From: Collinsella tanakaei
GTDB lineage: Bacteria; Actinomycetota; Coriobacteriia; Coriobacteriales; Coriobacteriaceae
NCBI RefSeq assembly: GCF_021531055.1
Contig: NZ_JADYTL010000004.1
Coordinates: 1-64,000, forward strand
Direction of reading: 5' to 3'
DNA: 64,000 nt
The translations under genes were made by a program, and so were the position numbers. Shown one piece after another: positions 1 through 64,000 of this stretch. The notes under the pieces are model-generated. The model searched no databases. It saw only the letters and a program-made list of their open reading frames with translations, and had not been told where the DNA came from. How positions within the stretch are numbered: position 1 is the first letter of the stretch; each line of letters opens with the position of its first letter.

Positions 1-49
1 AAGTTAGCCGACAGGCGCGCAACGCGGGGGGCGCACATGGGCTCGAGTA

Positions 50-82
50 GTGGGGCGCGGCGTGTCGGCGCGCCCCACTTTT
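50..82 (+). terminator. Rho-independent terminator of a gene left of the window
   Basis: Perfect 10-bp arms GTGGGGCGCG (50-59) and CGCGCCCCAC (69-78) are followed by TTTT. It most likely ends a plus-strand transcript whose gene lies outside the window. Bases 83-300 are very GC-rich, CCGCC-type low-complexity DNA in which I see no gene. Confidence 0.6.
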
Positions 83-307
83 GTGCCCGCCGGCCGCGCC
101 GTCCGCCGTAGCTCGGTGCCATGCCCTTGGTGCCCGCCGCCCGCGCCGCCCGCCGCCCGCACCGCCCGCGTCGCCTGTCGGCGCCCACGTCATGCGTGCG
201 TTGGAATGCGGGTGTGAATCTCCGATGCATACCTTGTGCGTGCTATCAGCGCAAGGATGCTGTCGGATGAATCGAATCTCGCAACCGCGGTCAGCCAAAA
301 TCACTGA

Positions 308-449
308 ATCGTTCTAGGGCGCGATTTTTCGGTGCCCAGGCTTCACCATCCGGAGACCGCTTGCAAAGGCCCAGTTGTTTCCTGCGGCGTTAGCGCGCGG
401 TGTTGCCATAGCTGCAAGGTGGCACCCAAAAATCGCGCCCTAGAGCGAT
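308..449. repeat. R5 MITE-like element, copy 1
   Basis: A 142-bp element with 29-bp terminal inverted repeats (308-336 and 421-449, two mismatches), containing GCGCGATTTTT near each end. The interior closely matches the interior of a second copy at 10245-10386 of exactly the same length, including a shared stretch around CCGGAGACCGCTTGCAAA. No coding potential is evident. It is mobile-element-like but carries no transposase. Confidence 0.8.
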
Positions 450-647
450 GCACGTTTTGCTCAAAACGCAAAACGGACAGAACGGAAAAGAAATATGCAT
501 TACCAAGCTAATCTGATACATTCCGCGGCCGGTAGCCATGACCAAGACACACGAAAGTAACCAAGGTGGTCAGAAGAACGGCAAAATGCGACGCGCGCGT
601 CGCCCGTCACACATCACAACACCCAATTGCACGGATACTGTCCCTTT

Positions 648-677
648 TTGATACCCTCGTCCCGGGCACGGTACAAT
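648..677 (+). promoter_or_regulatory. Candidate glmM promoter
   Basis: TTGATA (648-653) and TACAAT (672-677) are separated by 18 bp and lie about 80 bp before the glmM start. This is a good housekeeping-type match, found by eye only. Confidence 0.5.
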
Positions 678-754
678 AGTGCTCGGCTGGCACAGACCAG
701 CCAGGTGGGGCGCAGGGATCGCCCGAATCGTACATCATGTCCGAAAGGGTCGCT

Positions 755-2095
755 ATGAAATACTTTGGTACCGACGGTTTCCGCGGTGAGGCCAACAAGG
801 GGCTCACGGTCGACCACGCGTACAAGATCGGTCGCTACGTGGGCTGGTACTACGGTGCCCGCCAGGATCGCAAGGCGCGCGTGGTGGTGGGTAAGGACAC
901 CCGTCGCTCCAGCTATATGTTCGAGTCCGCGCTGGTCGCAGGCCTTGTCGCTTCGGGCGCCGACGCGTACATGCTGCATGTCATCCCCACGCCGGGCGTG
1001 GCGTACGAGACGGTCGACGGTCGCTTCGATTGCGGCATCATGATCTCGGCGTCGCACAACCCCTACACCGATAACGGCATCAAGCTCGTCAACAGCGAGG
1101 GCTACAAGATGGACGAGGACGTCCTCGAGCTCATCGAGTCCTACATCGACGGCGAGGTCGAGGTGCCGCTTGCCACCGGTGACCATATCGGTGCCACCGT
1201 CGACTACATGCAGGGCCGCAACCGCTACATCGCGCACCTGATCGCGAGCGCCAACTTCTCGCTGCAGGGCGTGAAGGTCGGTCTGGACTGCGCCAACGGA
1301 TCCGCGTCGTCGGTCGCCAAGCCGGTGTTCGATGCGCTGGGCGCCGACGTCCGCGTTATCAACAATGCGCCCGATGGCTTTAACATCAATGTGGACTGCG
1401 GTTCCACCCACATCGACCGTCTGCGCCGCCACGTGGTGGAGCAGGGCCTGGACGTGGGCTTTGCCTACGATGGCGACGCGGATCGCTGTCTTGCCGTCGA
1501 CGAGCGCGGCAACGTGGTCGATGGTGACCTGATCCTGTACGTGTGCGGCGTGTACCTGAACAAGCACGGTCGTCTGACCGGCGGCACCGTGGTGCCCACC
1601 GTCATGAGCAACTACGGCCTGTTCAAGGCCTTCGACGAGGCGCACCTCTCCTACGAGACCACCGCGGTGGGCGACAAGAACGTCTACGCCTGCATGCGCG
1701 CCAACGGCTACAGCCTGGGCGGCGAGCAGTCCGGCCACATCATCTTCGGCGACATCGAGTGCACGGGCGACGGCATCATGACCTCGCTGCGCGTGATGGA
1801 GGCGCTGCGCGCCGAGCGCGAGACGCTCTCGCAGCTGTGCGCCCCGGTGAAGCTCTACCCGCAGCTGCTCACGAACGTGCGCGTGACCGACCGCGACGCC
1901 GCCATGGCCGACGAGGGCGTGCTCGCGTCCGTGAAGGCCGCCGAGGAGTTCCTGGGCGACCGCGGCCGCGTGCTCGTGCGCGCGAGCGGCACCGAGCCGC
2001 TGGTCCGCGTGCTTGCCGAGGCCCCGACCGATGAGCTGTGCCGCGAGGCGAGCGAGTTCACGCTCAAGGCGCTGGAGCCTTTCCTCGCGGAGTAA
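755..2095 (+). CDS. glmM: Phosphoglucosamine mutase
   Basis: Interconverts glucosamine-6-phosphate and glucosamine-1-phosphate, the step before UDP-GlcNAc for peptidoglycan; cytoplasmic. The 446-residue protein has the usual family length. It begins MKYFGTDGFRGEAN, has the phosphoserine loop ISASHNP with catalytic Ser100, the metal loop DGDADR in the middle and the phosphate-binding RASGTEPLVRV near the C-terminus. An in-frame ATG at 737 would add six residues, but GAAAGGG is correctly spaced for the ATG at 755 and homologues start there. It is monocistronic, with a promoter at 648-677 and a shared terminator at 2122-2155. Other phosphohexomutases are possible, but the N-terminus is characteristic of GlmM. 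Confidence 0.93.
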   Translation: MKYFGTDGFRGEANKGLTVDHAYKIGRYVGWYYGARQDRKARVVVGKDTRRSSYMFESALVAGLVASGADAYMLHVIPTPGVAYETVDGRFDCGIMISASHNPYTDNGIKLVNSEGYKMDEDVLELIESYIDGEVEVPLATGDHIGATVDYMQGRNRYIAHLIASANFSLQGVKVGLDCANGSASSVAKPVFDALGADVRVINNAPDGFNINVDCGSTHIDRLRRHVVEQGLDVGFAYDGDADRCLAVDERGNVVDGDLILYVCGVYLNKHGRLTGGTVVPTVMSNYGLFKAFDEAHLSYETTAVGDKNVYACMRANGYSLGGEQSGHIIFGDIECTGDGIMTSLRVMEALRAERETLSQLCAPVKLYPQLLTNVRVTDRDAAMADEGVLASVKAAEEFLGDRGRVLVRASGTEPLVRVLAEAPTDELCREASEFTLKALEPFLAE

Positions 2096-2121
2096 GCCTC
2101 GCATACATCGTCGTTACGAAA

Positions 2122-2155
2122 AGACGGCCGGGAACCCGAAGGTTCCCGGCCGTCT
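2122..2155. terminator. Bidirectional terminator between glmM and the SPFH gene
   Basis: Perfect 15-bp arms (2122-2136, 2141-2155) close a CGAA tetraloop. On the minus strand the stem is followed by TTTT; on the plus strand the U-run is poor. It sits between two convergent genes. Confidence 0.75.
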
Positions 2156-2201
2156 GCGTTTGCGGGATACGGGCGCGCGGGATGGATCCCCGCGTTTGCC
2201 G

Positions 2202-3152
2202 CTACTGCGCCGACGGGGTGTTGCCCTGCTCGTTGGCCTCGGCGGCGGTGACCATCTGCTCGAACATGCTCGCCGACTGGCGGAAATCGCTTGGCAGCAC
2301 CACGGTGGCGCTCTTGCCGGTCTTGGCGAACTCGTTCATCATCTCGGTCCACTGCGTGAACATGAACAGCTGGTTGGCCTCGTCGTTGCCGACACCGGTC
2401 TCCTGGATGATCTCGAGCGAGTCCTTGATGCCGGAGGCGATGGCCTTGCGCTGGTTGGCGATGCCCTCGCCGGCCTTCTCCATCGCCTCGGCCTCGGCGA
2501 CGGCCTCGGTCACGCGGCGGATGCGGTCGGCCTCGGCCAGATCCTGCGCGGCGGCCTTGGTGCGCTGGGCGGCGTTGATCTGGTTCATGGAGTTCTCGAC
2601 CTCGGCGGGCAGGGCGATCTTGGTGATCAGCGTCGAGACGAGCGTGAAGCCGTAAGCGGCCATCTGCTCGGACACGGTGGCGTTGACGTCCTTGGCGATG
2701 TCGTCCTTCTTGGCGAAGACCTCGTCGAGCGTGTAGACGGGGATGGAGCTGCGCAGCGCGTCGGTGATGAAGTCGCGCATCTGCGCCACGGGCTGCTGCA
2801 GCATGTAGTAGCTCTTGTAGACGCCGGACTCCTGCGGGGTGTTGCCCAGCTCGTAGCTTACGTGGTACTGGGCGGAGACCTCGAGGCCGATAGTCACGTT
2901 GTCCTCGGTCTTGACGTCGATGTCGAAGCCGTTCTTCATAGTGCGCAGGGACACCGTTGCGGCCTTGCGGTCCACGAACGGGATCTTGGCGTGAAAGCCC
3001 GCGCCGACGATGCGATGGAACTTGCCCAGACGCTCGATGATGACGGCGTGCTGCTGCTTGACCACGAAGAACAGGTTGCCGGACAAGATGCCGACGATCA
3101 GGAGGATCACCACGATGAAGATGATGAATCCGAGACTTTCCAAGATGAACAT
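2202..3152 (-). CDS. SPFH/Band 7 (stomatin-prohibitin) membrane protein
   Basis: A 316-residue protein of the SPFH superfamily, close to bacterial QmcA/YbbK-type slipins, which scaffold membrane microdomains or protease complexes. One N-terminal membrane segment (about residues 5-27) precedes the SPFH domain, starting near VVKQQHAVIIERLGKF. A helical region rich in Ala, Glu and Arg follows (about 200-260, with AEADRIRRVTEAVAEAEA), as expected for the oligomerising coiled coil. The start at 3152 has AAGGAAG a suitable distance upstream. It is convergent with glmM and unlinked to an NfeD partner here. The family is clear; the cellular role is not deducible. Confidence 0.85.
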   Translation of the reverse strand: MFILESLGFIIFIVVILLIVGILSGNLFFVVKQQHAVIIERLGKFHRIVGAGFHAKIPFVDRKAATVSLRTMKNGFDIDVKTEDNVTIGLEVSAQYHVSYELGNTPQESGVYKSYYMLQQPVAQMRDFITDALRSSIPVYTLDEVFAKKDDIAKDVNATVSEQMAAYGFTLVSTLITKIALPAEVENSMNQINAAQRTKAAAQDLAEADRIRRVTEAVAEAEAMEKAGEGIANQRKAIASGIKDSLEIIQETGVGNDEANQLFMFTQWTEMMNEFAKTGKSATVVLPSDFRQSASMFEQMVTAAEANEQGNTPSAQ

Positions 3153-3244
3153 GTCGCTTCCTTAGAACGAAGGGACGATATGTGTCAAGGGTACCCGTTT
3201 TTCGGTACCCGCTCTGTTAACGAACGGTAAGCGGTGCGATGGGA

Positions 3245-3285
3245 AGGGAAAACGCGCCGAAGGTGATGGGCGCCTTCGGCGCGTT
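3245..3285 (-). terminator. Terminator of the M32 carboxypeptidase gene
   Basis: Perfect 13-bp arms (3251-3263, 3273-3285) followed on the minus strand by TTTTCCC. It lies 25 bp past the stop codon of the peptidase gene. Confidence 0.75.
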
Positions 3286-3310
3286 GCGGATCGGGTTGCG
3301 ACCTTTCGCG

Positions 3311-4843
3311 TTACAGCGCGTAGAGGGCACCGAACTTCTTGGCGAGGTAGCTGCAGTAATACGTCGCGTCGAACGGCTCGCCGCAGGCGCCGCCGATCAG
3401 TTCGGGCGCGTCCTTGGAGCGGCCCCAACGCCAGATCTTCTGGCCGAGCCACGCGCGCACGGGGGCCAGGTCGCCCGCGGCGCAGGCGGCGCCGAAGTCG
3501 ACGCCCTCGCCCGCCATGGCGCGCACGAACTGGGCGCCGTACGCGCTGCCCAGCGCGTAGGTGGGGAAGTACCCGAAGTCGCCGCCGGACCAATGCGTGT
3601 CCTGCAGGCAGCCGTGGGCGTCGTCGGGCACGTTGATGCCCAGGTACCTGCGCGTGAGGTCGGCCCACAGGCCGGGGATGTCGTGCGCGGTCGCCTCGCC
3701 GGCGAACAGGGCGCGCTCGATCTCGTAACGGATCATGATGTGCAGCGGGTAGGTGAGCTCGTCGGCCTCGATGCGGATGAGCGAGGGCTGCGCGATGTTG
3801 ACGGCGCGGTACAGGTCGTCCTCGGTGACGTCGCCGTAGACGCTCGGGGCGCGGCGGCGCAGCACGTCGAGCAGCGGGCCCATGAACGGGCGGCTGCGGC
3901 CGACGATGTTCTCGAAGAAGCGCGACTGGCTCTCGTGGATGCCCATGGAGGTGCCGCCCGCCAGGCACGTGTACGCGTACGCCGGGTCGACGCCGAGCTC
4001 GTAGATGGCGTGCCCCGCCTCGTGGATGATCGAGTACACGTTGGAGATGGCGTTGTCCTCGTAGATGTGCGTGGCGATGCGCGAGTCGCCGGGCGCGAAT
4101 CCCTCGGAGAAGGGGTGCTCGGTGAAGGCGAGGGTCGTGTCGGCGCGGTCGATGCCCACGAGCTCGATGAGGTCGAACGAGATCTGCTTTTGGACGTTCT
4201 CGGGGATGCGCTCGTTGAGGAACCACGCGTCGGGCTGGTAGCCGCGCTGCACGATGCCATGGACGAGCGGGACCACGGTACCGCGGACCTGGTCGCAAAA
4301 CGCGTCGAACTCCTTGGCGGTCAGGCCGCGCTCGTACTGGTCGAGCAGGACGTCGTAGGGGTCCTTGGAGCTGTCGAGGTAGCCGGCGTGGCGCTTGCGC
4401 ATCTCGACGATGCGGTCGACGTAGGGCTCGAACGACGCCCAGTCGTTCGCGGCCTTGGCCTTGTGCCACACGGCGTCGGCCTCGCAGGTCAGGCGCGTCC
4501 AGGCCTCTTCCTCCTCGGTGGGGATCGCGGCGGCCTCGCGCTGGTCGCGCGCGAGCACGCGGATCTCGGCGGCGAGCTGGTCGTCGTCGATCTTGCCCTT
4601 GGCTGCGGCCTTCTCGAGCTTGTGGACGAGTTCGACGGCGTCCGCGTCGGTGAGCATGCGGTGGTAGGTGCCGGCGAGCGCCGCCATGGCCTCGCCGCGC
4701 GCCGGCGCGCCGTTCTCGGGCGCGATGGTTGCGCCGTCGAACTGCACGATCTTGAGCAGGTACTCGTGTGTCCACAGCTCGCGCTCGAGGCTGCGGAGCT
4801 TCTTGGCGAGCTTCTTGACGTTGGTGTCCTTCTTTTTGCCCAC
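3311..4843 (-). CDS. M32 family metallocarboxypeptidase (thermostable carboxypeptidase 1 type)
   Basis: Zinc-dependent removal of C-terminal amino acids from peptides; cytoplasmic. The zinc motif is HEAGH (about residue 270, in IIHEAGHAIYE), followed by HESQSRFFEN, a family signature supplying the third ligand region. At 510 residues it matches M32 enzymes (about 500). The open frame extends upstream, but the GTG at 4843 is the likely start: AAGGAGG sits correctly in front of it, and the upstream extension (RRRRAAQSFGGSPPPHP) looks non-coding. It has its own terminator. The high-GC antisense strand has a long open frame that is an artefact of codon bias. Confidence 0.9.
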   Translation of the reverse strand: MGKKKDTNVKKLAKKLRSLERELWTHEYLLKIVQFDGATIAPENGAPARGEAMAALAGTYHRMLTDADAVELVHKLEKAAAKGKIDDDQLAAEIRVLARDQREAAAIPTEEEEAWTRLTCEADAVWHKAKAANDWASFEPYVDRIVEMRKRHAGYLDSSKDPYDVLLDQYERGLTAKEFDAFCDQVRGTVVPLVHGIVQRGYQPDAWFLNERIPENVQKQISFDLIELVGIDRADTTLAFTEHPFSEGFAPGDSRIATHIYEDNAISNVYSIIHEAGHAIYELGVDPAYAYTCLAGGTSMGIHESQSRFFENIVGRSRPFMGPLLDVLRRRAPSVYGDVTEDDLYRAVNIAQPSLIRIEADELTYPLHIMIRYEIERALFAGEATAHDIPGLWADLTRRYLGINVPDDAHGCLQDTHWSGGDFGYFPTYALGSAYGAQFVRAMAGEGVDFGAACAAGDLAPVRAWLGQKIWRWGRSKDAPELIGGACGEPFDATYYCSYLAKKFGALYAL

Positions 4844-5067
4844 GGTTTCCTCCTTGGGGTGAATCGTCGTGTGCCTTCCAGTGTAGCGGGTCCGGCGGCG
4901 CGGGACGGGGCAAACCTGCCGCCGTTCCGACGGACCGGGGCGGGCGGCGGGGTGCGGGGGCGGCGACCCGCCGAAGCTCTGCGCCGCCCGCCGCCGTCTT
5001 GCCAAAACGATGGACGCTGCCGTCGCGACGTGCAGCTACGCGTCCGGTGTGCTATCCTAGCTCGCAA

Positions 5068-5361
5068 CGCGTTGACGGAGAGGTCGGATACCTCGCAGGT
5101 CGCGGCATAAGAGAGGGTGGGTCACCGGCTGAAAGCCCGCCTGCGGCGACGAGGCGTCCGAGTTCACTCCCGAGCAGCGACCTGAACGGCACCGCGCGCG
5201 GCACAAGCCGCCCGTGCTCAGTAGGGAAGCCGCCCGCCCGAGCGACAGAGGGCCAAAGAGGGTATGCCGGGCGTGACATCCGGCAGCCAAACAAGGTGGT
5301 ACCGCGGATTTATCCGTCCTTGGCGCGAGGGACAGCCCCGAGCGCGAAGGACGGTTTTTTT
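5068..5361 (+). promoter_or_regulatory. T-box leader (phenylalanine) upstream of pheS
   Basis: The classical T-box core AGGTGGTACCGCG lies at 5294-5306. It is followed by a terminator (5314-5361) with arms CCGTCCT and AGGACGG and a run of seven T. Upstream, GAGTTCACTCCCGAG matches the specifier-loop context of T-boxes, with TTC (Phe) at 5163-5165. Uncharged tRNA-Phe should stabilise the antiterminator and raise pheST expression. The specifier codon agrees with the downstream gene. The 5' boundary is approximate, and the -10 (TATCCT near 5053) is tentative. Confidence 0.92.
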
Positions 5362-5380
5362 GTTAGAGAAGGGATGATTC

Positions 5381-6457
5381 ATGAGTCTGATCGAAGACCT
5401 TGAGCAGCTTGAAGCCAAGGCCAAGGAGATGATCGAGGGCGCGACCACGCCCGAGGCGCTCGAGCAGGCGCGCGTGGCGCTGCTCGGCCGCAAAGGAGAG
5501 ATCACCTCGGTGATGCACATGATGGGCAAGGTCGCCCCCGAGGAGCGCCCCGTGTTGGGCAAGCGTGCCAACGAGCTGCGTCGTCTTGCCGAGAGCCTCG
5601 TCGACCACCGCGGCAGCGCCCTCAAGCGCGCGGCGATGCGCGACCTCATGGCAACCGAGGCCGTGGACGTCACCCTGCCGGGCGCCCGCCCCAAGATCGG
5701 CCATCAGCACCTCATCAACCAGATCATCGAGGAGATGGAGGACGTCTTCTGCGGCATCGGCTACACGGTCGAGGACGGCCCGCACGTGGAGACGACCTAC
5801 TATAACTTCACCGCGCTGAACGCCCCCATGGATCACCCGAGCCGCAGCGCGCGCGACACGTTCTACGTCGTGGACAACGCGCCGGGCACCTGCGCTCACT
5901 CCGAGGCGCACGCGCACGGCGAGTCCGACGTCCTGCTGCGCACCCAGACCTCCGGCGTGCAGGTGCACATCATGGAGAGCCAGAAGCCGCCCATCTACAT
6001 GATCGCGCCGGGCACGGTCTACCGCCCCGACACCCCCGATGCCTGCCATCTGCCCCAGTTCAACCAGGTCGAGGGCCTCGTGGTCGACGAGGGCATCACC
6101 TTCGGCGACCTCAAGGGCACGCTCGACTACTTCGTCAAGTGCATGTTCGGCTCCGAGCGCAAGACGCGCTACCGTCCGCACTTCTTCCCGTTCACCGAGC
6201 CTTCCTGCGAGGTCGACGTGAGCTGCGGCGTGTGCCACGGCGAGGGCTGCAGCTTCTGCAAGCATTCCGGCTGGATCGAGATCCTGGGCTGCGGCATGGT
6301 CGACCCCAACGTGCTCGTCAACTGCGGCATCGACCCCGAGCGCTACAGCGGCTTCGCCTTCGGCATCGGCGTCGAGCGCGTAGCGGCCCTGCGCTACGAC
6401 CTGCCCGACCTGAGGACGCTGATGACGGGAGACATGCGCTTCCTCGATCAGTTCTAG
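5381..6457 (+). CDS. pheS: Phenylalanyl-tRNA synthetase alpha subunit
   Basis: Catalytic subunit of the alpha2-beta2 PheRS that charges tRNA-Phe. The 358-residue protein has the N-terminal coiled coil (to about residue 90) and class II core motifs: motif 2 around PGTVYRPDTPDACHLPQFNQVEG and motif 3 as FGIGVERVAALRYDLPDLR. The region YTVEDGPHVETTYYNFTALN is characteristic of bacterial PheS. A DVSCGVCHGEGCSFCKHSGW stretch has four cysteines and may bind zinc, which is seen in some PheS. GAAGGGA precedes the start. It is read from the T-box leader and followed by pheT after 169 bp. Confidence 0.97.
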   Translation: MSLIEDLEQLEAKAKEMIEGATTPEALEQARVALLGRKGEITSVMHMMGKVAPEERPVLGKRANELRRLAESLVDHRGSALKRAAMRDLMATEAVDVTLPGARPKIGHQHLINQIIEEMEDVFCGIGYTVEDGPHVETTYYNFTALNAPMDHPSRSARDTFYVVDNAPGTCAHSEAHAHGESDVLLRTQTSGVQVHIMESQKPPIYMIAPGTVYRPDTPDACHLPQFNQVEGLVVDEGITFGDLKGTLDYFVKCMFGSERKTRYRPHFFPFTEPSCEVDVSCGVCHGEGCSFCKHSGWIEILGCGMVDPNVLVNCGIDPERYSGFAFGIGVERVAALRYDLPDLRTLMTGDMRFLDQF

Positions 6458-6462
6458 TCCCT

Positions 6463-6566
6463 GCGGCTTTCCCAGGCACCCGACCTTGGGGTTCAATCGT
6501 CGGGCGCCGCACGCTTGGCGTGCGCCCTCCTCTTTCACCCCAATCTCGGGTACTTGGAAAAGCCGC
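6463..6566. repeat. Large imperfect palindrome between pheS and pheT
   Basis: Outer arms around GCGGCTTTCCCA (6463-6492) and its near-complement (6537-6566) enclose a second hairpin built on GCACGC/GCGTGC near 6510-6525. It could be an attenuating or mRNA-stabilising structure or a repeat remnant. No gene is present. Confidence 0.5.
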
Positions 6567-6578
6567 CTCCGTTGCAGA

Positions 6579-6607
6579 TGTAAGAAAACCCCTGGGGTTA
6601 TTTGACA
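6579..6607. repeat. R2 palindromic repeat (single copy)
   Basis: TGTAAGAAAACCCCTGGGG followed by TTATTTGACA. This is a single unit of the CCCCNGGGG family found at several other sites. It lies 20 bp upstream of pheT, so it is within the pheST transcript. Confidence 0.7.
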
Positions 6608-6626
6608 TATTGAGAGGAGTAGCGCG

Positions 6627-9083
6627 ATGCGCGTTCCGTATAGTTGGCTCGGCGAGATGATCGAGCTGCCGAGCGACCCGGCTGAGCTGGTCGCAGAGTT
6701 CATCCGCACGGGCACCGAGGTGGAGTCCGTCGACACGGTGGGCGAGTCGTTCGACCATGTGGTCACCGCCCAGGTGCTGTCCAAGGAGCCCCATCCCGAT
6801 TCCGACCACATGTGGGTCACCAAGGTCGATGTGGGCCGGTTCAACGTGGGCGAGGACGGCGAGCCCGAGCCGCTGCAGATCGTCTGCGGCGCCCAGAACT
6901 TCAACGAGGGCGACCATATCGTGACCGCCATGATCGGCGCCGAGCTGCCCGGCGGTATCAAGATCAAGAAGTCCAAGCTGCGCGGCGTGCTGTCCTGCGG
7001 CATGAACTGCTCTGCGCGCGAGCTGGGGCTTTCCGGCGACCACTCGGGCATCATGATCCTGCCGCCCGACGCGCCGGTGGGCGTGCCGTTCGCGCAGTAT
7101 CAGGGCACCTCCGAGACCGTTCTCGACTGCGAGATCACGCCCAACCGCCCCGACTGCCTGTCCATGGTGGGCATCGCCCGCGAGGTCGGCGCCATCTACG
7201 ACCGCGATTACCACGTGGAGTATCCGCAGATCAAGGAGGAGAAGGGCACCCCGACCGCCGATGAGCTCACGGTCGCCTTCGACGGCGAGGGCATGTGCGA
7301 CCGCTACGTCGCGCGCATCGTGCGCAACGTGAAGGTCGGCCCGAGCCCCGACTGGATGGTCCAGCGCCTGACCGCGCTCGGCATCCGCCCGCACAACAAC
7401 ATCGTCGACATCACCAACTACGTGATGATGCTCACCGGCCAGCCGCTGCACGCCTTCGACCTCTCCACCTTCGCCGCGCGCGACGGCAAGCGCTCCGTCG
7501 TGGTCCGCGCTGCCCAGGAGGGCGAAACCTTCACGACCCTCGATGGCGTCGAGCGCACGCTTTCCGCCGGCATGACGCTTATCACCGACGGCGAGCGCCC
7601 GGTGGCGCTGGCGGGCGTCATGGGCGGCATGGATTCCGAGATCGAGGACGACACCGTCGACGTGATGGTCGAGAGCGCCTGCTTCGATGCCGGCCGCACC
7701 TCGCACACGAGCCGCGACCTGTCGCTCATCTCCGACGCCTCCATCCGCTTCGAGCGCCAGGTCGACGAGACCGGCTGCGTGGATGTCGCCAACATCACCT
7801 GCGCCCTGATCGAGGAGCTCGCCGGCGGCGAGGTCGCGCCCGGCTACGTGGACCTGTATCCCGCGCCCAAGCAGCAGCCTGAGCTGACGCTGCGCCTGTC
7901 GCGCGTGCACGCCATCTGCGGCGCCGACATCGAGGCCGATTTCGTCGAGCGCGCGCTGACGCGCCTCGGCTGCACGGTTTCGCGTGTTGACGACGACACC
8001 TTCCATGTCGTGACCCCGAGCTTCCGCCCCGACCTCCCGCGCGAGATCGACCTCATCGAGGAGATCCTGCGCCTGTGGGGCATGGACCGCGTCGAGGCGA
8101 CGATTCCCGCTGCGCGCAACCACATCGGCGGCCTCACGCGCGAGCAGCACCTCACGCGCAAGATCGGCCAGATCCTGCGCGCCTGCGGTCTCAACGAGAC
8201 GACGACCTTCGGTTTTGCCGCCGCTGACGACCTCAAGAAGATCGGCATGTCCGAGGAGGGTCGCGGCTGCCCCGTGGTCCTCATGGATCCGCTGATCGCC
8301 GACCAGACCGAGATGCGCCGCTCGCTCATTCCGGGTCTGCTGCGCTCCGTCGCGTACAACGAGGCCCACGGCACCGCCAACGTGCAGCTGTACGAGATCG
8401 GTCGCCTGTTCCACGGCCGCGAGAACGCGAGCAAGCCCAAGGAGCGCATGAGCCTCGCCGGCGTTCTGTCCGGCGCCATGGACGATGTGACCTGGCTGCA
8501 AAAGTACCGTCCGCTGCGCTTCTTCGACGGCAAGGGCGTCGTGGAGGAGCTGCTCGCGCAGCTGCGCATCGAGAAGGTGCGCTTCCGTCCCGCCGAGGGC
8601 GAGGGCTATGCGTTCCTGCAGCCCGGCCGCGGTGCCGAGGTCCTTTCGGGCGGCACGGTGCTCGGCTGGGTCGGCGAGATCCATCCCGATGCGCGCGAGG
8701 CCATGGATATCGACCTGCCGGTCGTGGCGTTCGAGCTCAACTTCGATGCGCTGCTCTCCGGCGCGCGCGGCCAGGAGGCCTACCACGAGTTCTCGAGCTT
8801 CCCGAGCGTCGAGCACGACCTTGCTATCGTGGTCGACGAGGGCGTGACCTGCGAGGATCTGGAGCGCCGCATCACGAGTGCGGGCGGCAAGCTGCTCTCC
8901 GGCGTGCGCCTGTTCGATGTGTACCGCGACCCGGTGCGCGTGGGCGAGGGCAAGAAGTCCATGGCGTTCGCGCTGACGTATCGCTCGGACGACCACACGC
9001 TCACCTCGGAGGAGGTCGAGCGCGCCCACTCCAAGCTGGTGACCAAGGTGTGCAAGGCCACCGGCGGCGAGGTTCGCTCGTAG
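6627..9083 (+). CDS. pheT: Phenylalanyl-tRNA synthetase beta subunit
   Basis: Beta subunit of PheRS, giving tRNA binding and editing of mischarged Tyr-tRNA. The 818-residue protein begins MRVPYSWLGEMIELP, then has the EMAP/tRNA-binding domain (about 40-150), the B3/B4 editing domain with CEITPNRPDCLS (about 165-390), the B5 domain (about 400-480), the class II-like fold, and the C-terminal FDX-ACB anticodon-binding domain (about 720-815, with YHEFSSFPSVEHDLAIVVDE). GAGGAG precedes the ATG. It is co-transcribed with pheS. Length and domain order are complete. Confidence 0.97.
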   Translation: MRVPYSWLGEMIELPSDPAELVAEFIRTGTEVESVDTVGESFDHVVTAQVLSKEPHPDSDHMWVTKVDVGRFNVGEDGEPEPLQIVCGAQNFNEGDHIVTAMIGAELPGGIKIKKSKLRGVLSCGMNCSARELGLSGDHSGIMILPPDAPVGVPFAQYQGTSETVLDCEITPNRPDCLSMVGIAREVGAIYDRDYHVEYPQIKEEKGTPTADELTVAFDGEGMCDRYVARIVRNVKVGPSPDWMVQRLTALGIRPHNNIVDITNYVMMLTGQPLHAFDLSTFAARDGKRSVVVRAAQEGETFTTLDGVERTLSAGMTLITDGERPVALAGVMGGMDSEIEDDTVDVMVESACFDAGRTSHTSRDLSLISDASIRFERQVDETGCVDVANITCALIEELAGGEVAPGYVDLYPAPKQQPELTLRLSRVHAICGADIEADFVERALTRLGCTVSRVDDDTFHVVTPSFRPDLPREIDLIEEILRLWGMDRVEATIPAARNHIGGLTREQHLTRKIGQILRACGLNETTTFGFAAADDLKKIGMSEEGRGCPVVLMDPLIADQTEMRRSLIPGLLRSVAYNEAHGTANVQLYEIGRLFHGRENASKPKERMSLAGVLSGAMDDVTWLQKYRPLRFFDGKGVVEELLAQLRIEKVRFRPAEGEGYAFLQPGRGAEVLSGGTVLGWVGEIHPDAREAMDIDLPVVAFELNFDALLSGARGQEAYHEFSSFPSVEHDLAIVVDEGVTCEDLERRITSAGGKLLSGVRLFDVYRDPVRVGEGKKSMAFALTYRSDDHTLTSEEVERAHSKLVTKVCKATGGEVRS

Positions 9084-9187
9084 CGCAAACGCTTACCTGC
9101 CGCTTGCGATGGCGGCACATCTGACGGCGTATACTGGTGAGGGCTCGTGCGACGCGCGGGCCCTCACCTTGTTGGAAGGATGTGCGC

Positions 9188-10015
9188 ATGCCCAGTTGGA
9201 ACATACATATCGCCCAGACCGAGCGCCTGCTGGCGCGCGACAGTGCCGTGGCGCGGGCGGTGCGCGACGAGAACGCCTTCCTGCTCGGCAATGTGATCCC
9301 GGATATCATGGTCGGGTACATGGTGCCCGGCATCGCCGAGCCCATCCCGTATCGGGTGACGCACTGCGCCGAGCCGTCTCCCATTCCCAAGCCGCGCGAG
9401 CGCGAGTTTTGGGATGAGTTCGTGGCGCCGCTGGCAGGCGCCCTGCGTGAGGGCGATTGGGCATGTGGTCGCGTGGAGCCTGCCGACCTGCGGCGCGAGG
9501 TGGACCGCGTGAACCGCATTCACTTTGCCCATCGCTACCAGGGAAAAGATGCTCCTGCTGCCTTGGACGCCGGCGGTGCGCGCCGTGAGGACACGGTCGG
9601 TTTCGAGCGGAGCCTGTTCGACCTGACGCTGGGCGCCTGGGCGCATCTGATGGCCGATAACGTGTGGAACACGCGGGTCAACGAGTTCCTGGACGCTCAC
9701 GGCGGCAAGCCGAGCGAGGAGTTTCGCATCAAGAAGCAAAACGATTTCGATGGCTTTGGCAAGACGCTCGAGATCCACACCCTGCCGCGCGAGACCGAGC
9801 GGCTGGTGCGGACGGCGAGTGCGTTTCCGCAGTATGCCATCGAGCCCGCACACGTACATGACGCGCTGGTCGTGGCGCACGAGATCGTGCGCACGAACGG
9901 CGTGGCGGTTCACGCACCCTACATGCTGCTGACCGAGGAGTTTTTCTCCAGCGTGTTCGACGAGGTGCTGGACGCGACCGAGACGGCGCTCGCGGAGCGG
10001 CTCGGCCGCGCATAG
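9188..10015 (+). CDS. Zinc-dependent phospholipase C-like protein
   Basis: A 275-residue protein resembling the zinc-dependent phospholipase C/S1-P1 fold as found in uncharacterised bacterial proteins. It starts MPSWNIHIAQTERLL, followed by NAFLLGNVIPDI, then THCAEP and LTLGAWAHLMADNVWN, so the conserved His/Asp pattern of metal ligands is present. No signal peptide is visible, so a secreted phospholipase is not supported and the substrate is unknown. The start is chosen at 9188 because GGAAGG lies 8 bp upstream; an upstream in-frame ATG at 9137 has no such site. Monocistronic. Confidence 0.65.
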   Translation: MPSWNIHIAQTERLLARDSAVARAVRDENAFLLGNVIPDIMVGYMVPGIAEPIPYRVTHCAEPSPIPKPREREFWDEFVAPLAGALREGDWACGRVEPADLRREVDRVNRIHFAHRYQGKDAPAALDAGGARREDTVGFERSLFDLTLGAWAHLMADNVWNTRVNEFLDAHGGKPSEEFRIKKQNDFDGFGKTLEIHTLPRETERLVRTASAFPQYAIEPAHVHDALVVAHEIVRTNGVAVHAPYMLLTEEFFSSVFDEVLDATETALAERLGRA

Positions 10016-10236
10016 GGGGCGGATACGTGCCCGAGGCGCATTTTGGTGGGTGCCGGCGACAGGGGCATGTGCTGGCCGCCGTCCATCGGGCCGTTGGACT
10101 GGGCGGTTTTGATGCCGCCGATGCACGCTGAGCCGTGGTCGTGGGCGGCTGGTCTGGGGCTCTGGTCGGGCGCTGCATATTATGATTGTCTGCGTCTGCG
10201 ATCCTGCATAGTTTTCCGCTCGACGGTTTCGTGCCG

Positions 10237-10394
10237 AAACCTGTATCGCTCTGGGGCGCGATTTTTCGGTGCGAAGACGTCACCGTCCGGAGACCGCTTG
10301 CAAAAGCCCAGTTGTTTCCTGCGACGTTGTTGGAGGCTATCGCCATAGGTGCAAGGGGGCACCGAAAAATCGCGCCCCAGAGCGATACAGGTTT
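10237..10394. repeat. R5 MITE-like element, copy 2 (36-bp perfect terminal inverted repeats)
   Basis: Arms 10237-10272 and 10359-10394 are exact complements over 36 bp and contain GGGGCGCGATTTTTCGGTGC. The part homologous to copy 1 is 10245-10386 (142 bp), and the inverted repeat extends 8 bp further on each side here. The element fills most of the 443-bp gap 10016-10458. Small open frames across it are not convincing genes. Confidence 0.85.
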
Positions 10395-10458
10395 TCCGCA
10401 GGCGCCCGCAGGCACGATTGTATTCGCTGCTTTCCAAATAATCTGCGAGAACGATGCG

Positions 10459-11436
10459 TCAGTATGCAAGTACGTTTCCCAGCAGCATATTGCGCAACTC
10501 CAGTCGCTCCTCGGTCGTGCCCATGATCTTGGGATTGAGCGAAACGCCCAGGTGGTGTGCGACGCGCTGCACGATACCCTCGAATCGCTCGAAATCTTTG
10601 ATGCGCCCGGGTGTCACGAACATCACGTGATAATCCATTACCTCGAGGTCGTCGCGCCGATCCTCGTCTTTGTCGGCGCTTCCCGCGTTTTCGTGGAACA
10701 GCCGGCTTTGATACTCGATGATCAGTCGCGCGGCTCGATACACGAGGTCACCGTATCGGACGCCCTTCACGCGTTTGCCTCCGAGGTGCTGGATAACCGG
10801 CAGCTCGGCGTTGAGCTCGGGGAGCGGCAGCCCGTAACCGCCCGAACTCGGAGGCAGGCACAGCAGCATGCACAGCGCGGTCTCCATGGGCGACGCGGAG
10901 CCGTCGCACACGTACCGAAGCGCCGAAAGCGCCTTGCCAGACCCCTTGACTCCATGGTTTTCCTGCGCGTACGTGCGGATTTTCTCCTTCGAGCTCAACG
11001 CGTCGAGGCCGTATCGCGTGACCGTGTCGCGCTCGTTGGGTCCGAGCGCGTACGTTCCACAGAGCTCCATGGCGCATCGGACATGCTCGGCAAGCTCGTC
11101 GCGTTGACATATATAAAGGTACGCGAGCTCCGGCACGGCGCAGGCGCATGCGTCGTCGATGCTGACGAAGCTCGGGGACACGAGGCCTTCGGGAAGTGCG
11201 TGGCACACCGCGAGCTTCGATGACCGGCGCGACCGCTTGTCCGGCGCGAAGATGTGGTAGGGCGGGGTGACGCGCAGGGGACCGAACGCCCGCTCGAGCT
11301 CTTTGATCTGCTGGGCGCGCGTCGCGGCGTCGTCGATGTCGTTCGTGCCGAGCAGCATGGGCTCATGCGGACGCGGAAACGCGTCGGTGCGCATGAGCTC
11401 GATGGCGCTGCAATCTGTGAGGTAAAGCTTCGACAT
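10459..11436 (-). CDS. DUF559/AbiEi-like putative nuclease-fold protein
   Basis: A 325-residue protein of unknown function. The C-terminal half resembles PD-(D/E)XK-type DUF559 domains: SPMETAL (Glu186), GLPLPELNAELPV, GDLVYRAARLIIEYQS (Asp230, Glu241) and DEDRRDDLEVMDYHVMFVT. The usual IEYDG is IEYQS here, so the key Asp after Glu is replaced by Gln. The N-terminal half (VSPSFVSIDDACACAVPELAYLYIC) is like the sensor/HTH-associated part of AbiEi-style antitoxins. It stands alone, with no obvious toxin beside it. It could be a domesticated nuclease, an antitoxin-like regulator or a defence component. Confidence 0.55.
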   Translation of the reverse strand: MSKLYLTDCSAIELMRTDAFPRPHEPMLLGTNDIDDAATRAQQIKELERAFGPLRVTPPYHIFAPDKRSRRSSKLAVCHALPEGLVSPSFVSIDDACACAVPELAYLYICQRDELAEHVRCAMELCGTYALGPNERDTVTRYGLDALSSKEKIRTYAQENHGVKGSGKALSALRYVCDGSASPMETALCMLLCLPPSSGGYGLPLPELNAELPVIQHLGGKRVKGVRYGDLVYRAARLIIEYQSRLFHENAGSADKDEDRRDDLEVMDYHVMFVTPGRIKDFERFEGIVQRVAHHLGVSLNPKIMGTTEERLELRNMLLGNVLAY

Positions 11437-11502
11437 GGCGCGAATATAGCAGAGTCATAAACGCAAATGTAAACTAGACGCGACAGGGTATGAAAAAAGA
11501 TA

Positions 11503-11536
11503 GAAAAAAGCGCCGCCCGGAAACCCGGACGGCGCT
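11503..11536 (-). terminator. Terminator of pyk
   Basis: 12-bp stem AGCGCCGCCCGG / CCGGACGGCGCT with one mismatch and an AAAC loop (11509-11536), followed on the minus strand by a T-rich tract (TTTTTTCTATCTTTTTT). Confidence 0.8.
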
Positions 11537-11563
11537 GCTGGGCGCTTGTGGCGCGAAAGGCGC

Positions 11564-13024
11564 TTAGCGGACCTGCGCGACGTAGGCGACGTTCGTGGAG
11601 GTCGCCTTGCCGTCGAGGTGGATCGACATGCGCGGATCGCCGGCGGTGGCGACGGTGAGCTCGCCCTCCTTGACGTAGCCGAGCTCCTTGGCGGTCTCGA
11701 TCGCCTTGATGATCGTGCCGTTGACGGTGCCCTGCGTGATGGCGGCCAGGTGCGGCTCGACGCCCCAGTACATGATCATCTGCTGGACGGCCCACTCGTG
11801 GCGGGAGAACGCGCAGATGGGCACGTTGGGACGGAAGTGCGAGATCAGGCGCGCGGTGCGACCGGTGGTCGTGGGCACGGTGATGCACTTGGCGCCGACG
11901 ACGGTGGCCATGTTCACGGCGGACATACCCACGACGTTGTTGATGACGCGGGTGCCGTGCGCGCTCTCAGGCGCGGTGAGCGGCGCGTGGACGGGCAGGT
12001 GCTTCTCGGTCTCGTGCGCGATGTGGGCCTGCATCTTCACGGCCTCGACCGGGTACTGGCCGGCAGCGGTCTCACCGGAGAGCATGACGGCGTCGGTGCC
12101 ATCGTAGATGGCGTTCGCGACGTCGGCGACCTCGGCGCGCGTCGGGCGCGGGTTGTGCTGCATGGAGTCGAGCATCTGCGTGGCGGTGATGACGGGCTTG
12201 TAGGCCGCGTTGCACTTGGCGATGATGTCCTTCTGGATGTGCGGGACGAGCTCGGGCGCGATCTCGATGCCCAGGTCGCCGCGGGCGACCATGATGCCGT
12301 CGGAGACCTCGAGGATGGCGTCGAAGTTCTGGACGCCCAGGGCGCACTCGATCTTGGGGAAGATCGTGATGTGCTCGCCACCGTTCAGGCGGCAGAGGTG
12401 GCGGATCTCCTCGACGGCGGCCGCGTTGCGGATGAAGGACGCGGCGATGTAGTCGATGTTCTCCTTGATGCCGAACAGGATGTCCTCGCGGTCGCGGTCG
12501 GTGATGGCGGGCAGGGAGATGTCGACATTGGGGATGTTGACGCCCTTGCGCTCGCCGATCTCGCCGGTGTTCTTGACGATGCAGTGCATGTCCTGGCCGT
12601 CGATGGACTCGACCTCGAGGGCGACCAGGCCATCATCGATCAGGATGAGCGAGCCGGCCTCGGCCTCGGAGGGGAGCTCGAGGTAATCGAGGGAGATGTG
12701 GGTCTCGTCGCCGAGCCAGTCCTCGCTGGTGGGCTGGGCGGTCACGATGATCTTGTCGCCCTCGTGGACGGTGATCTTGGCGTGATCCTTGAGCAGGCCG
12801 GTGCGGACCTCGGGACCCTTGGTGTCGAGCAGGATACCCACGGGGATGCCGAGCTCGCGGGAGATGCGGCGGACGCGCTCGATGCGCTCGTGGTGCTCCT
12901 CGTAGGAGCCGTGCGAGAAGTTGAAGCGGGCGACGTTCATGCCCGCCTTGATCATCTCGCGGAGGGTGTCGTCGCTATCGCAAGCGGGACCCATGGTGCA
13001 TACGATCTTTGTGCGCTTGTACAT
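11564..13024 (-). CDS. pyk: Pyruvate kinase
   Basis: Converts phosphoenolpyruvate and ADP to pyruvate and ATP, the last step of glycolysis. It would also take up the 2-phosphoglycerate made by the hexarate pathway further on. The 486-residue protein begins MYKRTKIVCTMGPA and has the substrate helix NVARFNFSHGSYEEH, the active-site segment FPKIECALGVQNFDAIL, and MVARGDLGIEI with TQMLDSM. The C-terminal domain (about 370-486) carries the allosteric region. GGAGGT precedes the ATG. It has its own promoter (TATAAT at 13081-13086 on the minus strand) and terminator. Confidence 0.96.
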   Translation of the reverse strand: MYKRTKIVCTMGPACDSDDTLREMIKAGMNVARFNFSHGSYEEHHERIERVRRISRELGIPVGILLDTKGPEVRTGLLKDHAKITVHEGDKIIVTAQPTSEDWLGDETHISLDYLELPSEAEAGSLILIDDGLVALEVESIDGQDMHCIVKNTGEIGERKGVNIPNVDISLPAITDRDREDILFGIKENIDYIAASFIRNAAAVEEIRHLCRLNGGEHITIFPKIECALGVQNFDAILEVSDGIMVARGDLGIEIAPELVPHIQKDIIAKCNAAYKPVITATQMLDSMQHNPRPTRAEVADVANAIYDGTDAVMLSGETAAGQYPVEAVKMQAHIAHETEKHLPVHAPLTAPESAHGTRVINNVVGMSAVNMATVVGAKCITVPTTTGRTARLISHFRPNVPICAFSRHEWAVQQMIMYWGVEPHLAAITQGTVNGTIIKAIETAKELGYVKEGELTVATAGDPRMSIHLDGKATSTNVAYVAQVR

Positions 13025-13080
13025 TCAGACCTCCATCTGACGTCGACTTTGCGCTGATAAAACGATTTGCCAACGCGGTT

Positions 13081-13108
13081 ATTATAGGCAATCGGATGAC
13101 AGGGCAAA
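13081..13108 (-). promoter_or_regulatory. Candidate pyk promoter
   Basis: A perfect TATAAT (complement of 13081-13086) with TTTGCC (complement of 13103-13108) 16 bp upstream. It would give a 5' leader of about 50 nt. Confidence 0.5.
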
Positions 13109-13251
13109 GTAATGTCAAGGTTATTGCTCAGTCTTTTCACAGATTCGGAGCGCGTTTCCATATCAGATAGGTATGTTGATGGGTTTCGCCGTGCGGCGCA
13201 ATGGTATCGCGCCCAGTATTGGTGGGATATCGTCCGCGGCGGCGCTCCGCC

Positions 13252-13372
13252 CGACAAGATGGTGCCAGGTACAAACTTGTCGGCGGTGCCTCGACCGACA
13301 AGATGGTGCCGGGTACAAACTTGTCGCGGCGGCGCTTCGCCCGGTAAGTTCGGGCCCGGTTCAAACTCGTCG
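13252..13372. repeat. R1 cluster: two intact 31-bp units and one decayed unit
   Basis: Intact copies lie at 13252-13282 and 13296-13326, with CGACAAG at one end, CTTGTCG at the other and core ATGGTGCCAGGTACAAA. A degenerate copy sits at 13341-13372. They lie between pyk and the first ATPase leader, all in the same orientation. Confidence 0.85.
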
Positions 13373-13450
13373 CGATGTCTCGCATGCCATGTTGACCGCT
13401 TACGGATAGGCATGCAAATTCTGTGGAGATGTACGCTAATATTTTGGCCA

Positions 13451-13572
13451 TTGCAAGCCGCTGGACAGCGTGCAGCCTCAAGAGGCCCTTGCCCCGGTTT
13501 TCCGGGGAATTAAGATCGGGCAAATCCCCGTGCCGCCGTCCGGCAACTAGTTCCCATAAGGGGGAGGCAACG
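13451..13572 (+). promoter_or_regulatory. Structured leader of Ca-ATPase gene 1 (related to leader 2)
   Basis: It shares with 16562-16677 the ordered blocks GCAAG, GCAGCCT, CCCTTGCCCC, GGGGAATTA and GATCGGGC. The segment 13485-13521 folds as GCCC-UUG-CCCC ... GGGG-AAUUAAGAUC-GGGC, with an asymmetric internal loop conserved between leaders. GCAAG near 13453 could pair alternatively with CTTGC near 13489. No known riboswitch class was recognised. Confidence 0.5.
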
Positions 13573-16254
13573 ATGCAGAAGGAATACTTAGCTTCGGCTG
13601 AGGAGGTGCTCGAGGACCAATCCTCGAATGCCGAAACGGGCCTTTCCGACGCCGTCGCGCAACAGCGCCTGGCCGAGTTCGGCCCCAACAAGCTGGACGA
13701 GGAGGAAAAGACGCCGCTGTGGATCCGCTTCTTCCAGCAGATGGCCGACCCGATGGTCATCATGCTCATCTGCGCGGCCGTCATCTCGGCGGTGACCGGC
13801 ATGATCCAGGGCGAGTCCGAGTGGGCCGACGTCGTGATCATCATGACGGTCGTCATCATCAACTCCGCGCTCGGCGTCATCCAGGAGGCCAAGTCCGAGG
13901 AGGCGCTCGAGGCTCTGCAGGAGATGAGCGCGGCGCAGTCCAAGGTCATCCGCGACGGCAAGATGGTCTCGCTCCATTCCTCCGAGCTCGTCCCGGGCGA
14001 CATCGTCCTGCTCGAGGCCGGCGACTCCGTGCCCGCGGACTGCCGTGTGCTCGAGAGTGCTTCCATGAAGATCGAGGAGGCGGCGCTCACCGGTGAGTCC
14101 GTCCCCGTCGAGAAGCACACCAACCCGATCTCGCTCGACGGCGCCGACGACGTGCCGCTGGGCGACCGTAAGAACATGTGCTACATGGGCTCCACCGTGG
14201 TCTATGGCCGCGGCCGAGCCGTCGTGGTCGGTACCGGCATGAAGACCGAGATGGGCAAGATCGCCGGCGCCCTGAACGAGGCCAAGGAAGAGCTCACCCC
14301 GCTGCAGATGAAGCTCGCCGAGCTCTCCAAGATCCTGACCATCATGGTCATCGTGATCTGCGTGGTCATCTTCGCGGTCGACCTGCTGCGCTCCGGTATC
14401 GGTAACGTCATGGCCGAGCCGCACATGCTGCTCGACACCTTCATGGTCGCCGTGTCGCTGGCCGTCGCCGCCATTCCCGAAGGCCTGGTCGCCGTCGTGA
14501 CCATCGTCCTTTCGATCGGCGTCACCAAGATGGCCAAGCGCCAGGCCATCATCCGCAACCTGTCCGCCGTCGAGACCCTCGGCTGCACGCAGGTCATCTG
14601 CTCCGATAAGACCGGTACCCTCACCCAGAACAAGATGACGGTCGTCAAGCACGAGCTCGCTTCCTCCGAGGAGAAGCTGCTGGCCGGCATGGCCCTGTGC
14701 TCCGACGCCAAGTGGGACGAGCAGGCCGGCGAGGCCGTGGGCGAGCCCACCGAGTGCGCGCTCGTCAACGACGCCGGTCGTGCCGGCATGCAGGGTCTGG
14801 ACGTCGAGCATCCGCGCGTGGGCGAGGCCCCGTTCGACTCCGGCCGTAAGATGATGTCCGTCGTGGTCGAGGAGGCCGACGGCTCGTTTGAGCAGTACAC
14901 CAAGGGCGCGCCCGACGTCATCTTGAACCTGTGCACGCAGGTCTATGAGGACGGCAAGATCGTCCCCATGACCGACGCCAAGCGCGACGAGCTGCTCGCC
15001 GCCAACAAGGCCATGGCCGACGAGGCGCTGCGCGTGCTCGCGCTCGCCAGCCGCACCTATAGCGAGAAGCCGACCGATTTCTCCGCCGAGGCGCTCGAGA
15101 ACAACCTCGTGTTCTGCGGTCTGTCCGGCATGATCGACCCCGAGCGTCCCGAGGTGGCCCCGGCCATCAAGGAGGCCCACGGCGCGGGCATCCGCACCGT
15201 CATGATCACGGGCGACCACATCGACACCGCCGTGGCCATCGCCAAGAACCTCGGTATCGTCGAGAGCCGCGACCAGGCCATCACCGGCGCCGAGATCGAC
15301 AAGATGTCCGACGCCGAACTCGACCGTCAGATCGAGAAGTACGGCGTGTACGCGCGTGTCCAGCCCGAGCACAAGACGCGTATCGTCGAGGCGTGGAAGT
15401 CCAAGAACAAGGTCGTCGCCATGACCGGCGACGGCGTGAACGACGCCCCGTCCATCAAGCACGCCAACATCGGCGTGGGCATGGGCATCACCGGCACCGA
15501 CGTCACCAAGAACGTCGCCGACATGGTGCTCGCCGACGACAACTTCGCCACCATCATCGGCGCGTGCGAAGAGGGTCGCCGCATCTACGACAACATCCGC
15601 AAGGTCATCCAGTTCCTGCTGTCCGCGAACCTCGCCGAGGTCTTCTCGGTGTTCGCCGCCACGCTCATGGGCTTCACGCTGTTCCAGCCCATCCAGCTGC
15701 TGTGGGTCAACCTCGTCACCGACTGCTTCCCGGCGCTCGCGCTCGGCATGGAGGAGGCCGAGGGCGACATCATGAAGCGCAAGCCGCGCAACGCCACCGA
15801 CGGCGTGTTCGCCAACAACATGGGTCTCGACACCATCATCCAGGGCCTCATCATCACCGTGCTGGTGCTCGCGAGCTTCTTCTGCGGCGTGTACTACGAC
15901 CTGGGTACGATCGACCTGTCCCAGCTCGCCACCACCATGGCTGACGAAGAGGGCGTCATGATGGCGTTCATCACGCTCAACATGGTCGAGATCTTCCACT
16001 GCTTCAACATGCGCAGCCGCCGCGCCTCGATCTTCCACATGAAGAAGCAGAACAAGTGGCTGTGGGGCGCCGCGATCCTCGCGCTCATCCTGACGCTCAT
16101 CGTGGTCGAGGTCGACGCCCTGTCCATGATCTTCTTCGGCGTCGAGCACCTCGAGCCCAAGGGCATGATCACCGCGCTCGTGCTCGGCTTCTTGATCATC
16201 CCGCTGGTGGAGATCTACAAGGCCATCATGCGTGCCGTGGAGAAGGACAAGTAA
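13573..16254 (+). CDS. Cation-translocating P-type ATPase (Ca2+ type), paralogue 1
   Basis: A membrane pump of the P2 (SERCA/PMCA-like) family that probably exports Ca2+; Mn2+ or another divalent cation is possible. The 893 residues run from a cation-ATPase N-domain (about 1-75), TM1-2, actuator domain with LTGESVPVEK, TM3-4 with the ion-site motif IPEGLVAVV, phosphorylation motif DKTGTLT (Asp345), nucleotide domain, hinge MTGDGVNDAPS, to C-terminal TM5-10. GGGGAGG precedes the ATG at 13573; the 50-residue upstream extension of the frame falls in the structured leader and is not coding. A near-identical paralogue follows 423 bp downstream. Confidence 0.92.
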   Translation: MQKEYLASAEEVLEDQSSNAETGLSDAVAQQRLAEFGPNKLDEEEKTPLWIRFFQQMADPMVIMLICAAVISAVTGMIQGESEWADVVIIMTVVIINSALGVIQEAKSEEALEALQEMSAAQSKVIRDGKMVSLHSSELVPGDIVLLEAGDSVPADCRVLESASMKIEEAALTGESVPVEKHTNPISLDGADDVPLGDRKNMCYMGSTVVYGRGRAVVVGTGMKTEMGKIAGALNEAKEELTPLQMKLAELSKILTIMVIVICVVIFAVDLLRSGIGNVMAEPHMLLDTFMVAVSLAVAAIPEGLVAVVTIVLSIGVTKMAKRQAIIRNLSAVETLGCTQVICSDKTGTLTQNKMTVVKHELASSEEKLLAGMALCSDAKWDEQAGEAVGEPTECALVNDAGRAGMQGLDVEHPRVGEAPFDSGRKMMSVVVEEADGSFEQYTKGAPDVILNLCTQVYEDGKIVPMTDAKRDELLAANKAMADEALRVLALASRTYSEKPTDFSAEALENNLVFCGLSGMIDPERPEVAPAIKEAHGAGIRTVMITGDHIDTAVAIAKNLGIVESRDQAITGAEIDKMSDAELDRQIEKYGVYARVQPEHKTRIVEAWKSKNKVVAMTGDGVNDAPSIKHANIGVGMGITGTDVTKNVADMVLADDNFATIIGACEEGRRIYDNIRKVIQFLLSANLAEVFSVFAATLMGFTLFQPIQLLWVNLVTDCFPALALGMEEAEGDIMKRKPRNATDGVFANNMGLDTIIQGLIITVLVLASFFCGVYYDLGTIDLSQLATTMADEEGVMMAFITLNMVEIFHCFNMRSRRASIFHMKKQNKWLWGAAILALILTLIVVEVDALSMIFFGVEHLEPKGMITALVLGFLIIPLVEIYKAIMRAVEKDK

Positions 16255-16255
16255 C

Positions 16256-16286
16256 CGACAAGTTGGTGCCAGGTACAAACCTGTCG
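16256..16286. repeat. R1 31-bp repeat
   Basis: One unit with termini CGACAAG/CTGTCG, starting one base after the ATPase 1 stop codon and directly before its terminator. Confidence 0.85.
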
Positions 16287-16288
16287 CG

Positions 16289-16323
16289 AGGCCCCGGAAG
16301 GCGTTCCTTCCGGGGCCTTTTTC
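16289..16323 (+). terminator. Terminator of Ca-ATPase gene 1
   Basis: AGGCCCCGGAAG and CTTCCGGGGCCT arms with a short loop, then TTTTTC. Confidence 0.85.
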
Positions 16324-16332
16324 ATGTGTCGG

Positions 16333-16420
16333 GGGCGTAAAAATACCCCAGGGGTTTTATTGCATCTGCGCGGGCATGCCCGCGCAGATGCAATAAAACC
16401 CCTGGGGTATTTTTACGCCC
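16333..16420. repeat. 88-bp perfect palindrome (R2 family)
   Basis: Two exact 44-bp arms meet at GCATGC (centre 16376/16377). Each arm contains TAAAAATACCCCAGGGG. It appears to be two R2 units head to head around a CATCTGCGCGGG core. It lies in the 423-bp gap between the two ATPase genes. Confidence 0.9.
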
Positions 16421-16561
16421 TCGGCCTCGATTCGCGGGCCAATGGTCCACAGCACATCCGGTGGGCGGTTTGGCGGGGCAATTCACGCGATTCGTAACAT
16501 GGTGTAAAAGAACATGAACAAATATGCTTATTGCCGTTGTTATAGGGTACTATTGCAAACA

Positions 16562-16677
16562 TGCAAGACGCCAGCTGACATGGCAGCCTTGATGAGCCCT
16601 TGCCCCTCTCCTGGGGAATTATGATCGGGCATCAACCTGTTGGTTGGTAAGGACACCCAGGAGGAGGAAGCGAAAGT
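16562..16677 (+). promoter_or_regulatory. Structured leader of Ca-ATPase gene 2 (related to leader 1)
   Basis: It carries the same ordered blocks as leader 1 (GCAAG, GGCAGCCT, CCCTTGCCCC, GGGGAATTA, GATCGGGC). The hairpin 16597-16630 keeps its stems, while the apical loop differs in length and sequence, as expected for a conserved RNA structure. AGGAGGAGG lies at its 3' end as ribosome binding site. Confidence 0.5.
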
Positions 16678-19365
<2,688 letters not shown>

Positions 19366-19397
19366 TTCGCGTTCACAGCTCGCGGCATGCAACCGAA

Positions 19398-19431
19398 AGG
19401 CTCCTGGGGCATACGCCTCAGGAGCCTTTTT
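19398..19431 (+). terminator. Terminator of Ca-ATPase gene 2
   Basis: AGGCTCCTG (19398-19406) pairs with CAGGAGCCT (19419-19427), followed by five T. Confidence 0.85.
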
Positions 19432-19438
19432 CATGCCC

Positions 19439-19505
19439 CGACAAGTTTGTACCTGGCACCATCTTGTCGGTTCCCGACAAGATGGTGCCAGGTACAAACT
19501 TGTCG
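19439..19505. repeat. R1 inverted pair
   Basis: Two 31-bp R1 units in opposite orientation (19439-19469 and 19475-19505) separated by five bases, forming a long cruciform-prone palindrome. The stretch 19506-19985 that follows (about 480 bp) is comparatively AT-rich and has no credible gene; it contains the 14-bp palindrome AAAATGGCCATTTT near 19654. Confidence 0.85.
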
Positions 19506-19985
19506 GGGGCTGCGGCGCTGCCTCCGTGAAATGCAGTCTGACGCCTTCTCGCACTATTCATTTCCGGAGATGGGCCTCGCTTGTGACCAGCCGATCTGCT
19601 AAGGCCTGATACAGGTGATTTTGAGGTTGAACATTCGCCGGCTCAGCCGGTTACAAAAATGGCCATTTTCTAGTTAAGTTGGGGGCGGTCAGAGGCTTAT
19701 ACATCAGATTGATAAACGCATTGCGATATAAAGCATGGCATTGTGCAACATAAGGTTTTCACGTCGACTGCCACAATCGCTTGAAAGGTACCATCGCAGG
19801 GTCCGAGCCACCTTCAGACCTTTGAACAGGACATGCATAAGCTCTCGGAAAACTAGAAAATACTCGATTTTGTAACCAATGGGGCCACCCGAGCATTGCA
19901 GACGGTGTTTCGGATGCATGCATATGCATAACAAGCGCGACGACATGAATATTCGTCTGCTGTATTGTCACATGCGGCAGGATGG

Positions 19986-21110
19986 CTAGCGGCTGCGCTT
20001 GAGGTAGCGGCGCAGCAGGAACGCCATGGTGAGCACGGCGAATCCGGGCAGCTTGCGCGGGTTGTAGCCGGTCTTGTCGGCGATTTTGTTCAGGCGGTTC
20101 TGCAGCGTGTTCTTGTGTAGGAACAACTCGTCGGCGCAGTGCACGATGCTGCCGTTGTGGCGCGAATACGCCTCGAACACCACCTGGAAGGCGTCGATCT
20201 CGTCGTCGGAAAGCCCGTGGAACACGTGGTCCACGAGGCGCTCGGCCTCCTCGCGAGGCACGGAGGACACGATCAGGCCCAAATCCATGCTGTCGTAGCG
20301 GCCCACATAGGTGTCGTCCGAGAACTCGATCCACTCGAGCGCGCGGCACGCCTCGTCGTAGCTGCGCCAATAGTCGGAGCTGCTCTCGGCGGCCATGCCG
20401 ATGCCAAAGCGGATGGATTTGCGCAGCGTGCGCTTGGCGTCTTCGCGGATACCCTCGAGCAGCGAGGAAACGGCGCGCTCGTCGCGCTCGTCGACGAACA
20501 GGCACACCTCGCGCTCGGAGATGGCAAAGAAGCTGGTCTTGAGCTGCTGGAACCGCGCGTGCAGCATCGAGTAGATGCTGTCGTAGTCGGGAATCTCGTC
20601 CTCGCCGAAGTCGGCACGTCCCACGATGGCGATGCGCGGGCGGTTGAGGTCGATGCGCAGGATGGAGCCGTAATAGGCCACGAGCTCGTCGTCGTGGTGC
20701 TTGAGCTTGAGCATGCTCACGAGGTTGGACACGCGGGCGCGCTGGTCGTACTGCACAACCAGGTCCCAGTTCTCGCGGATCAAGATCTCGGTCATCTTCT
20801 TGATGACGTTGCCGAGCGGCTCGACCTCGGCGCGCTCACCGGTGATGCCGATGACCGCCACGACCGAGTCGTTGAACACGACCGGCACGTTGATACCGTG
20901 CTTGGCACCGCGGAACTCGTGCTCGTCGTTGATCGCGACCGTCTGCTTGGTCCTGATGGCCAGGCGCGCGCCGTCATGGCCGGTACCGATGCGCGAGCGC
21001 ACGGTGCTGGCGATGATCGTCCCCGTGGTGTCGAAGAGGTTGATCTCGTGATTGATGACATCCTTGAGGGTGGTGACGATGGTTTCGGCGATATGCGGAT
21101 CGAGATTCAT
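19986..21110 (-). CDS. cdaR: Sugar diacid regulator, CdaR/PucR family
   Basis: A 374-residue transcription factor. Residues 4-135 match the sugar-diacid recognition domain (MNLDPHIAETIVTTLKDVINHEINLFDTTG...). The middle (about 150-265) resembles the GGDEF-like PucR domain, and the C-terminus (about 310-370, NGSIVHCADELFLHKNTLQNRLNKI) is the PucR-type HTH. E. coli CdaR activates garD, garPLRK and gudPXD in response to glucarate, galactarate or glycerate. The gene sits 132 bp after garD on the same strand, so the ligand and targets are very probably the hexarate genes around it. AGGAA precedes the start; no operator was identified. Confidence 0.9.
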   Translation of the reverse strand: MNLDPHIAETIVTTLKDVINHEINLFDTTGTIIASTVRSRIGTGHDGARLAIRTKQTVAINDEHEFRGAKHGINVPVVFNDSVVAVIGITGERAEVEPLGNVIKKMTEILIRENWDLVVQYDQRARVSNLVSMLKLKHHDDELVAYYGSILRIDLNRPRIAIVGRADFGEDEIPDYDSIYSMLHARFQQLKTSFFAISEREVCLFVDERDERAVSSLLEGIREDAKRTLRKSIRFGIGMAAESSSDYWRSYDEACRALEWIEFSDDTYVGRYDSMDLGLIVSSVPREEAERLVDHVFHGLSDDEIDAFQVVFEAYSRHNGSIVHCADELFLHKNTLQNRLNKIADKTGYNPRKLPGFAVLTMAFLLRRYLKRSR

Positions 21111-21242
21111 GGTCGGTTCCTAGCGGGTCGGGAGGCGATCGTCGGACAGGCTCGAATCGGTGGCCCTGGGGCACGCGATAACGCATAGGGGAATGCGCCC
21201 CGGTGGTCCGAGACGCATTCCCCCATACTACGGTACGAAACC

Positions 21243-22769
21243 TTATGTGATCGGTGCGGGATTGAAAATGCACAGGTCGTTTGCCAGGCCGTGTTCCTCG
21301 GCAAGCGACTTCTTGCGTCCGCTCACCACGTCGAGCAGCAACAGGAACAGCTCGGTTCCGACCTCCTCGATCGTGCGCTCGCCGTTCGAGACCGGACCGG
21401 CATTGATATCGATCAGGTCGGGCCACTGCGCGGCGACCTCACTGCGCGAGCAGATCTTGAGCACGGGTGCTGCGGCTAGGCTGTACGGCGTGCCGCGGCC
21501 GGTGGTGAACACCTCGGCGCCCATGCCGCTGGCGAGCTGGCACGGTCCACAGCACAGGTCGCTCGCCGGCGTCGCGGCGTAGATCAGGCCGTGCTTGGTC
21601 GGGCGTTCACCCGGCGAGAGGACCTCGACGATGGGGGAGCGCCCGGACTTGGCGATCGAGCCCATGGCCTTCTCGACGATGTTGGACAGGCCGCCCTTCT
21701 TGTTGCCGGGCGTCGGGTTGGCGCTGCGGTCGGCGCCGCCACGGTCGAGGTACTCGTCGTACCAGCGCATCTCGTTGGCGAGCTTCTTCTCGGTCGCCTC
21801 GTCGGCGCAGCGGTGCGCCAGCAGGTACACGCCGTCGCGGACCTCGGTGACCTCGGAGAACATGGCCGTACCGCCACCCGAGACCAGCAGGTCGACGCAG
21901 TAGCCGATCGAAGGATTCGAGGCCACGCCCGAAAACGCGTCGGAGCCGCCGCACTGCACGCCGAGCAGCAGGTCGGACAGGGGCAGCGTCACGCGACGGC
22001 GCTCGTTCAGGCGCTTGAGCTTGGTCTCGGCCATGGCGCAGATCTTGTCCATCATGTCCTCGAAGCCATGGCAATCCTGCAGCACGATGACGTTGTCGGG
22101 ATTGTTGTCCTCGGGACGGTCCTCGCAGAACATCTCGGGCGAGAACTTCTCGCAGCCCAGGCTCACGAGCATGAACTCGCCGCCGAAGTTGGGATGCTTG
22201 GCGATGTTGCGGATGATGCGCTTGGGGATGTAGGCGTCGGTGGCGTTGATGGCCACGCCGCAGCCGTAGGCATGGTTGACCGCCACGACCCCGTCGACGT
22301 TGGGGTACTTGGGGAGCAGGTCGCGCTTGATGCGCTCGACCGCCTGGTTCACCACGCCGGCGGCGCACTGCACGGTGGTCTGGATGCCAAGGTAGTTACG
22401 CGTGCCACCGTAGCCGCCCTCCTCGACGGGAGCGTAGCCCTCCCAGGTGGTGACGGGAGGCGTGGGCAGGTCGGTGACGATGTTGGTGCCCCACTCCATC
22501 TCGTCGAGCGGCGGGGGCGTGGGCAGGTCGAGCGAGGTCTCGTTGATCCACGTGCCGGCAGGGGTGTCCTGCTTGGCGTAGCCCAGGACCACGCCGTAGC
22601 GGACGACGTTTCCGCCCTGCGGGATGTCGGTCAGTGCGATCTTGTGGGCCTGGGGGATATCGGTCTGCGCGATGACCCCGCCGCCCACATCGGTACCCGC
22701 TGCGATGTCGTGCAGCGCGATGCCGACGTTGTCCTGTTCGTTGATCTTGACGTACAACGATGCCGCCAT
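21243..22769 (-). CDS. garD: Galactarate dehydratase
   Basis: Dehydrates D-galactarate (mucate) to 5-keto-4-deoxy-D-glucarate. The 508-residue length fits GarD (523 in E. coli). An N-terminal SAF domain (about 5-95) is followed by the UxaA/GarD core with LGIQTTVQC, VVAVNHAYGCGVAINATDAYIPKR, NPNFGGEF-like HPNFGGEFMLVSLGCEKFSPE, LGVQCGGSDAFSGVASNPSIG and SDLCCGPCQLASGMGAEVFTTGRG. The GCGVAINA block favours GarD over altronate dehydratase. AAAGGAG precedes the ATG. It is divergent from gntP across a 372-bp gap that should hold promoters for both directions. Confidence 0.9.
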   Translation of the reverse strand: MAASLYVKINEQDNVGIALHDIAAGTDVGGGVIAQTDIPQAHKIALTDIPQGGNVVRYGVVLGYAKQDTPAGTWINETSLDLPTPPPLDEMEWGTNIVTDLPTPPVTTWEGYAPVEEGGYGGTRNYLGIQTTVQCAAGVVNQAVERIKRDLLPKYPNVDGVVAVNHAYGCGVAINATDAYIPKRIIRNIAKHPNFGGEFMLVSLGCEKFSPEMFCEDRPEDNNPDNVIVLQDCHGFEDMMDKICAMAETKLKRLNERRRVTLPLSDLLLGVQCGGSDAFSGVASNPSIGYCVDLLVSGGGTAMFSEVTEVRDGVYLLAHRCADEATEKKLANEMRWYDEYLDRGGADRSANPTPGNKKGGLSNIVEKAMGSIAKSGRSPIVEVLSPGERPTKHGLIYAATPASDLCCGPCQLASGMGAEVFTTGRGTPYSLAAAPVLKICSRSEVAAQWPDLIDINAGPVSNGERTIEEVGTELFLLLLDVVSGRKKSLAEEHGLANDLCIFNPAPIT

Positions 22770-23141
22770 ATACCAGCTCCTTTCTATATAAAGGCAGCTT
22801 AACTACGGGGTCAACTTTACCGGTGGGTAGGTGTTTTCAAAATGTTTCCCGTAACACCAAACCCCGAAAGACCGCATGTGAGCGTTGTTCTTCGGACCCT
22901 TAAACGACGTGCGGGGTTGCTTCAAACTTTCTCCATAAGCAAGTGAGCGGTCGCGACGGACGCGTTCAGACGGAAAAGGGAACGAGCCCGCATGCCGTCG
23001 CCTCCGCTTTCGGTTTCGGCTGGGCGCCCGCCGCGCGGGGCAGGAGGAACCTCCGTGTTCGCGAGCGCCATGCTTGTGGCAGGAAAGGAGAGGGGGAGAA
23101 CACACATCGTTCCGATCGGAAACCTGTAAGGAGGAGTAAGT
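22770..23141. promoter_or_regulatory. Divergent control region between garD and gntP
   Basis: A 372-bp non-coding stretch separating the two arms of the hexarate island. Promoters for both and CdaR sites are expected, but I could not assign them. TTGACC (complement of 22809-22814) with TTATAT 17 bp on is a possible garD promoter, though it would start transcription almost on the ribosome binding site. Confidence 0.35.
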
Positions 23142-24509
23142 ATGGATGCAGGACTTATCAGCCTGATTGGCATCCTGGTGGCCATGGCCTTCCTGATCAT
23201 CGCCTCGATCAAGGGCCTGCCCATCCTGGTCGTCGGCCCCGTGTCGGCTATCATCGTCTTCGCGTTCTCGGGCATGGGCCCCGCGGAGATCATCGAGAAC
23301 ATGTCCGGTGCGTATTCCGAGGACTTCGCCGGCTTCGCGCAGAGCAACTTCCTGCTGTTCCTGCCCGCCTGCGTACTCGGTGCCATGCTGGGCGACTGCG
23401 GCGCTGCGCAGAAGATCGCCATCAAGATCGGTGACGCGGCACAGAAGATCGGCGGCGGCAAGAACGATATGATGGCCAAGTACCTGGTCATCCTCGGCCT
23501 GTCGCTCATCACCGCCATCCTGTCGTTCGGCGGCGTGTCCGGCTTCGTGGTCATCTTCACCATCGCGCCCATCTGCCGCGAGATCTTCAAGAAGATGGAC
23601 ATTCCTTGGCACTTCGTCATCGCCGTCGCCGTGTACGGCGGCTCCATGTGGACGGCCATCCTGCCCGGTTCGCCGTCCGTGCAGAACCTGATGCCCATGG
23701 AGTACCTGGGCACCCAGGCCACCGCTGCCCCGATGCTCGCCGTCATCACGTCGCTCACCTGTATCGTGTTCGGCGCCTGGTACATCTGGTTCGTGCTTCG
23801 CCGCAACGAGCGTCGCGGCGAGGGCTACCTGCCCACCGGCCAGCTCATGGAGGAGAACTCCAGCGAGCTCGACACCTCCATCCTGGGCGAGACCTGCACC
23901 AACTGGGAGTTCATCAAGGCCCTGCTGCCCTCGATCATCCTGCTCGTGTGCATGAACGTCATCCTCGTGGACTACAAGCCCTGGGTCTCCCTGACCATCG
24001 GCTGCCTGGTTTGCTATGCCCTGTACTTCAATAAGTTCCAGAACATCGGCAAGACCCTCGGTGCCGGCTGCACGTCCACGATGAAGTCCATCATGAACGT
24101 CTCCGCCGTCGTCGGCTTCGGCGCCGCCGTCGAGCTGGCCCCCGGCTTCCAGTACGTCGTCGACAACCTGAGCGCTCTGCCCGGCACCCCGCTGTTCCAG
24201 CTCTGCCTGGCCACCAACCTCGTTGCCGGCATCACCGGTTCCGCCTCCGGCGGCGAGGCCATCGCGCTGAACCTGTTCGCGCAGCGCTTCGTCGACATGG
24301 GCATCAACCCCGACGTCATCCACCGTGTCGTGGCCATCTCCTGCTACGGTCTGGATTCCATGCCGTACAACGGCTCGGCCATCAACCGCCTGAACTACAC
24401 GAACCTCGACTACAAGCGCGGCTACATCCACGAGTTCATCCTGGGTGCTATCTTCCCGTTCCTCAACTCGTTCTTCTGCGTGATTCTGGCGTCGATCGGA
24501 ATCGTGTAA
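23142..24509 (+). CDS. GntP-family permease, probable hexarate transporter
   Basis: A 455-residue integral membrane protein with about 12 hydrophobic segments, beginning MDAGLISLIGILVAMAFLIIAS. The pattern LPILVVGPVSAII, LPACVLGAMLGDCGAAQKIA and ILSFGGVSGFVVIF is that of the GntP gluconate permease family. Its position at the head of the glucarate operon and divergent from garD suggests uptake of glucarate and/or galactarate; E. coli uses an MFS carrier (GudP/GarP) for this, so the family differs. AAGGAGGAG precedes the ATG. Substrate is inferred from context only. Confidence 0.8.
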   Translation: MDAGLISLIGILVAMAFLIIASIKGLPILVVGPVSAIIVFAFSGMGPAEIIENMSGAYSEDFAGFAQSNFLLFLPACVLGAMLGDCGAAQKIAIKIGDAAQKIGGGKNDMMAKYLVILGLSLITAILSFGGVSGFVVIFTIAPICREIFKKMDIPWHFVIAVAVYGGSMWTAILPGSPSVQNLMPMEYLGTQATAAPMLAVITSLTCIVFGAWYIWFVLRRNERRGEGYLPTGQLMEENSSELDTSILGETCTNWEFIKALLPSIILLVCMNVILVDYKPWVSLTIGCLVCYALYFNKFQNIGKTLGAGCTSTMKSIMNVSAVVGFGAAVELAPGFQYVVDNLSALPGTPLFQLCLATNLVAGITGSASGGEAIALNLFAQRFVDMGINPDVIHRVVAISCYGLDSMPYNGSAINRLNYTNLDYKRGYIHEFILGAIFPFLNSFFCVILASIGIV

Positions 24510-24559
24510 GTCTCACCCGACATATGCTCGGATGCTGAATCCGAGCAGAGGTCTTCTGA

Positions 24560-24597
24560 GGCCCGATTTCGGACACGCTTCGAGATCGGGCCTTTCT
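24560..24597 (+). terminator. Terminator after the GntP-family permease gene
   Basis: GGCCCGAT (24560-24567) and ATCGGGCC (24585-24592) with an additional internal stem and TTTCT after it. It may be leaky, because the remaining hexarate genes follow. Confidence 0.6.
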
Positions 24598-24621
24598 ACT
24601 ACGTACGCCAGGCGGATGATC

Positions 24622-24720
24622 GGGGACGTGTTCCTTCCAACCCATGGATGGTTGGGGGATGGTTGGTGGATGGTTGGGGACGTGTTCGTTTCAACCCATT
24701 GTCAGACCGTTGGGGACGAG
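24622..24720. repeat. R6 repeat cluster (GGGGACGTGTTC)
   Basis: Units GGGGACGTGTTCCTTCCAACC (first at about 24623) and GGGGACGTGTTCGTTTCAAC (about 24677), plus a partial GTTGGGGACGAG, interleaved with GGATGGTTGG runs. The same unit occurs at 33590-33655 and as a palindrome at 37220-37272. Confidence 0.7.
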
Positions 24721-24771
24721 CCCGCTTCGGCCCGACATCGTTTGCCTTGTGCGCACAGAAAGGAGCAATCA

Positions 24772-26115
24772 ATGGACGTCAAGATCGAGCGCATGGAGGT
24801 CGTGCCGGTCGCAGGCTACGACAGCCCGTTGCTCAACCTGGCCGGCGTGCACGAGCCGTTCTTCACCCGCAACATCGTGGTGCTGACCGACTCGGCCGGC
24901 TACACCGGCGTGGGCGAGGTGCCCGGCGGCGAGGTCATCACCCAGCGCCTGGAGAGCCTGATCCCGCTCGTCGAGGGCAAGCCGCTCGGCCGCTTCAAGC
25001 AGACGCTCATCGAGGCGCAGAAGTTCCTGTCCGTCAACATGGCCGCCGCAGCCGCCGCTGGCGGCGCGCAGACGGCGCACGCGCAGATCTTCTCCAAGGT
25101 CACCAACGTCATCACGGGCATCGAGACCCCGATGCTCGACCTGCTCGCCAAGCACCTCGAGGTGCCGGTGGCCGCACTGCTCGGCGACGGCCAGGTGCGC
25201 GAGGACGTGCGCTTTTTGGGCTACCTGTTCTATGTGGCCGACCGCAACGTGGTGGGCGGGCCCTACCTGCACGGCGACGACGACTCGGACGAGTGGGGCC
25301 GCATCCGCCGCGACCCGGCGCTCACGCCCGAGGCCATCGTGCATCAGGCCGAGGCCGCCGCTGAGCGCTTCGGCTTCCGCGACTTCAAGCTCAAGGGCGG
25401 CGTGTTCCCCGCGCGCGAGGAGATCAAGGCCATCCGCGCCCTGAAGGAGCGCTTCCCCGACGCCCGCATCACGATCGACCCCAACGGCGCCTGGTCGCTC
25501 GCCGAGTCCGTCGAGGTCTGCCGCGACCTGGTGGGCGTGCTCACCTACTGCGAGGACCCATGCGGTGCGGAAGGGCGCTTCTCCGGCCGTGAGACCATGG
25601 CCGAGTTCCATCGCCAGACCGGCCTGCCCACGGCGACCAACATGATCGACACCGACTGGCGCGAGATGAAGGCGGCCATCCGCCTGGATTCCGTGACCAT
25701 CCCGCTGGCCGACCCGCACTTCTGGACCATGCAGGGCTGCGTGCGCGTGGCGCAGCTGTGCCACGACATGGACCTCACGTGGGGTGTCCACTCCAACAAC
25801 CACTTCGACATCTCGCTCATGATGGTGGCGCACGCCGCCGCGGCCGCGCCCGGCTTCGTCAACGCCTGCGACACGCACTACATGTGGCAGGACGGCCAGC
25901 ACCTGGGCAAGAACGCCCCGGTCTTCCACGACGGCTGCCTGACCGTGCCGCGCGACAGCATCGGTCTGGGCATCGACCTGGACCGCGCCAAGCTCGACGC
26001 CGCCCACAAGCTCTACGTGGACAACGGCTGCGGCACGCGTGACGACGCTCGCGGCATGAACGCGATGATCCCCGGCTGGACCTACGACCCGCATCGCCCC
26101 GCGATGGTGCGCTAG
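24772..26115 (+). CDS. gudD: Glucarate dehydratase, paralogue 1
   Basis: Enolase-superfamily dehydratase producing 5-keto-4-deoxy-D-glucarate from D-glucarate (and possibly idarate). The 447 residues match GudD in length. Catalytic groups are in place: KLK (Lys206/Lys208), TIDPNGAW (Asp236), EDPCG (Glu261), ATNMIDTDW and HSNNHFDIS (His340), with spacing as in E. coli GudD. The start at 24772 has AAAGGAG upstream; the frame continues into repeat DNA before it, which I exclude. A second paralogue follows 297 bp downstream. This copy diverges in residues 45-105 (an Ala-rich AAAAAGGAQTAHAQ stretch). Confidence 0.9.
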   Translation: MDVKIERMEVVPVAGYDSPLLNLAGVHEPFFTRNIVVLTDSAGYTGVGEVPGGEVITQRLESLIPLVEGKPLGRFKQTLIEAQKFLSVNMAAAAAAGGAQTAHAQIFSKVTNVITGIETPMLDLLAKHLEVPVAALLGDGQVREDVRFLGYLFYVADRNVVGGPYLHGDDDSDEWGRIRRDPALTPEAIVHQAEAAAERFGFRDFKLKGGVFPAREEIKAIRALKERFPDARITIDPNGAWSLAESVEVCRDLVGVLTYCEDPCGAEGRFSGRETMAEFHRQTGLPTATNMIDTDWREMKAAIRLDSVTIPLADPHFWTMQGCVRVAQLCHDMDLTWGVHSNNHFDISLMMVAHAAAAAPGFVNACDTHYMWQDGQHLGKNAPVFHDGCLTVPRDSIGLGIDLDRAKLDAAHKLYVDNGCGTRDDARGMNAMIPGWTYDPHRPAMVR

Positions 26116-26124
26116 CTCCGACGT

Positions 26125-26155
26125 GTCCCGAAAGGGGCCAGGAGTAATTTGGGAC
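26125..26155. repeat. R4 31-bp repeat, intergenic copy
   Basis: Begins GTCCCGAAAGGGGCCAGGAG and ends GGGAC. It is a near match, same length, to 47493-47523, which lies within a sortase gene. It starts 9 bp after the gudD1 stop. Confidence 0.75.
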
Positions 26156-26185
26156 ATGTGGGACATAGGGGACCCGCCGCTGTGT

Positions 26186-26214
26186 GGGACAAAGGGGACT
26201 GTCCCCTTTGTCCC
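26186..26214. repeat. 14-bp-arm palindrome GGGACAAAGGGGAC
   Basis: Perfect arms 26186-26199 and 26201-26214 around one base. Neighbouring GGGACATGTGGGACATAGGGGAC extends the same motif. This fills the gap between the two gudD genes with repeat DNA. Confidence 0.75.
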
Positions 26215-26412
26215 GCATCCCACATGCGCCCGCGCCCATCGGGCGGTGCCGTCATCGTCGGCGCGCGGCCATGGTACACAGACCATATGGCTCGCGACCG
26301 TTCGAAACGGTTATGTCCTGCCGAATATGGGAGCGCCAGCTCCCGAACGGTAGATTAATCTCATCGGACGTCGGGGACGTTTCCCGGCACAACCTTTCAC
26401 AAGGAGGCCCAC

Positions 26413-27738
26413 ATGGTACCCACTATCGAGAAAATCGAGGTCTATCCGGTCGCTGGTTACGACAGCATGCTGCTCAACCTCTCCGGCGCCCACGGCCCGT
26501 ACTTCACCCGTAACATCGTGATCCTCACCGATTCCGAGGGTGTCGAGGGTATCTCCGAGGTTCCCGGCTCCACCAAGATCACCGAGGTCCTGAACGAGAT
26601 CGACGACCTGGTCGTCGGTCAGCCCATCGGTCAGTACAAGAACATCGTCAAGTCCATCCACGACAAGTACTCCGCGCTCGACGCCGGCGGCCGTGGCGAC
26701 CAGACCTTCGACCTGCGTACCACCGTGCACGTCCAGACCGCCATCGAGACCGCGCTCCTCGACATCCTGGGCAAGCACCTGAACGTCCCCGTGGCGTCCC
26801 TGCTCGGCGACGGCCAGGTCCGCGACTCCGTGCGCTTCCTGGGCTACCTGTTCTATGTCGGTGACCGCAACAAGACCGACCTGCCCTACATCCACGATGA
26901 TGACGACTCCGACGCTTGGGGCCGCATCCGCCGCGACGAGGCCCTCACGCCCGAGGCGATCGTCGAGCTCGCCAAGGCCGCGTACGAGCGCTACGGCTTT
27001 AAGGACTGGAAGCTCAAGGGCGGCGTCTTCTCCTGCCCCGAGGAGCTCGAGGCCATCCGCGCCCTCAAGAAGGAGTTCCCCAACGCCCGTATCGACCTCG
27101 ACCCCAACGGCGCCTGGTCGCTCGCCGAGGCCGTCGAGAACTGCAAGGACATGGTCGGCATCCTGACCTACTGCGAGGATCCGTGCGGCGCCGAGGGTCG
27201 CTTCTCCGCCCGTGAGACCATGGCCGAGTTCCATCGCCTGACCGGTCTGCCCACCGCGACCAACATGGTCGCCACCGACTGGCGCGAGATGAAGGCCGCC
27301 ATCCGCCTGGATTCCGTCTCCATCCCGCTGGCCGACCCGCACTTCTGGACCATGCAGGGTGCCGCCCGCGTCGCGCAGCTCTGCCACGACATGGACCTCA
27401 CCTGGGGCGTCCACTCCAACAACCACTTCGACATCTCGCTCGCGATGGTCGCCCACTGCGCCGCCGCCGCGCCGGGCTTCTACAACGCCTGCGACACCCA
27501 CTGGATCTGGCAGGACGGCCAGTTCCTCACCAAGAATCCGCCCAAGATCGAGGGCGGCGAGATCGCGGTGCCCTACGACGTGCCCGGCCTCGGCATCGAG
27601 ATCGACCGCGACGCGCTCGAGAAGGCGCACCAGCTCTACGTCGAGAACGACCTCGGCACGCGCGACGACGCCGTCGCCATGCAGTACCTCATCCCCGGCT
27701 GGAAGTTCGACGGCAAGCGTCCCTGCCTCGTCCGCTAA
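26413..27738 (+). CDS. gudD: Glucarate dehydratase, paralogue 2
   Basis: A 441-residue glucarate/idarate dehydratase with the same catalytic set as paralogue 1: [33 protein letters not shown] and [16 protein letters not shown] precedes the ATG. Two full-length GudD genes in tandem resemble E. coli gudX-gudD, where GudX is a weak paralogue, but here both copies keep the visible active-site residues. One may prefer L-idarate or a different hexarate. Either copy supports the pathway assignment. Confidence 0.9.
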
Positions 27739-27749
27739 GGGATATGCGC

Positions 27750-27781
27750 ACGGCTCCGGCGGCTCAGGTCGCCGGGGCCGT
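27750..27781 (+). terminator. Hairpin after gudD2
   Basis: Twelve-base arms ACGGCTCCGGCG and CGCCGGGGCCGT (one mismatch) without a U-run. It may be a processing or stabilising hairpin rather than a terminator, since the operon continues. Confidence 0.45.
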
Positions 27782-27970
27782 CCCGCTCACCAGGAGATGC
27801 TCCGGATGCCGCATGGTGCACGGAACGTCCCTGTGCCTCATGGTACACAGGCTACTTTTTTGGTAGGAAATTCGCGCCGCCCTCGTCACACAGACTGTTT
27901 GCCCGCGGATGTGGGCGGCATATAAAAATAATGTGCAGCGCATTTCGGTATGCACGGTAAGGAGCACAGC

Positions 27971-28885
27971 ATGGCTAAGTTCGATGTCGAGCGCCTGAAG
28001 GGCATCGTGGTGCCCATCGTCACCCCGGTGACCGACGCCTATGACGGCAAGATCGACGACGCGCGCCTGCGCGAGCAGGTCGACTATGTGATCGAGCACG
28101 GTGTTGACGGCATCCTGGCGTTCGGTTCCAACTCCGAGTTCTACATGTTCGACGACGACGAGATGATCGAGGCCACCAAGTCGATCCTCGAGGTCGCCGC
28201 CGGCCGCGTCCCGGTGTTTTTCGGTGTCGGCCACATCCGCACCTCCAAGGCCGTCGCGCTCGCCAAGCGCGCCGCCGCCCTGGGCGTGGACGCCGTGTCC
28301 GTCCTCACCCCGATGTTCATCCATCCCACCGAGGAGGCCAACTACCACCACTTCAAGGCGGTCGCCGAGGCCATCCCCGACACGATGATGCTCATCTACA
28401 GCAACCCCGGCCGCGCCGGCTACGCCATGACGCGCAACACCATCAGCCGCCTCGCGCACGACTGCGAGAACATCGTGGGCATCAAGGACTCCTCGGGTGA
28501 CATCACCAACCTCCAGGAGCTCATCCGCCTGACCGCCGACATCGACTTCGCGGTGTTCGCCGGTAAGGACACCGTGGTGTTCCCCGGCCTGTGCTGCGGC
28601 GCCGTGGGCGCGGTCTGCTCCACCTCCAACATGTATCCCGAGCTCGTCTGCGGCATCTACGACAAGTTCGTCGAGGGCGACCTCGCCGGTTCGCTCGAGT
28701 ACCAGACCAAGCTCAACCCCATCCGCCTGTCGCAGGACGCGGCGAGCTTCCCGGCGGCGACCAAGGACATGGCCAACCTCATGGGCATGAACGTCGGTCC
28801 GTCGGTGCTGCCCACCGAGTCCGCCGAGGGCGCCGTCATGGAGGGCATGAAGGCCGCCATGCGAGCCGGCGGATACCTCGAGTAG
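27971..28885 (+). CDS. DapA/NAL-superfamily lyase, probable 5-keto-4-deoxyglucarate aldolase
   Basis: A 304-residue class I Schiff-base enzyme of the dihydrodipicolinate synthase/N-acetylneuraminate lyase superfamily. Catalytic Lys172 lies in GIKDSSGD and the conserved Tyr143 in IYSNPGRAGY. GSNSEFYMFDDDE replaces the usual GTTGE motif. Placed between gudD and garK/garR, it most simply cleaves 5-keto-4-deoxyglucarate to pyruvate and tartronate semialdehyde, the reaction done by unrelated GarL in E. coli. The alternative is KdgD-type dehydration-decarboxylation to 2-oxoglutarate semialdehyde, but no matching dehydrogenase is present. TAAGGAG precedes the start at 27971. Confidence 0.75.
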   Translation: MAKFDVERLKGIVVPIVTPVTDAYDGKIDDARLREQVDYVIEHGVDGILAFGSNSEFYMFDDDEMIEATKSILEVAAGRVPVFFGVGHIRTSKAVALAKRAAALGVDAVSVLTPMFIHPTEEANYHHFKAVAEAIPDTMMLIYSNPGRAGYAMTRNTISRLAHDCENIVGIKDSSGDITNLQELIRLTADIDFAVFAGKDTVVFPGLCCGAVGAVCSTSNMYPELVCGIYDKFVEGDLAGSLEYQTKLNPIRLSQDAASFPAATKDMANLMGMNVGPSVLPTESAEGAVMEGMKAAMRAGGYLE

Positions 28886-29065
28886 GTCTCCCCTTTTCTT
28901 GAGTCGGCCGCTTTCATGTGCGGCGGCCGGGCTCACCTTTCCATGCGCGCGGGACGTGTCCCTGCCTATATGGCGTCCCGCGCACCCGACATCGAGCGGC
29001 GGCGGCACAGCCGCCGATCCGATAGCACCACCCACCTCAACTAGCGATATCGAGAGGAGGTTTCC

Positions 29066-30205
29066 ATGGACAAGCTTTCCGTTTTGATCGCATCCGACTC
29101 GTTCAAGGGCTCCGTGTCCAGCATGGGCATCGCGAACCTGCTCGAGGAGGGCATCCACCGTGTGGTTTCCGACTGCGAGGTCCGCAAGTTCGCTATCGCC
29201 GATGGCGGCGAGGGCACCGTCGAGGCCATCGTGTCCGCCACGAACGGCACGATCCGTGAGGTCGAGGTCTCCGGCCCGCTCGGCGAGACCGTGGTCGCGC
29301 ACTACGGCTTCATCGGCGAGGACACCGCGATCCTCGAGATGGCCGAGGCCAGCGGTATCACGCTCATCGAGCAGAACAGCGACAACGCCCGCCGTGCGTC
29401 AACGTGGGGTGTCGGGCAGGTCATCCTGGACGCTGTCGACCATGGGGCCCGTCGCATCTATATCGGGCTGGGCGGTTCCGCCACAAGCGATGGCGGCGCC
29501 GGTATGGCCAAGGCCCTGGGCGTGCGCTTCCTCAACGCCGATGGCGAGGAGATCCCCTGCGGCCTGGTCGGCCTGTCCGAGCTCGCATCCATCGACTGCT
29601 CGCAGATGACCGACAAGCTCGAGGGCATCGAGGTTATCGCGCTCACCGATGTGACCAATCCCCTGACCGGCCCGGATGGCGCCGTGTGCGTGTTCGGTCC
29701 GCAGAAGGGTATCCCCGCCGACGACGTGACGAAGCTCGACGGCTGGATGGCCCGCTACGCCGAGATCCTCAACGCGACCGTGGGCCGCGCGGTCGACGCC
29801 GTGCCCGGCTCCGGTGCCGCCGGAGGCCTGGGTGCCGCCCTCGTGGCGTTCTGCGGCGCGCGCATCCAGCGCGGCATCGAGACGCTGCTCGACATCATCG
29901 GGCTCGAGGATGCCATGGATGGCGTCGATCTGGTCATCACCGGCGAGGGCCGCATGGACTCGCAATCCGCATTCGGCAAGGCGCCGATCGGCGTGGCCAA
30001 GCGCGCCAAGCGCCACGGCATCCCCGTGGTGGCGGTCGTCGGCGGCCGCGCCGACGATCTGGGCGGCGTGTACGAGGCGGGCATCGACCTGGTGCTCTCC
30101 ATCGCCACCGGTCCGATCACGCTGGCCGAAAGCATCGCTCGTGCCGATGTTCTCGTTCCGATTGCGGGCGAGAACGCGATACGCGCCTTGCTTTTGGGTA
30201 GATAA
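29066..30205 (+). CDS. garK: Glycerate 2-kinase (GarK/GlxK family)
   Basis: Phosphorylates D-glycerate to 2-phosphoglycerate, feeding enolase and pyruvate kinase. The 379 residues equal the usual length of the GarK family. Signature blocks are IASDSFKGSVSS at the N-terminus, ADGGEGTVEAIV, GLGGSATSDGGAGMAKALG, and VPGSGAAGGLGAALVAF, with GEGRMDSQSAFGKAPIGVA near the C-terminus. AGAGGAGG precedes the ATG. It lies between the aldolase and garR, completing the route from hexarate to glycolysis. Confidence 0.93.
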   Translation: MDKLSVLIASDSFKGSVSSMGIANLLEEGIHRVVSDCEVRKFAIADGGEGTVEAIVSATNGTIREVEVSGPLGETVVAHYGFIGEDTAILEMAEASGITLIEQNSDNARRASTWGVGQVILDAVDHGARRIYIGLGGSATSDGGAGMAKALGVRFLNADGEEIPCGLVGLSELASIDCSQMTDKLEGIEVIALTDVTNPLTGPDGAVCVFGPQKGIPADDVTKLDGWMARYAEILNATVGRAVDAVPGSGAAGGLGAALVAFCGARIQRGIETLLDIIGLEDAMDGVDLVITGEGRMDSQSAFGKAPIGVAKRAKRHGIPVVAVVGGRADDLGGVYEAGIDLVLSIATGPITLAESIARADVLVPIAGENAIRALLLGR

Positions 30206-30343
30206 CGACGAGGCGCGCCACGGGCCCGTGCCCGAGGCGCGCGTCCGCGGCGATCCGTCGTCGCACCCCCATCGGGGTTCCCACCTGGCGACAGGTGAGA
30301 ATATAGGCAGGCTGTTACAGATTTTGAGAGAAAGGACAGCAAT

Positions 30344-31228
30344 ATGAAGGTAGGATTCGTCGGTCTGGGCATCATGGGCAAGCCCATGTCCATCAACGTC
30401 CAGAAGGCCGGTCACACGGTGTACGCGTTCGACTTCCACATCGAGAACGCCAACGACCTCGTCGAGCTCGGTGGCGTGGCGTGCGCCAGCGGCAAGGAGG
30501 TCGCCGAGAACTCCGACGTCGTCATCACCATGCTCCCCAACTCGCCGCACGTCGAGAGCGCCCTGTTCGGCGAGAACGGCATCGCCGAGGGCCTTTCCGC
30601 CGGTAAGTGCGTCATCGACATGAGCTCCATCGCCCCGCTGGCGAGCCGCGACTTTGCCAAGCGCCTCGAGGAGATCGGTGTCGACTTCCTGGACGCCCCC
30701 GTCTCCGGCGGCGAGCCCAAAGCCATCGACGGCACCATCGCCGTCATGGTCGGCGGCAAGGAGGACGTCTTCGCCAAGTACGAGGATCTGCTCAAGACCA
30801 TGGCTTCCACCGTCACCCTCGTGGGTGAGGTCGGCGCCGGCAACATCACCAAGCTCGCCAACCAGATGATCGTCGCGATCAACATCGCCGGCGTCTGCGA
30901 GGCCTACTCCCTGGCCAAGAAGGCCGGCGTCGATCCGGCGCGCGTCTACGAGGCCATCCGTTCCGGCCTGGCCGGCTCCACGGTCATGGACCAGAAGTCC
31001 CAGAAGATCTTCGACGGCGACTTCACCCCGGGCTTCCGCATCGAGCTCCACATCAAGGACCTGCAGAACGTCATGGACACCTCGCATCAGATCAACGTGT
31101 CCTCGCCGTTCTCCGCGCTCGCCATGGAGATCATGCAGTCCCTCAAGGCCCACGGCCACGAGAAGGACGATCACTCCGGTATCGCCGAGTGGTACGAGAT
31201 GGTCAACGATATGAAGCTGCAGGGCTAG
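30344..31228 (+). CDS. garR: 2-hydroxy-3-oxopropionate (tartronate semialdehyde) reductase
   Basis: Reduces tartronate semialdehyde to D-glycerate with NAD(P)H. The 294-residue beta-hydroxyacid dehydrogenase has the dinucleotide loop GFVGLGIMGKPM at the N-terminus, the substrate motif FLDAPVSGGEPKAIDGT, and the catalytic lysine Lys170 in ITKLANQM. AAAGGAC precedes the ATG. It is the last gene of the plus-strand hexarate group and ends at a strong terminator. The neighbours support GarR over 3-hydroxyisobutyrate dehydrogenase. Confidence 0.93.
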   Translation: MKVGFVGLGIMGKPMSINVQKAGHTVYAFDFHIENANDLVELGGVACASGKEVAENSDVVITMLPNSPHVESALFGENGIAEGLSAGKCVIDMSSIAPLASRDFAKRLEEIGVDFLDAPVSGGEPKAIDGTIAVMVGGKEDVFAKYEDLLKTMASTVTLVGEVGAGNITKLANQMIVAINIAGVCEAYSLAKKAGVDPARVYEAIRSGLAGSTVMDQKSQKIFDGDFTPGFRIELHIKDLQNVMDTSHQINVSSPFSALAMEIMQSLKAHGHEKDDHSGIAEWYEMVNDMKLQG

Positions 31229-31266
31229 TCCCAGGCTTCGCTCGCGACAGCGTTCCATTGCATGAT

Positions 31267-31302
31267 GGGCGGCACCCGGGGCATCGGGTGCCGCCCATTT
31301 TC
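31267..31302 (+). terminator. Terminator of the hexarate operon
   Basis: GGGCGGCACCCG (31267-31278) and CGGGTGCCGCCC (31285-31296), then ATTTTCGTT. Confidence 0.85.
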
Positions 31303-31492
31303 GTTGCAGGGGAGCCGCGGCGTAGTTGTCGACGGCATGACACCTCGAATCATCTGACGAAGTACTTATGATTCCCTTATGGGGATATAAATGCTTTTGC
31401 GCAAGTCGCATATTTTGGGGCCATGGGGTAGAAGAGGAGTACGCCGATACGCGACCGTCGCGTATCGGACCTTCCAATCCGAGGTGATTTAC

Positions 31493-32083
31493 ATGTTGCC
31501 CTATGATTCCGATTTCGACTACAGGCGCGAGTACGTCGACCGGTGGAACACCGGCGTCCATCGAGCCAAGATCTGGATGATCGTGCTCGGTATCGTGCTG
31601 GTACTCGCCGGCGTGCTGAGCGCCGTGGCCCCGTACAGTCTGTACGCCTTCATGCAGATGGCGGTGGGAATCGCCCTGCTGTTCCACGGTGTCGGCCAGG
31701 TGGCGTCCTACTTCGGCACGCCCGAGTTCTTCCGCAGCTCCACCCTTGCGGTGTCCGGCGTGCTCAACGCCCTGCTCGGCGTGTTGTTCCTGACGCTTCC
31801 CGCGTACCTCACGGCGAGCACGCTCGTGTTTTTGCTGGCGTTCCTGTTCATCGTGACGGGGTTCGAGCGCCTGACGTTCGCGCGCCAGATGAAGTACTTC
31901 CAGCTGCCCTGCGCCGGTGCCGGTACCGTGACGGGCGTCATCAACATCGTCCTCGGCGTCGTGTTCATCCTGATGCCGATGTTCTCGAGCATCGTGCTCA
32001 CCTACGTGATCGCGGCGTACCTGATCGTCGCCGGCATCACCCTCATCATCGAGGCGTTCACGCTCAAGCGTATCGAGCGGTAG
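31493..32083 (+). CDS. HdeD/DUF308 family membrane protein
   Basis: A 196-residue protein with six predicted hydrophobic helices arranged as three pairs (first pair about residues 23-65, last pair about 137-190). This is the layout of the HdeD/DUF308 family, linked in E. coli to acid resistance but otherwise of unknown mechanism. The N-terminus MLPYDSDFDYRREYVDRWN is cytoplasmic and charged. The start at 31493 has GAGGTGATTT upstream; the longer in-frame start at 31391 lacks one. Monocistronic. Confidence 0.75.
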   Translation: MLPYDSDFDYRREYVDRWNTGVHRAKIWMIVLGIVLVLAGVLSAVAPYSLYAFMQMAVGIALLFHGVGQVASYFGTPEFFRSSTLAVSGVLNALLGVLFLTLPAYLTASTLVFLLAFLFIVTGFERLTFARQMKYFQLPCAGAGTVTGVINIVLGVVFILMPMFSSIVLTYVIAAYLIVAGITLIIEAFTLKRIER

Positions 32084-32130
32084 GGGCATAGCGCCTGCCG
32101 CCGACTTTCAACCTTGTCCCCCTTTCTGTC

Positions 32131-32165
32131 GGGCCCCGCGTGTCCCCATGCGCGGGGCCCTTTCC
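32131..32165. terminator. Terminator between the HdeD-like gene and the GH32 gene
   Basis: Perfect 10-bp GGGCCCCGCG / CGCGGGGCCC stem with TTTCC on the plus strand. It lies between convergent genes. Confidence 0.75.
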
Positions 32166-32178
32166 GTGTGAGTCGGGA

Positions 32179-33576
32179 TCAGCTTCGTGCCATCTTCCAG
32201 GCGTGCGCCGTGCGGCATGATCCCTCGAGGGTGACGGAGAGCTCGTCGGCGCGGGGGAACCAGCGTGTCGTCATGGTTGCGCACCCTCCGTTCGCAAAGA
32301 CCTCGACCGTCGATTCGTCGATAAGGATGCGCAGGTCGCGCATGGCGTCGATGGGGCAGCGGCGCTCGGTGCGGCCTGCGCCGACCCCGTGGGGGTCCGC
32401 AAAGCGCATGATGAGCTCGTGCCCGTCGAAGCCGATTTCGAGCGCGCCGTCGAGCTTGATAAAGAACGGCCCTTCGATGCCCTCGATCCGCACGTCGGCA
32501 CGGTGGGCTTCCAAGACGCTGGTGCCGGACGGGCAGCGGAGCGCCTCGCCCGCATGCAGCGCGTCCAGCTCGGGTGCGGGTTGCTGCGCGATGCTCCCAT
32601 CCTCGGCGCGCGAAAGCACGCGCGGCACGGTGAGGCAGTGGCACCAGGAAAGGCCATCCGGCGCGCTCGTGAACGGTGCTTCGGGCATGCCCATCCAGCC
32701 GATGAGCAGCGTGCGATCATGGTCATCGACGAACGTTTGCGGTGCATAGAAATCGAACCCGTGATCCCACAGCGTGAATTTCGAGGTGGGAAGCACCGTG
32801 GTGCCCGAGCCGACATCCCGGCCGCCCTCGAGCGCAACGTACCCTGCTTGGTCGCGCATGCCGTGGGCCCAAAGGCGGTCGGCCATGCCCTGTGGACAGT
32901 AGGACAGATAGACATGCCCGTCGAGCGCGATCCGGTCGGGGCATTCCCACATAAAGCCGAACGGCGCGTCGGGGCGGATGTCGCCGGCAGCGCTCCAGGC
33001 AAGGCCATCCGCAGAACGCAGAACGAGCAGCCGCCCGCGATCGTCGGTGTCGCGCGCGCCCAGCAGCATCCACCACATGCCCTTGTCGTCGCGCCATACT
33101 TTGGGATCGCGCACGTGGCGCGTGCACCAGGAGGGATAGTCCGCCTCGCGCAGGAGCGGCCGCTTGGGGCCGAGCGCTCTGCCGTCCTCGCTCTCGACGA
33201 GGATCTGCGTGGCACGCCGGCCGTCATGCACGTAGTCGAATGCACCGGGCTCCTTGACGTTGCCGGTGTAGTACAACCGCAACAGGTTGCCACCGTCGCT
33301 TGCGGCGTGGGGCACCACGACGGCGCACCCTGAGTACGACCCGGAGGTCTCGTCGGGCGTGTCCGGCGAGATGACCATGCCGTGATGATGCCACCGGACG
33401 AGGTCGGTGCTCGTGGCGTGCCCCCAGCCGCGCGGCGCGTCCGGCGCGGGCCAATCGGGGCTGTACTGGTGGAACACATGGTAGACACCGCGGAACTGGC
33501 ACAGGCCGTTGGGGTCGTTGAGCCAGCCGGTCGGTGGCGCTAGGTGAAAGCCGGGTTTCCAGCGATCGGTTGCCAT
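32179..33576 (-). CDS. GH32 sucrose-6-phosphate hydrolase
   Basis: Cleaves sucrose-6-phosphate delivered by the adjacent PTS into glucose-6-phosphate and fructose. The 465-residue GH32 protein has the nucleophile motif WLNDPNGL (Asp21), RDPKVW for transition-state binding and WECPD with the acid/base Glu; a C-terminal beta-sandwich follows. No signal peptide, which fits an intracellular phospho-sugar substrate. The start at 33576 is set by GAGGAG. A 45-residue upstream in-frame extension runs through R6 repeat DNA and is excluded. Third gene of a minus-strand lacI-PTS-GH32 set. Confidence 0.9.
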   Translation of the reverse strand: MATDRWKPGFHLAPPTGWLNDPNGLCQFRGVYHVFHQYSPDWPAPDAPRGWGHATSTDLVRWHHHGMVISPDTPDETSGSYSGCAVVVPHAASDGGNLLRLYYTGNVKEPGAFDYVHDGRRATQILVESEDGRALGPKRPLLREADYPSWCTRHVRDPKVWRDDKGMWWMLLGARDTDDRGRLLVLRSADGLAWSAAGDIRPDAPFGFMWECPDRIALDGHVYLSYCPQGMADRLWAHGMRDQAGYVALEGGRDVGSGTTVLPTSKFTLWDHGFDFYAPQTFVDDHDRTLLIGWMGMPEAPFTSAPDGLSWCHCLTVPRVLSRAEDGSIAQQPAPELDALHAGEALRCPSGTSVLEAHRADVRIEGIEGPFFIKLDGALEIGFDGHELIMRFADPHGVGAGRTERRCPIDAMRDLRILIDESTVEVFANGGCATMTTRWFPRADELSVTLEGSCRTAHAWKMARS

Positions 33577-33589
33577 GGTCTTCTCCTCA

Positions 33590-33655
33590 GTGGTGGATGG
33601 TTGGGGACGGATGGTTGGGTTGGTTGGGGACGTGTTCGTTTCAACCCATTCGTGC
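33590..33655. repeat. R6 repeat
   Basis: GGATGGTTGGGGACGGATGG, then GTTGGTTGGGGACGTGTTCG and TTTCAACCC, just upstream of the GH32 ribosome binding site. Confidence 0.7.
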
Positions 33656-33763
33656 GAGCCCAAGTCAGGCGGTCGTCGTGGCGGACGGGGCATGACGAAC
33701 GGCGGTTGCACAGCGTGATGCTCGCGGATCGCTGCCTGAGCCGGTCTTCGCTCACACGCACAC

Positions 33764-33809
33764 GGCCGCCGGGCGCCTCCGCGCTCATACGCATCCTCGC
33801 CCGGCGGCC
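33764..33809 (-). terminator. Intercistronic hairpin between PTS and GH32 genes
   Basis: Perfect 12-bp arms GGCCGCCGGGCG and CGCCCGGCGGCC with a 22-nt loop, no U-run. It may stabilise or partially terminate the PTS transcript. Confidence 0.55.
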
Positions 33810-33818
33810 CAGAAGGGG

Positions 33819-35819
33819 TTAGTGAACCTTGATGATCGGATCACCCACGGTCACATCGCCGCTCGCGCAGGGCTCGACGGCCTCGTACGCCGCGGTGTTG
33901 GTGATGATGATCGGGGTCACGGTATCGAGTCCCTGCGCCTTGATGTAGGCGAGGTCGACGTCCATGAGCGGCTGTCCGGCCCTCACATGGTCGCCCACCT
34001 TGACGTGCGGGGCGAACGGCTTGCCCTCCAACCCAACGGTATCGATGCCGATGTGCATGAGGATCTCGGTGCCGGCGTCGGTCATCACGCCCACGGCGTG
34101 ACCGGTGTCCGCGAGAACGATCACCTTGCCGTCGGCGGGCGCGTGCAGCGTGCCCTCGCTCGGCACGATGGCGATGCCGGCACCCATGGCCTCGCTGGCA
34201 AAGACCGGATCCGAGACCTCCTTCATGGGAATCGCCGTGCCCGCCATGGGGGAGACGATGGTCGCGGGCTGGACGTCGGATGCGACGCTGCCGTTCACCG
34301 CGGCGATGGCGGCATCTGCTGCGGCAGCGGACACCGCGGCGGCCTCGGCTTCGTCGCGAGCGGTGGCGTTGACGGATGCTTGGACGGTCGCGTTCGTCGT
34401 GGGCTCCGCCTGGACGGCCTCAGCGTTCGGCGTCTCATCGCGATAGAGCATGTAGGACAGGCCGAAGGCGACTAGACCGGCGATAGCGAACATGATGATG
34501 TACTGGATAGGCTGGTTCAGGCACAGCAGGATGCCGAAGATACCGGTGACGCCTGTGCCGGCCGCGGCGAGGCCCACGATCGAGGCGAACATGGCGCCCA
34601 GACCGCCGCCGATGCAACCGGCGATGAAGGGCTTGAAGAAACGCAGGTTCACGCCGAAGATGGCGGGTTCGGTGATGCCCATGAACGCGGAGAGCGAGGA
34701 GGGCAGGGCGAGCGAGCGGATCTTGACGTCGCGGGTCTTGAGTGCGACGGCGAGCGCAGCGCCGGCCTGGCCGATGTTGGCGGCCGATGCCAGCGGCAGC
34801 CAGTAGGTCACGCCGTACGTCGCGATCTGGCCGAGGTCGATGGTGGTGTACATCTGATGGATGCCGGTGACCACGGTGGGGGCGTAGAGGGCGCCCATGA
34901 TGAGCGAGCCCAAGCCGAGCGGCAGCGTGAGCAGGAACTGGATGCCGCCGAGAATGGCGTTCTCGGCCCAGACGAAGATGGGGCCGACGGCGAGCATGGT
35001 GATGTAGGCGGTCGCCGCCACGGACACGAGCGGCGTCACGAACAGGTCGAAGGCCTCGGGTACGACCTTGTGCAGGCGCTTCTCGATAAAGGCGAGGATG
35101 CCGGCGGCGATGACGATGGGGATGACATGGCCCTGGTAGCCGGTCCATTCGATGGAGTACAGGCCGGGGATCACGGCGTAGGTCTGCTGCACGCCCTCCG
35201 TTGCCACGGTGTTGGCGTTTTGCAGGCCCGGGTTGATGAGCAGCATGCCCATGACCGCGCCGAGGTACGGGTTGGCCCCGAAGGCGCTGGCGGCGGAGTA
35301 GCCGATCAGGATCTGCAGGAACGTGAACGCCGTGTTGGAGACGAGATTCAGGATCTGGTACCACGCGTTGTCGGTGCTGAGCGTGATGAAGCCGTTGGAA
35401 TCCATGAATGACAGGGCGCTCATGATACCGAGCAGCAGGCCGGAGGCTACGATCGCCGGGATGATGGGGACGAAGACGTCACCCAGCAGCTTGATGGCGC
35501 GCATGAACGGGTTCTTCTGCTGCTCGGCGGCCGCAGCCTTGGCCTCGGCCTTCGTGGCGGCGCTGATGTGACCGAGCGCGATGAACTCGTCGTAGACTTT
35601 GTTCACCGTGCCCGTGCCGTAGATGACCTGCAGCTGGCCGGACGCCTTGAAGTTGCCCTTCGCGCCGTCGGCGTTGTCGACGGCTGCCTGGTCGACCTTC
35701 GAGTCGTCGGCGAGCACCAGGCGCAGGCGCGTCGCGCAATGCGCGGCCGAGACGACGTTGTCCGGGCCGCCGATCGCGTCCAAGATCTCCTGGGCGGCTT
35801 TGGTATAGTCGAGAGCCAT
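33819..35819 (-). CDS. PTS sucrose/beta-glucoside transporter, EIIBCA fusion
   Basis: Takes up and phosphorylates sucrose (or a related glucoside). The 666 residues form three domains: EIIB (1-90, phosphorylated Cys28 in SAAHCATRLRL), the multi-pass EIIC channel (about 105-460) and a C-terminal EIIA of glucose type (about 515-666, phospho-His589 in EILMHIGIDTVGL) after an Ala-rich linker. The GH32 neighbour favours sucrose over beta-glucosides. AAAGGGG precedes the ATG. Likely LacI-type operators lie upstream at 35855-35936. Confidence 0.9.
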   Translation of the reverse strand: MALDYTKAAQEILDAIGGPDNVVSAAHCATRLRLVLADDSKVDQAAVDNADGAKGNFKASGQLQVIYGTGTVNKVYDEFIALGHISAATKAEAKAAAAEQQKNPFMRAIKLLGDVFVPIIPAIVASGLLLGIMSALSFMDSNGFITLSTDNAWYQILNLVSNTAFTFLQILIGYSAASAFGANPYLGAVMGMLLINPGLQNANTVATEGVQQTYAVIPGLYSIEWTGYQGHVIPIVIAAGILAFIEKRLHKVVPEAFDLFVTPLVSVAATAYITMLAVGPIFVWAENAILGGIQFLLTLPLGLGSLIMGALYAPTVVTGIHQMYTTIDLGQIATYGVTYWLPLASAANIGQAGAALAVALKTRDVKIRSLALPSSLSAFMGITEPAIFGVNLRFFKPFIAGCIGGGLGAMFASIVGLAAAGTGVTGIFGILLCLNQPIQYIIMFAIAGLVAFGLSYMLYRDETPNAEAVQAEPTTNATVQASVNATARDEAEAAAVSAAAADAAIAAVNGSVASDVQPATIVSPMAGTAIPMKEVSDPVFASEAMGAGIAIVPSEGTLHAPADGKVIVLADTGHAVGVMTDAGTEILMHIGIDTVGLEGKPFAPHVKVGDHVRAGQPLMDVDLAYIKAQGLDTVTPIIITNTAAYEAVEPCASGDVTVGDPIIKVH

Positions 35820-35854
35820 TGAAACCCCTTTCTTCGATGGCTTCCTCGTTAGGC

Positions 35855-35936
35855 GGGAACGTTCTCATGTGTAATCGTTCTCACATTTACCGTGATACTA
35901 CAAACGCCTCTGGTATCACTATATGAAATCGATTCC
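35855..35936 (-). promoter_or_regulatory. Candidate LacI-family operators before the PTS gene
   Basis: Three CG-centred palindromic sites: GGGAACGTTCTC (about 35855-35866), TGTAATCGTTCTCACA (35870-35885) and GAAATCGATTCC (35925-35936). Such sites are typical LacI/CcpA-type half-site pairs. The regulator is probably the adjacent LacI protein. Confidence 0.45.
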
Positions 35937-35993
35937 AGTCATGAACGGTAGCAAACAATCGGTGGATGGCAATTTGTTCGACTGACAAGTTTG

Positions 35994-36121
35994 CGACAAG
36001 ATGGGGCCGGGTTCGACAAGATGGGGCCGGGTTCAAACTTGTCGGCCGCCCCATCTTGGCGACAAGTTTGAACCTGGCCCCATCTTGTCACGACAAGTTT
36101 GAACCTGGCACCATCTTGTCG
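35994..36121. repeat. R1 cluster (three full units, fragments)
   Basis: Full 31-bp units at 36014-36044, 36060-36090 and 36091-36121, the last two tandem and opposite to the first, plus truncated copies at 35994-36013 and 36045-36059. The variant GGGGCCGGGTTCAAA core shows sequence drift between units. The cluster ends 9 bp past the lacI stop codon. Confidence 0.85.
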
Positions 36122-36130
36122 GTTGTCGCG

Positions 36131-37114
36131 TTAGCGCGTCGAGGCGCGTTCGACGACCTCGTAGCCCATCTTGATCTCGCGCGGGATGGAGTCGTCGCCC
36201 GTCATGATGCCGAGCAGCATCTTGGCGGCCTCGACGCCGGAGGTCTTGTAATGATGGTGCACCGTGGTCAGGCGGGGCATCACGACCTGCGACAGCTCGC
36301 CGTCGCCCACGCCGGTCACCTGCACGTCCTCCGGCACGCGGATACCGTGTTCGCGCAGGTAGGTGAGAGCGCCGTAGGCGATGGAATCGGTCGCGCACAC
36401 GAGGGCGTCGGTGTCGGGGTGCGCCTGCATGATGGCCTCGGCGCACGAATAGCCCGAGTCCACGGTGAACTCGGCACGCTGCTGTGCGTCGTCGGGCACG
36501 TCGATGCCATGCTCGGCGCAGGCGTCCACAAAACCGCGATGGCGCATCTCGCCGGCGGAAACGTCCTCCTCGAGCACGCCGATGTACCCTGGGTGCTGCG
36601 CGTTCGCGAGCACGAGCTCGGCGATGTCGTGCATGGCGCGGTAATCGTCCTGGTGCACGCAGGAGTAGCCCGACAGGTTCTGGTCGAGCACGACGATGGG
36701 CACGTGGAGCCCCTCCATGGCGGCGAGGTGCTCCGGGGTGAAGACCGTCGCGATCAGGATGATGCCGTCCACCTGCCGGCGCTCGGTGAACAGCCGCATG
36801 AAGTCGACCTCGCGCGCGGCGTCGTTGTCCGTGTTGGCGAGCAGGATCTGGTAGCCGGCGTCGTTCAAGACCGACGAGATGCCGGCGACCATGCGCGAGA
36901 TGGAGGCGGAGTTGATCTTGGGGATGATGACGCCCACGACGTCGGTCTTGCCGGTGCGTAGCGTCTTCGCCTGGCGGGAAGGGACGTAACCGGTCTTGTC
37001 GATCACGCGTTTGATGGCGGCGCGTTTCTCCTGCGAGACGTAGCCGTCGTTCAGGTAGCGCGAGACGGTCGCCCGAGAGACTCCTGCCATCTGCGCGATC
37101 TGGTTGATATCCAT
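36131..37114 (-). CDS. LacI-family transcriptional regulator of the sucrose set
   Basis: A 327-residue repressor with an N-terminal HTH (INQIAQMAGVSRATVSRYLNDGYVS, residues 3-27), the hinge helix region VPSRQAKTLRTGKTDVVGVIIP, and a periplasmic-binding-protein-like sensor. Adjacent to PTS and GH32 genes on the same strand, it probably responds to sucrose, sucrose-6-phosphate or fructose. AAGGAGG fixes the start at 37114; a 13-residue upstream extension is unlikely. The 194 bp to the PTS gene contain R1 repeats plus operators. Confidence 0.85.
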   Translation of the reverse strand: MDINQIAQMAGVSRATVSRYLNDGYVSQEKRAAIKRVIDKTGYVPSRQAKTLRTGKTDVVGVIIPKINSASISRMVAGISSVLNDAGYQILLANTDNDAAREVDFMRLFTERRQVDGIILIATVFTPEHLAAMEGLHVPIVVLDQNLSGYSCVHQDDYRAMHDIAELVLANAQHPGYIGVLEEDVSAGEMRHRGFVDACAEHGIDVPDDAQQRAEFTVDSGYSCAEAIMQAHPDTDALVCATDSIAYGALTYLREHGIRVPEDVQVTGVGDGELSQVVMPRLTTVHHHYKTSGVEAAKMLLGIMTGDDSIPREIKMGYEVVERASTR

Positions 37115-37219
37115 GCCCCGTCCTCCTTCCAGGTTGTGAGGATTGTAACGCAACCGACAAAACCGCCGAAAGGGGCCGGACAGCTATCGGTTGAAGCGGA
37201 AGGATCGAGCGTGGGTTAC

Positions 37220-37272
37220 TTGGGGACGTGTTCCCCACAACCCATGATGGGTTGGAGGGAACACGTCCCCAA
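37220..37272. repeat. R6 palindrome
   Basis: TTGGGGACGTGTTCCC and GGGAACACGTCCCCAA flank an inner AACCCATGATGGGTT. It is a head-to-head form of the R6 unit, between the divergent lacI and UvrA-like genes. Confidence 0.8.
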
Positions 37273-37337
37273 CCAACCCCGGAAGGCTGTCCGCCCCGAT
37301 CGCGTTCTATACTTGATTCATTGCGAAAGGAGAGGCC

Positions 37338-39872
37338 ATGGAGCGTGAACGGTACGAGCAGCCGACGCATATCGAGGTGCGCGGAGCCCGCGTGCACAAC
37401 CTCAAGAACATCGATGTGAGCATCCCGCTGAACCGGCTGGTGGGCATCGCCGGCGTGTCCGGCTCGGGCAAAAGCTCGCTCGCGCTCGGCACGCTCTATG
37501 CGGAAGGGTCGCGCCGCTACCTGGACGCGCTGTCCACCTACACGCGCCGACGCATCTCCCAGACCGGTCGCGCCACGGTCGACGAGGTGCTGCACGTGCC
37601 CGCCGCGCTCGCCCTGCGCCAGCGTCCGGGTATCCCCGGTGTGCATTCGACGTTCGGCACCTCCACCGAGCTACTCAACTACCTGCGTCTGCTGTTCTCG
37701 CGCCTAGGCAGCCACGTGTGCCCTAACGGCCATCACGTGCCGCCGTCCATGGATGTTGCCCTCGGGCAGATGACGACCTGTCCTGTCTGCGGCGTGCAGT
37801 TCATGGGGCCGGGCGCGGAGGACCTCGCCTTCAACAGCGGCGGCGCGTGCCCGACCTGCGGCGGCACGGGGATCGTGCGCCGCGTGGACGAGGCGAGCCT
37901 CGTGCCGGACGAGAGCATCTCCATCGACGACGGCGCGGTGCTGCCGTGGGGTTCGCTCATGTGGGATCTCATGAAGCAGGTGTGTGGCGCGATGGGCGTG
38001 CGCACGAACGTGCCGTTTTGCGAGCTCACGCCCGAGGAGCGAGACATCGTGTTCCACGGGCCGGCGGTCAAAAAGCACATCCTGTACCAGCCCAAGAAGG
38101 GTAACGACTTCGCCGAGCTGGACTTCACGTACTTCAACGCGGTCTACACGGTGGAAAACGCGCTGTCCAAGGTCAAGGACGAGAAGGGCCTGGCGCGCGT
38201 GTCGCGCTTCCTGCGCGAGGAGAGCTGCCCGGACTGCGGCGGCACGCGCCTGTCCGAGCGCGCCCGCGGCTCGCTTGTCGACGGCATGACGCTGGCGGAC
38301 GTCACCGCCATGACGCTCGACGAACTGGCGATCTGGGTGCCGACGGTGCCCTCGCTCGTTCCGGAGGACATGCGATCCATGGCGCGCGCCATCTGCGCCG
38401 AGATGGCCGAACCCATGGAGCGGCTGCAGCAGCTCGGCTTGGGATATCTGTCGCTCGACCGCGCGAGCTCGACGCTCTCGACCGGCGAGCGCCAGCGCGT
38501 GCAGCTCGCCCGTGCCGTGCGTAACCGCACCTGCGGGGTGCTCTACGTGCTGGACGAACCGTCGATCGGCCTGCATCCGTCCAACGTCGAGGGTCTGCTC
38601 GGCGTGGTGGACGACCTGCTCGCCGACGGCAACTCGGTGGTGCTCGTGGACCACGACGTGCGCGCGCTGCGCCATGCGGACCACTTGATCGAGATCGGTC
38701 CCGGTTCGGGTGCCGACGGTGGGCAGATTATCGCGCAGGGCACGGTGGCGCAGGTGGAGGCTTCGCCCGCCACGCGGATCGGGCCGTTTTTGTCGGGCGA
38801 ACGACGCGTGCGGGTGCGGGAGCGCGTCGATGCCGCCGAGGTGTTCTCCGCGGGCGCGATCGAGCTTGAGACCGGTGCGATCCATACGGTCAAGCCCCTG
38901 GAGGTGCGGATTCCGCGCGGGCGCCTCACGGCGGTCACGGGCGTATCGGGCTCCGGCAAGACCACGCTCGTGCTGGAGAGTCTGATCCCCGCGCTGCGAG
39001 CCCAGTGCCAGCAATGTCAAAAAACCCCTGGGGTTTTGTTACCGTTGCCGGAGCATGTGCGCAGGTGCGAGCCGGGCGGCATCGCGCGTGCGAACCTGAT
39101 CGACGCCACGCCGATCGGCGCGAACGTGCGCTCGACGGTCGGCACGTATTCCGGTGTCCTGGACGACCTGCGGCGTGCGTACGCCAAGCTGCCCGAGGCG
39201 CGCGAGCGCGGTCTCAAGGCGGGCGCCTTCTCGTACAACACCGGCTCGCTGCGCTGTCCGACGTGCGACGGCACGGGGCAGATCTCGCTCGATGTGCAGT
39301 TCCTGCCGGACGTCGACATCCCGTGCCCGGACTGTGGCGGCACGCGCTACGCGAAGGAGGCCGACGCCATCAAGCTCGCAGGCGACATCTCCCTGCCCGA
39401 GCTGCTGTCCTACACCGTCGACCAGGCAAGCGAGGCGCTGGCCGAGACGGGCCTGCGCACCGTCAAGGCAAAGCTCCAGGTGTTGCACGATCTGGGACTC
39501 GGTTACCTGACGCTCGGCGAGGCCACGCCGGCGCTGTCGGGCGGCGAGGCGCAACGGCTCAAGCTGGCAAGCGAGCTCACGCGCCGGCAGGACGATGCCC
39601 TGTTCGTGTTCGACGAGCCCACGATCGGTCTGCATCCGCTCGATGTCGAGGTGCTGCTGTGCGTACTGCAGCGGCTGATCGACAATGGGGCGACCGTGGT
39701 GGTGATCGAGCACGACTTGGATATGATCGTCAACGCCGACTACGTGATCGACATGGGGCCCGGCGGGGGAGAGGACGGCGGCCGCATCGTGTGCGCGGGC
39801 ACGCCCGAGCAAGTTGCCGCTTGCCCCGACAGCATCACCGGCCGCTACATCGCAGAAGAGCTGGAAAAATAG
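37338..39872 (+). CDS. UvrA-like ABC ATPase (UvrA2/drug-resistance type)
   Basis: An 844-residue excinuclease-type ABC protein, shorter than repair UvrA (about 940-970). It has two ATPase heads with Walker A GVSGSGKSSLALGTLYAEGSRR-like and GVSGSGKTTLVLESL (about residue 535), two signature regions (STLSTGERQRVQLA, PALSGGEAQRLKLA), and zinc-type CPVCG/CPTCGGTG and CPTCDGTGQ/CPDCGGTRYAKE motifs. No UvrB-binding domain is obvious. Such paralogues are linked to antibiotic or DNA-damage tolerance. Residues about 558-569 are encoded by an R2 repeat. The stop codon lies inside an R3 unit. Confidence 0.8.
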   Translation: MERERYEQPTHIEVRGARVHNLKNIDVSIPLNRLVGIAGVSGSGKSSLALGTLYAEGSRRYLDALSTYTRRRISQTGRATVDEVLHVPAALALRQRPGIPGVHSTFGTSTELLNYLRLLFSRLGSHVCPNGHHVPPSMDVALGQMTTCPVCGVQFMGPGAEDLAFNSGGACPTCGGTGIVRRVDEASLVPDESISIDDGAVLPWGSLMWDLMKQVCGAMGVRTNVPFCELTPEERDIVFHGPAVKKHILYQPKKGNDFAELDFTYFNAVYTVENALSKVKDEKGLARVSRFLREESCPDCGGTRLSERARGSLVDGMTLADVTAMTLDELAIWVPTVPSLVPEDMRSMARAICAEMAEPMERLQQLGLGYLSLDRASSTLSTGERQRVQLARAVRNRTCGVLYVLDEPSIGLHPSNVEGLLGVVDDLLADGNSVVLVDHDVRALRHADHLIEIGPGSGADGGQIIAQGTVAQVEASPATRIGPFLSGERRVRVRERVDAAEVFSAGAIELETGAIHTVKPLEVRIPRGRLTAVTGVSGSGKTTLVLESLIPALRAQCQQCQKTPGVLLPLPEHVRRCEPGGIARANLIDATPIGANVRSTVGTYSGVLDDLRRAYAKLPEARERGLKAGAFSYNTGSLRCPTCDGTGQISLDVQFLPDVDIPCPDCGGTRYAKEADAIKLAGDISLPELLSYTVDQASEALAETGLRTVKAKLQVLHDLGLGYLTLGEATPALSGGEAQRLKLASELTRRQDDALFVFDEPTIGLHPLDVEVLLCVLQRLIDNGATVVVIEHDLDMIVNADYVIDMGPGGGEDGGRIVCAGTPEQVAACPDSITGRYIAEELEK
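39011..39042. repeat. R2 unit inside the UvrA-like coding sequence
   Basis: AAAAAACCCCTGGGGTTTTG read in frame as QKTPGVLLP, between the second Walker A motif and the conserved EHVRRCEPGG segment. It is the same CCCCNGGGG palindrome seen between genes and keeps the frame. Confidence 0.65.
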
Positions 39873-39893
39873 GGACAGGCACTTTTTTCCCAC
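39863..39893. repeat. R3 unit spanning the UvrA-like stop codon
   Basis: AAAATAGGGACAGGCACTTT with following TTTCCCAC. The TAG stop of the gene is part of the repeat. Confidence 0.7.
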
Positions 39894-39989
39894 CTCGCCC
39901 GTAGAAAAACCCCGGGGGTTATTTTACACGGAGCCATGTCGCACATGGCTCCGTGCAAAATAACCCCCGGGGTTTTTCTACGGGCGAGG
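39893..39989. repeat. 97-bp palindrome (R2 pair)
   Basis: 48-bp arms around base 39941 with a single mismatch, each containing GTAGAAAAACCCCGGGGG. A further degenerate unit with CCCCCCTGGGGGG lies at 40032-40061. The 386-bp gap 39873-40258 is otherwise non-coding. Confidence 0.9.
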
Positions 39990-40090
39990 CCCCGTGCGGG
40001 AAACATGCCCTAGGCATCGAGTTGATACATCAAAATAACCCCCCTGGGGGGTCTTCTACGTTCACATCGTCGTCGTTCGGCCCACTTTAC

Positions 40091-40118
40091 TCAAAAAAGT
40101 TGACTAAAAAAGTTGAAC
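40091..40118. repeat. Tandem AAAAAAGTTGA motif, possible recombinase site
   Basis: TCAAAAAAGTTGAC followed by TAAAAAAGTTGAAC, 140 bp before the recombinase start. The motif resembles the inverted repeats at 41169-41186 and 41302-41319, so it could be a binding or crossover site for the enzyme. This is a similarity seen by eye. Confidence 0.35.
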
Positions 40119-40258
40119 AAACTGTAGTAGAGCGCAGATGCCCTTCGAGCTGAGGATGTGCGGAACTCGTTATGCTCGTTTGCGACATCGCGTTCTATAT
40201 ATGTGCGGGGCACAAGCACCGTAGCCAAGAACAGAAAGCACCCGAAAGGACCGCTCGT

Positions 40259-40888
40259 ATGAAAAGCTACGGCTATGCCCGTGTGTCGTCGCGTGACCAG
40301 AATCTCAACCGCCAGCTTGATGCGCTGCAGGCGTTTCCGCTAAGCCCCGAATCCATCTATGTCGACAAATGCACGGGGGCGACTTTCGACCGACCGCGGT
40401 ATCAGGCGCTTGTCCGCAAGATGCAGGCGGGCGACGTGCTGGTGGTCAAAAGCATCGATCGTTTGGGCCGCAACTACGCCGAGATCCTCGACCAATGGCA
40501 CAGCCTCACGCGCGATTTGGGCGTGGACGTCGTGGTGCTCGATATGCCGCTGCTCGACACGCGCGGCACGTCGACGGAGGGGCGCGACCTGACCGGCCAG
40601 TTCATCTCGGACGTCGTATTGCAGCTGCTGAGTTATATCGCGCAGGTCGAGCGCGAGAACATCCATCAGCGCCAGGCGGAAGGGATCGCGGCGGCAAAGG
40701 CACGCGGCGCCAAGTTCGGCCGCCCACGCAAGCAGCCGCCCGCGGACTGGGAGGGCATTCGCGATCGAATCGCATGCGGCGAGCTCACGCAGGTCGAGGC
40801 GGCGCGTCAGCTGGGAGTCTGCCGCAATACCTTACGGCGATGGCTCAAGGAGGACCAGACGGCCGAGCCGTCGTGCGCAAGCCGGTAG
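40259..40888 (+). CDS. Serine recombinase (resolvase/invertase family)
   Basis: A 209-residue site-specific recombinase. The catalytic domain begins YGYARVSSRDQNLNRQ (nucleophile Ser10), with VVKSIDRLGRNYAEILDQW and the helix AQVERENIHQRQAEGI. The C-terminal GAKFGRPRKQPPADW leads into a Hin-like HTH (LTQVEAARQLGVCRNTLRRWLKE). Size and architecture are those of Tn3 resolvases and Hin/Gin/Pin invertases. No transposon or integrase cargo is adjacent; the next gene is the pilus operon, so DNA inversion there is a reasonable hypothesis. GAAAGGA precedes the ATG at 40259. Confidence 0.9.
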   Translation: MKSYGYARVSSRDQNLNRQLDALQAFPLSPESIYVDKCTGATFDRPRYQALVRKMQAGDVLVVKSIDRLGRNYAEILDQWHSLTRDLGVDVVVLDMPLLDTRGTSTEGRDLTGQFISDVVLQLLSYIAQVERENIHQRQAEGIAAAKARGAKFGRPRKQPPADWEGIRDRIACGELTQVEAARQLGVCRNTLRRWLKEDQTAEPSCASR

Positions 40889-41168
40889 GGGTAGGGTGCC
40901 AGACGGTGTCCGCCGCCCACGAGGGTGCCAACTACATCTGACGCGCACGCGCCGGGTGAACTACAACACGTAAAACAGTATGGATGTATCTCGCATAAAC
41001 ACACCGAGGGGGTCTATGCAGCGCGCTGCCAAGCGACCTCCCCGCTTGTCGAGATGCGTCGACACCTCATGCATGCCGCGACACTAAATCGAAACACGCG
41101 GTGCGCAAACGGAATAACCGCAGGAAAGCCGCGCCATTCGGCCGAAACGTTCGAGGGGATTTGTAAAA

Positions 41169-41319
41169 AAAAGTAGACTTTTTTGAACTCGTCTATCGTG
41201 TGGTCCAACCCATCCGACTTCCGCATCGAACCGACGTCTCATACGGAAAATCGAGAGAATCGTCCCTTCAACTTCTCGTTCATCGAGTTTAGACCCCCGT
41301 CTCAAAAAAGTCTGCTTTT
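41169..41319. promoter_or_regulatory. Candidate invertible segment upstream of the pilus operon
   Basis: AAAAGTAGACTTTTTTGA (41169-41186) and its inverse with one mismatch (41302-41319) bound 115 bp, ending 23 bp before the first pilus gene. A serine recombinase is encoded 280 bp upstream. No convincing promoter is visible in the present orientation; on the opposite strand a TTGAAG box is present. The rest of the gap 40889-41168 holds nothing recognisable. Confidence 0.4.
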
Positions 41320-41342
41320 GCGAACGCGGGGGAAGGTTCGAT

Positions 41343-44300
41343 ATGGAACACAAACGAGCGCACGGAACCTTTGGCTCACATTGCCGTCGCGGCCTGTCCT
41401 GGCTGCGCGCCGCTGCGGTGACCGCTGCGGTGGCATGCGGCATGCTCATCGCGCCCGGTGTGGCCGAGTACGCTTGGGCGGCCGAGGGCGACGGCAGCGA
41501 CATGACGATCAACCTGCACGATTACAGCAGGGAGAACCCTGACATCAACGAGGGGCATGCTCTGAAATTCGGCAGTGTCGACGGTCAGGCTGGGGAGAAT
41601 ATCAATGCCTGGACCGGCAGCGGCGGCGGCGTATATCAGGGTATCGTTGCTAGCACGATTGGCGAAAATGGGTACCCGCGCCTTGCAGACCGATATGGTG
41701 GGGAGAGCTTGGACTATCTGTTCAAGTCGAAAACCGAGGGTGAGGCTCGGGGCGTCACGAGTTTCGACAACGTGACCGGTCTGTTCCGCTTGGATGAAGA
41801 AGGCTACTACGTCTACGATAGTAGCGAGAATTACGCGTATTACGATGAGGGCAGCAACTCGTTTGTGCGCTTGGATTACCCGCGTTACTCCGAGTATGGC
41901 GATAACGGCAGCATTGCTCCTTCGCTGCCGCAGTTCCTGCCGTTCAACAGCTTGACGAGAGATGTGAGCACGTACGATAGCAGTGGTAACCCTCTGCAGT
42001 GGCGTCGGGTCAACAGACGATATCAATGGGGTTATTTCGACAGCAACGGCCGTTGGCATCAGTCTGACCCCGCGGCAACCGGTTACGACGTCAACGATGA
42101 TGTGAACTACTCCTTTGGCATGGATTTCACCAAGACGTTCTATATGCCCAAGGACGGTCAGGTCAACGGTTCTGACATGATTTTCGACTTCACAGGCGAT
42201 GACGATGTGTGGGTCTTCATCGACGACGTGCTCGTGCTCGACCTCGGTGGCATCCATGATGCCTATAACGGTTCGATCAACTTTGCCACCGGCGAGGTGA
42301 CCGTCAACGCGACAGACAATGGTCAAGCGATCGGCACCGAAAACATCGCCAATATCTTCGAAGCTGCTGGTGAAGAGTGGGACGGATCCGACTACAGCAC
42401 GCACACCATCAAGTTCTACTACTTGGAGCGCGGCGATGGCGGTTCCAATTGCCGTATCCGCTTCAACATGCCGACTGTACCCGATGGCACGATCGAGGTA
42501 GGCAAGCAGGTCACCGATACCAACACCGCTGACTTCGTAAACGCCGAGTTCACCATGAAGGTCGAGACCGCCGATTCCGAGAACGGTTCCTGGTCGACCT
42601 ACGTCGGCGAGTACAAGCTCTTCGATTTGGACGGAAACCCGATTTATGACGAGAATGGCGTGCAAGTTACTGGGCAAACCAACGAAGACGGCACCTTTAC
42701 GCTGAAGCATGATCAGGTTGCACAGCTGACGGGAGCCGTGCAGCACGAGGGAGACGCTGAGGCCCATAAAATCCGCGCCAACACCTGGTACAAGGTGACC
42801 GAGACGGGTGCCGACGGCTATTCGAATGATTATGAGTTCGATCTCCAGAATACGGATCTTATTGATGATTCCGGAGATGAGCAGACCGATCCCAGCTTAA
42901 TCGGTAAGTCGAAGCCTGTCCGCGTGGATAGAAGTGCGCGTATGGTCGTGCGCAACAGGTTTACGGCGAAGGACAAGTATTCTTTCTCCATCCAGAAGCA
43001 CATGGAAGACAACTCGACTCCTGATGATACATTCTGCATCAAGGTGACCGATGCCGACGGTAACGCGGTGACGGGTGCACAGTATTACGTGCGCACCATC
43101 GGTGAGGGCGTGGGTGAGACCCAGGCCATGCCGGAGAGCGGCATCATCGAACTCAAAGCAAACCAGGAGATCGTCATCCTTGACGTTGCCTTGGGTGCCA
43201 CCTTCAAGGTCGAAGAGGTCAACGCAGATGGAACTCCGTTTACGAGCGATGAGTTCAAGGATCCGAAGTATGCCGTCCAGGTGGGCACAGATAAGACGGA
43301 GCCGTCAACTGAGCCTGTGACCGTGACGATCGAGCATAGCGACGGTGATCAGATCTCCTATATCGCTCACGTGATCAACGCGTACCAAGTCGTGCCCGTG
43401 ACCGCTCTTCCGGGGACGATCGGTATCACCAAGACGCTCAACGGCCTTGCGCTCGAAGCCGATATGTTCAAGTTCCAGATCGACGCTCAGGCAACCGGTA
43501 CAGGCGACAACGCGGTTTCTGCCGAGCAGGCGGCTGAGAAGGCTGGCCTGAGCGATACGACGGTCACAGTCACGAACGGCGAAGAAACTGCAAACGCGGG
43601 CGTGCAAAGCGACGCTTTCGCCTTCTTGGGTGGCATGACCTTTACCAAGGATGATGATGGCTTGGTCTACGAGTACGTGATTTCCGAGGTAGGCCTAAAC
43701 GAGAATTACAATGGCGAGCATAAGAGCGAGTCTGAGTACGACTTCGACACCACGCAGTATCGCATCCAGTTCGTCGCTGAGAAAGTTCAGGATGACGAAA
43801 GTCGCGATGTGATGCATCTCAAGGTGTATCAGGCCACGCGCGATGGATCCGAGGGCCAGTGGGGCGAAAATGCCCTGCTCGGAACCTTTGATGGATACGA
43901 TTGGATTGCGGATGGCTCTGCTGTATCGAGTCGCACCTTAATTGGCGAGTTCCTGGTCAACTTCACCAACAGCTACGAGCCGCTCGGCCTGGTCATCCAG
44001 AAGGAGGACGAATCCGGAGACCCGCTCGAGAACGCGTACTTCACGCTGTTCGTTGACAAGGATGACGATGGCACGTATGACGCCGAGACCGATACCGAGG
44101 TCGCTTCGCCCGTGTACGGCACCGCCGACATGACCGGTGACACGCTCACCAAAGACGGTTTCGCCACGAAGCTGAACGGCGATAATCCCGATCGTGCGAT
44201 CGCCTCGTTCTACGGGCTCAAGCCCGGCACGTACTTCATCGTCGAGACGAAGGCGCCTGCCGGCTATCAGCTGGCCGAGCCCGCGACGCTCGTCATCGGT

Positions 44301-44501
44301 GAGGATCGTACTTTCACGATTAATGAAACCAGTATCGAGAACGTCGAGAACGGCGTGGCTACCTACACCATCACCGATCTTGCAATCGCGGAGCTCCCCA
44401 CCACGGGGTCTTCCGGCACGCTGCTGATGTCCACCGCCGGTGTGGCGACGGTTGTCGTCGCCGGTTGCTACCTGGCGCTTCGCCTCAAGCTCAAGCGCTA
44501 G
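41343..44501 (+). CDS. LPXTG-anchored fibro-slime adhesin, probable pilus tip protein
   Basis: A 1052-residue secreted, wall-linked protein. A signal peptide (about 1-48, hydrophobic core AAAVTAAVACGMLIAPGV) is followed by a fibro-slime domain (about 257-330: FGMDFTKTFYMP..., DFTGDDDVWVFIDDVLVLDLGGIHD), then several Cna-B/SpaA-like beta domains, one with an E-box in VETKAPAGYQL, and the sorting signal LPTTG (about 1017) with hydrophobic segment and KLKR tail. First gene of the pilus operon; GGGGAAGG precedes the ATG. Large size and adhesin-type domain suggest the tip pilin; the ligand is unknown. Coding is less GC-rich than its neighbours. Confidence 0.88.
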   Translation: MEHKRAHGTFGSHCRRGLSWLRAAAVTAAVACGMLIAPGVAEYAWAAEGDGSDMTINLHDYSRENPDINEGHALKFGSVDGQAGENINAWTGSGGGVYQGIVASTIGENGYPRLADRYGGESLDYLFKSKTEGEARGVTSFDNVTGLFRLDEEGYYVYDSSENYAYYDEGSNSFVRLDYPRYSEYGDNGSIAPSLPQFLPFNSLTRDVSTYDSSGNPLQWRRVNRRYQWGYFDSNGRWHQSDPAATGYDVNDDVNYSFGMDFTKTFYMPKDGQVNGSDMIFDFTGDDDVWVFIDDVLVLDLGGIHDAYNGSINFATGEVTVNATDNGQAIGTENIANIFEAAGEEWDGSDYSTHTIKFYYLERGDGGSNCRIRFNMPTVPDGTIEVGKQVTDTNTADFVNAEFTMKVETADSENGSWSTYVGEYKLFDLDGNPIYDENGVQVTGQTNEDGTFTLKHDQVAQLTGAVQHEGDAEAHKIRANTWYKVTETGADGYSNDYEFDLQNTDLIDDSGDEQTDPSLIGKSKPVRVDRSARMVVRNRFTAKDKYSFSIQKHMEDNSTPDDTFCIKVTDADGNAVTGAQYYVRTIGEGVGETQAMPESGIIELKANQEIVILDVALGATFKVEEVNADGTPFTSDEFKDPKYAVQVGTDKTEPSTEPVTVTIEHSDGDQISYIAHVINAYQVVPVTALPGTIGITKTLNGLALEADMFKFQIDAQATGTGDNAVSAEQAAEKAGLSDTTVTVTNGEETANAGVQSDAFAFLGGMTFTKDDDGLVYEYVISEVGLNENYNGEHKSESEYDFDTTQYRIQFVAEKVQDDESRDVMHLKVYQATRDGSEGQWGENALLGTFDGYDWIADGSAVSSRTLIGEFLVNFTNSYEPLGLVIQKEDESGDPLENAYFTLFVDKDDDGTYDAETDTEVASPVYGTADMTGDTLTKDGFATKLNGDNPDRAIASFYGLKPGTYFIVETKAPAGYQLAEPATLVIGEDRTFTINETSIENVENGVATYTITDLAIAELPTTGSSGTLLMSTAGVATVVVAGCYLALRLKLKR

Positions 44502-44518
44502 CGCTGGCTATGACGTGC

Positions 44519-44787
44519 GGCCGTCCGCACTGCGACGGACGGTCCGGCCTTTCGGTATCACGACCGGTCTGCCTTTACCGGTCCTGATATAACCCGCAGC
44601 TTCCCGACCTGCTGCGGATGCGGGCACATCCGACCTGCCCGCTGCGGCGCGAGGTTCGCGCCGCCCCCGAGGGCCTATCCCGACCTGGGCCCTCGGCGCC
44701 GCGTACGCGCGGCATCCGGGCGAGCTGACCCGACCCCAGCTTGCCCGGCACGACCTTTCGCGCGCCGTACCTGCGGTGCGGCGCGCT
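44519..44787 (+). ncRNA. Tandem hairpin array between tip and major pilin genes
   Basis: Nine GC-rich hairpins in about 270 nt, all on the pilus transcript: stems at 44521-44542, 44562-44583, 44594-44617, 44620-44642, 44644-44664, 44667-44696, 44698-44713, 44716-44748 and 44760-44786. Four loops (44601-44610, 44626-44636, 44676-44686, 44728-44736) carry CCGACC in nearly the same position, and a fifth unpaired CGACC lies at 44751-44755. The first hairpin ends in CCTTTC and might terminate weakly. No open frame spans the region. Function unknown. Confidence 0.6.
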
Positions 44788-44881
44788 GGATCGTTAGCTT
44801 TCGGGTGTGTTGATCGCCCGATGGTTATAGGAACGCTTGCAAGTGAGCAGATGCTGCATACAGCGGCGAGAAGGAGGAATG

Positions 44882-46282
44882 ATGCTCATGGTTAAGACGA
44901 AGAGGAGCTTCGGGCGCCTGTTCGCAACCGGTGCTCTTGCCGGTGCAACGTTGGCCGCGCTGCCCGGCATGGCGTTTGGTGCGTCGGTGCCCGGTTCCGG
45001 AAGCGTGACGGTTAACGGCCTGACTGACGGTGACATTGTCACCGCGTACCAGGTTGCCACTGCGGATCTGGGGACCGATGGAACTGTCACGTATTCGTGG
45101 GTCGATCCTGTTGACGACGTCGACGGTATCATCAACCTGAATTCCGGTAGCGATCTGACCAATGCCATCGATCAGGAGCTTGCGAACGATATCGCGCTTG
45201 CAGCATCCGGTTTTGAGGCGGCAGGTACGTCCGGCGAGGCTTCGGACGGTACGGCTAATATCGATGGGCTTTCCGCCGGCGTGTATGTGATCAAGGTAAC
45301 GAACGACGAGGATTCCACTCGCGTTTATCAGAACATGATCCTTTCGGTCAAGCCTGTCGACTCCAACGGCAACGGTTCGTTTGACAGCGCGGATGTCTTT
45401 GACGGCGGCGAGGTGACGCTCAAGGTCTCGACCACGGATCTCGAGAAAGTCGTCAAAGAGGGCGACGCCGATTACGGCCACTACATCAATACGCTGAGCT
45501 TCGGCGATACCGCTGACTTTAAGATCACCGTGACGGTTCCTACCTATGCGGATTACGAGGGCCGTACCTTTACGGTGACCGACCAGCTTGTGGACACCTA
45601 TTTCGATCTCGGCTCCCTTACTGCCGACAGTGTGGCCATTGATGGTCTCGAGCGCACGACCGACTATAGCGTGACGTATGAGAACGGCCTGATCACGGTG
45701 ACGTTTACCCCGGCGGGCCTTGCGAAGGCTGCTGCTGCCGGAACCGTCGACATTACCTATTCCGTTAAGGTTGACGCAACCGCTGCCGCCGTCGATGCCG
45801 TTTTGAACGATGCGACCCTGACGTTCGATAAGGACTCGGTGACTGAGGACTACACCGGTACGGTCACCGACGAGGACACTGCCGATTTCTATGCCCTTCA
45901 GATCGTCAAGAAGGGCGACGACGATACGCTGCTTCCCGGTGCGGAGTTTGAAATCACCTTCCCGGATGGCTCCAAGAAGACCGTGACGTCTGGTGATAAG
46001 GGCCTCACTGACCTCGTTGCCGCGCTCGGCTCGAATGACAAGATCACCATCACGGAGACCAAGGCTCCCGCCGGCTACAAGCCTGCTGCGACTACTGAGT
46101 GGACCGTTAATGTTTCCGGAGCCAACGACGACAACGTTATCACGTTGGATATCGTGAACACCAAGGACAACACCGTTCTCCCCACGACGGGTGGAACCGG
46201 TACGGTTGCCCTGACTGCCGCCGGTGTGGTTTTGATTGCCGGCGCTGCGATGTTCATCGTTCGTTCTCGCAAGGAGAACTAA
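44882..46282 (+). CDS. Major pilin (SpaA-like, LPXTG)
   Basis: A 466-residue pilus backbone subunit. The signal peptide (KTKRSFGRLFATGALAGATLAALPGMAFGA) is followed by D1, D2-type fimbrial isopeptide domains (D2 about 200-330, VTDQLVDTYFDLGSL) and a C-terminal Cna-B domain with E-box ITETKAPAGYKP. The sorting signal is LPTTG (about 431), then a hydrophobic stretch and RSRKEN. Major pilins are polymerised by class C sortases, two of which follow. AAGGAGG lies 4 bp from the ATG at 44882 and 10 bp from that at 44888, so the start is uncertain by two residues. Confidence 0.88.
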   Translation: MLMVKTKRSFGRLFATGALAGATLAALPGMAFGASVPGSGSVTVNGLTDGDIVTAYQVATADLGTDGTVTYSWVDPVDDVDGIINLNSGSDLTNAIDQELANDIALAASGFEAAGTSGEASDGTANIDGLSAGVYVIKVTNDEDSTRVYQNMILSVKPVDSNGNGSFDSADVFDGGEVTLKVSTTDLEKVVKEGDADYGHYINTLSFGDTADFKITVTVPTYADYEGRTFTVTDQLVDTYFDLGSLTADSVAIDGLERTTDYSVTYENGLITVTFTPAGLAKAAAAGTVDITYSVKVDATAAAVDAVLNDATLTFDKDSVTEDYTGTVTDEDTADFYALQIVKKGDDDTLLPGAEFEITFPDGSKKTVTSGDKGLTDLVAALGSNDKITITETKAPAGYKPAATTEWTVNVSGANDDNVITLDIVNTKDNTVLPTTGGTGTVALTAAGVVLIAGAAMFIVRSRKEN

Positions 46283-46318
46283 TCGAACGCAGATGAGTGT
46301 ATAGCTCAGATCGGTTTT

Positions 46319-46352
46319 GCCCGGCCTTTCGTACATGAAGGGCCGGGCTTCT
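46319..46352 (+). terminator. Weak terminator between pilin and sortase genes
   Basis: GCCCGGCC (46319-46326) and GGCCGGGC (46341-46348) then TTCTT. It could reduce sortase expression relative to pilin. Confidence 0.6.
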
Positions 46353-46378
46353 TGCGATGAGAGTGGAAGGTTGGCCCG

Positions 46379-47887
46379 GTGACGGATGTGCCAAGAAGCC
46401 AGAAGAGTGCTGGAGGAGCGGGATCGACGACTCAACTGAGGGAACCCGTGGCGCTTCATCCGAAAACTCAAGGAGGTTTACGAGGCAGTTGTCGCAATCG
46501 AGCGGGTGTATCTGCGACGGAGGCGCGCGAACAAAGGGGGCGATTCCATCCGGATCGTGCTGGCTCGGGTGGAGGTGACACCGCCAGTGGATCCGCTCAA
46601 GCCCAGCGCGCAGCGAACTCGCGCCTTCGTGGCGGCGTGCTCGCGGCTCTGGCGCTTATCGTTGGATTATTGTGCGTGGCATATCCTATGGTGAGCGATA
46701 TGCTGAGCCAGAAGGAATACGGCTATGTCGTTGATGCGCAGGCCGAAACCGTCTTAGCAACCGACGAAGAAGACCTCTCAGCCGAGCGCGAGCTCGCGAT
46801 CGAGTACAACGAAAAGCTGCTGGGAAGCCGCACGATCATCACCGACCCGTTCGACCCCGATCAGGAACAGGTGACCGACGAGGAGTACGAGCGCGTGCTC
46901 AACCTCGGCGGGGATGGTGTGATGGCCACGATCACCATCCCTAAGATCCATGTGGAGCTGCCGGTCTACCACGGAACGTCCGACGAGGCGCTCCAAAAGG
47001 GTGTGGGACACCTGCAGGAGACGTCTGTTCCTATCGGCGGCGAGTCCACGCACTGCGTGCTGTCCGGTCATACCGGCCTGCCGTCCTCCAAGATCTTCGA
47101 CAATCTGGATCAGCTCGAGGTGGGCGACTACTTTATCATCACCGTGCTCGGCGAGGACCACGCCTACCGCGTGACCTCGACGGAGGTCGTGCTACCCGAC
47201 GAGACTGAATCGCTCGTCATCCAGCCCGGCGAGGACCTGGTGACGCTTGTGACCTGCACGCCCTATGGCGTGAACACGCACCGCCTGCTCGTGCATGCCG
47301 AGCGCTGCGAGGTGCCGGACGAGTGGCTGGAGAAGGGCGACGACGAGACCTTCCCGGCCGGCTACAGCGATCCTCCCGACAAGGCCCTGCTGCCGAGCGT
47401 GCTGCTCGGCCTGTTGCTCGCGGCTCTCATCATCGGCGGTTATGTGGGCGTGACGCGCTGGCGCAAGGCGCATGCTGCCCGTGCGTCGCAAAGTCCCAAA
47501 GGGGGCCAGGAGATAATCGGGACACGGCCGACGAGCTCCGTGCATCCAATCCAGCGGCCTATCGGTGCTGTCCCGCATGGGGCGCAGCAGCCCGTCCGTT
47601 CTGCCTCGCGGACGACCGGGGCTCCCGGCGTCTCTGGCGGCGCTCAAGGGGTCAGGCCGGTGACGGGTCGTGCACGGCAGCCGTATGCCGGTGGTACGGC
47701 TGGTGTGCAGCCGGTGCGTCCTGTCCGCCACAAGACGACGAATGCGGGTTCGCGACACAGCGCCGCTCCCGTGCGCAAGCTGGGGCTTCATGCCGCTCCG
47801 CCCAATGCCGCCGGTCGTTCGAACCGCTCGCCTAAGACGGGCGGCGTGCAAGGAGGGAGGCACTTCCGTGCGAAGGGCGACCGATAA
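46379..47887 (+). CDS. Class C sortase 1, with long C-terminal tail
   Basis: Transpeptidase that polymerises LPXTG pilins. The core has an N-terminal membrane segment (about 85-105), the catalytic His231 in VLSGHTGL, Cys293 in LVTCTPYGVNTHR and the following Arg, and a second membrane helix (LLPSVLLGLLLAALIIGGYVGV) typical of class C. Unusually, about 130 residues rich in Gly, Pro, Arg and Thr follow the last helix, and a 31-bp R4 repeat (47493-47523) encodes part of it. The start is uncertain: GTG at 46379 has GGAAGG upstream, GTG at 46448 is an alternative, and the first 80 residues look unlike sortase. Overlaps the next gene by 20 bp. Confidence 0.8.
   Translation: MTDVPRSQKSAGGAGSTTQLREPVALHPKTQGGLRGSCRNRAGVSATEAREQRGRFHPDRAGSGGGDTASGSAQAQRAANSRLRGGVLAALALIVGLLCVAYPMVSDMLSQKEYGYVVDAQAETVLATDEEDLSAERELAIEYNEKLLGSRTIITDPFDPDQEQVTDEEYERVLNLGGDGVMATITIPKIHVELPVYHGTSDEALQKGVGHLQETSVPIGGESTHCVLSGHTGLPSSKIFDNLDQLEVGDYFIITVLGEDHAYRVTSTEVVLPDETESLVIQPGEDLVTLVTCTPYGVNTHRLLVHAERCEVPDEWLEKGDDETFPAGYSDPPDKALLPSVLLGLLLAALIIGGYVGVTRWRKAHAARASQSPKGGQEIIGTRPTSSVHPIQRPIGAVPHGAQQPVRSASRTTGAPGVSGGAQGVRPVTGRARQPYAGGTAGVQPVRPVRHKTTNAGSRHSAAPVRKLGLHAAPPNAAGRSNRSPKTGGVQGGRHFRAKGDR
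47493..47523. repeat. R4 31-bp repeat inside the sortase 1 gene
   Basis: GTCCCAAAGGGGGCCAGGAG with following ATAATCGGGAC. Same length and nearly the same sequence as 26125-26155. It is translated as SPKGGQEIIGT at the start of the cytoplasmic tail. Confidence 0.7.
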
Positions 47888-48842
47888 CCGTGCACGCGGT
47901 GGGCGCGCGTCGCTGATCGTCGGGCTCGTGATGCTTGCGGTCGGCATAGGCCTGTTCGCGTATCCGACCGTCTCGGCGATCCGGGCCCAGATGGAGACCG
48001 ACGATGCGCTGGCGTCCATGCGCGAGGAGGATGCGGATGCCGATGCCGCGTCGGACGAAACGGCGTCGGACACGACCTCGGGTGGCGAGGGCGTGGCGGA
48101 TGTAGGACACGCGACGGATGCCGAAAAGGCGGCCGATACCACCTATCAGCAGCTCAAAACCTACAACGAGCAGGTCCGCGAGGGTGAGGGCGACGCGATC
48201 AACGACCCGTTCGCCTTCGATGACGATTCGCTTGCCGAGTTGGGGCTGCCCAACGGCATCGTCGGCTCGCTCGATATCCCGGCGATGGGTGTGACGCTGC
48301 CGCTGTACCTCGGATCTTCCTTCGACCATATGGCGCAGGGCGCCACCGTCGTCGCCGGTACGTCCATGCCGCTCGGCGAGACGGATTCCAACGTGGTCAT
48401 CGCTGCCCACCGCGGCGTGTGGCAGGGCCTTACGATGTTCCGCGACATCGAGAAGCTCGAGGAGGGCGACACGCTCACGCTGACGACGCCGTGGGACACG
48501 CTGGTCTATCGCGTGACGGGGTTCGAGGTGATTTTGCCCGACGATACCGACGCGGTGGCGATCCAGCCGGGACGCGACATGGTGACGCTTTTGACCTGCC
48601 ATCCGTACGGGCAAAACGCGCATCGTCTGCTCGTGTACTGCGAGCGCGTCGATGATGCGGAAGGGGAGTCGTCCACGGGCTCGATCGTCCAGGACATCGT
48701 GACCCAGCTGACGCCCGACCTGGAAAGTACCTCGCCGCTGCTCACGATCGAGGGCGTGCTCAAGCTGGCTGGCCTCGGCATCCTCGTGGCGCTCGGCCTG
48801 TATCTTATCGTGGACACGATCCGCCGCCGCCGCAGAAGATAG
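47868..48842 (+). CDS. Class C sortase 2
   Basis: A 324-residue sortase. Membrane segment about 15-38 (ASLIVGLVMLAVGIGLFAYPTV), an acidic linker (DADADAASDETASDTTSGG), then the sortase barrel with GSLDIPAMGVTLPLYLG, catalytic VIAAHRGV and Cys244 in LLTCHPYGQNAHR, and a C-terminal membrane helix. The GTG start at 47868 is set by AAGGAGGGAGG and overlaps sortase 1 by 20 bp, so the two are translationally coupled. One sortase may polymerise the shaft and the other add the tip or anchor the pilus, but which does which cannot be read from sequence. Confidence 0.88.
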   Translation: MRRATDNRARGGRASLIVGLVMLAVGIGLFAYPTVSAIRAQMETDDALASMREEDADADAASDETASDTTSGGEGVADVGHATDAEKAADTTYQQLKTYNEQVREGEGDAINDPFAFDDDSLAELGLPNGIVGSLDIPAMGVTLPLYLGSSFDHMAQGATVVAGTSMPLGETDSNVVIAAHRGVWQGLTMFRDIEKLEEGDTLTLTTPWDTLVYRVTGFEVILPDDTDAVAIQPGRDMVTLLTCHPYGQNAHRLLVYCERVDDAEGESSTGSIVQDIVTQLTPDLESTSPLLTIEGVLKLAGLGILVALGLYLIVDTIRRRRRR

Positions 48843-48854
48843 CGATCCCCCGGT

Positions 48855-48922
48855 CCGTAGAAAAACCCCGGGGGTTATTTTGCATGGCTCCGTGCAAAAT
48901 AACCCCTGGGGTTTTTCTACGG
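48855..48922. repeat. R2 palindrome pair
   Basis: GTAGAAAAACCCCGGGGGTT and its inverse (CCCCTGGGG variant) around TGGCTCCG. It starts 13 bp after the sortase 2 stop and may also serve as its terminator. Confidence 0.85.
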
Positions 48923-49046
48923 GCGGGGGAAGCCGTGCGTTCACGGGTCGTTGAGGGCACAAGACGCGCGATGCTGCGCGGTGTCTACATCCTGTGGTGG
49001 CGCGAGCTGCGAAAAAGGTGGTCGCCGCAGCGAATGGTGGTATCAA

Positions 49047-49121
49047 TCTACTATATGTAGTGTTACCGTTTACAGAAACGTACAACATATTGACATCCCC
49101 ATATAGTCATCTTGCTAGAAT
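49047..49121 (+). promoter_or_regulatory. nrdJ promoter with possible NrdR boxes
   Basis: TTGACA (49090-49095) and TAGAAT (49116-49121, preceded by TGC) are separated by 20 bp. ACTATATGTAGT (49050-49061) resembles an NrdR box, and CCCATATAGTC near 49099 between -35 and -10 is a weaker second one. Spacing of the boxes is not the classical about 31 bp, so NrdR control is only suggested. Confidence 0.4.
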
Positions 49122-49221
49122 CAAAACCGCCGGCAGGAATGCGCCGGCAAGATTCTGTCTACACGGGATGCGACGCTGTCATAGGTCCGAAACGCGTGTT
49201 CAAGAGAATGAGGGATCGAAT

Positions 49222-52200
49222 ATGCTTGCCACGATCGATGAGTTGATCCGCCGACGCTTCACCGCCGAGCTCGATATGCCCGAAAACGCCGGAAAGACCG
49301 TATACGATCTGTTCACATGGGCAAAACGAGACGTGCATCTGACTGACTACAAGACCGGCAAGGTGCTGTGCGACATGCACGACCTGGAGTTCCCCGAGCA
49401 CTATTCGCAAAACGCCGTGGACATCATCGCCTCCAAGTACTTCCGTCGCGCCGGCGTGCCCGGGACGGGTCATGAGACCTCGATGCGCCAGGTCGCGCAC
49501 CGCATGGTCGACTTCTGGGTCGCCGCGCTGATCGAGGAGGGGCTCGTAGAGGAGGGCGAGCAGGCGCAGATCCTGTACGACGAGCTCGTCTACATGATCT
49601 TGGACCAGCGTTTCGCGCCCAACTCCCCGCAGTGGTTCAACACGGGTCTCGAGCGCTCGTACGGCATCAAGGGCGAACCCCAGGGCATGTTCTACGTCGA
49701 CCCGGCAACCGGCGAGGTCGTGGAGTCGGCCGACCAGTACACGCGCACGCAGGCGAGCGCCTGCTTCATCGTGAGCGTCGAGGACAAGCTGCTCGGCGAC
49801 CATTCCATCTCCGACGAGTTCGTGACCGAGACCAAGCTGTTCAAGGGCGGCTCGGGCACCGGTTCCAACTTCTCCGCGCTGCGTGCCGAGGGCGAGCGCC
49901 TGTCGGGCGGCGGCGTGTCTTCCGGCGTCATGAGCTTCCTGCGCGGCTTGGACCGCAACGCCGACGCCATCAAGAGCGGCGGCACCACCCGCCGTGCCGC
50001 CAAGATGGTGTGCCTGGATATCAACCACCCGGATATCGAGAAGTTCATCACCTGGAAGGCGCGCGAGGAGGACAAGGCGCTGGCCCTCATGAAGATGGGC
50101 TACGACGGCGACATCAACGGCGAGGCCTACGCGACCGTCTCGGGCCAGAACTCCAACAACTCCCTGCGTATCGATAACGAGTTCATGCAGAAGGTCGACA
50201 ACCTCGATGCCGATCCGGACGCCACCTACCGCCTGCGCGGTCGCGTGGACCCCTCCAAGGACACCGAGGTGTCGGTCGCCCATATCTGGGACGTGTTCAA
50301 CGAGAGCGCCTGGCGTTGCGCGGATCCCGCGCCGCAGTTCTCCGACACGTTCAACGAGTGGCACACGTGCCCCGGTGGCGAGGACGGTCAGGTGGGAGCT
50401 CCGTACAACCGACTGAACTCGACGAACCCGTGCGGTGAGTACGCGTTCCTCGACGACTCGAGCTGCAACCTGGGCTCCATCAACGTGTACCGCTTCCTCG
50501 ATCCGGCGACCGGCGCCTTCGATGTCGAGGGCTACGAGCATGCGATCGATATCGCGCAGCTGGCGCTCGAGGCCTCGATCGAGTGGGGGCAGTTCCCCAC
50601 GCGTGACATCGCGCGCCGCACCTACCGGTTCCGCGCGACGGGTCTCGGCCTGTCCAACCTGGCGAGCCTGCTCATGGCGAGCGGCGTGCCCTACGATTCG
50701 CCCGAGGCGCGCGCATTGGGCGCTGCGCTCGTGGGAACGCTCACGGGCCGCAGCTACGCGGTGTCGGCCCTCATGGCCGCCAAGGTGGGGCCGTTCGACT
50801 GCTACGAGATCAACAAGGGGCACATGGCGCGCGTGATCCGCAACCACGCCCGCGTGGCGGGCGCGCGCGACGACGCGTACGAGAACCTGACGGTGCAGCC
50901 GCCCGCGGTCGATCTGGGTCTGCTCGAGCAGACGGGCGCATCCGGTTTGGCCGACGCGCTCGTGGATGCGTGGCGCGACGCCGAGCGTTTGGGCGAGGAG
51001 CACGGATACCGCAACGCGCAGGTGAGCGTCATGGCGCCCACGGGAACCATCTCGTTTGCCATGGATTGCGGGGCCACGTCCATCGAGCCGTTCTTCAGCC
51101 ACATGATCTACAAGAAGCTCTCCGGCGGCGGCTTCATGACCATCGCGAATCCCGTGATCGGCGACGCCCTGCGCCACTTGGGTTATGCCGAGGACGAGGT
51201 CGAGGAGATCTTGGCCTACGTGCAGGCGACCGATGACGACGGCATGATCGTCGACGGTAAGATCGAGGGCGCTCCGCATCTGCGCGACGAGGACCTGGCT
51301 GTGTTCGACACCGCCAACGTGTGCGGATCGGGCGAGCGCTACATCGACCCGCGCGGGCACGTGCTCATGGTCGCCGCGATGACGCCGCTCATCTCGGGTG
51401 CCATTTCCAAGACGGTCAACCTGCCGAACTCCGCGACGGTGCAGGACTTCAAGGATGTCATCATGCTCGCGTGGAAGACGGGCTGCAAGGGCATCACCCT
51501 GTACCGCGACGGTTCCAAGAACGCCCAGCCACTCAACAACTCGCTGACCGAGGACGCCGGCGACAAGGACCTGGGCGACCTGTCGTATGCCGCGCTGCTC
51601 GAGTACGCGCGCGGTGCGCAGCAGCAGTTGTCGAGCATGCGCGCCCCGGCGCAGCGCCGCCGCATCATGGGCATCCGCAGCGGCCACACGCATCTGGCGC
51701 AGATCGACGGCGTCAAGATCTACACCACGGTGAACCGCAACGAGGACGGCGAGATCTCGGAGCTGTTCGTGACCACCGACCGCGAGGGCACGACCATCAT
51801 GGGCCTGCTCAACTCGCTGTCCAAGACCATCTCGGTCATGCTGCAGTACGGCATCCCCGCCGAGCGGATCTCCAAGATGCTGCGTGGCCAGATGTACGAG
51901 CCCTACGGCTTCGTGCAGAGCCATCCCTACATCAAGTACGTCAATTCGATTTCGGACCTGATCTCCAAGGTCATCGATATCGAGCTCGGCGACTTCACGC
52001 GCGTGCAGATCAAGCCCGAGGGCTGGGCGCAGGTGGCGGGTGCCGTTCCCGCGCCCGCCGCGGCCGCTCCGGCGGTTGCCGACCCGCTGTTCGACGACGA
52101 GCCCGCGGTGAGCGACGAGGAGTTGAGCCGTCTGACCGCGGCCAAGCAGGACGAGGTACTCGAGGAGACCGGCGCCTTTGACAGCGGGGACGCCTACACC

Positions 52201-52356
52201 ATGGCGTTCGTGAACAAGGCGGTGCACGATACCGCGATTCATGGTGAGCGCCTGTACGACGGCAGCACGTGTCCCAACTGCGGCAGCTCGCGCATGGTGC
52301 AAAACGGCACCTGCAAGGTCTGCATGGACTGCGGCACCACCACTGGCTGCAGCTGA
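49222..52356 (+). CDS. nrdJ: Adenosylcobalamin-dependent ribonucleotide reductase (class II)
   Basis: Reduces ribonucleotides to deoxyribonucleotides for DNA synthesis using B12 as radical source, independent of oxygen. The 1044-residue protein has RFAPNSPQWFNTG, SACFIVSVEDKL, GSGTGSNFSALR, the active-site segment TNPCGEYAFLDDSSCNLGSINV and MAPTGTISF. The C-terminus TCPNCGSS...CKVCMDCGTTTGCS provides redox/zinc cysteines. Length is typical of the large class II type. The ATG at 49222 follows GAGGGATCG; the open frame upstream to 48994 overlaps the promoter and is not coding. Ends in a strong terminator. No cobalamin riboswitch was seen. Confidence 0.95.
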   Translation: MLATIDELIRRRFTAELDMPENAGKTVYDLFTWAKRDVHLTDYKTGKVLCDMHDLEFPEHYSQNAVDIIASKYFRRAGVPGTGHETSMRQVAHRMVDFWVAALIEEGLVEEGEQAQILYDELVYMILDQRFAPNSPQWFNTGLERSYGIKGEPQGMFYVDPATGEVVESADQYTRTQASACFIVSVEDKLLGDHSISDEFVTETKLFKGGSGTGSNFSALRAEGERLSGGGVSSGVMSFLRGLDRNADAIKSGGTTRRAAKMVCLDINHPDIEKFITWKAREEDKALALMKMGYDGDINGEAYATVSGQNSNNSLRIDNEFMQKVDNLDADPDATYRLRGRVDPSKDTEVSVAHIWDVFNESAWRCADPAPQFSDTFNEWHTCPGGEDGQVGAPYNRLNSTNPCGEYAFLDDSSCNLGSINVYRFLDPATGAFDVEGYEHAIDIAQLALEASIEWGQFPTRDIARRTYRFRATGLGLSNLASLLMASGVPYDSPEARALGAALVGTLTGRSYAVSALMAAKVGPFDCYEINKGHMARVIRNHARVAGARDDAYENLTVQPPAVDLGLLEQTGASGLADALVDAWRDAERLGEEHGYRNAQVSVMAPTGTISFAMDCGATSIEPFFSHMIYKKLSGGGFMTIANPVIGDALRHLGYAEDEVEEILAYVQATDDDGMIVDGKIEGAPHLRDEDLAVFDTANVCGSGERYIDPRGHVLMVAAMTPLISGAISKTVNLPNSATVQDFKDVIMLAWKTGCKGITLYRDGSKNAQPLNNSLTEDAGDKDLGDLSYAALLEYARGAQQQLSSMRAPAQRRRIMGIRSGHTHLAQIDGVKIYTTVNRNEDGEISELFVTTDREGTTIMGLLNSLSKTISVMLQYGIPAERISKMLRGQMYEPYGFVQSHPYIKYVNSISDLISKVIDIELGDFTRVQIKPEGWAQVAGAVPAPAAAAPAVADPLFDDEPAVSDEELSRLTAAKQDEVLEETGAFDSGDAYTMAFVNKAVHDTAIHGERLYDGSTCPNCGSSRMVQNGTCKVCMDCGTTTGCS

Positions 52357-52376
52357 TAGGGCTTTTGCAGCCTGAC

Positions 52377-52448
52377 CGGCCCGGCGCGGTTCCCGATCTT
52401 GACGCTCGTTTCGTCGCGTCGATTTCGGGTGCCGCGCCGGGCCGTTTT
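52377..52448 (+). terminator. Terminator of nrdJ
   Basis: 13-bp CGGCCCGGCGCGG / CCGCGCCGGGCCG stem with an inner imperfect stem, then TTTT. Confidence 0.8.
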
Positions 52449-52474
52449 CATTCCCACTCGGAAGAGGGCGCCGA

Positions 52475-52501
52475 GCCCCATGGCGGGGTCCGCCATGGGG
52501 C
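52475..52501 (-). terminator. Hairpin after the MBL hydrolase gene
   Basis: Perfect 12-bp arms GCCCCATGGCGG / CCGCCATGGGGC around GGT, 8 bp past the minus-strand stop. No U-run. Confidence 0.55.
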
Positions 52502-52508
52502 GTTGTCG

Positions 52509-53162
52509 TTAGAGCTTGAGGACGACTTCGATATCGGGGTTCACGAGCTCGGCGAACGCGTGCGGATCGTCCATGGAGCCCACGATGGAGCCGTAATGGG
52601 TGGGGATGACGATGCGCGGCTGGATCGTGTTGATGAAGCCCGCGGCCTGGTGCGGGTCCATGGTATAGGTGCCGCCGATGGGGATGAGCGCGATATCGCA
52701 GGAAACCTGCAGGGTATCGGGGTTGGGGTCGGTGTCGCCCGCAACGTAGATGCGCGTGCCGTCGACGGTGACGATGTAGCCGATCCAGGCGTTGTCGTGC
52801 GGGTGGAAGCCGAGGCGCTCGGGCTCGACGTTGTAGGCGGGAACGGCCTCGACGGAGATGTCGGCAAGCTCGATGCGCTCACCCGCCCGCATGAGGTGGA
52901 CGGCGGCGCATGCGGCCTTGGGAGCCTCGTCTTCCATGGTCGCCGGCACGACGAGCTCGGTGGCGTCCTTGGCCACGCGCGCGATGTCCTCGGGCGAGAA
53001 GTGGTCGTAGTGGGCGTGCGTCACGAGGACATAGTCGGCATCGTGCGGCTCGGTGTCGACCTTGAACGGGTCGAAGTAGATGACGGTGCCCGCTTCGCTC
53101 TGGATGCGGATGCAGCTGTGCACGAGTACGTCGATATGGTCGAGGTTGAAGGTGTTCGCCAT
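52509..53162 (-). CDS. Metallo-beta-lactamase-fold hydrolase (UPF0173-like)
   Basis: A 217-residue compact MBL-fold protein with the metal motif THAHYDHFS (about residue 47), a later Asp in YVAGDTDPNPD and His in IPTHYGSIVG. Length and the early HXHXDH position match the UPF0173/UlaG-like group of uncharacterised metal-dependent hydrolases; the substrate is unknown. The start at 53162 has AAAGGAC upstream, so the large upstream frame that runs into the next gene is a shadow. It stands 120 bp from sdpI on the same strand. Confidence 0.8.
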   Translation of the reverse strand: MANTFNLDHIDVLVHSCIRIQSEAGTVIYFDPFKVDTEPHDADYVLVTHAHYDHFSPEDIARVAKDATELVVPATMEDEAPKAACAAVHLMRAGERIELADISVEAVPAYNVEPERLGFHPHDNAWIGYIVTVDGTRIYVAGDTDPNPDTLQVSCDIALIPIGGTYTMDPHQAAGFINTIQPRIVIPTHYGSIVGSMDDPHAFAELVNPDIEVVLKL

Positions 53163-53281
53163 GGTCATCGGTCCTTTCTGGACGAAGGGTCGAGCAACGA
53201 CGCTCGTACACCATGGTACCCATTCCTTCGCGAGGTCAGCCGGCGGGCAGTGTCCCTTTGAGTTGCGCGCATCCCCGACGG

Positions 53282-53968
53282 CTACTCGATGGGCGCGAGC
53301 TTTTTCCAGATGACGTAGGAATACACGCCGGCGATGGCGGTCACGCCGAGGATCGCCACGAGCATGATCGCGAACGACACCTCGGGCGCCGTCAGGGCGA
53401 TGAACGCCGAGACGAGGGTCGCGATGCCGGCGACGATGAACAGCGGGCCCGACATGCGATGGGTGCGCCGCCAGACCTCCTCGTTGGCGATCGTCCACGG
53501 CGTGCGGATGCCGAAGGTGTAGTTGGGCTTGACGCGCGGCAGGTAGTTGCCGAGTCCGATGAGCAGAAGCCCGAGGAAGCCGAGAACGAACGCGCTCACC
53601 GGACTCTTCTCGCTCGAGAGAAGCCCCCATGCGGTGAGCGGTCCCATCCAGGTCATGCCGACCATGAAGATGACGAGCGCTGCGGAAAACGTCCGATAGA
53701 TGCCGGCGAAGCGGTCGAAGTTGCGCCCCTTGGGGTCGATGCGCGGGATGACGAGGAAGAGCGCGAACATCGCAAGCGGCAGGGCCGCCAAGACGATCTG
53801 GCTCTCCTTGCTGCTCCATTTGTCGATTTCCCCCGTGATGCCCCAATGGCTGGGGAGCTGGTCGGGCATGGCGGGCAGCAGGCAGAGGAATGCCGCGAGG
53901 TTGCCGACCGCGATGAGCGCGATGGCGATCCAGACGGCGCGCTCGCCCGCCGAAAGGTTGCGTTTCAT
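53282..53968 (-). CDS. sdpI: SdpI-family membrane protein
   Basis: A 228-residue membrane protein with about six helices: an N-terminal DUF1648-like pair (AIALIAVGNLAAFLCLLPAMPDQLPSHWGITGEID) and a C-terminal SdpI domain (LLIGLGNYLPRVKPNYTFGIRTPWTIANEEVWRRTHR). In Bacillus subtilis SdpI gives immunity to the SdpC toxin and sequesters its repressor SdpR. The ArsR-type gene directly upstream (2 bp gap) mirrors sdpRI, but no SdpC-like toxin is present. AAGGAG precedes the start at 53968. Confidence 0.85.
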   Translation of the reverse strand: MKRNLSAGERAVWIAIALIAVGNLAAFLCLLPAMPDQLPSHWGITGEIDKWSSKESQIVLAALPLAMFALFLVIPRIDPKGRNFDRFAGIYRTFSAALVIFMVGMTWMGPLTAWGLLSSEKSPVSAFVLGFLGLLLIGLGNYLPRVKPNYTFGIRTPWTIANEEVWRRTHRMSGPLFIVAGIATLVSAFIALTAPEVSFAIMLVAILGVTAIAGVYSYVIWKKLAPIE

Positions 53969-53970
53969 GG

Positions 53971-54237
53971 TCAGTTCTCCTTGTCCGTGATGTTGTAGAA
54001 CCACGCGATGATGTCCTGTAGAACCGTCGTCTCGAGGCTGTACACGATGTTGCGGCCGTGGCGCTCGGAGCTGACGAGGCCCGCCTCGCGCAGCACGTCC
54101 AGGTGGTGCGAGAGGGTCGCCTTGGTCATGTCGAAATGCTCGCCGAGCTCGCCGGCCGTGAGGTCGCCCGAGCCCAGCAGTTCGAGGATCTTGCGCCGCG
54201 TGGGGTCGGAGAGTGCCTTGAATCCGTCACCTGTCAT
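53971..54237 (-). CDS. sdpR: ArsR-family repressor (SdpR-like)
   Basis: An 88-residue winged-helix repressor: FKALSDPTRRKILELLGSGDLTAGELGEHFDMTKATLSHHLDVLREAGLVSSERHGRNIVYSL. No metal-binding cysteines, which fits SdpR rather than a metal sensor. It is followed by sdpI with only 2 bp between, and a 26-bp palindrome sits just upstream at 54270-54295, so autoregulation is likely. GAGGAGG precedes the ATG. Confidence 0.88.
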   Translation of the reverse strand: MTGDGFKALSDPTRRKILELLGSGDLTAGELGEHFDMTKATLSHHLDVLREAGLVSSERHGRNIVYSLETTVLQDIIAWFYNITDKEN

Positions 54238-54269
54238 CGTGTCCTCCTCTCGCCGTGCAGTATACCCCT

Positions 54270-54295
54270 AATAGTTCGATAAGTATCTAACTATT
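54270..54295. promoter_or_regulatory. Candidate SdpR operator
   Basis: A 26-bp palindrome AATAGTT-C-GATA-AG-TATC-T-AACTATT with one mismatched pair, centred between the divergent sdpR and aldo/keto reductase genes. TATACT (complement of 54259-54264) is a likely -10 for sdpR. Confidence 0.65.
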
Positions 54296-54382
54296 TTGGA
54301 AAGGTCCGCTTGCCTACGGGCGATGTCGACTGATACGCTGGAACGGTGCCATGTAGGCGGTTATACGTTGTCAGGAGGAACC

Positions 54383-55534
54383 ATGCGCTATCGCGAGCTG
54401 GGAAAGACCGGGCTGCAGGTCAGCGAGATCGGATTCGGCGGCGAGTGGATGGACGGCACGCCGGAGGCGACGCGGGCGGTGGTCGAGCGCGCGCACGATG
54501 CCGGTATCAACATCCTGGACGTATGGATGCCCGATCCTGTGCGCCGCTCCAATCTGGGTGACGCCCTGCGCGACCTCGACCTGCGCGAACGTTGGGTGAT
54601 CCAGGGGCATCTCGGGTCGACCTGGCAGGGCGAGCAGTACGTGCGCACGCGCGATCTGGTGCACGTCAAGCCGGCGTTCGAGGATCTGCTCGCGCGCTTC
54701 CACACCGACTATATGGACCTCGGCATGATCCACTATGTGGACCAGGTCGCGGAGTTCGAGCAGATCATGGCCGGTCCGTTCATGGAGTACGTGCGCGAGC
54801 TGCAGGGTTCGGCAACGGTGCGCCATGTGGGCCTGTCGACGCACAACCCGCAGGTGGCAAAGCTCGCCGCGGCCGAGCCTGCGATCGAGATGATCCTGTT
54901 TTCCGTGAACCCGGCCTTTGACATGATGCCGGCGACCGAGAACCTGGACGACCTGTTCGGCGAGGCGGGTGAGCAAAGCGCGGTCGACGGCATGACGCCG
55001 GAGCGCGCGGAGCTCTATGCGCTGTGCGAGCAGACGGGCACGGGCATCACGGTCATGAAGGGCTACATGGGCGGGCGCCTGTTCGATGCGAAGACCTCGC
55101 CGTTCGGTGTGGCGCTCACGCCGGTGCAGTGCCTGGAGTATGCGCTCACCAGGCCCGCGGTGGCGAGCGTGATGGTGGGCTTCACCACGCCCGAGCATGT
55201 GGACGAGGCCGTTGCGTACGAGACCGCCTCGGCCGACGAGCGCGACTACGTGCGCGTGCTCGCCGGTGCGCCGCGCCACGCCTACGTGGGGCAGTGCACG
55301 TATTGCGGCCACTGCGCCCCGTGTCCGAGCGGAATCGACATCGCGACGGTCAACAAGTTCTACGACCTGGCGACGATGTATGACGATGTGCCGGATTCCC
55401 TGCGCGAGCACTATCGTGCGCTGGGCGCGACGGCGGCTTCGTGCGTGGCCTGCCGGGCATGCGAGAGCCGCTGTCCGTTCGGGGTCAAGATCGCGGACAA
55501 GATGGCCCGTGCGGCAGAGCTGTTCGGCTGCTAG
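54383..55534 (+). CDS. Aldo/keto reductase with C-terminal 4Fe-4S clusters
   Basis: A 383-residue protein: an aldo/keto reductase barrel (residues 1-280; MRYRELGKTGLQVSEIGFGG, Asp in NILDVWMPD, helical MIHYVD) followed by a ferredoxin-like tail with CTYCGHCAPCPSGIDI and CVACRACESRCPFGV, which could hold two [4Fe-4S] clusters. In the barrel the catalytic Tyr usually found after the Asp seems absent (VWMPDPVRRSN), as in other Fe-S AKR relatives. Substrate unknown. AGGAGG precedes the ATG at 54383. It is divergent from sdpR and shares its operator region. Confidence 0.82.
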   Translation: MRYRELGKTGLQVSEIGFGGEWMDGTPEATRAVVERAHDAGINILDVWMPDPVRRSNLGDALRDLDLRERWVIQGHLGSTWQGEQYVRTRDLVHVKPAFEDLLARFHTDYMDLGMIHYVDQVAEFEQIMAGPFMEYVRELQGSATVRHVGLSTHNPQVAKLAAAEPAIEMILFSVNPAFDMMPATENLDDLFGEAGEQSAVDGMTPERAELYALCEQTGTGITVMKGYMGGRLFDAKTSPFGVALTPVQCLEYALTRPAVASVMVGFTTPEHVDEAVAYETASADERDYVRVLAGAPRHAYVGQCTYCGHCAPCPSGIDIATVNKFYDLATMYDDVPDSLREHYRALGATAASCVACRACESRCPFGVKIADKMARAAELFGC

Positions 55535-55690
55535 GGAGACGGCGCGGGCTACGGCAGCGTCTCCTGGGGTGCCAAAGTCGGCACGGCCGCCTTCGGCCGT
55601 TCGTTTTCGTCGATGTGGTCACGAGACGACGATAATTGTCAGCGAGGGGCTGTGCGACGGTCCATCTGGAGCCCCGCGGAGTCCAAAACA

Positions 55691-55725
55691 GAGGGCCTTC
55701 GCCGCGTCATTCGGCGAAGGCCCTC
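55691..55725. terminator. Hairpin between AKR and nitroreductase genes
   Basis: 14-bp arms GAGGGCCTTCGCCG / CGGCGAAGGCCCTC with a 7-nt loop, between convergent genes. The rest of the 336-bp gap 55535-55870 has no recognisable feature. Confidence 0.65.
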
Positions 55726-55870
55726 TCGTTCCTGCGGTTTTCTTGTCCCAATCTCGCCTTGAAGGAAGGTGGATACCCCGCAGACAGCCAGACAGGGTGT
55801 TCATTAATTGCTGGAATGGACAGTTATCGTCCTCTCGTGACCAAATCTTGCGACACGAACGGTCGCGGGC

Positions 55871-56392
55871 TTATGCGATGCGGTAGACGTAGTCCTCCTT
55901 GCGCGGCTTGGGTGCGGGTTCGTCTCCGTCGGCGTAGCCCAAGATGCAGTGGCCGATGCCCTCATAGTCGTCAGCGTCCAGGCCGAGCGTGGCCAGCAGC
56001 TCGTGGCCCTCGGGCAGTTCGAACTCCTCCTTGGCGCGATGGATCCAGCAGCTGGCAAGACCCAGCTCATGGGCGGCATTCATGAGGTTGCCCATCACGA
56101 GACTGCCGTCGTAGACATGGGTGGGGATGTCCTTGCGCGCGAGTACGACGAGCACGACCGGTGCGCCGTAGAACGGGTCGGTGTCGACGCCCATGATCTT
56201 GGCGTTGAGGGCGGAGAGCCGGTCGCGGACCTCTTTGTTGGTGATGGCGACGATGATGGGAGATTGGCGTCCCATGCCGGTCGGCGCGTAGGTACCGGCC
56301 TCGAGGATCTTGTCGAGGGCCTCGGTGGGCACGGCGTCGGGTTTGTAGGCGCGGACGCTGCGGCGGGTGTTCAGGGCTTCGAGAGTGTTCAT
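55871..56392 (-). CDS. Nitroreductase-family flavoprotein
   Basis: A 173-residue FMN-dependent nitroreductase-fold protein: LEALNTRRSVRAYKPDAV with the FMN-binding Arg-Arg-Ser, AGTYAPTGMGRQSPIIVAI, LVMGNLMNAAHELGLASCWIHRA and a glycine-rich end HCILGYADGDEP. It is the short type (about 170-190 residues) of anaerobes. The electron acceptor is unknown. The start at 56392 is set by AAGGAGG; a 17-residue extension upstream is unlikely. Confidence 0.88.
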   Translation of the reverse strand: MNTLEALNTRRSVRAYKPDAVPTEALDKILEAGTYAPTGMGRQSPIIVAITNKEVRDRLSALNAKIMGVDTDPFYGAPVVLVVLARKDIPTHVYDGSLVMGNLMNAAHELGLASCWIHRAKEEFELPEGHELLATLGLDADDYEGIGHCILGYADGDEPAPKPRKEDYVYRIA

Positions 56393-56453
56393 GCGGCCTC
56401 CTTCGTCGTGTACGGTCATGGAGGTTTGTACCCATCTGGACACGAAATGCCGC

Positions 56454-56488
56454 CCGGCGTGAAAGCCCCTCAGGCGCTTTCACGCCGG
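56454..56488 (-). terminator. Hairpin between rrf2 and the nitroreductase gene
   Basis: Perfect 13-bp arms CCGGCGTGAAAGC / GCTTTCACGCCGG, 9-nt loop. Confidence 0.55.
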
Positions 56489-56534
56489 TTGCCGGATATG
56501 AAAACACGCCAGGGTAGAGCCAGCCGCAAATTTC

Positions 56535-56586
56535 ACCCATGGGTTTGTCTCGCGTAGGTGCCCGTAACTGAAACAAACCCATGGGT
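56535..56586. repeat. Inverted repeat ACCCATGGGTTTGT
   Basis: Perfect 14-bp arms at 56535-56548 and 56573-56586, loop 24 nt, 29 bp past the rrf2 stop. Each arm contains the palindrome ACCCATGGGT. It could terminate rrf2 or be another repeat family. Confidence 0.65.
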
Positions 56587-56615
56587 ACAAATCAGGAACG
56601 TGAAATCGTGTTTAT

Positions 56616-57056
56616 TCACACGTCCTGCTCGGCGACAAGTGTGCCGACGCGATCGAGCAGGTCGGCGAGGGTGGTCTGCGCGAGGCGATTCTCAAGCGCG
56701 GCCTGCGCCGCATCAAGCTCGCCATCGAGCGCGGCATGGATGTTGCGACCGACGGGGCAGGCGGGATTCGGGTCCTCGTGGAAGTTGAACAGGTGCTCCT
56801 CGCTGCTCTCGACCGCGCGATACACGTCGAGTAGCGTGATCTGCTCGGCGTCGCGCGCCAAGGTCGCTCCACCGAGGCCCATCTCGACTTCCACGAGCCC
56901 GGCATCTTTGAGCTGCCCGAGGACACGACGGATGACCACGGGGTTGGCGTTCACGCTCTTGGCGATAAACGTCGAGGTTGCGCGTTGCTCCGGTGCGAAG
57001 TAACCGATGACGAGTAGCGTGTGGACGGCCATGCTGAAGCGGGTTGAAATCTGCAT
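56616..57056 (-). CDS. Rrf2-family transcriptional regulator
   Basis: A 146-residue Rrf2 winged-helix protein beginning MQISTRFSMAVHTLLVIGYF, with recognition region FIAKSVNANPVVIRRVLGQLKDAGLVEVEMGLGGATLARD. Of the three Fe-S cysteines of IscR/NsrR only one candidate, in PNPACPVGRN, is visible, so it is closer to YwnA-type redox or thiol sensors. AAAGGAGC precedes the ATG at 57056. Divergent from the YczE-like gene; the 132-bp gap should hold both promoters. Confidence 0.9.
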   Translation of the reverse strand: MQISTRFSMAVHTLLVIGYFAPEQRATSTFIAKSVNANPVVIRRVLGQLKDAGLVEVEMGLGGATLARDAEQITLLDVYRAVESSEEHLFNFHEDPNPACPVGRNIHAALDGELDAAQAALENRLAQTTLADLLDRVGTLVAEQDV

Positions 57057-57188
57057 GACGGCTCCTTTCGTTAGCGTGAAAAACATCAGATACGTTTTCA
57101 CATCTTTGCGTCCATCTTCGCGCTTATCCTGTTCCGTCAGGGAGTCGTTTGCTTTAGTATCAAAGATTCCATGGAGAGGGGAGGCGCG

Positions 57189-57842
57189 ATGGCGCAGTTT
57201 GCGAGCGATACGTCCGGGCGGAGTTTGGGCGATTGGGCAAAGGCCCTGATCATCCTGCTGATCGGCCTGACGGTGGCGCACCTGGGCGTCACGTTGTTCT
57301 TGCAGTCGGCGCTCGGCACTGATACCTTCACGGTATTCATCCAGGGTCTGTCGTGCGTCTTCCACCTGACGGTCGGCACGGTCCACGTGATCGTGCTGTG
57401 CATCCTCATGGTACTCATGCTGCTTACCACCAAGGGCTACGTCAAGCCGGGCACCGTGGTCTGCGCGTTTTGCGGCGGTCCCATCATCGACCTGTTCACC
57501 TGGATGCTGCAGGGCGCCATCAACGAGACCTCCCCCATGGCGCTGCGCGTCATCAGCATGCTCGTGGGCTGCGTGGTGCTCGCCCTCGGCATGTCGATCG
57601 TCATCAACAGCAACGCGGGCACCGGCCCCAACGATCTCGTCGCCATCATCCTGTCCGACAAGCTGGAGAAGATTGAGTTTCGCTGGGTGCGCGTGGGCTG
57701 CGACCTGTTCTTCGTGGCCGCGGGCTTCGTGTTGGGTGGCACCGTGGGCGTGGGTACCGTGGTCGCCGCATTTTGCACCGGTCCGCTCGTGCAGTTCTGG
57801 CTGCCCAAGACCGCAGCCCCCATCCGCGCGCTGGGCATCTAG
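57189..57842 (+). CDS. YczE/YitT-like integral membrane protein
   Basis: A 217-residue protein with five or six hydrophobic helices, of the YczE/YyaS group: ALIILLIGLTVAHLGVTLFLQSALGTDTFTVFIQGLS, GGPIIDLFTWML, VLALGMSIVINSNAGTGPNDLVAIIL. The duplicated Gly-rich GTD/GTGP motifs are typical. Function unknown. The start at 57189 has GGGGAGGC upstream; an ATG six codons earlier is less likely. Followed at once by an R3 palindrome. Confidence 0.75.
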   Translation: MAQFASDTSGRSLGDWAKALIILLIGLTVAHLGVTLFLQSALGTDTFTVFIQGLSCVFHLTVGTVHVIVLCILMVLMLLTTKGYVKPGTVVCAFCGGPIIDLFTWMLQGAINETSPMALRVISMLVGCVVLALGMSIVINSNAGTGPNDLVAIILSDKLEKIEFRWVRVGCDLFFVAAGFVLGGTVGVGTVVAAFCTGPLVQFWLPKTAAPIRALGI

Positions 57843-57845
57843 CGA

Positions 57846-57916
57846 CAGGTGGGAAATCGGTGCCTGTCCCCATTTTCCCCGGCGGGAAAATGGGGACAGG
57901 CACTTTTTTCCCACCG
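57846..57916. repeat. R3 inverted pair
   Basis: Arms containing GGGACAGGCAC/GTGCCTGTCCC and GGGAAAATGG around a GGC centre, beginning about 4 bp after the preceding stop codon. Also plausible as a terminator. Confidence 0.8.
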
Positions 57917-58045
57917 GCGCCGTTTGCCGCCGCGCGGCGTCCGTTCGGCGGTGCGGGCGAGAGGGCCTTGCATCCTGCACCGCCCGCGCTATCATGACGC
58001 AATCCTCGAAAACGAGGTGTCGGTTCGGCTCCAAGGAGGCGTGCC

Positions 58046-58762
58046 ATGGACGCGCAGACGGGCGGCTTTATCACCTGTTTACTGGTCGGATTGCTGGTCG
58101 GTACGTGCGGGGTGTACATGCTCGTGACGGGCAACGCCCGCATCATGCATAGCTATCATTACGCCGCGACGCCACCCGTGAAGATGCCCTCGCTTGCCCG
58201 TTGGTCGGGTGCCGGCATGTTGGTGTGCGGTATCGGCTGCGCGCTGCTCGTTCCCGCGACGGGGATGCCGGAATGGCTCTCCATCGTCGGCATCGCACTG
58301 CTCGTGGCGGGGCTTGTCCTGACGTTCGGCGCGATCATGCATTTCAACGGGTCGCTATTCTCGTTTGCGGGTGCCGGCGGCGATTCGCGTGAATCCGAGG
58401 GTTCCTCGCGGACGCTCGTCAGGGGGCTTGGTGTCGTGGTCGCCGTGATCTGCTGCGCCGTCACGGTCGTGCCGGGCGTGCTGATGATCGCCTCGGGCGA
58501 CCCGTCCGCTCTGCATAGCTATCACCTGGTGAACGTCGCACCCGAGAACTATGCCGCGCTGGCGCGGTGGGAGGGTGCCGGCATGACCGTGATGGGTGCG
58601 GGCCTTGCCGCGAGTATCGTCGGCGCGCTGCTCGGCTCGCGGCGGCGTCCCGCACCGCGGTGGACCAAGGTGCTCATGGTCGCAGGCACCGTTGCGTTCG
58701 GCTGCGGTCTCGTGTCCATGCTGGCCGCCATCATCCATTTCAACGGGTCGCTCATGGGCTAG
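58046..58762 (+). CDS. Membrane protein with internal duplication
   Basis: A 238-residue protein with about six helices whose two halves repeat each other. Repeat 1: GVYMLVTGNARIMHSYHY...PSLARWSGAGMLVCGIG...MHFNGSLF (residues 22-108). Repeat 2: GVLMIASGDPSALHSYHL...AALARWEGAGMTVMGAG...IHFNGSLM (about 150-237). The HSYH, LARW-GAGM and HFNGSL motifs are at matching positions, so the protein arose by tandem duplication of a three-helix unit. I do not know the family. AAGGAGG precedes the ATG; an R3 repeat overlaps its stop codon. Confidence 0.75.
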   Translation: MDAQTGGFITCLLVGLLVGTCGVYMLVTGNARIMHSYHYAATPPVKMPSLARWSGAGMLVCGIGCALLVPATGMPEWLSIVGIALLVAGLVLTFGAIMHFNGSLFSFAGAGGDSRESEGSSRTLVRGLGVVVAVICCAVTVVPGVLMIASGDPSALHSYHLVNVAPENYAALARWEGAGMTVMGAGLAASIVGALLGSRRRPAPRWTKVLMVAGTVAFGCGLVSMLAAIIHFNGSLMG

Positions 58763-58827
58763 GGAAAATAGGGACAGGCACTTTTTTCCCACGTCGGTGG
58801 GAAAAAAGTGCCTGTCCCTATTTTCCC
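58762..58827. repeat. R3 perfect inverted pair
   Basis: Exact 31-bp arms (58762-58792, 58797-58827) around GTCG. It includes the G of the preceding TAG stop. Confidence 0.9.
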
Positions 58828-58905
58828 ACCGCCGCGCTGCTACCCACCTTGGCCGTTGCCAGCAGGTATACTTGCCTCGGACCATTCGATGGCAAGGAGG
58901 CTGCC

Positions 58906-60258
58906 ATGTGGGCATACGAGACCACGTTCTACCAGATCTATCCCATCGGCTTCTGCGGTGCGCCACTGCAAAACGACGGCGTGCAGGCACATCGGATCCG
59001 GCGCGTGGCCGAGTGGGCGCCCTACCTGCAAAAGCTCGGTGTGGGCGCCGTGCTGCTCAACCCCGTGTTCGAGTCGAGCGCACATGGCTACGACACGCGC
59101 GACCTGCATCGCATCGACTGCCGTCTGGGTACGAACGAGGACTTCGCCGAGGTCGTACGCGTTCTGCACGAGCATGGTATCCGCGTGGTGCTCGACGCCG
59201 TGTTCAACCATGTCGGCCGTGAGTTCTGGGCGTTCCGGGATGTGCGCGAGAAGCGCTGGGACTCGCCCTATCGCGACTGGTTCTTCACCAACTTCGACGG
59301 CAACTCAGCGTTTAACGACGGCTTTTGGTACGAGGGCTGGGAGGGCTGCTTCGATTTGGTCAAGCTCAACCTGCGCAATCCCGAGGTGGTGGAGTACCTG
59401 CTCGACTGCGTGCGCAGGTGGCGTGCGCAGTTCATGATCGACGGGCTGCGGCTGGATGTGGCCTACTCGCTCGACCACGATTTCATGCGTCGCCTGCGCG
59501 GCGTGGCGGGTGAGCTCACGGCGTCATCCGGTCCCGAGCACGAGTTCGTGCTGATCGGCGAGACCCTGCACGGCGACTACAGCCAGCTCGTCAACGACCA
59601 GATGCTGCACTCGTGCACCAACTACGAGTGCTACAAAGGTTTGTATTCGAGCTTCAATTCGCAGAACATGTTCGAGATCGCCCATTCGTTGCATCGTCAG
59701 TTCGGCGGCGACCCGTGGTGCATCTACCGCGGGCTGCACCTGCTGAGCTTTGCGGACAACCACGACGTCACGCGTCTGGCGAGCATCCTCACCGAGCCGC
59801 GCTGCATCCGGCCGGCGTACGGTGTGCTGTTCGGCATGCCGGGCATCCCGTGCCTCTACTACGGCAGCGAGTGGGGGCAGACGGGCGTAAAGGGCGCGCA
59901 TGACGATTACGACCTGCGTCCGGAGTTCGTCGAGCCTGCGCCCAACGAGTTGACGGAGTGGCTGCGCGGTCTCATCGCGGCGCGTAGCGGATGCCGCGCG
60001 CTTAACTACGGCACGTACCGCAACGTGGTGATTACCAACAAGCAGCTGCTGTTCGAGCGCGCGGTCGAGGCATGCGGCGATCTGCCCGCCGAGCGCGTGC
60101 TCGTGGCGGTGAACGCCGTCGACGAGCCGTTCACACTGCAGACGGGCGAGCTTGCAGGCACGTTCGCGGACCTGCTCGATGCGGATGCCGTGCCCGTTGA
60201 GCTCGCCGGTACGCTCGAGCTCGCGCCCTTCGAGGTCCGCTACCTCGCAGCACGATAG
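58906..60258 (+). CDS. GH13 alpha-amylase-family glycosidase
   Basis: A 450-residue GH13 enzyme acting on alpha-glucans or maltodextrins in the cytoplasm (no signal peptide). All four regions are visible: DAVFNH (I), GLRLDVAYS with the nucleophile Asp (II), LIGETLHGD with the acid/base Glu (III), and FADNHDV (IV). A short C-terminal beta domain follows. The barrel is compact, resembling cyclomaltodextrinase-like cytosolic enzymes without an N-domain. AAGGAGG sets the start at 58906; TATACT at 58867-58872 is a possible -10. An R1 repeat starts directly after its TAG. Confidence 0.88.
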   Translation: MWAYETTFYQIYPIGFCGAPLQNDGVQAHRIRRVAEWAPYLQKLGVGAVLLNPVFESSAHGYDTRDLHRIDCRLGTNEDFAEVVRVLHEHGIRVVLDAVFNHVGREFWAFRDVREKRWDSPYRDWFFTNFDGNSAFNDGFWYEGWEGCFDLVKLNLRNPEVVEYLLDCVRRWRAQFMIDGLRLDVAYSLDHDFMRRLRGVAGELTASSGPEHEFVLIGETLHGDYSQLVNDQMLHSCTNYECYKGLYSSFNSQNMFEIAHSLHRQFGGDPWCIYRGLHLLSFADNHDVTRLASILTEPRCIRPAYGVLFGMPGIPCLYYGSEWGQTGVKGAHDDYDLRPEFVEPAPNELTEWLRGLIAARSGCRALNYGTYRNVVITNKQLLFERAVEACGDLPAERVLVAVNAVDEPFTLQTGELAGTFADLLDADAVPVELAGTLELAPFEVRYLAAR

Positions 60259-60317
60259 CGACAAGATGGTGCCAGGTACAAACTTGTCGCAAGATGGTGC
60301 CAGGTACAAACTTGTCG
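60259..60317. repeat. R1 tandem pair
   Basis: A full unit (60259-60289) begins at the base after the GH13 stop codon. A second unit lacking its first three bases follows directly (60290-60317), same orientation. Confidence 0.85.
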
Positions 60318-60463
60318 CAAACCTGTCGGCAAGACGGGACCTGACGCTTGGTGTCAGCTTGCAGCGCTGACACTCGGGCAGGTGGCACGCTTGACCTCGG
60401 AAAGTCTCTTGTCGCTTTCCGTGTGTGATACAATTGCAATACACTTACTCGATCGGAGGGGCT

Positions 60464-61021
60464 ATGACTACTTCGATTGCACCGGCAAGAGAGACGAGAG
60501 TCGCCATATCGCTGCGCCTTCCTCCCGTCCTCGTCGATACGGTTGAGCGATATGCGACTGAGCATCGCCTCAGCAAGACCGATGCGTTTCTTCACTTCCT
60601 GTCCCTCGGCATCGCTGCCGAGAGCGAAGGCGACGCGGCAACCGCGCTCGAGAGGATTGAGGAAAAGGTTTCCGAGACCTTGCGTCTTGTGCGCAGACAA
60701 CATGGGGCTATCGCTGATAAGCGGTTCGTCATAGATGCGGTCATCGGCGCTTGCAAAGAGTTCCCCTCCGTGCGACGTGCGTATCTTTTCGGATCGTTTG
60801 CGCGAGGTACGTTCGACGACGAGAGCGATATCGACATTCGTCTCGAAATCGATTCTTCCGTGCGCTTCACCTTGCGCGATCTCACGTATTACTCGAAGCG
60901 CATCGAGGAGGAGACGGGACGATCTGTCGATGTGGTCACGGCGGGCAGTATCAAAAACGAATCGCTCAGAAAGGCGATCGAGCGGGACAAGGAGCTGATC
61001 TATGACCGCGAAGCCGAGTAG
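60464..61021 (+). CDS. RHH-MNT nucleotidyltransferase (MntA-like antitoxin type)
   Basis: A 185-residue fusion: an N-terminal ribbon-helix-helix DNA-binding segment (about 11-48, RVAISLRLPPVLVDTVERYATEHRLSKTDAFLHFLSLGI), a short coiled linker, then a minimal nucleotidyltransferase domain with GSFARGTFDDESDIDIRLEI (Gly-Ser, two Asp metal ligands). MntA proteins AMPylate and neutralise HepT toxins of the HEPN family. No HepT follows: an ATG at 61002 opens a frame overlapping this gene by 20 bp, but the frame runs into an R1 repeat and ends after 20 codons. CGGAGGGG precedes the start at 60464. Confidence 0.8.
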   Translation: MTTSIAPARETRVAISLRLPPVLVDTVERYATEHRLSKTDAFLHFLSLGIAAESEGDAATALERIEEKVSETLRLVRRQHGAIADKRFVIDAVIGACKEFPSVRRAYLFGSFARGTFDDESDIDIRLEIDSSVRFTLRDLTYYSKRIEEETGRSVDVVTAGSIKNESLRKAIERDKELIYDREAE

Positions 61022-61064
61022 CGACAAGACGGTGCCAGGTACAAACTTGTCGGGTGATGCTTAG
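61002..61064 (+). pseudogene. Possible remnant of a HepT-type gene start
   Basis: A 20-codon frame (MTAKPSSDKTVPGTNLSGDA) overlaps the 3' end of the nucleotidyltransferase gene in the manner of coupled MntA-HepT pairs. From codon 7 it is R1 repeat sequence. It may equally be chance. Confidence 0.25.
61022..61052. repeat. R1 31-bp repeat
   Basis: One unit starting at the base after the TAG of the nucleotidyltransferase gene and ending 8 bp before the ABC-F stop. It is the only thing between these convergent genes. Confidence 0.85.
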
Positions 61065-62539
61065 CGTTCCTGCACGGCGCCGTCGCGGACTTCCCAGGTG
61101 CGTGAGGTGCACGCATGCAGGAACGCATGGTCGTGGCTCACGAGCAGCAGTGCGCCCGGGTAGCCCGCGAGCGCGCGTTCGAGCGCTTCGGTCGAATGCA
61201 GGTCCAGATGGTTGGTGGGTTCGTCCATGATGATGAGGACGGGATGGCGCAGCATACCGAGGGCGAGCATGAGTTTGCGCAGCTCTCCGGGGCTCGTGCG
61301 TCCACCCTCGAGGATACGGTCGGGATCCGAGTTGAGCTGCGCCACGGTCGAGAGGACCTGGCCGCGTTCGGCGGACGAAAGCTCGCGAACGGCGGCGATG
61401 ACCTGAGCGCGCTGTTCGGCATCTAGCTCCTGCGGGATATCGAGAACCTCAAGATCGGCGGCGAACAGCGTGCGCATGTGGGCGAGCAACGTCGACTTGC
61501 CGGCGCCGTTGGGGCCGACGATCCCCACGTGATCGGTGTTGCCGAGGTAGAGCTCGGGGATGGCGAGCTCGCCGAGGCCGCAGGGGATGAGGGCCGCGGG
61601 GATGTGCGCCACGGTTTTGCGCGGACTGGCATGCGCGTCGAGCCACAGGTCCCCGTCGTAGCGCTTGTGGACGAAGGCTGCGTCGACGCGGGCTTTCGCA
61701 GCGGCGATTTGGGCGTTCATCTGCACGGCCGACTTGCCGGCGGCTCCATCCTGTCCCGTGTAGATCGCGAGGTCGATCTTGGCCTTCGCTGACTTGTCCT
61801 TGGGATCGATATGGCGCTTGCTGCGCCGCGCGGCCGCGCGTGCCGCTTCGTGGGCGCGCCGGTCCTGCTCGGCGGCAAGGCGGCCGAGCTGTTCTTTTGC
61901 CTGCGTACGCTCGCGCGCCACCGTCGCGCGCTCCAACTCGGCTTGGCCGTGCGCCGCCGTGTAGCCGCCGGGGCGCACGACAAGGCGTCCGCCGGGCTCG
62001 AACGAGACGCAGCGATCGACGAGCGCGTCGAGCAGCTCGCGGTCGTGCGAGACGAGGATGCCGATGCCGCGGAAGCGCGCGAGTGCCGCGGTGAGCTGGG
62101 CACGAGCATCGACGTCCAGGTGATTGGTCGGTTCGTCGGCGACGAGCACGTCGGGATGCTGCCAAAGCGCCGTGGCGATCTGGAGCTTCTTGCGCTCACC
62201 GAAGGAGAGCTCGTCGAAGCGCCACGGCATATCGTCCTCGATATGGAAGATCCGTCTGAGCTCGCGCGCCTCGCGGCCGTAATCCGCGGCGAAATCGTAC
62301 AGCCCGTCAGGGGAGCGGTCGACCTCTTGGTCGCACATCGCGCAGACGAGGCCGTGCGTGACCGATCCCGTGTCGGGCTCGAGCTTCCCGCAGGCGATGC
62401 GCGCGAGCGTGGATTTGCCGCAGCCGTTGTCACCGAGCAGGCCGGTCCAGCCGACGGGGAAGGTGACGGTCACGTTTGAGAGGATGGGTTCGAGGGCGGA
62501 GGGGTAGGCGAACGACACGCCGGATAGCATAAGTTGCAT
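61061..62539 (-). CDS. ABC-F family ATPase
   Basis: A 492-residue soluble protein with two ABC domains and no membrane part. Walker A LLGDNGCGKST and GIVGPNGAGKST; signatures LSFGERKKLQIA and SPGELRKLMLA; Walker B VLVADEPTNHLD and IIMDEPTNHLD. The interdomain linker is Arg/Ala/Glu-rich (ARRSKRHIDPKDKSAKAKIDLA). ABC-F proteins act on the ribosome, in translation control or antibiotic protection; the linker resembles resistance-type members, but function is not assignable. CAGGAG fixes the ATG at 62539; upstream the frame crosses R1 DNA and is excluded. Confidence 0.88.
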   Translation of the reverse strand: MQLMLSGVSFAYPSALEPILSNVTVTFPVGWTGLLGDNGCGKSTLARIACGKLEPDTGSVTHGLVCAMCDQEVDRSPDGLYDFAADYGREARELRRIFHIEDDMPWRFDELSFGERKKLQIATALWQHPDVLVADEPTNHLDVDARAQLTAALARFRGIGILVSHDRELLDALVDRCVSFEPGGRLVVRPGGYTAAHGQAELERATVARERTQAKEQLGRLAAEQDRRAHEAARAAARRSKRHIDPKDKSAKAKIDLAIYTGQDGAAGKSAVQMNAQIAAAKARVDAAFVHKRYDGDLWLDAHASPRKTVAHIPAALIPCGLGELAIPELYLGNTDHVGIVGPNGAGKSTLLAHMRTLFAADLEVLDIPQELDAEQRAQVIAAVRELSSAERGQVLSTVAQLNSDPDRILEGGRTSPGELRKLMLALGMLRHPVLIIMDEPTNHLDLHSTEALERALAGYPGALLLVSHDHAFLHACTSRTWEVRDGAVQER

Positions 62540-62719
62540 AGACATACTCCTGGTGACACGCGGCATGCGCCGCGGGGCCTCCCTGCATGCGCAGGGTTCG
62601 TCAAACGATGAGCTGTCTAGCGAATCCGCACCGTGTCCTGTCTTTCTGCCGATCCGATGGCGCCGCCACACGCGCTGCGGGGCCCTGTGTCCCACTCGGC
62701 CGGCAGCCCCCAGTATAGC

Positions 62720-62781
62720 CGACAAAATGGTGCCAGGTACAAACTTGTCGCGACAAGTTTGTACCTGGCACCATCTTGTCG
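62720..62781. repeat. R1 inverted pair
   Basis: Two 31-bp units back to back (62720-62750 and 62751-62781) with no spacer, ending 5 bp from the fructosamine kinase stop codon. Confidence 0.85.
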
Positions 62782-62786
62782 GTCGG

Positions 62787-63614
62787 TTAGGCGTAGTGGC
62801 GGGCGACAGCGAGGGTTTCGGGGATGTAGCCGCCGCCGAACAGCACGCAATGGAGCAAAAGCGGTGCCAGTTGGTGCAGGCCCACGCGCTCGCGCCAGCC
62901 GTCGGCGAGCGGGGACGCCTCATCGTAGCCGGCGAGCACGTCCTCGAGGAACGGATAGCCGAAGAGCTGGAGCATGGCCAGATCGGTCTCGGCGTGCCCG
63001 CCGTAAGCCATGGGATCGATGAGGGCGCCGCTGGTCGGGGCGTTCGCATCGGCGAGGTAGAGCACGTTGCCTGCCCACAGATCCCCGTGCAGCCGAGCGC
63101 ACGGAACGCCCGCTTCGCGCACGAGGACGGGCTGCGGGGCGTCGAACTCGCCGGCTGCGACGCGCGAGGCGACCCGTTCGAGGAGCTCGGCTTCGCGATG
63201 CCCGAACGAGCCGTCGTCGCGCAGCAGGCGCACGTAGTACATCATGCGGTACTCGGCGAAAAACGCGCCCCAGCTCGATGCGGCGTCGCGCGAAGCCCAC
63301 GGGGTCAGTGCGCGTCCGATGCCCGCGGCGCTATCCGGCGTCTCGGGTGGCGGGCAGCCCCACCAGGGGGCTCCGGCGGCATGCATACGGGCGAGGGAGG
63401 CTCCGATGCGCCGCGCCGCCGCGCGCGTGGGCGCTCCGGTTTCGATGCGCTCCTCCACAAGACGCTCGCGCGATGCTTCGCGCACGCGGGCGATGCGGAT
63501 GCCACCGCTGCCTTCCGCCTCGGCGAGCCAGCGCAGGCCCGCCGCCTCACAGAGCAGCTCATCGCTCGTAGGCGATCCTGTCTTCACGACGTTTCCCTGC
63601 TCGAACCTCGGCAC
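62787..63614 (-). CDS. Fructosamine-3-kinase family protein
   Basis: A 275-residue protein kinase-fold enzyme that would phosphorylate ketoamines (glycated amines) for deglycation. Motifs: an N-terminal nucleotide-binding loop with VVKTG, catalytic ARLHGDLWAGNVL, and metal-binding LIDPMAYGGHAETDLAMLQLFG. The start at GTG 63614 is preferred because GGAGGAGG lies just upstream; the ATG at 63629 abuts the R2 repeat and has no binding site. Stop is followed by an R1 pair. Confidence 0.85.
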   Translation of the reverse strand: MPRFEQGNVVKTGSPTSDELLCEAAGLRWLAEAEGSGGIRIARVREASRERLVEERIETGAPTRAAARRIGASLARMHAAGAPWWGCPPPETPDSAAGIGRALTPWASRDAASSWGAFFAEYRMMYYVRLLRDDGSFGHREAELLERVASRVAAGEFDAPQPVLVREAGVPCARLHGDLWAGNVLYLADANAPTSGALIDPMAYGGHAETDLAMLQLFGYPFLEDVLAGYDEASPLADGWRERVGLHQLAPLLLHCVLFGGGYIPETLAVARHYA

Positions 63615-63628
63615 CAGTCCTCCTCCCA

Positions 63629-63692
63629 TGTAGAATAACCCCAGGGGTTTTTCTACATGCCATGTAAGATAACCCCAGGGGTTTTTCTACAT
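63629..63692. repeat. R2 direct pair
   Basis: Two units with ATAACCCCAGGGGTTTTTCT at 63629-63657 and 63663-63692 in the same orientation, unlike the inverted pairs elsewhere. Confidence 0.85.
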
Positions 63693-63776
63693 CAAAAGTT
63701 GGTTTATGTGGCCGAGAAGCTGGGAAATCTCACGCGTGATCATAATGTTCAACCAATGATCGAGAGATGGGGCATC

Positions 63777-64000
63777 ATGGCAGTACCTGGTAAGGGACGT
63801 ACCGTCGCGATCATTTTGCTGGTCATCTTCTTGGCGATCGGCGTCGTTTCTTCAACTCGCTCGGCAGCAGCGCGCCGGAGGGCTCGATAACGACGCGATC
63901 ACCCTGCGCGGCGTGACGCTTTCCGGCGATGACTACAAGGTCGTCACCATCGAGGAGGAGCTCTACGAGCTGCCGATCGACGGAACGCCCGCCCACGAGA
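63777..64000 (+). pseudogene. Truncated, frame-disrupted gene for a membrane-anchored protein
   Basis: Starts MAVPGKGRTVAIILLVIFLAIG, a signal anchor. In the first frame a stop comes at codon 38 (63890). Natural-looking protein continues in other frames: RRFFNSLGSSAPEG (about 63850-63890), then DNDAITLRGVTLSGDDYKVV and TIEEELYELPIDGTPAHE to the window end. Two shifts within about 60 bp are needed to join them. It is a pseudogene, or the sequence contains errors; the 3' end is outside the window. The product is not recognised. Confidence 0.45.

Follow-up and report, generated by a model that had tools for sequence, protein, structure and literature searches.

Between the tip adhesin and major pilin genes of a Collinsella tanakaei pilus operon lie nine tandem hairpins, four of which carry one loop core, CCGACC, and similar loops recur after other genes for sortase-anchored surface proteins in related species. 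We tentatively read the array as an mRNA-level 3'UTR module of the tip adhesin gene, which would show one loop repeatedly to a putative trans-acting factor; this is the explanation we prefer, at a chance that we rate somewhat below even.

Operon Context

The window, by which we mean the whole 64,000-nt stretch of DNA analyzed, belongs to a genome of 2.23 Mb (G000) and contains a sortase-pilus operon made up of a tip adhesin, a 381-nt gap, a major pilin and two sortases:

41343..44501 (+), tip adhesin gene (open reading frame list; Pfam DUF7601, FctA, SpaA); 1052 aa, sortase-anchored, LPTTG
44871..44877 (+), likely pilin ribosome-binding site, AAGGAGG, assigned from sequence
44882..46282 (+), major pilin gene (Pfam SpaA, GramPos_pilinBB); 466 aa, LPTTG
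46379..47887 (+), sortase (Pfam)
47670..48842 (+), second sortase (Pfam); the listed frame overlaps the first sortase and probably starts at a more internal site

Neither a promoter-like site nor a T-tailed terminator was found on the + strand of the tip-pilin gap. Since the array lacks a terminator and no promoter-like site precedes the pilin, tip and pilin are probably cotranscribed. The array holds just short, unconvincing open reading frames.

A serine recombinase (resolvase) gene (40172-40888) lies immediately 5' of the operon and may mark it as a mobile or switching island, given that pilin relatives within the genus are few and distant. With the pilin as query, no close relatives were found in genome_contigs; the tip adhesin was not found in viral contigs. 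Elsewhere in the window, a very stable long inverted repeat with arms of ~40 nt (GGGGGCGTAAAAATACCCCAGGGGTTTTATTGCATCTGCGCGGGC; 16255-16430, fold z about -13) adjoins a terminator, and ARAGORN called a tRNA-Lys on the minus strand within a class II ribonucleotide reductase gene (49934-50007), probably a false positive.

Structure of the Hairpin Array

The gap between tip and pilin holds two different things, the CCGACC array and then a pilin leader of ~90 nt. Folding of 44502-44882 gave a minimum free energy of -209.3 kcal/mol (z -7.3), reached by 0 of 100 dinucleotide shuffles, and the nine tandem hairpins that a preliminary description had placed here are present at 44521-44786, beginning 20 nt past the tip adhesin stop codon:

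44521..44542 (+), hairpin 1, loop CACTGCGA
44556..44589 (+), hairpin 2, stem in two parts (TATCA/TGATA and GACCGGT/ACCGGTC), loop CTGCCTTT
44594..44617 (+), hairpin 3, loop TTCCCGACCT, CCGACC at 44604-44609
44620..44642 (+), hairpin 4, loop CATCCGACC, CCGACC at 44630-44635
44644..44664 (+), hairpin 5, loop AGGTT or shorter
44667..44696 (+), hairpin 6, loop TCCCGACC, CCGACC at 44680-44685
44698..44713 (+), hairpin 7, loop TACG
44716..44748 (+), hairpin 8, loop ACCCGACCC, CCGACC at 44730-44735; 30.5 bits in covariance model R2
44749..44759 (+), single-stranded CACGACCTTTC, CGACC only
44760..44786 (+), hairpin 9, 3-nt loop

Of the long intergenic gaps sampled from this genome (about 49, over 464 kb), this one is the most hairpin-dense, with 71% of its bases in hairpins vs 50% in the next-best gap. 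Both DNA strands of the array fold equally well. No T-run follows the hairpins of 44521-44786, which therefore lack the U tract that accompanies the GC hairpin of an intrinsic terminator; as a predicted stable structure between two cistrons, they are candidate protective intercistronic hairpins.

The claim that four unrelated stems present the same CCGACC core was borne out: the loops are 8-10 nt long and the stems have no common sequence. When the loop letters were shuffled 200,000 times, no 6-mer was ever shared by four loops, and one was shared by three loops in 142 cases. CCGACC was found in the loop of no other strong intergenic hairpin in the 464-kb sample and in none of 398 background hairpins. 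The supposed fifth, single-stranded copy has to be withdrawn, as CACGACCTTTC contains CGACC and not CCGACC.

A Separate Pilin Leader

Downstream of the array, a tenth hairpin opens the pilin leader proper (44795-44882), of which the CCGACC array is not a feature:

44795..44827 (+), tenth hairpin, TAGC-TT-TCGGG...CCCGA-TG-GTTA, outside the CCGACC array

This hairpin aligns with a GGCAACTC-hairpin-GGTGTTGATA element conserved in ten related, Olsenella-type pilus operons, from Olsenella, Thermophilibacter and Coriobacteriaceae. The aligned leaders run from the GGCAACTC-stem-GGTGTTGATA hairpin through another structured stretch, GTGGGCAATGCC, to the ribosome-binding site. Across the loci compared (L076, L077, L079-L082, L087, L089-L091 and the window), both sides changed in 11 of 27 predicted pairs, and scans of several of them gave no Rfam match to the leader. 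As an observation in its own right, the order GGCAACTC-hairpin-GGTGTTGATA ... GTGGGCAATGCC ... GAAAGGAG holds in eleven operons of Atopobiaceae and Coriobacteriaceae, the window included.

The array is absent from the ten other operons. Their gaps measure 114-158 nt and contain, 5' of the leader, no GC-rich hairpin or just one or two, whose loops vary, so the nine-hairpin array is probably an addition in the lineage of the window. These gaps also count against the setting of the pilin-to-tip ratio as a general role.

Arrays Downstream of Other Surface-Protein Genes

A search of related genomes, proposed in the preliminary description, did not uphold conservation of the array as a whole: no similar sequence was present in 60 relatives, and the loop alone is conserved. 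Whole-array DNA similarity was likewise absent from plasmids. Related arrays were instead found by pattern scanning, by a covariance model built on the hairpin and, in one case (G036:C45), by sampling wall-anchored genes. Every cluster found follows a gene for a sortase-anchored surface protein and lies on the sense strand of that gene. The 19 loops share the consensus W-C-C-C-G-A-C-C, and the stems and surroundings differ between loci.

In G066:C57, a short FctA-domain fragment with IPQTGD is followed by three hairpins that have CCCGACC in their loops, the third of them being a T-tailed terminator. Inspection of this locus (L206, 16530-16861) identified the fragment as 109 C-terminal residues (FctA/IPQTGD), an apparent gene remnant that retains its hairpin-array 3'UTR and terminator. 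In G008:C12, loops ATCCGAC and ATTCCGACC and then a terminator with ACCCGACC lie 3' of a large FctA/SpaA/DUF7601 adhesin (VPQTGD) that is homologous to the tip protein of the window; a long inverted repeat, TTCACCTCACTTCAACCTCACTT, lies directly past this terminator (L267, 1570-1640). A second contig of the same genome, G008:C8, carries UCCCGAC in four or five loops, each on an unrelated stem, ahead of a terminator; this array lies 3' of an FctA-like repeat protein with IPQTGD. In G036:C45, loops CCCCGACCA and ACCGACCA lie 3' of an IPQTGD protein with Flg_new repeats. Weaker cases are G013 and, in the genome of the window, another wall-anchored gene, with two UCGACCC loops.

We propose to define this class as at least two loops resembling WCCCGAC(C), borne by unrelated stems, no more than 350 nt after an LPXTG-type gene, a pattern found in the window, G066, G008 (twice) and G036. 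Because a working-looking terminator lies downstream of the array hairpins at all of these loci other than the window, the hairpins are not needed merely to terminate. Clear arrays occur in about 4 of 45 species of the genus, where most wall-anchored genes are without them. When the model was run genome-wide on 67 genomes of the family and 397 of the order, no clusters were recovered elsewhere, and the order-level search, under strict filters, gave no array outside the family. Among the model matches outside arrays that were examined, all were coding or solitary. Several candidates were rejected: nearly all matches to three-copy and two-copy CCGACC patterns were coding Pro-Asp-Pro repeats or other genes, nearly all single covariance-model matches across the order were coding, and a match in G008:C1 (L461) is not an array, falling at the 5' end of a gene that runs divergently. 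We also rejected a derivation of the motif from common terminator loops, as the terminators of 864 kb have no such bias.

The motif is enriched after wall-anchored genes. YCCGAC in a local hairpin loop was found in 10 of 76 distinct 3'UTRs of such genes vs 2 of 354 other 3'UTRs, a contrast flattered by window length (fixed at 330 nt for wall-anchored genes, trimmed to a mean of about 177 nt for the others), so that a fair enrichment is ~ eightfold per kb. Without the four loci chosen via the loop model, the counts were 6/72 vs 2/354 (Fisher p=4e-4), some of the six remaining loci having weak stems. In the seven CCGACC hairpins, stem pairing survives both-sided changes, partly by construction, and the stems on the sense strand contain 10 G-U vs 0 A-C pairs, a count biased by the search.

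Proposed Function

The arrays are best read as 3'UTR modules, as they share the class of upstream gene, have no common pilin downstream and in several cases end in that gene's own intrinsic terminator. Stable, interchangeable stems would hold up copies of W-C-C-C-G-A-C-C, to be contacted repeatedly by a candidate trans-acting factor, either a protein that binds RNA or an RNA that acts by base pairing. To end the transcript and block exonucleases, a terminator would be enough, so that extra hairpins with one conserved loop would point to a factor that reads it. Since the module follows several sortase-anchored genes, such a factor probably acts on surface-protein mRNAs jointly, through their stability, translation or placement. 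We infer transcription of the array, binding of the factor and any effect on expression. In the pilus operon, the internal array would also separate tip from pilin mRNA structurally, and may shield the 3' end of the tip mRNA after processing.

The earlier interpretation is supported in part: the conserved loop, the different stems, the recurrence in relatives and the sense-strand orientation all fit the suggested selection for a repeated RNA contact. Control of the pilin-to-tip ratio, also suggested, is not supported as a general role, since no pilin follows the other arrays and several have their own terminators, but it is possible in this operon by way of segmental mRNA stability.

A search for the partner gave no candidate. 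No complementary GGUCGG loop occurred among the sampled intergenic hairpins, and within the operon the only GGUCGG pairing partner was inside a sortase gene. ANTAR proteins (PF03861) had no match in G000, G066, G008 or G036; an ANTAR regulator as reader of the loop was rejected, the array genomes having no such protein and the loop being different.

Alternative Explanations

The main rival, which we hold to be rather unlikely but which can coexist with a trans-acting factor, is that the hairpins are a structural barrier only and the identity of the loop is incidental. After endonuclease cleavage they would shield the 3' end of the tip mRNA against 3'-5' exonucleases, or the 5' end of the pilin mRNA. 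The array does lie between two cistrons required in unequal amounts, in a gap with no promoter-like site or T-tailed + strand terminator, and related operons have one or two stable gap hairpins with other loops. Precedents are known from malE-malF and papBA of E. coli and from programmed operon decay, where stable U-less hairpins stand between unequally needed cistrons, including a pilin gene (PMC5927463). This account, however, explains neither why unrelated stems carry one loop in this operon and behind at least four other genes, nor why there are nine hairpins where relatives manage with one or two. The precedents mostly consist of a single structure or a pair, with no loop sequence described as shared (PMC5927463), whereas the present array has nine hairpins and a conserved loop, found again behind unrelated surface-protein genes.

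It is improbable that the cluster of U-less hairpins terminates or attenuates transcription between tip and pilin. Several adjacent hairpins directly past a stop codon have been proposed as terminators (PMC8355165), and the array has this arrangement. Termination here would, however, silence the downstream pilin and sortases, before which no promoter-like site was found, and a proper terminator comes after the extra hairpins in G066, G008 and G036. The conserved loop would also go unexplained. Loop identity is irrelevant in hairpin-cluster terminators (PMC8355165); in our arrays, either a terminator follows or the operon continues.

An element acting at the DNA level, whether a cruciform, a recombination target of the adjacent serine recombinase or the remnants of mobile hairpins, appears very unlikely. 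The position of the resolvase gene, the equal folding of both strands and the apparent gene remnant upstream of the G066 array would suit such an element, but the stems have no sequence in common and so give no sign of copying, every CCGACC lies on the strand that is sense for the upstream gene, and on that strand the stems tolerate G-U pairs, as far as the search-biased count goes. That a GC-rich genome and a short motif gave GC-rich intergenic hairpins with C-rich loops by chance is scarcely credible, given the fold z of -7.3, the absence of four-loop sharing in 200,000 shuffles, the 0/398 background hairpins and the recurrence in other species.

Relation to Known Systems and Implications

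Sponges of the CsrB/RsmZ type present one short loop motif, GGA, on many hairpins and are encoded by a separate sRNA gene. The array resembles them in repeating a short loop motif, but its loops carry CCGACC and no GGA motif, and it lies within mRNA 3'UTRs. ANTAR targets, which are read by a protein, are likewise tandem hairpins with conserved loop residues rather than stems; they consist of two hexaloop hairpins with A1 and G4 and short stems before a leader terminator, whereas the arrays have WCCCGACC loops of 8-13 nt in 3'UTRs (PMC3369931). A sortase pilus operon under RNA hairpin control, as proposed here, is also known from pil1 of Streptococcus gallolyticus, where attenuation uses a single terminator, placed before the operon as a whole, and a leader peptide with GCAGA repeats (PMC3894217).

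Rfam 15 gave no gathering-score match in the window, and lax scans of the related arrays gave sub-threshold matches only. Searches of open-access full text gave no description of a shared-loop array of this kind. Intercistronic hairpins are known; a multi-hairpin 3'UTR array with a shared loop across genes for wall-anchored proteins appears, within the scope of these searches, to be new. It is possible, though doubtful, that WCCCGACC loop arrays form a new class of bacterial 3'UTR, read by a dedicated RNA-binding protein or sRNA that coordinates the fate or placement of sortase-anchored surface-protein mRNAs in Coriobacteriaceae.

To our knowledge, hardly any work has addressed how gut Actinobacteria control sortase-assembled pili and wall proteins post-transcriptionally. 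Shared loops after surface-protein genes in related species suggest a common RNA-level control of their messages, and a loop common to several of these 3'UTRs could serve as a bait RNA, a direct handle for finding the regulator. If this is true, a regulon would have been built via loops alone while the stems drift freely.
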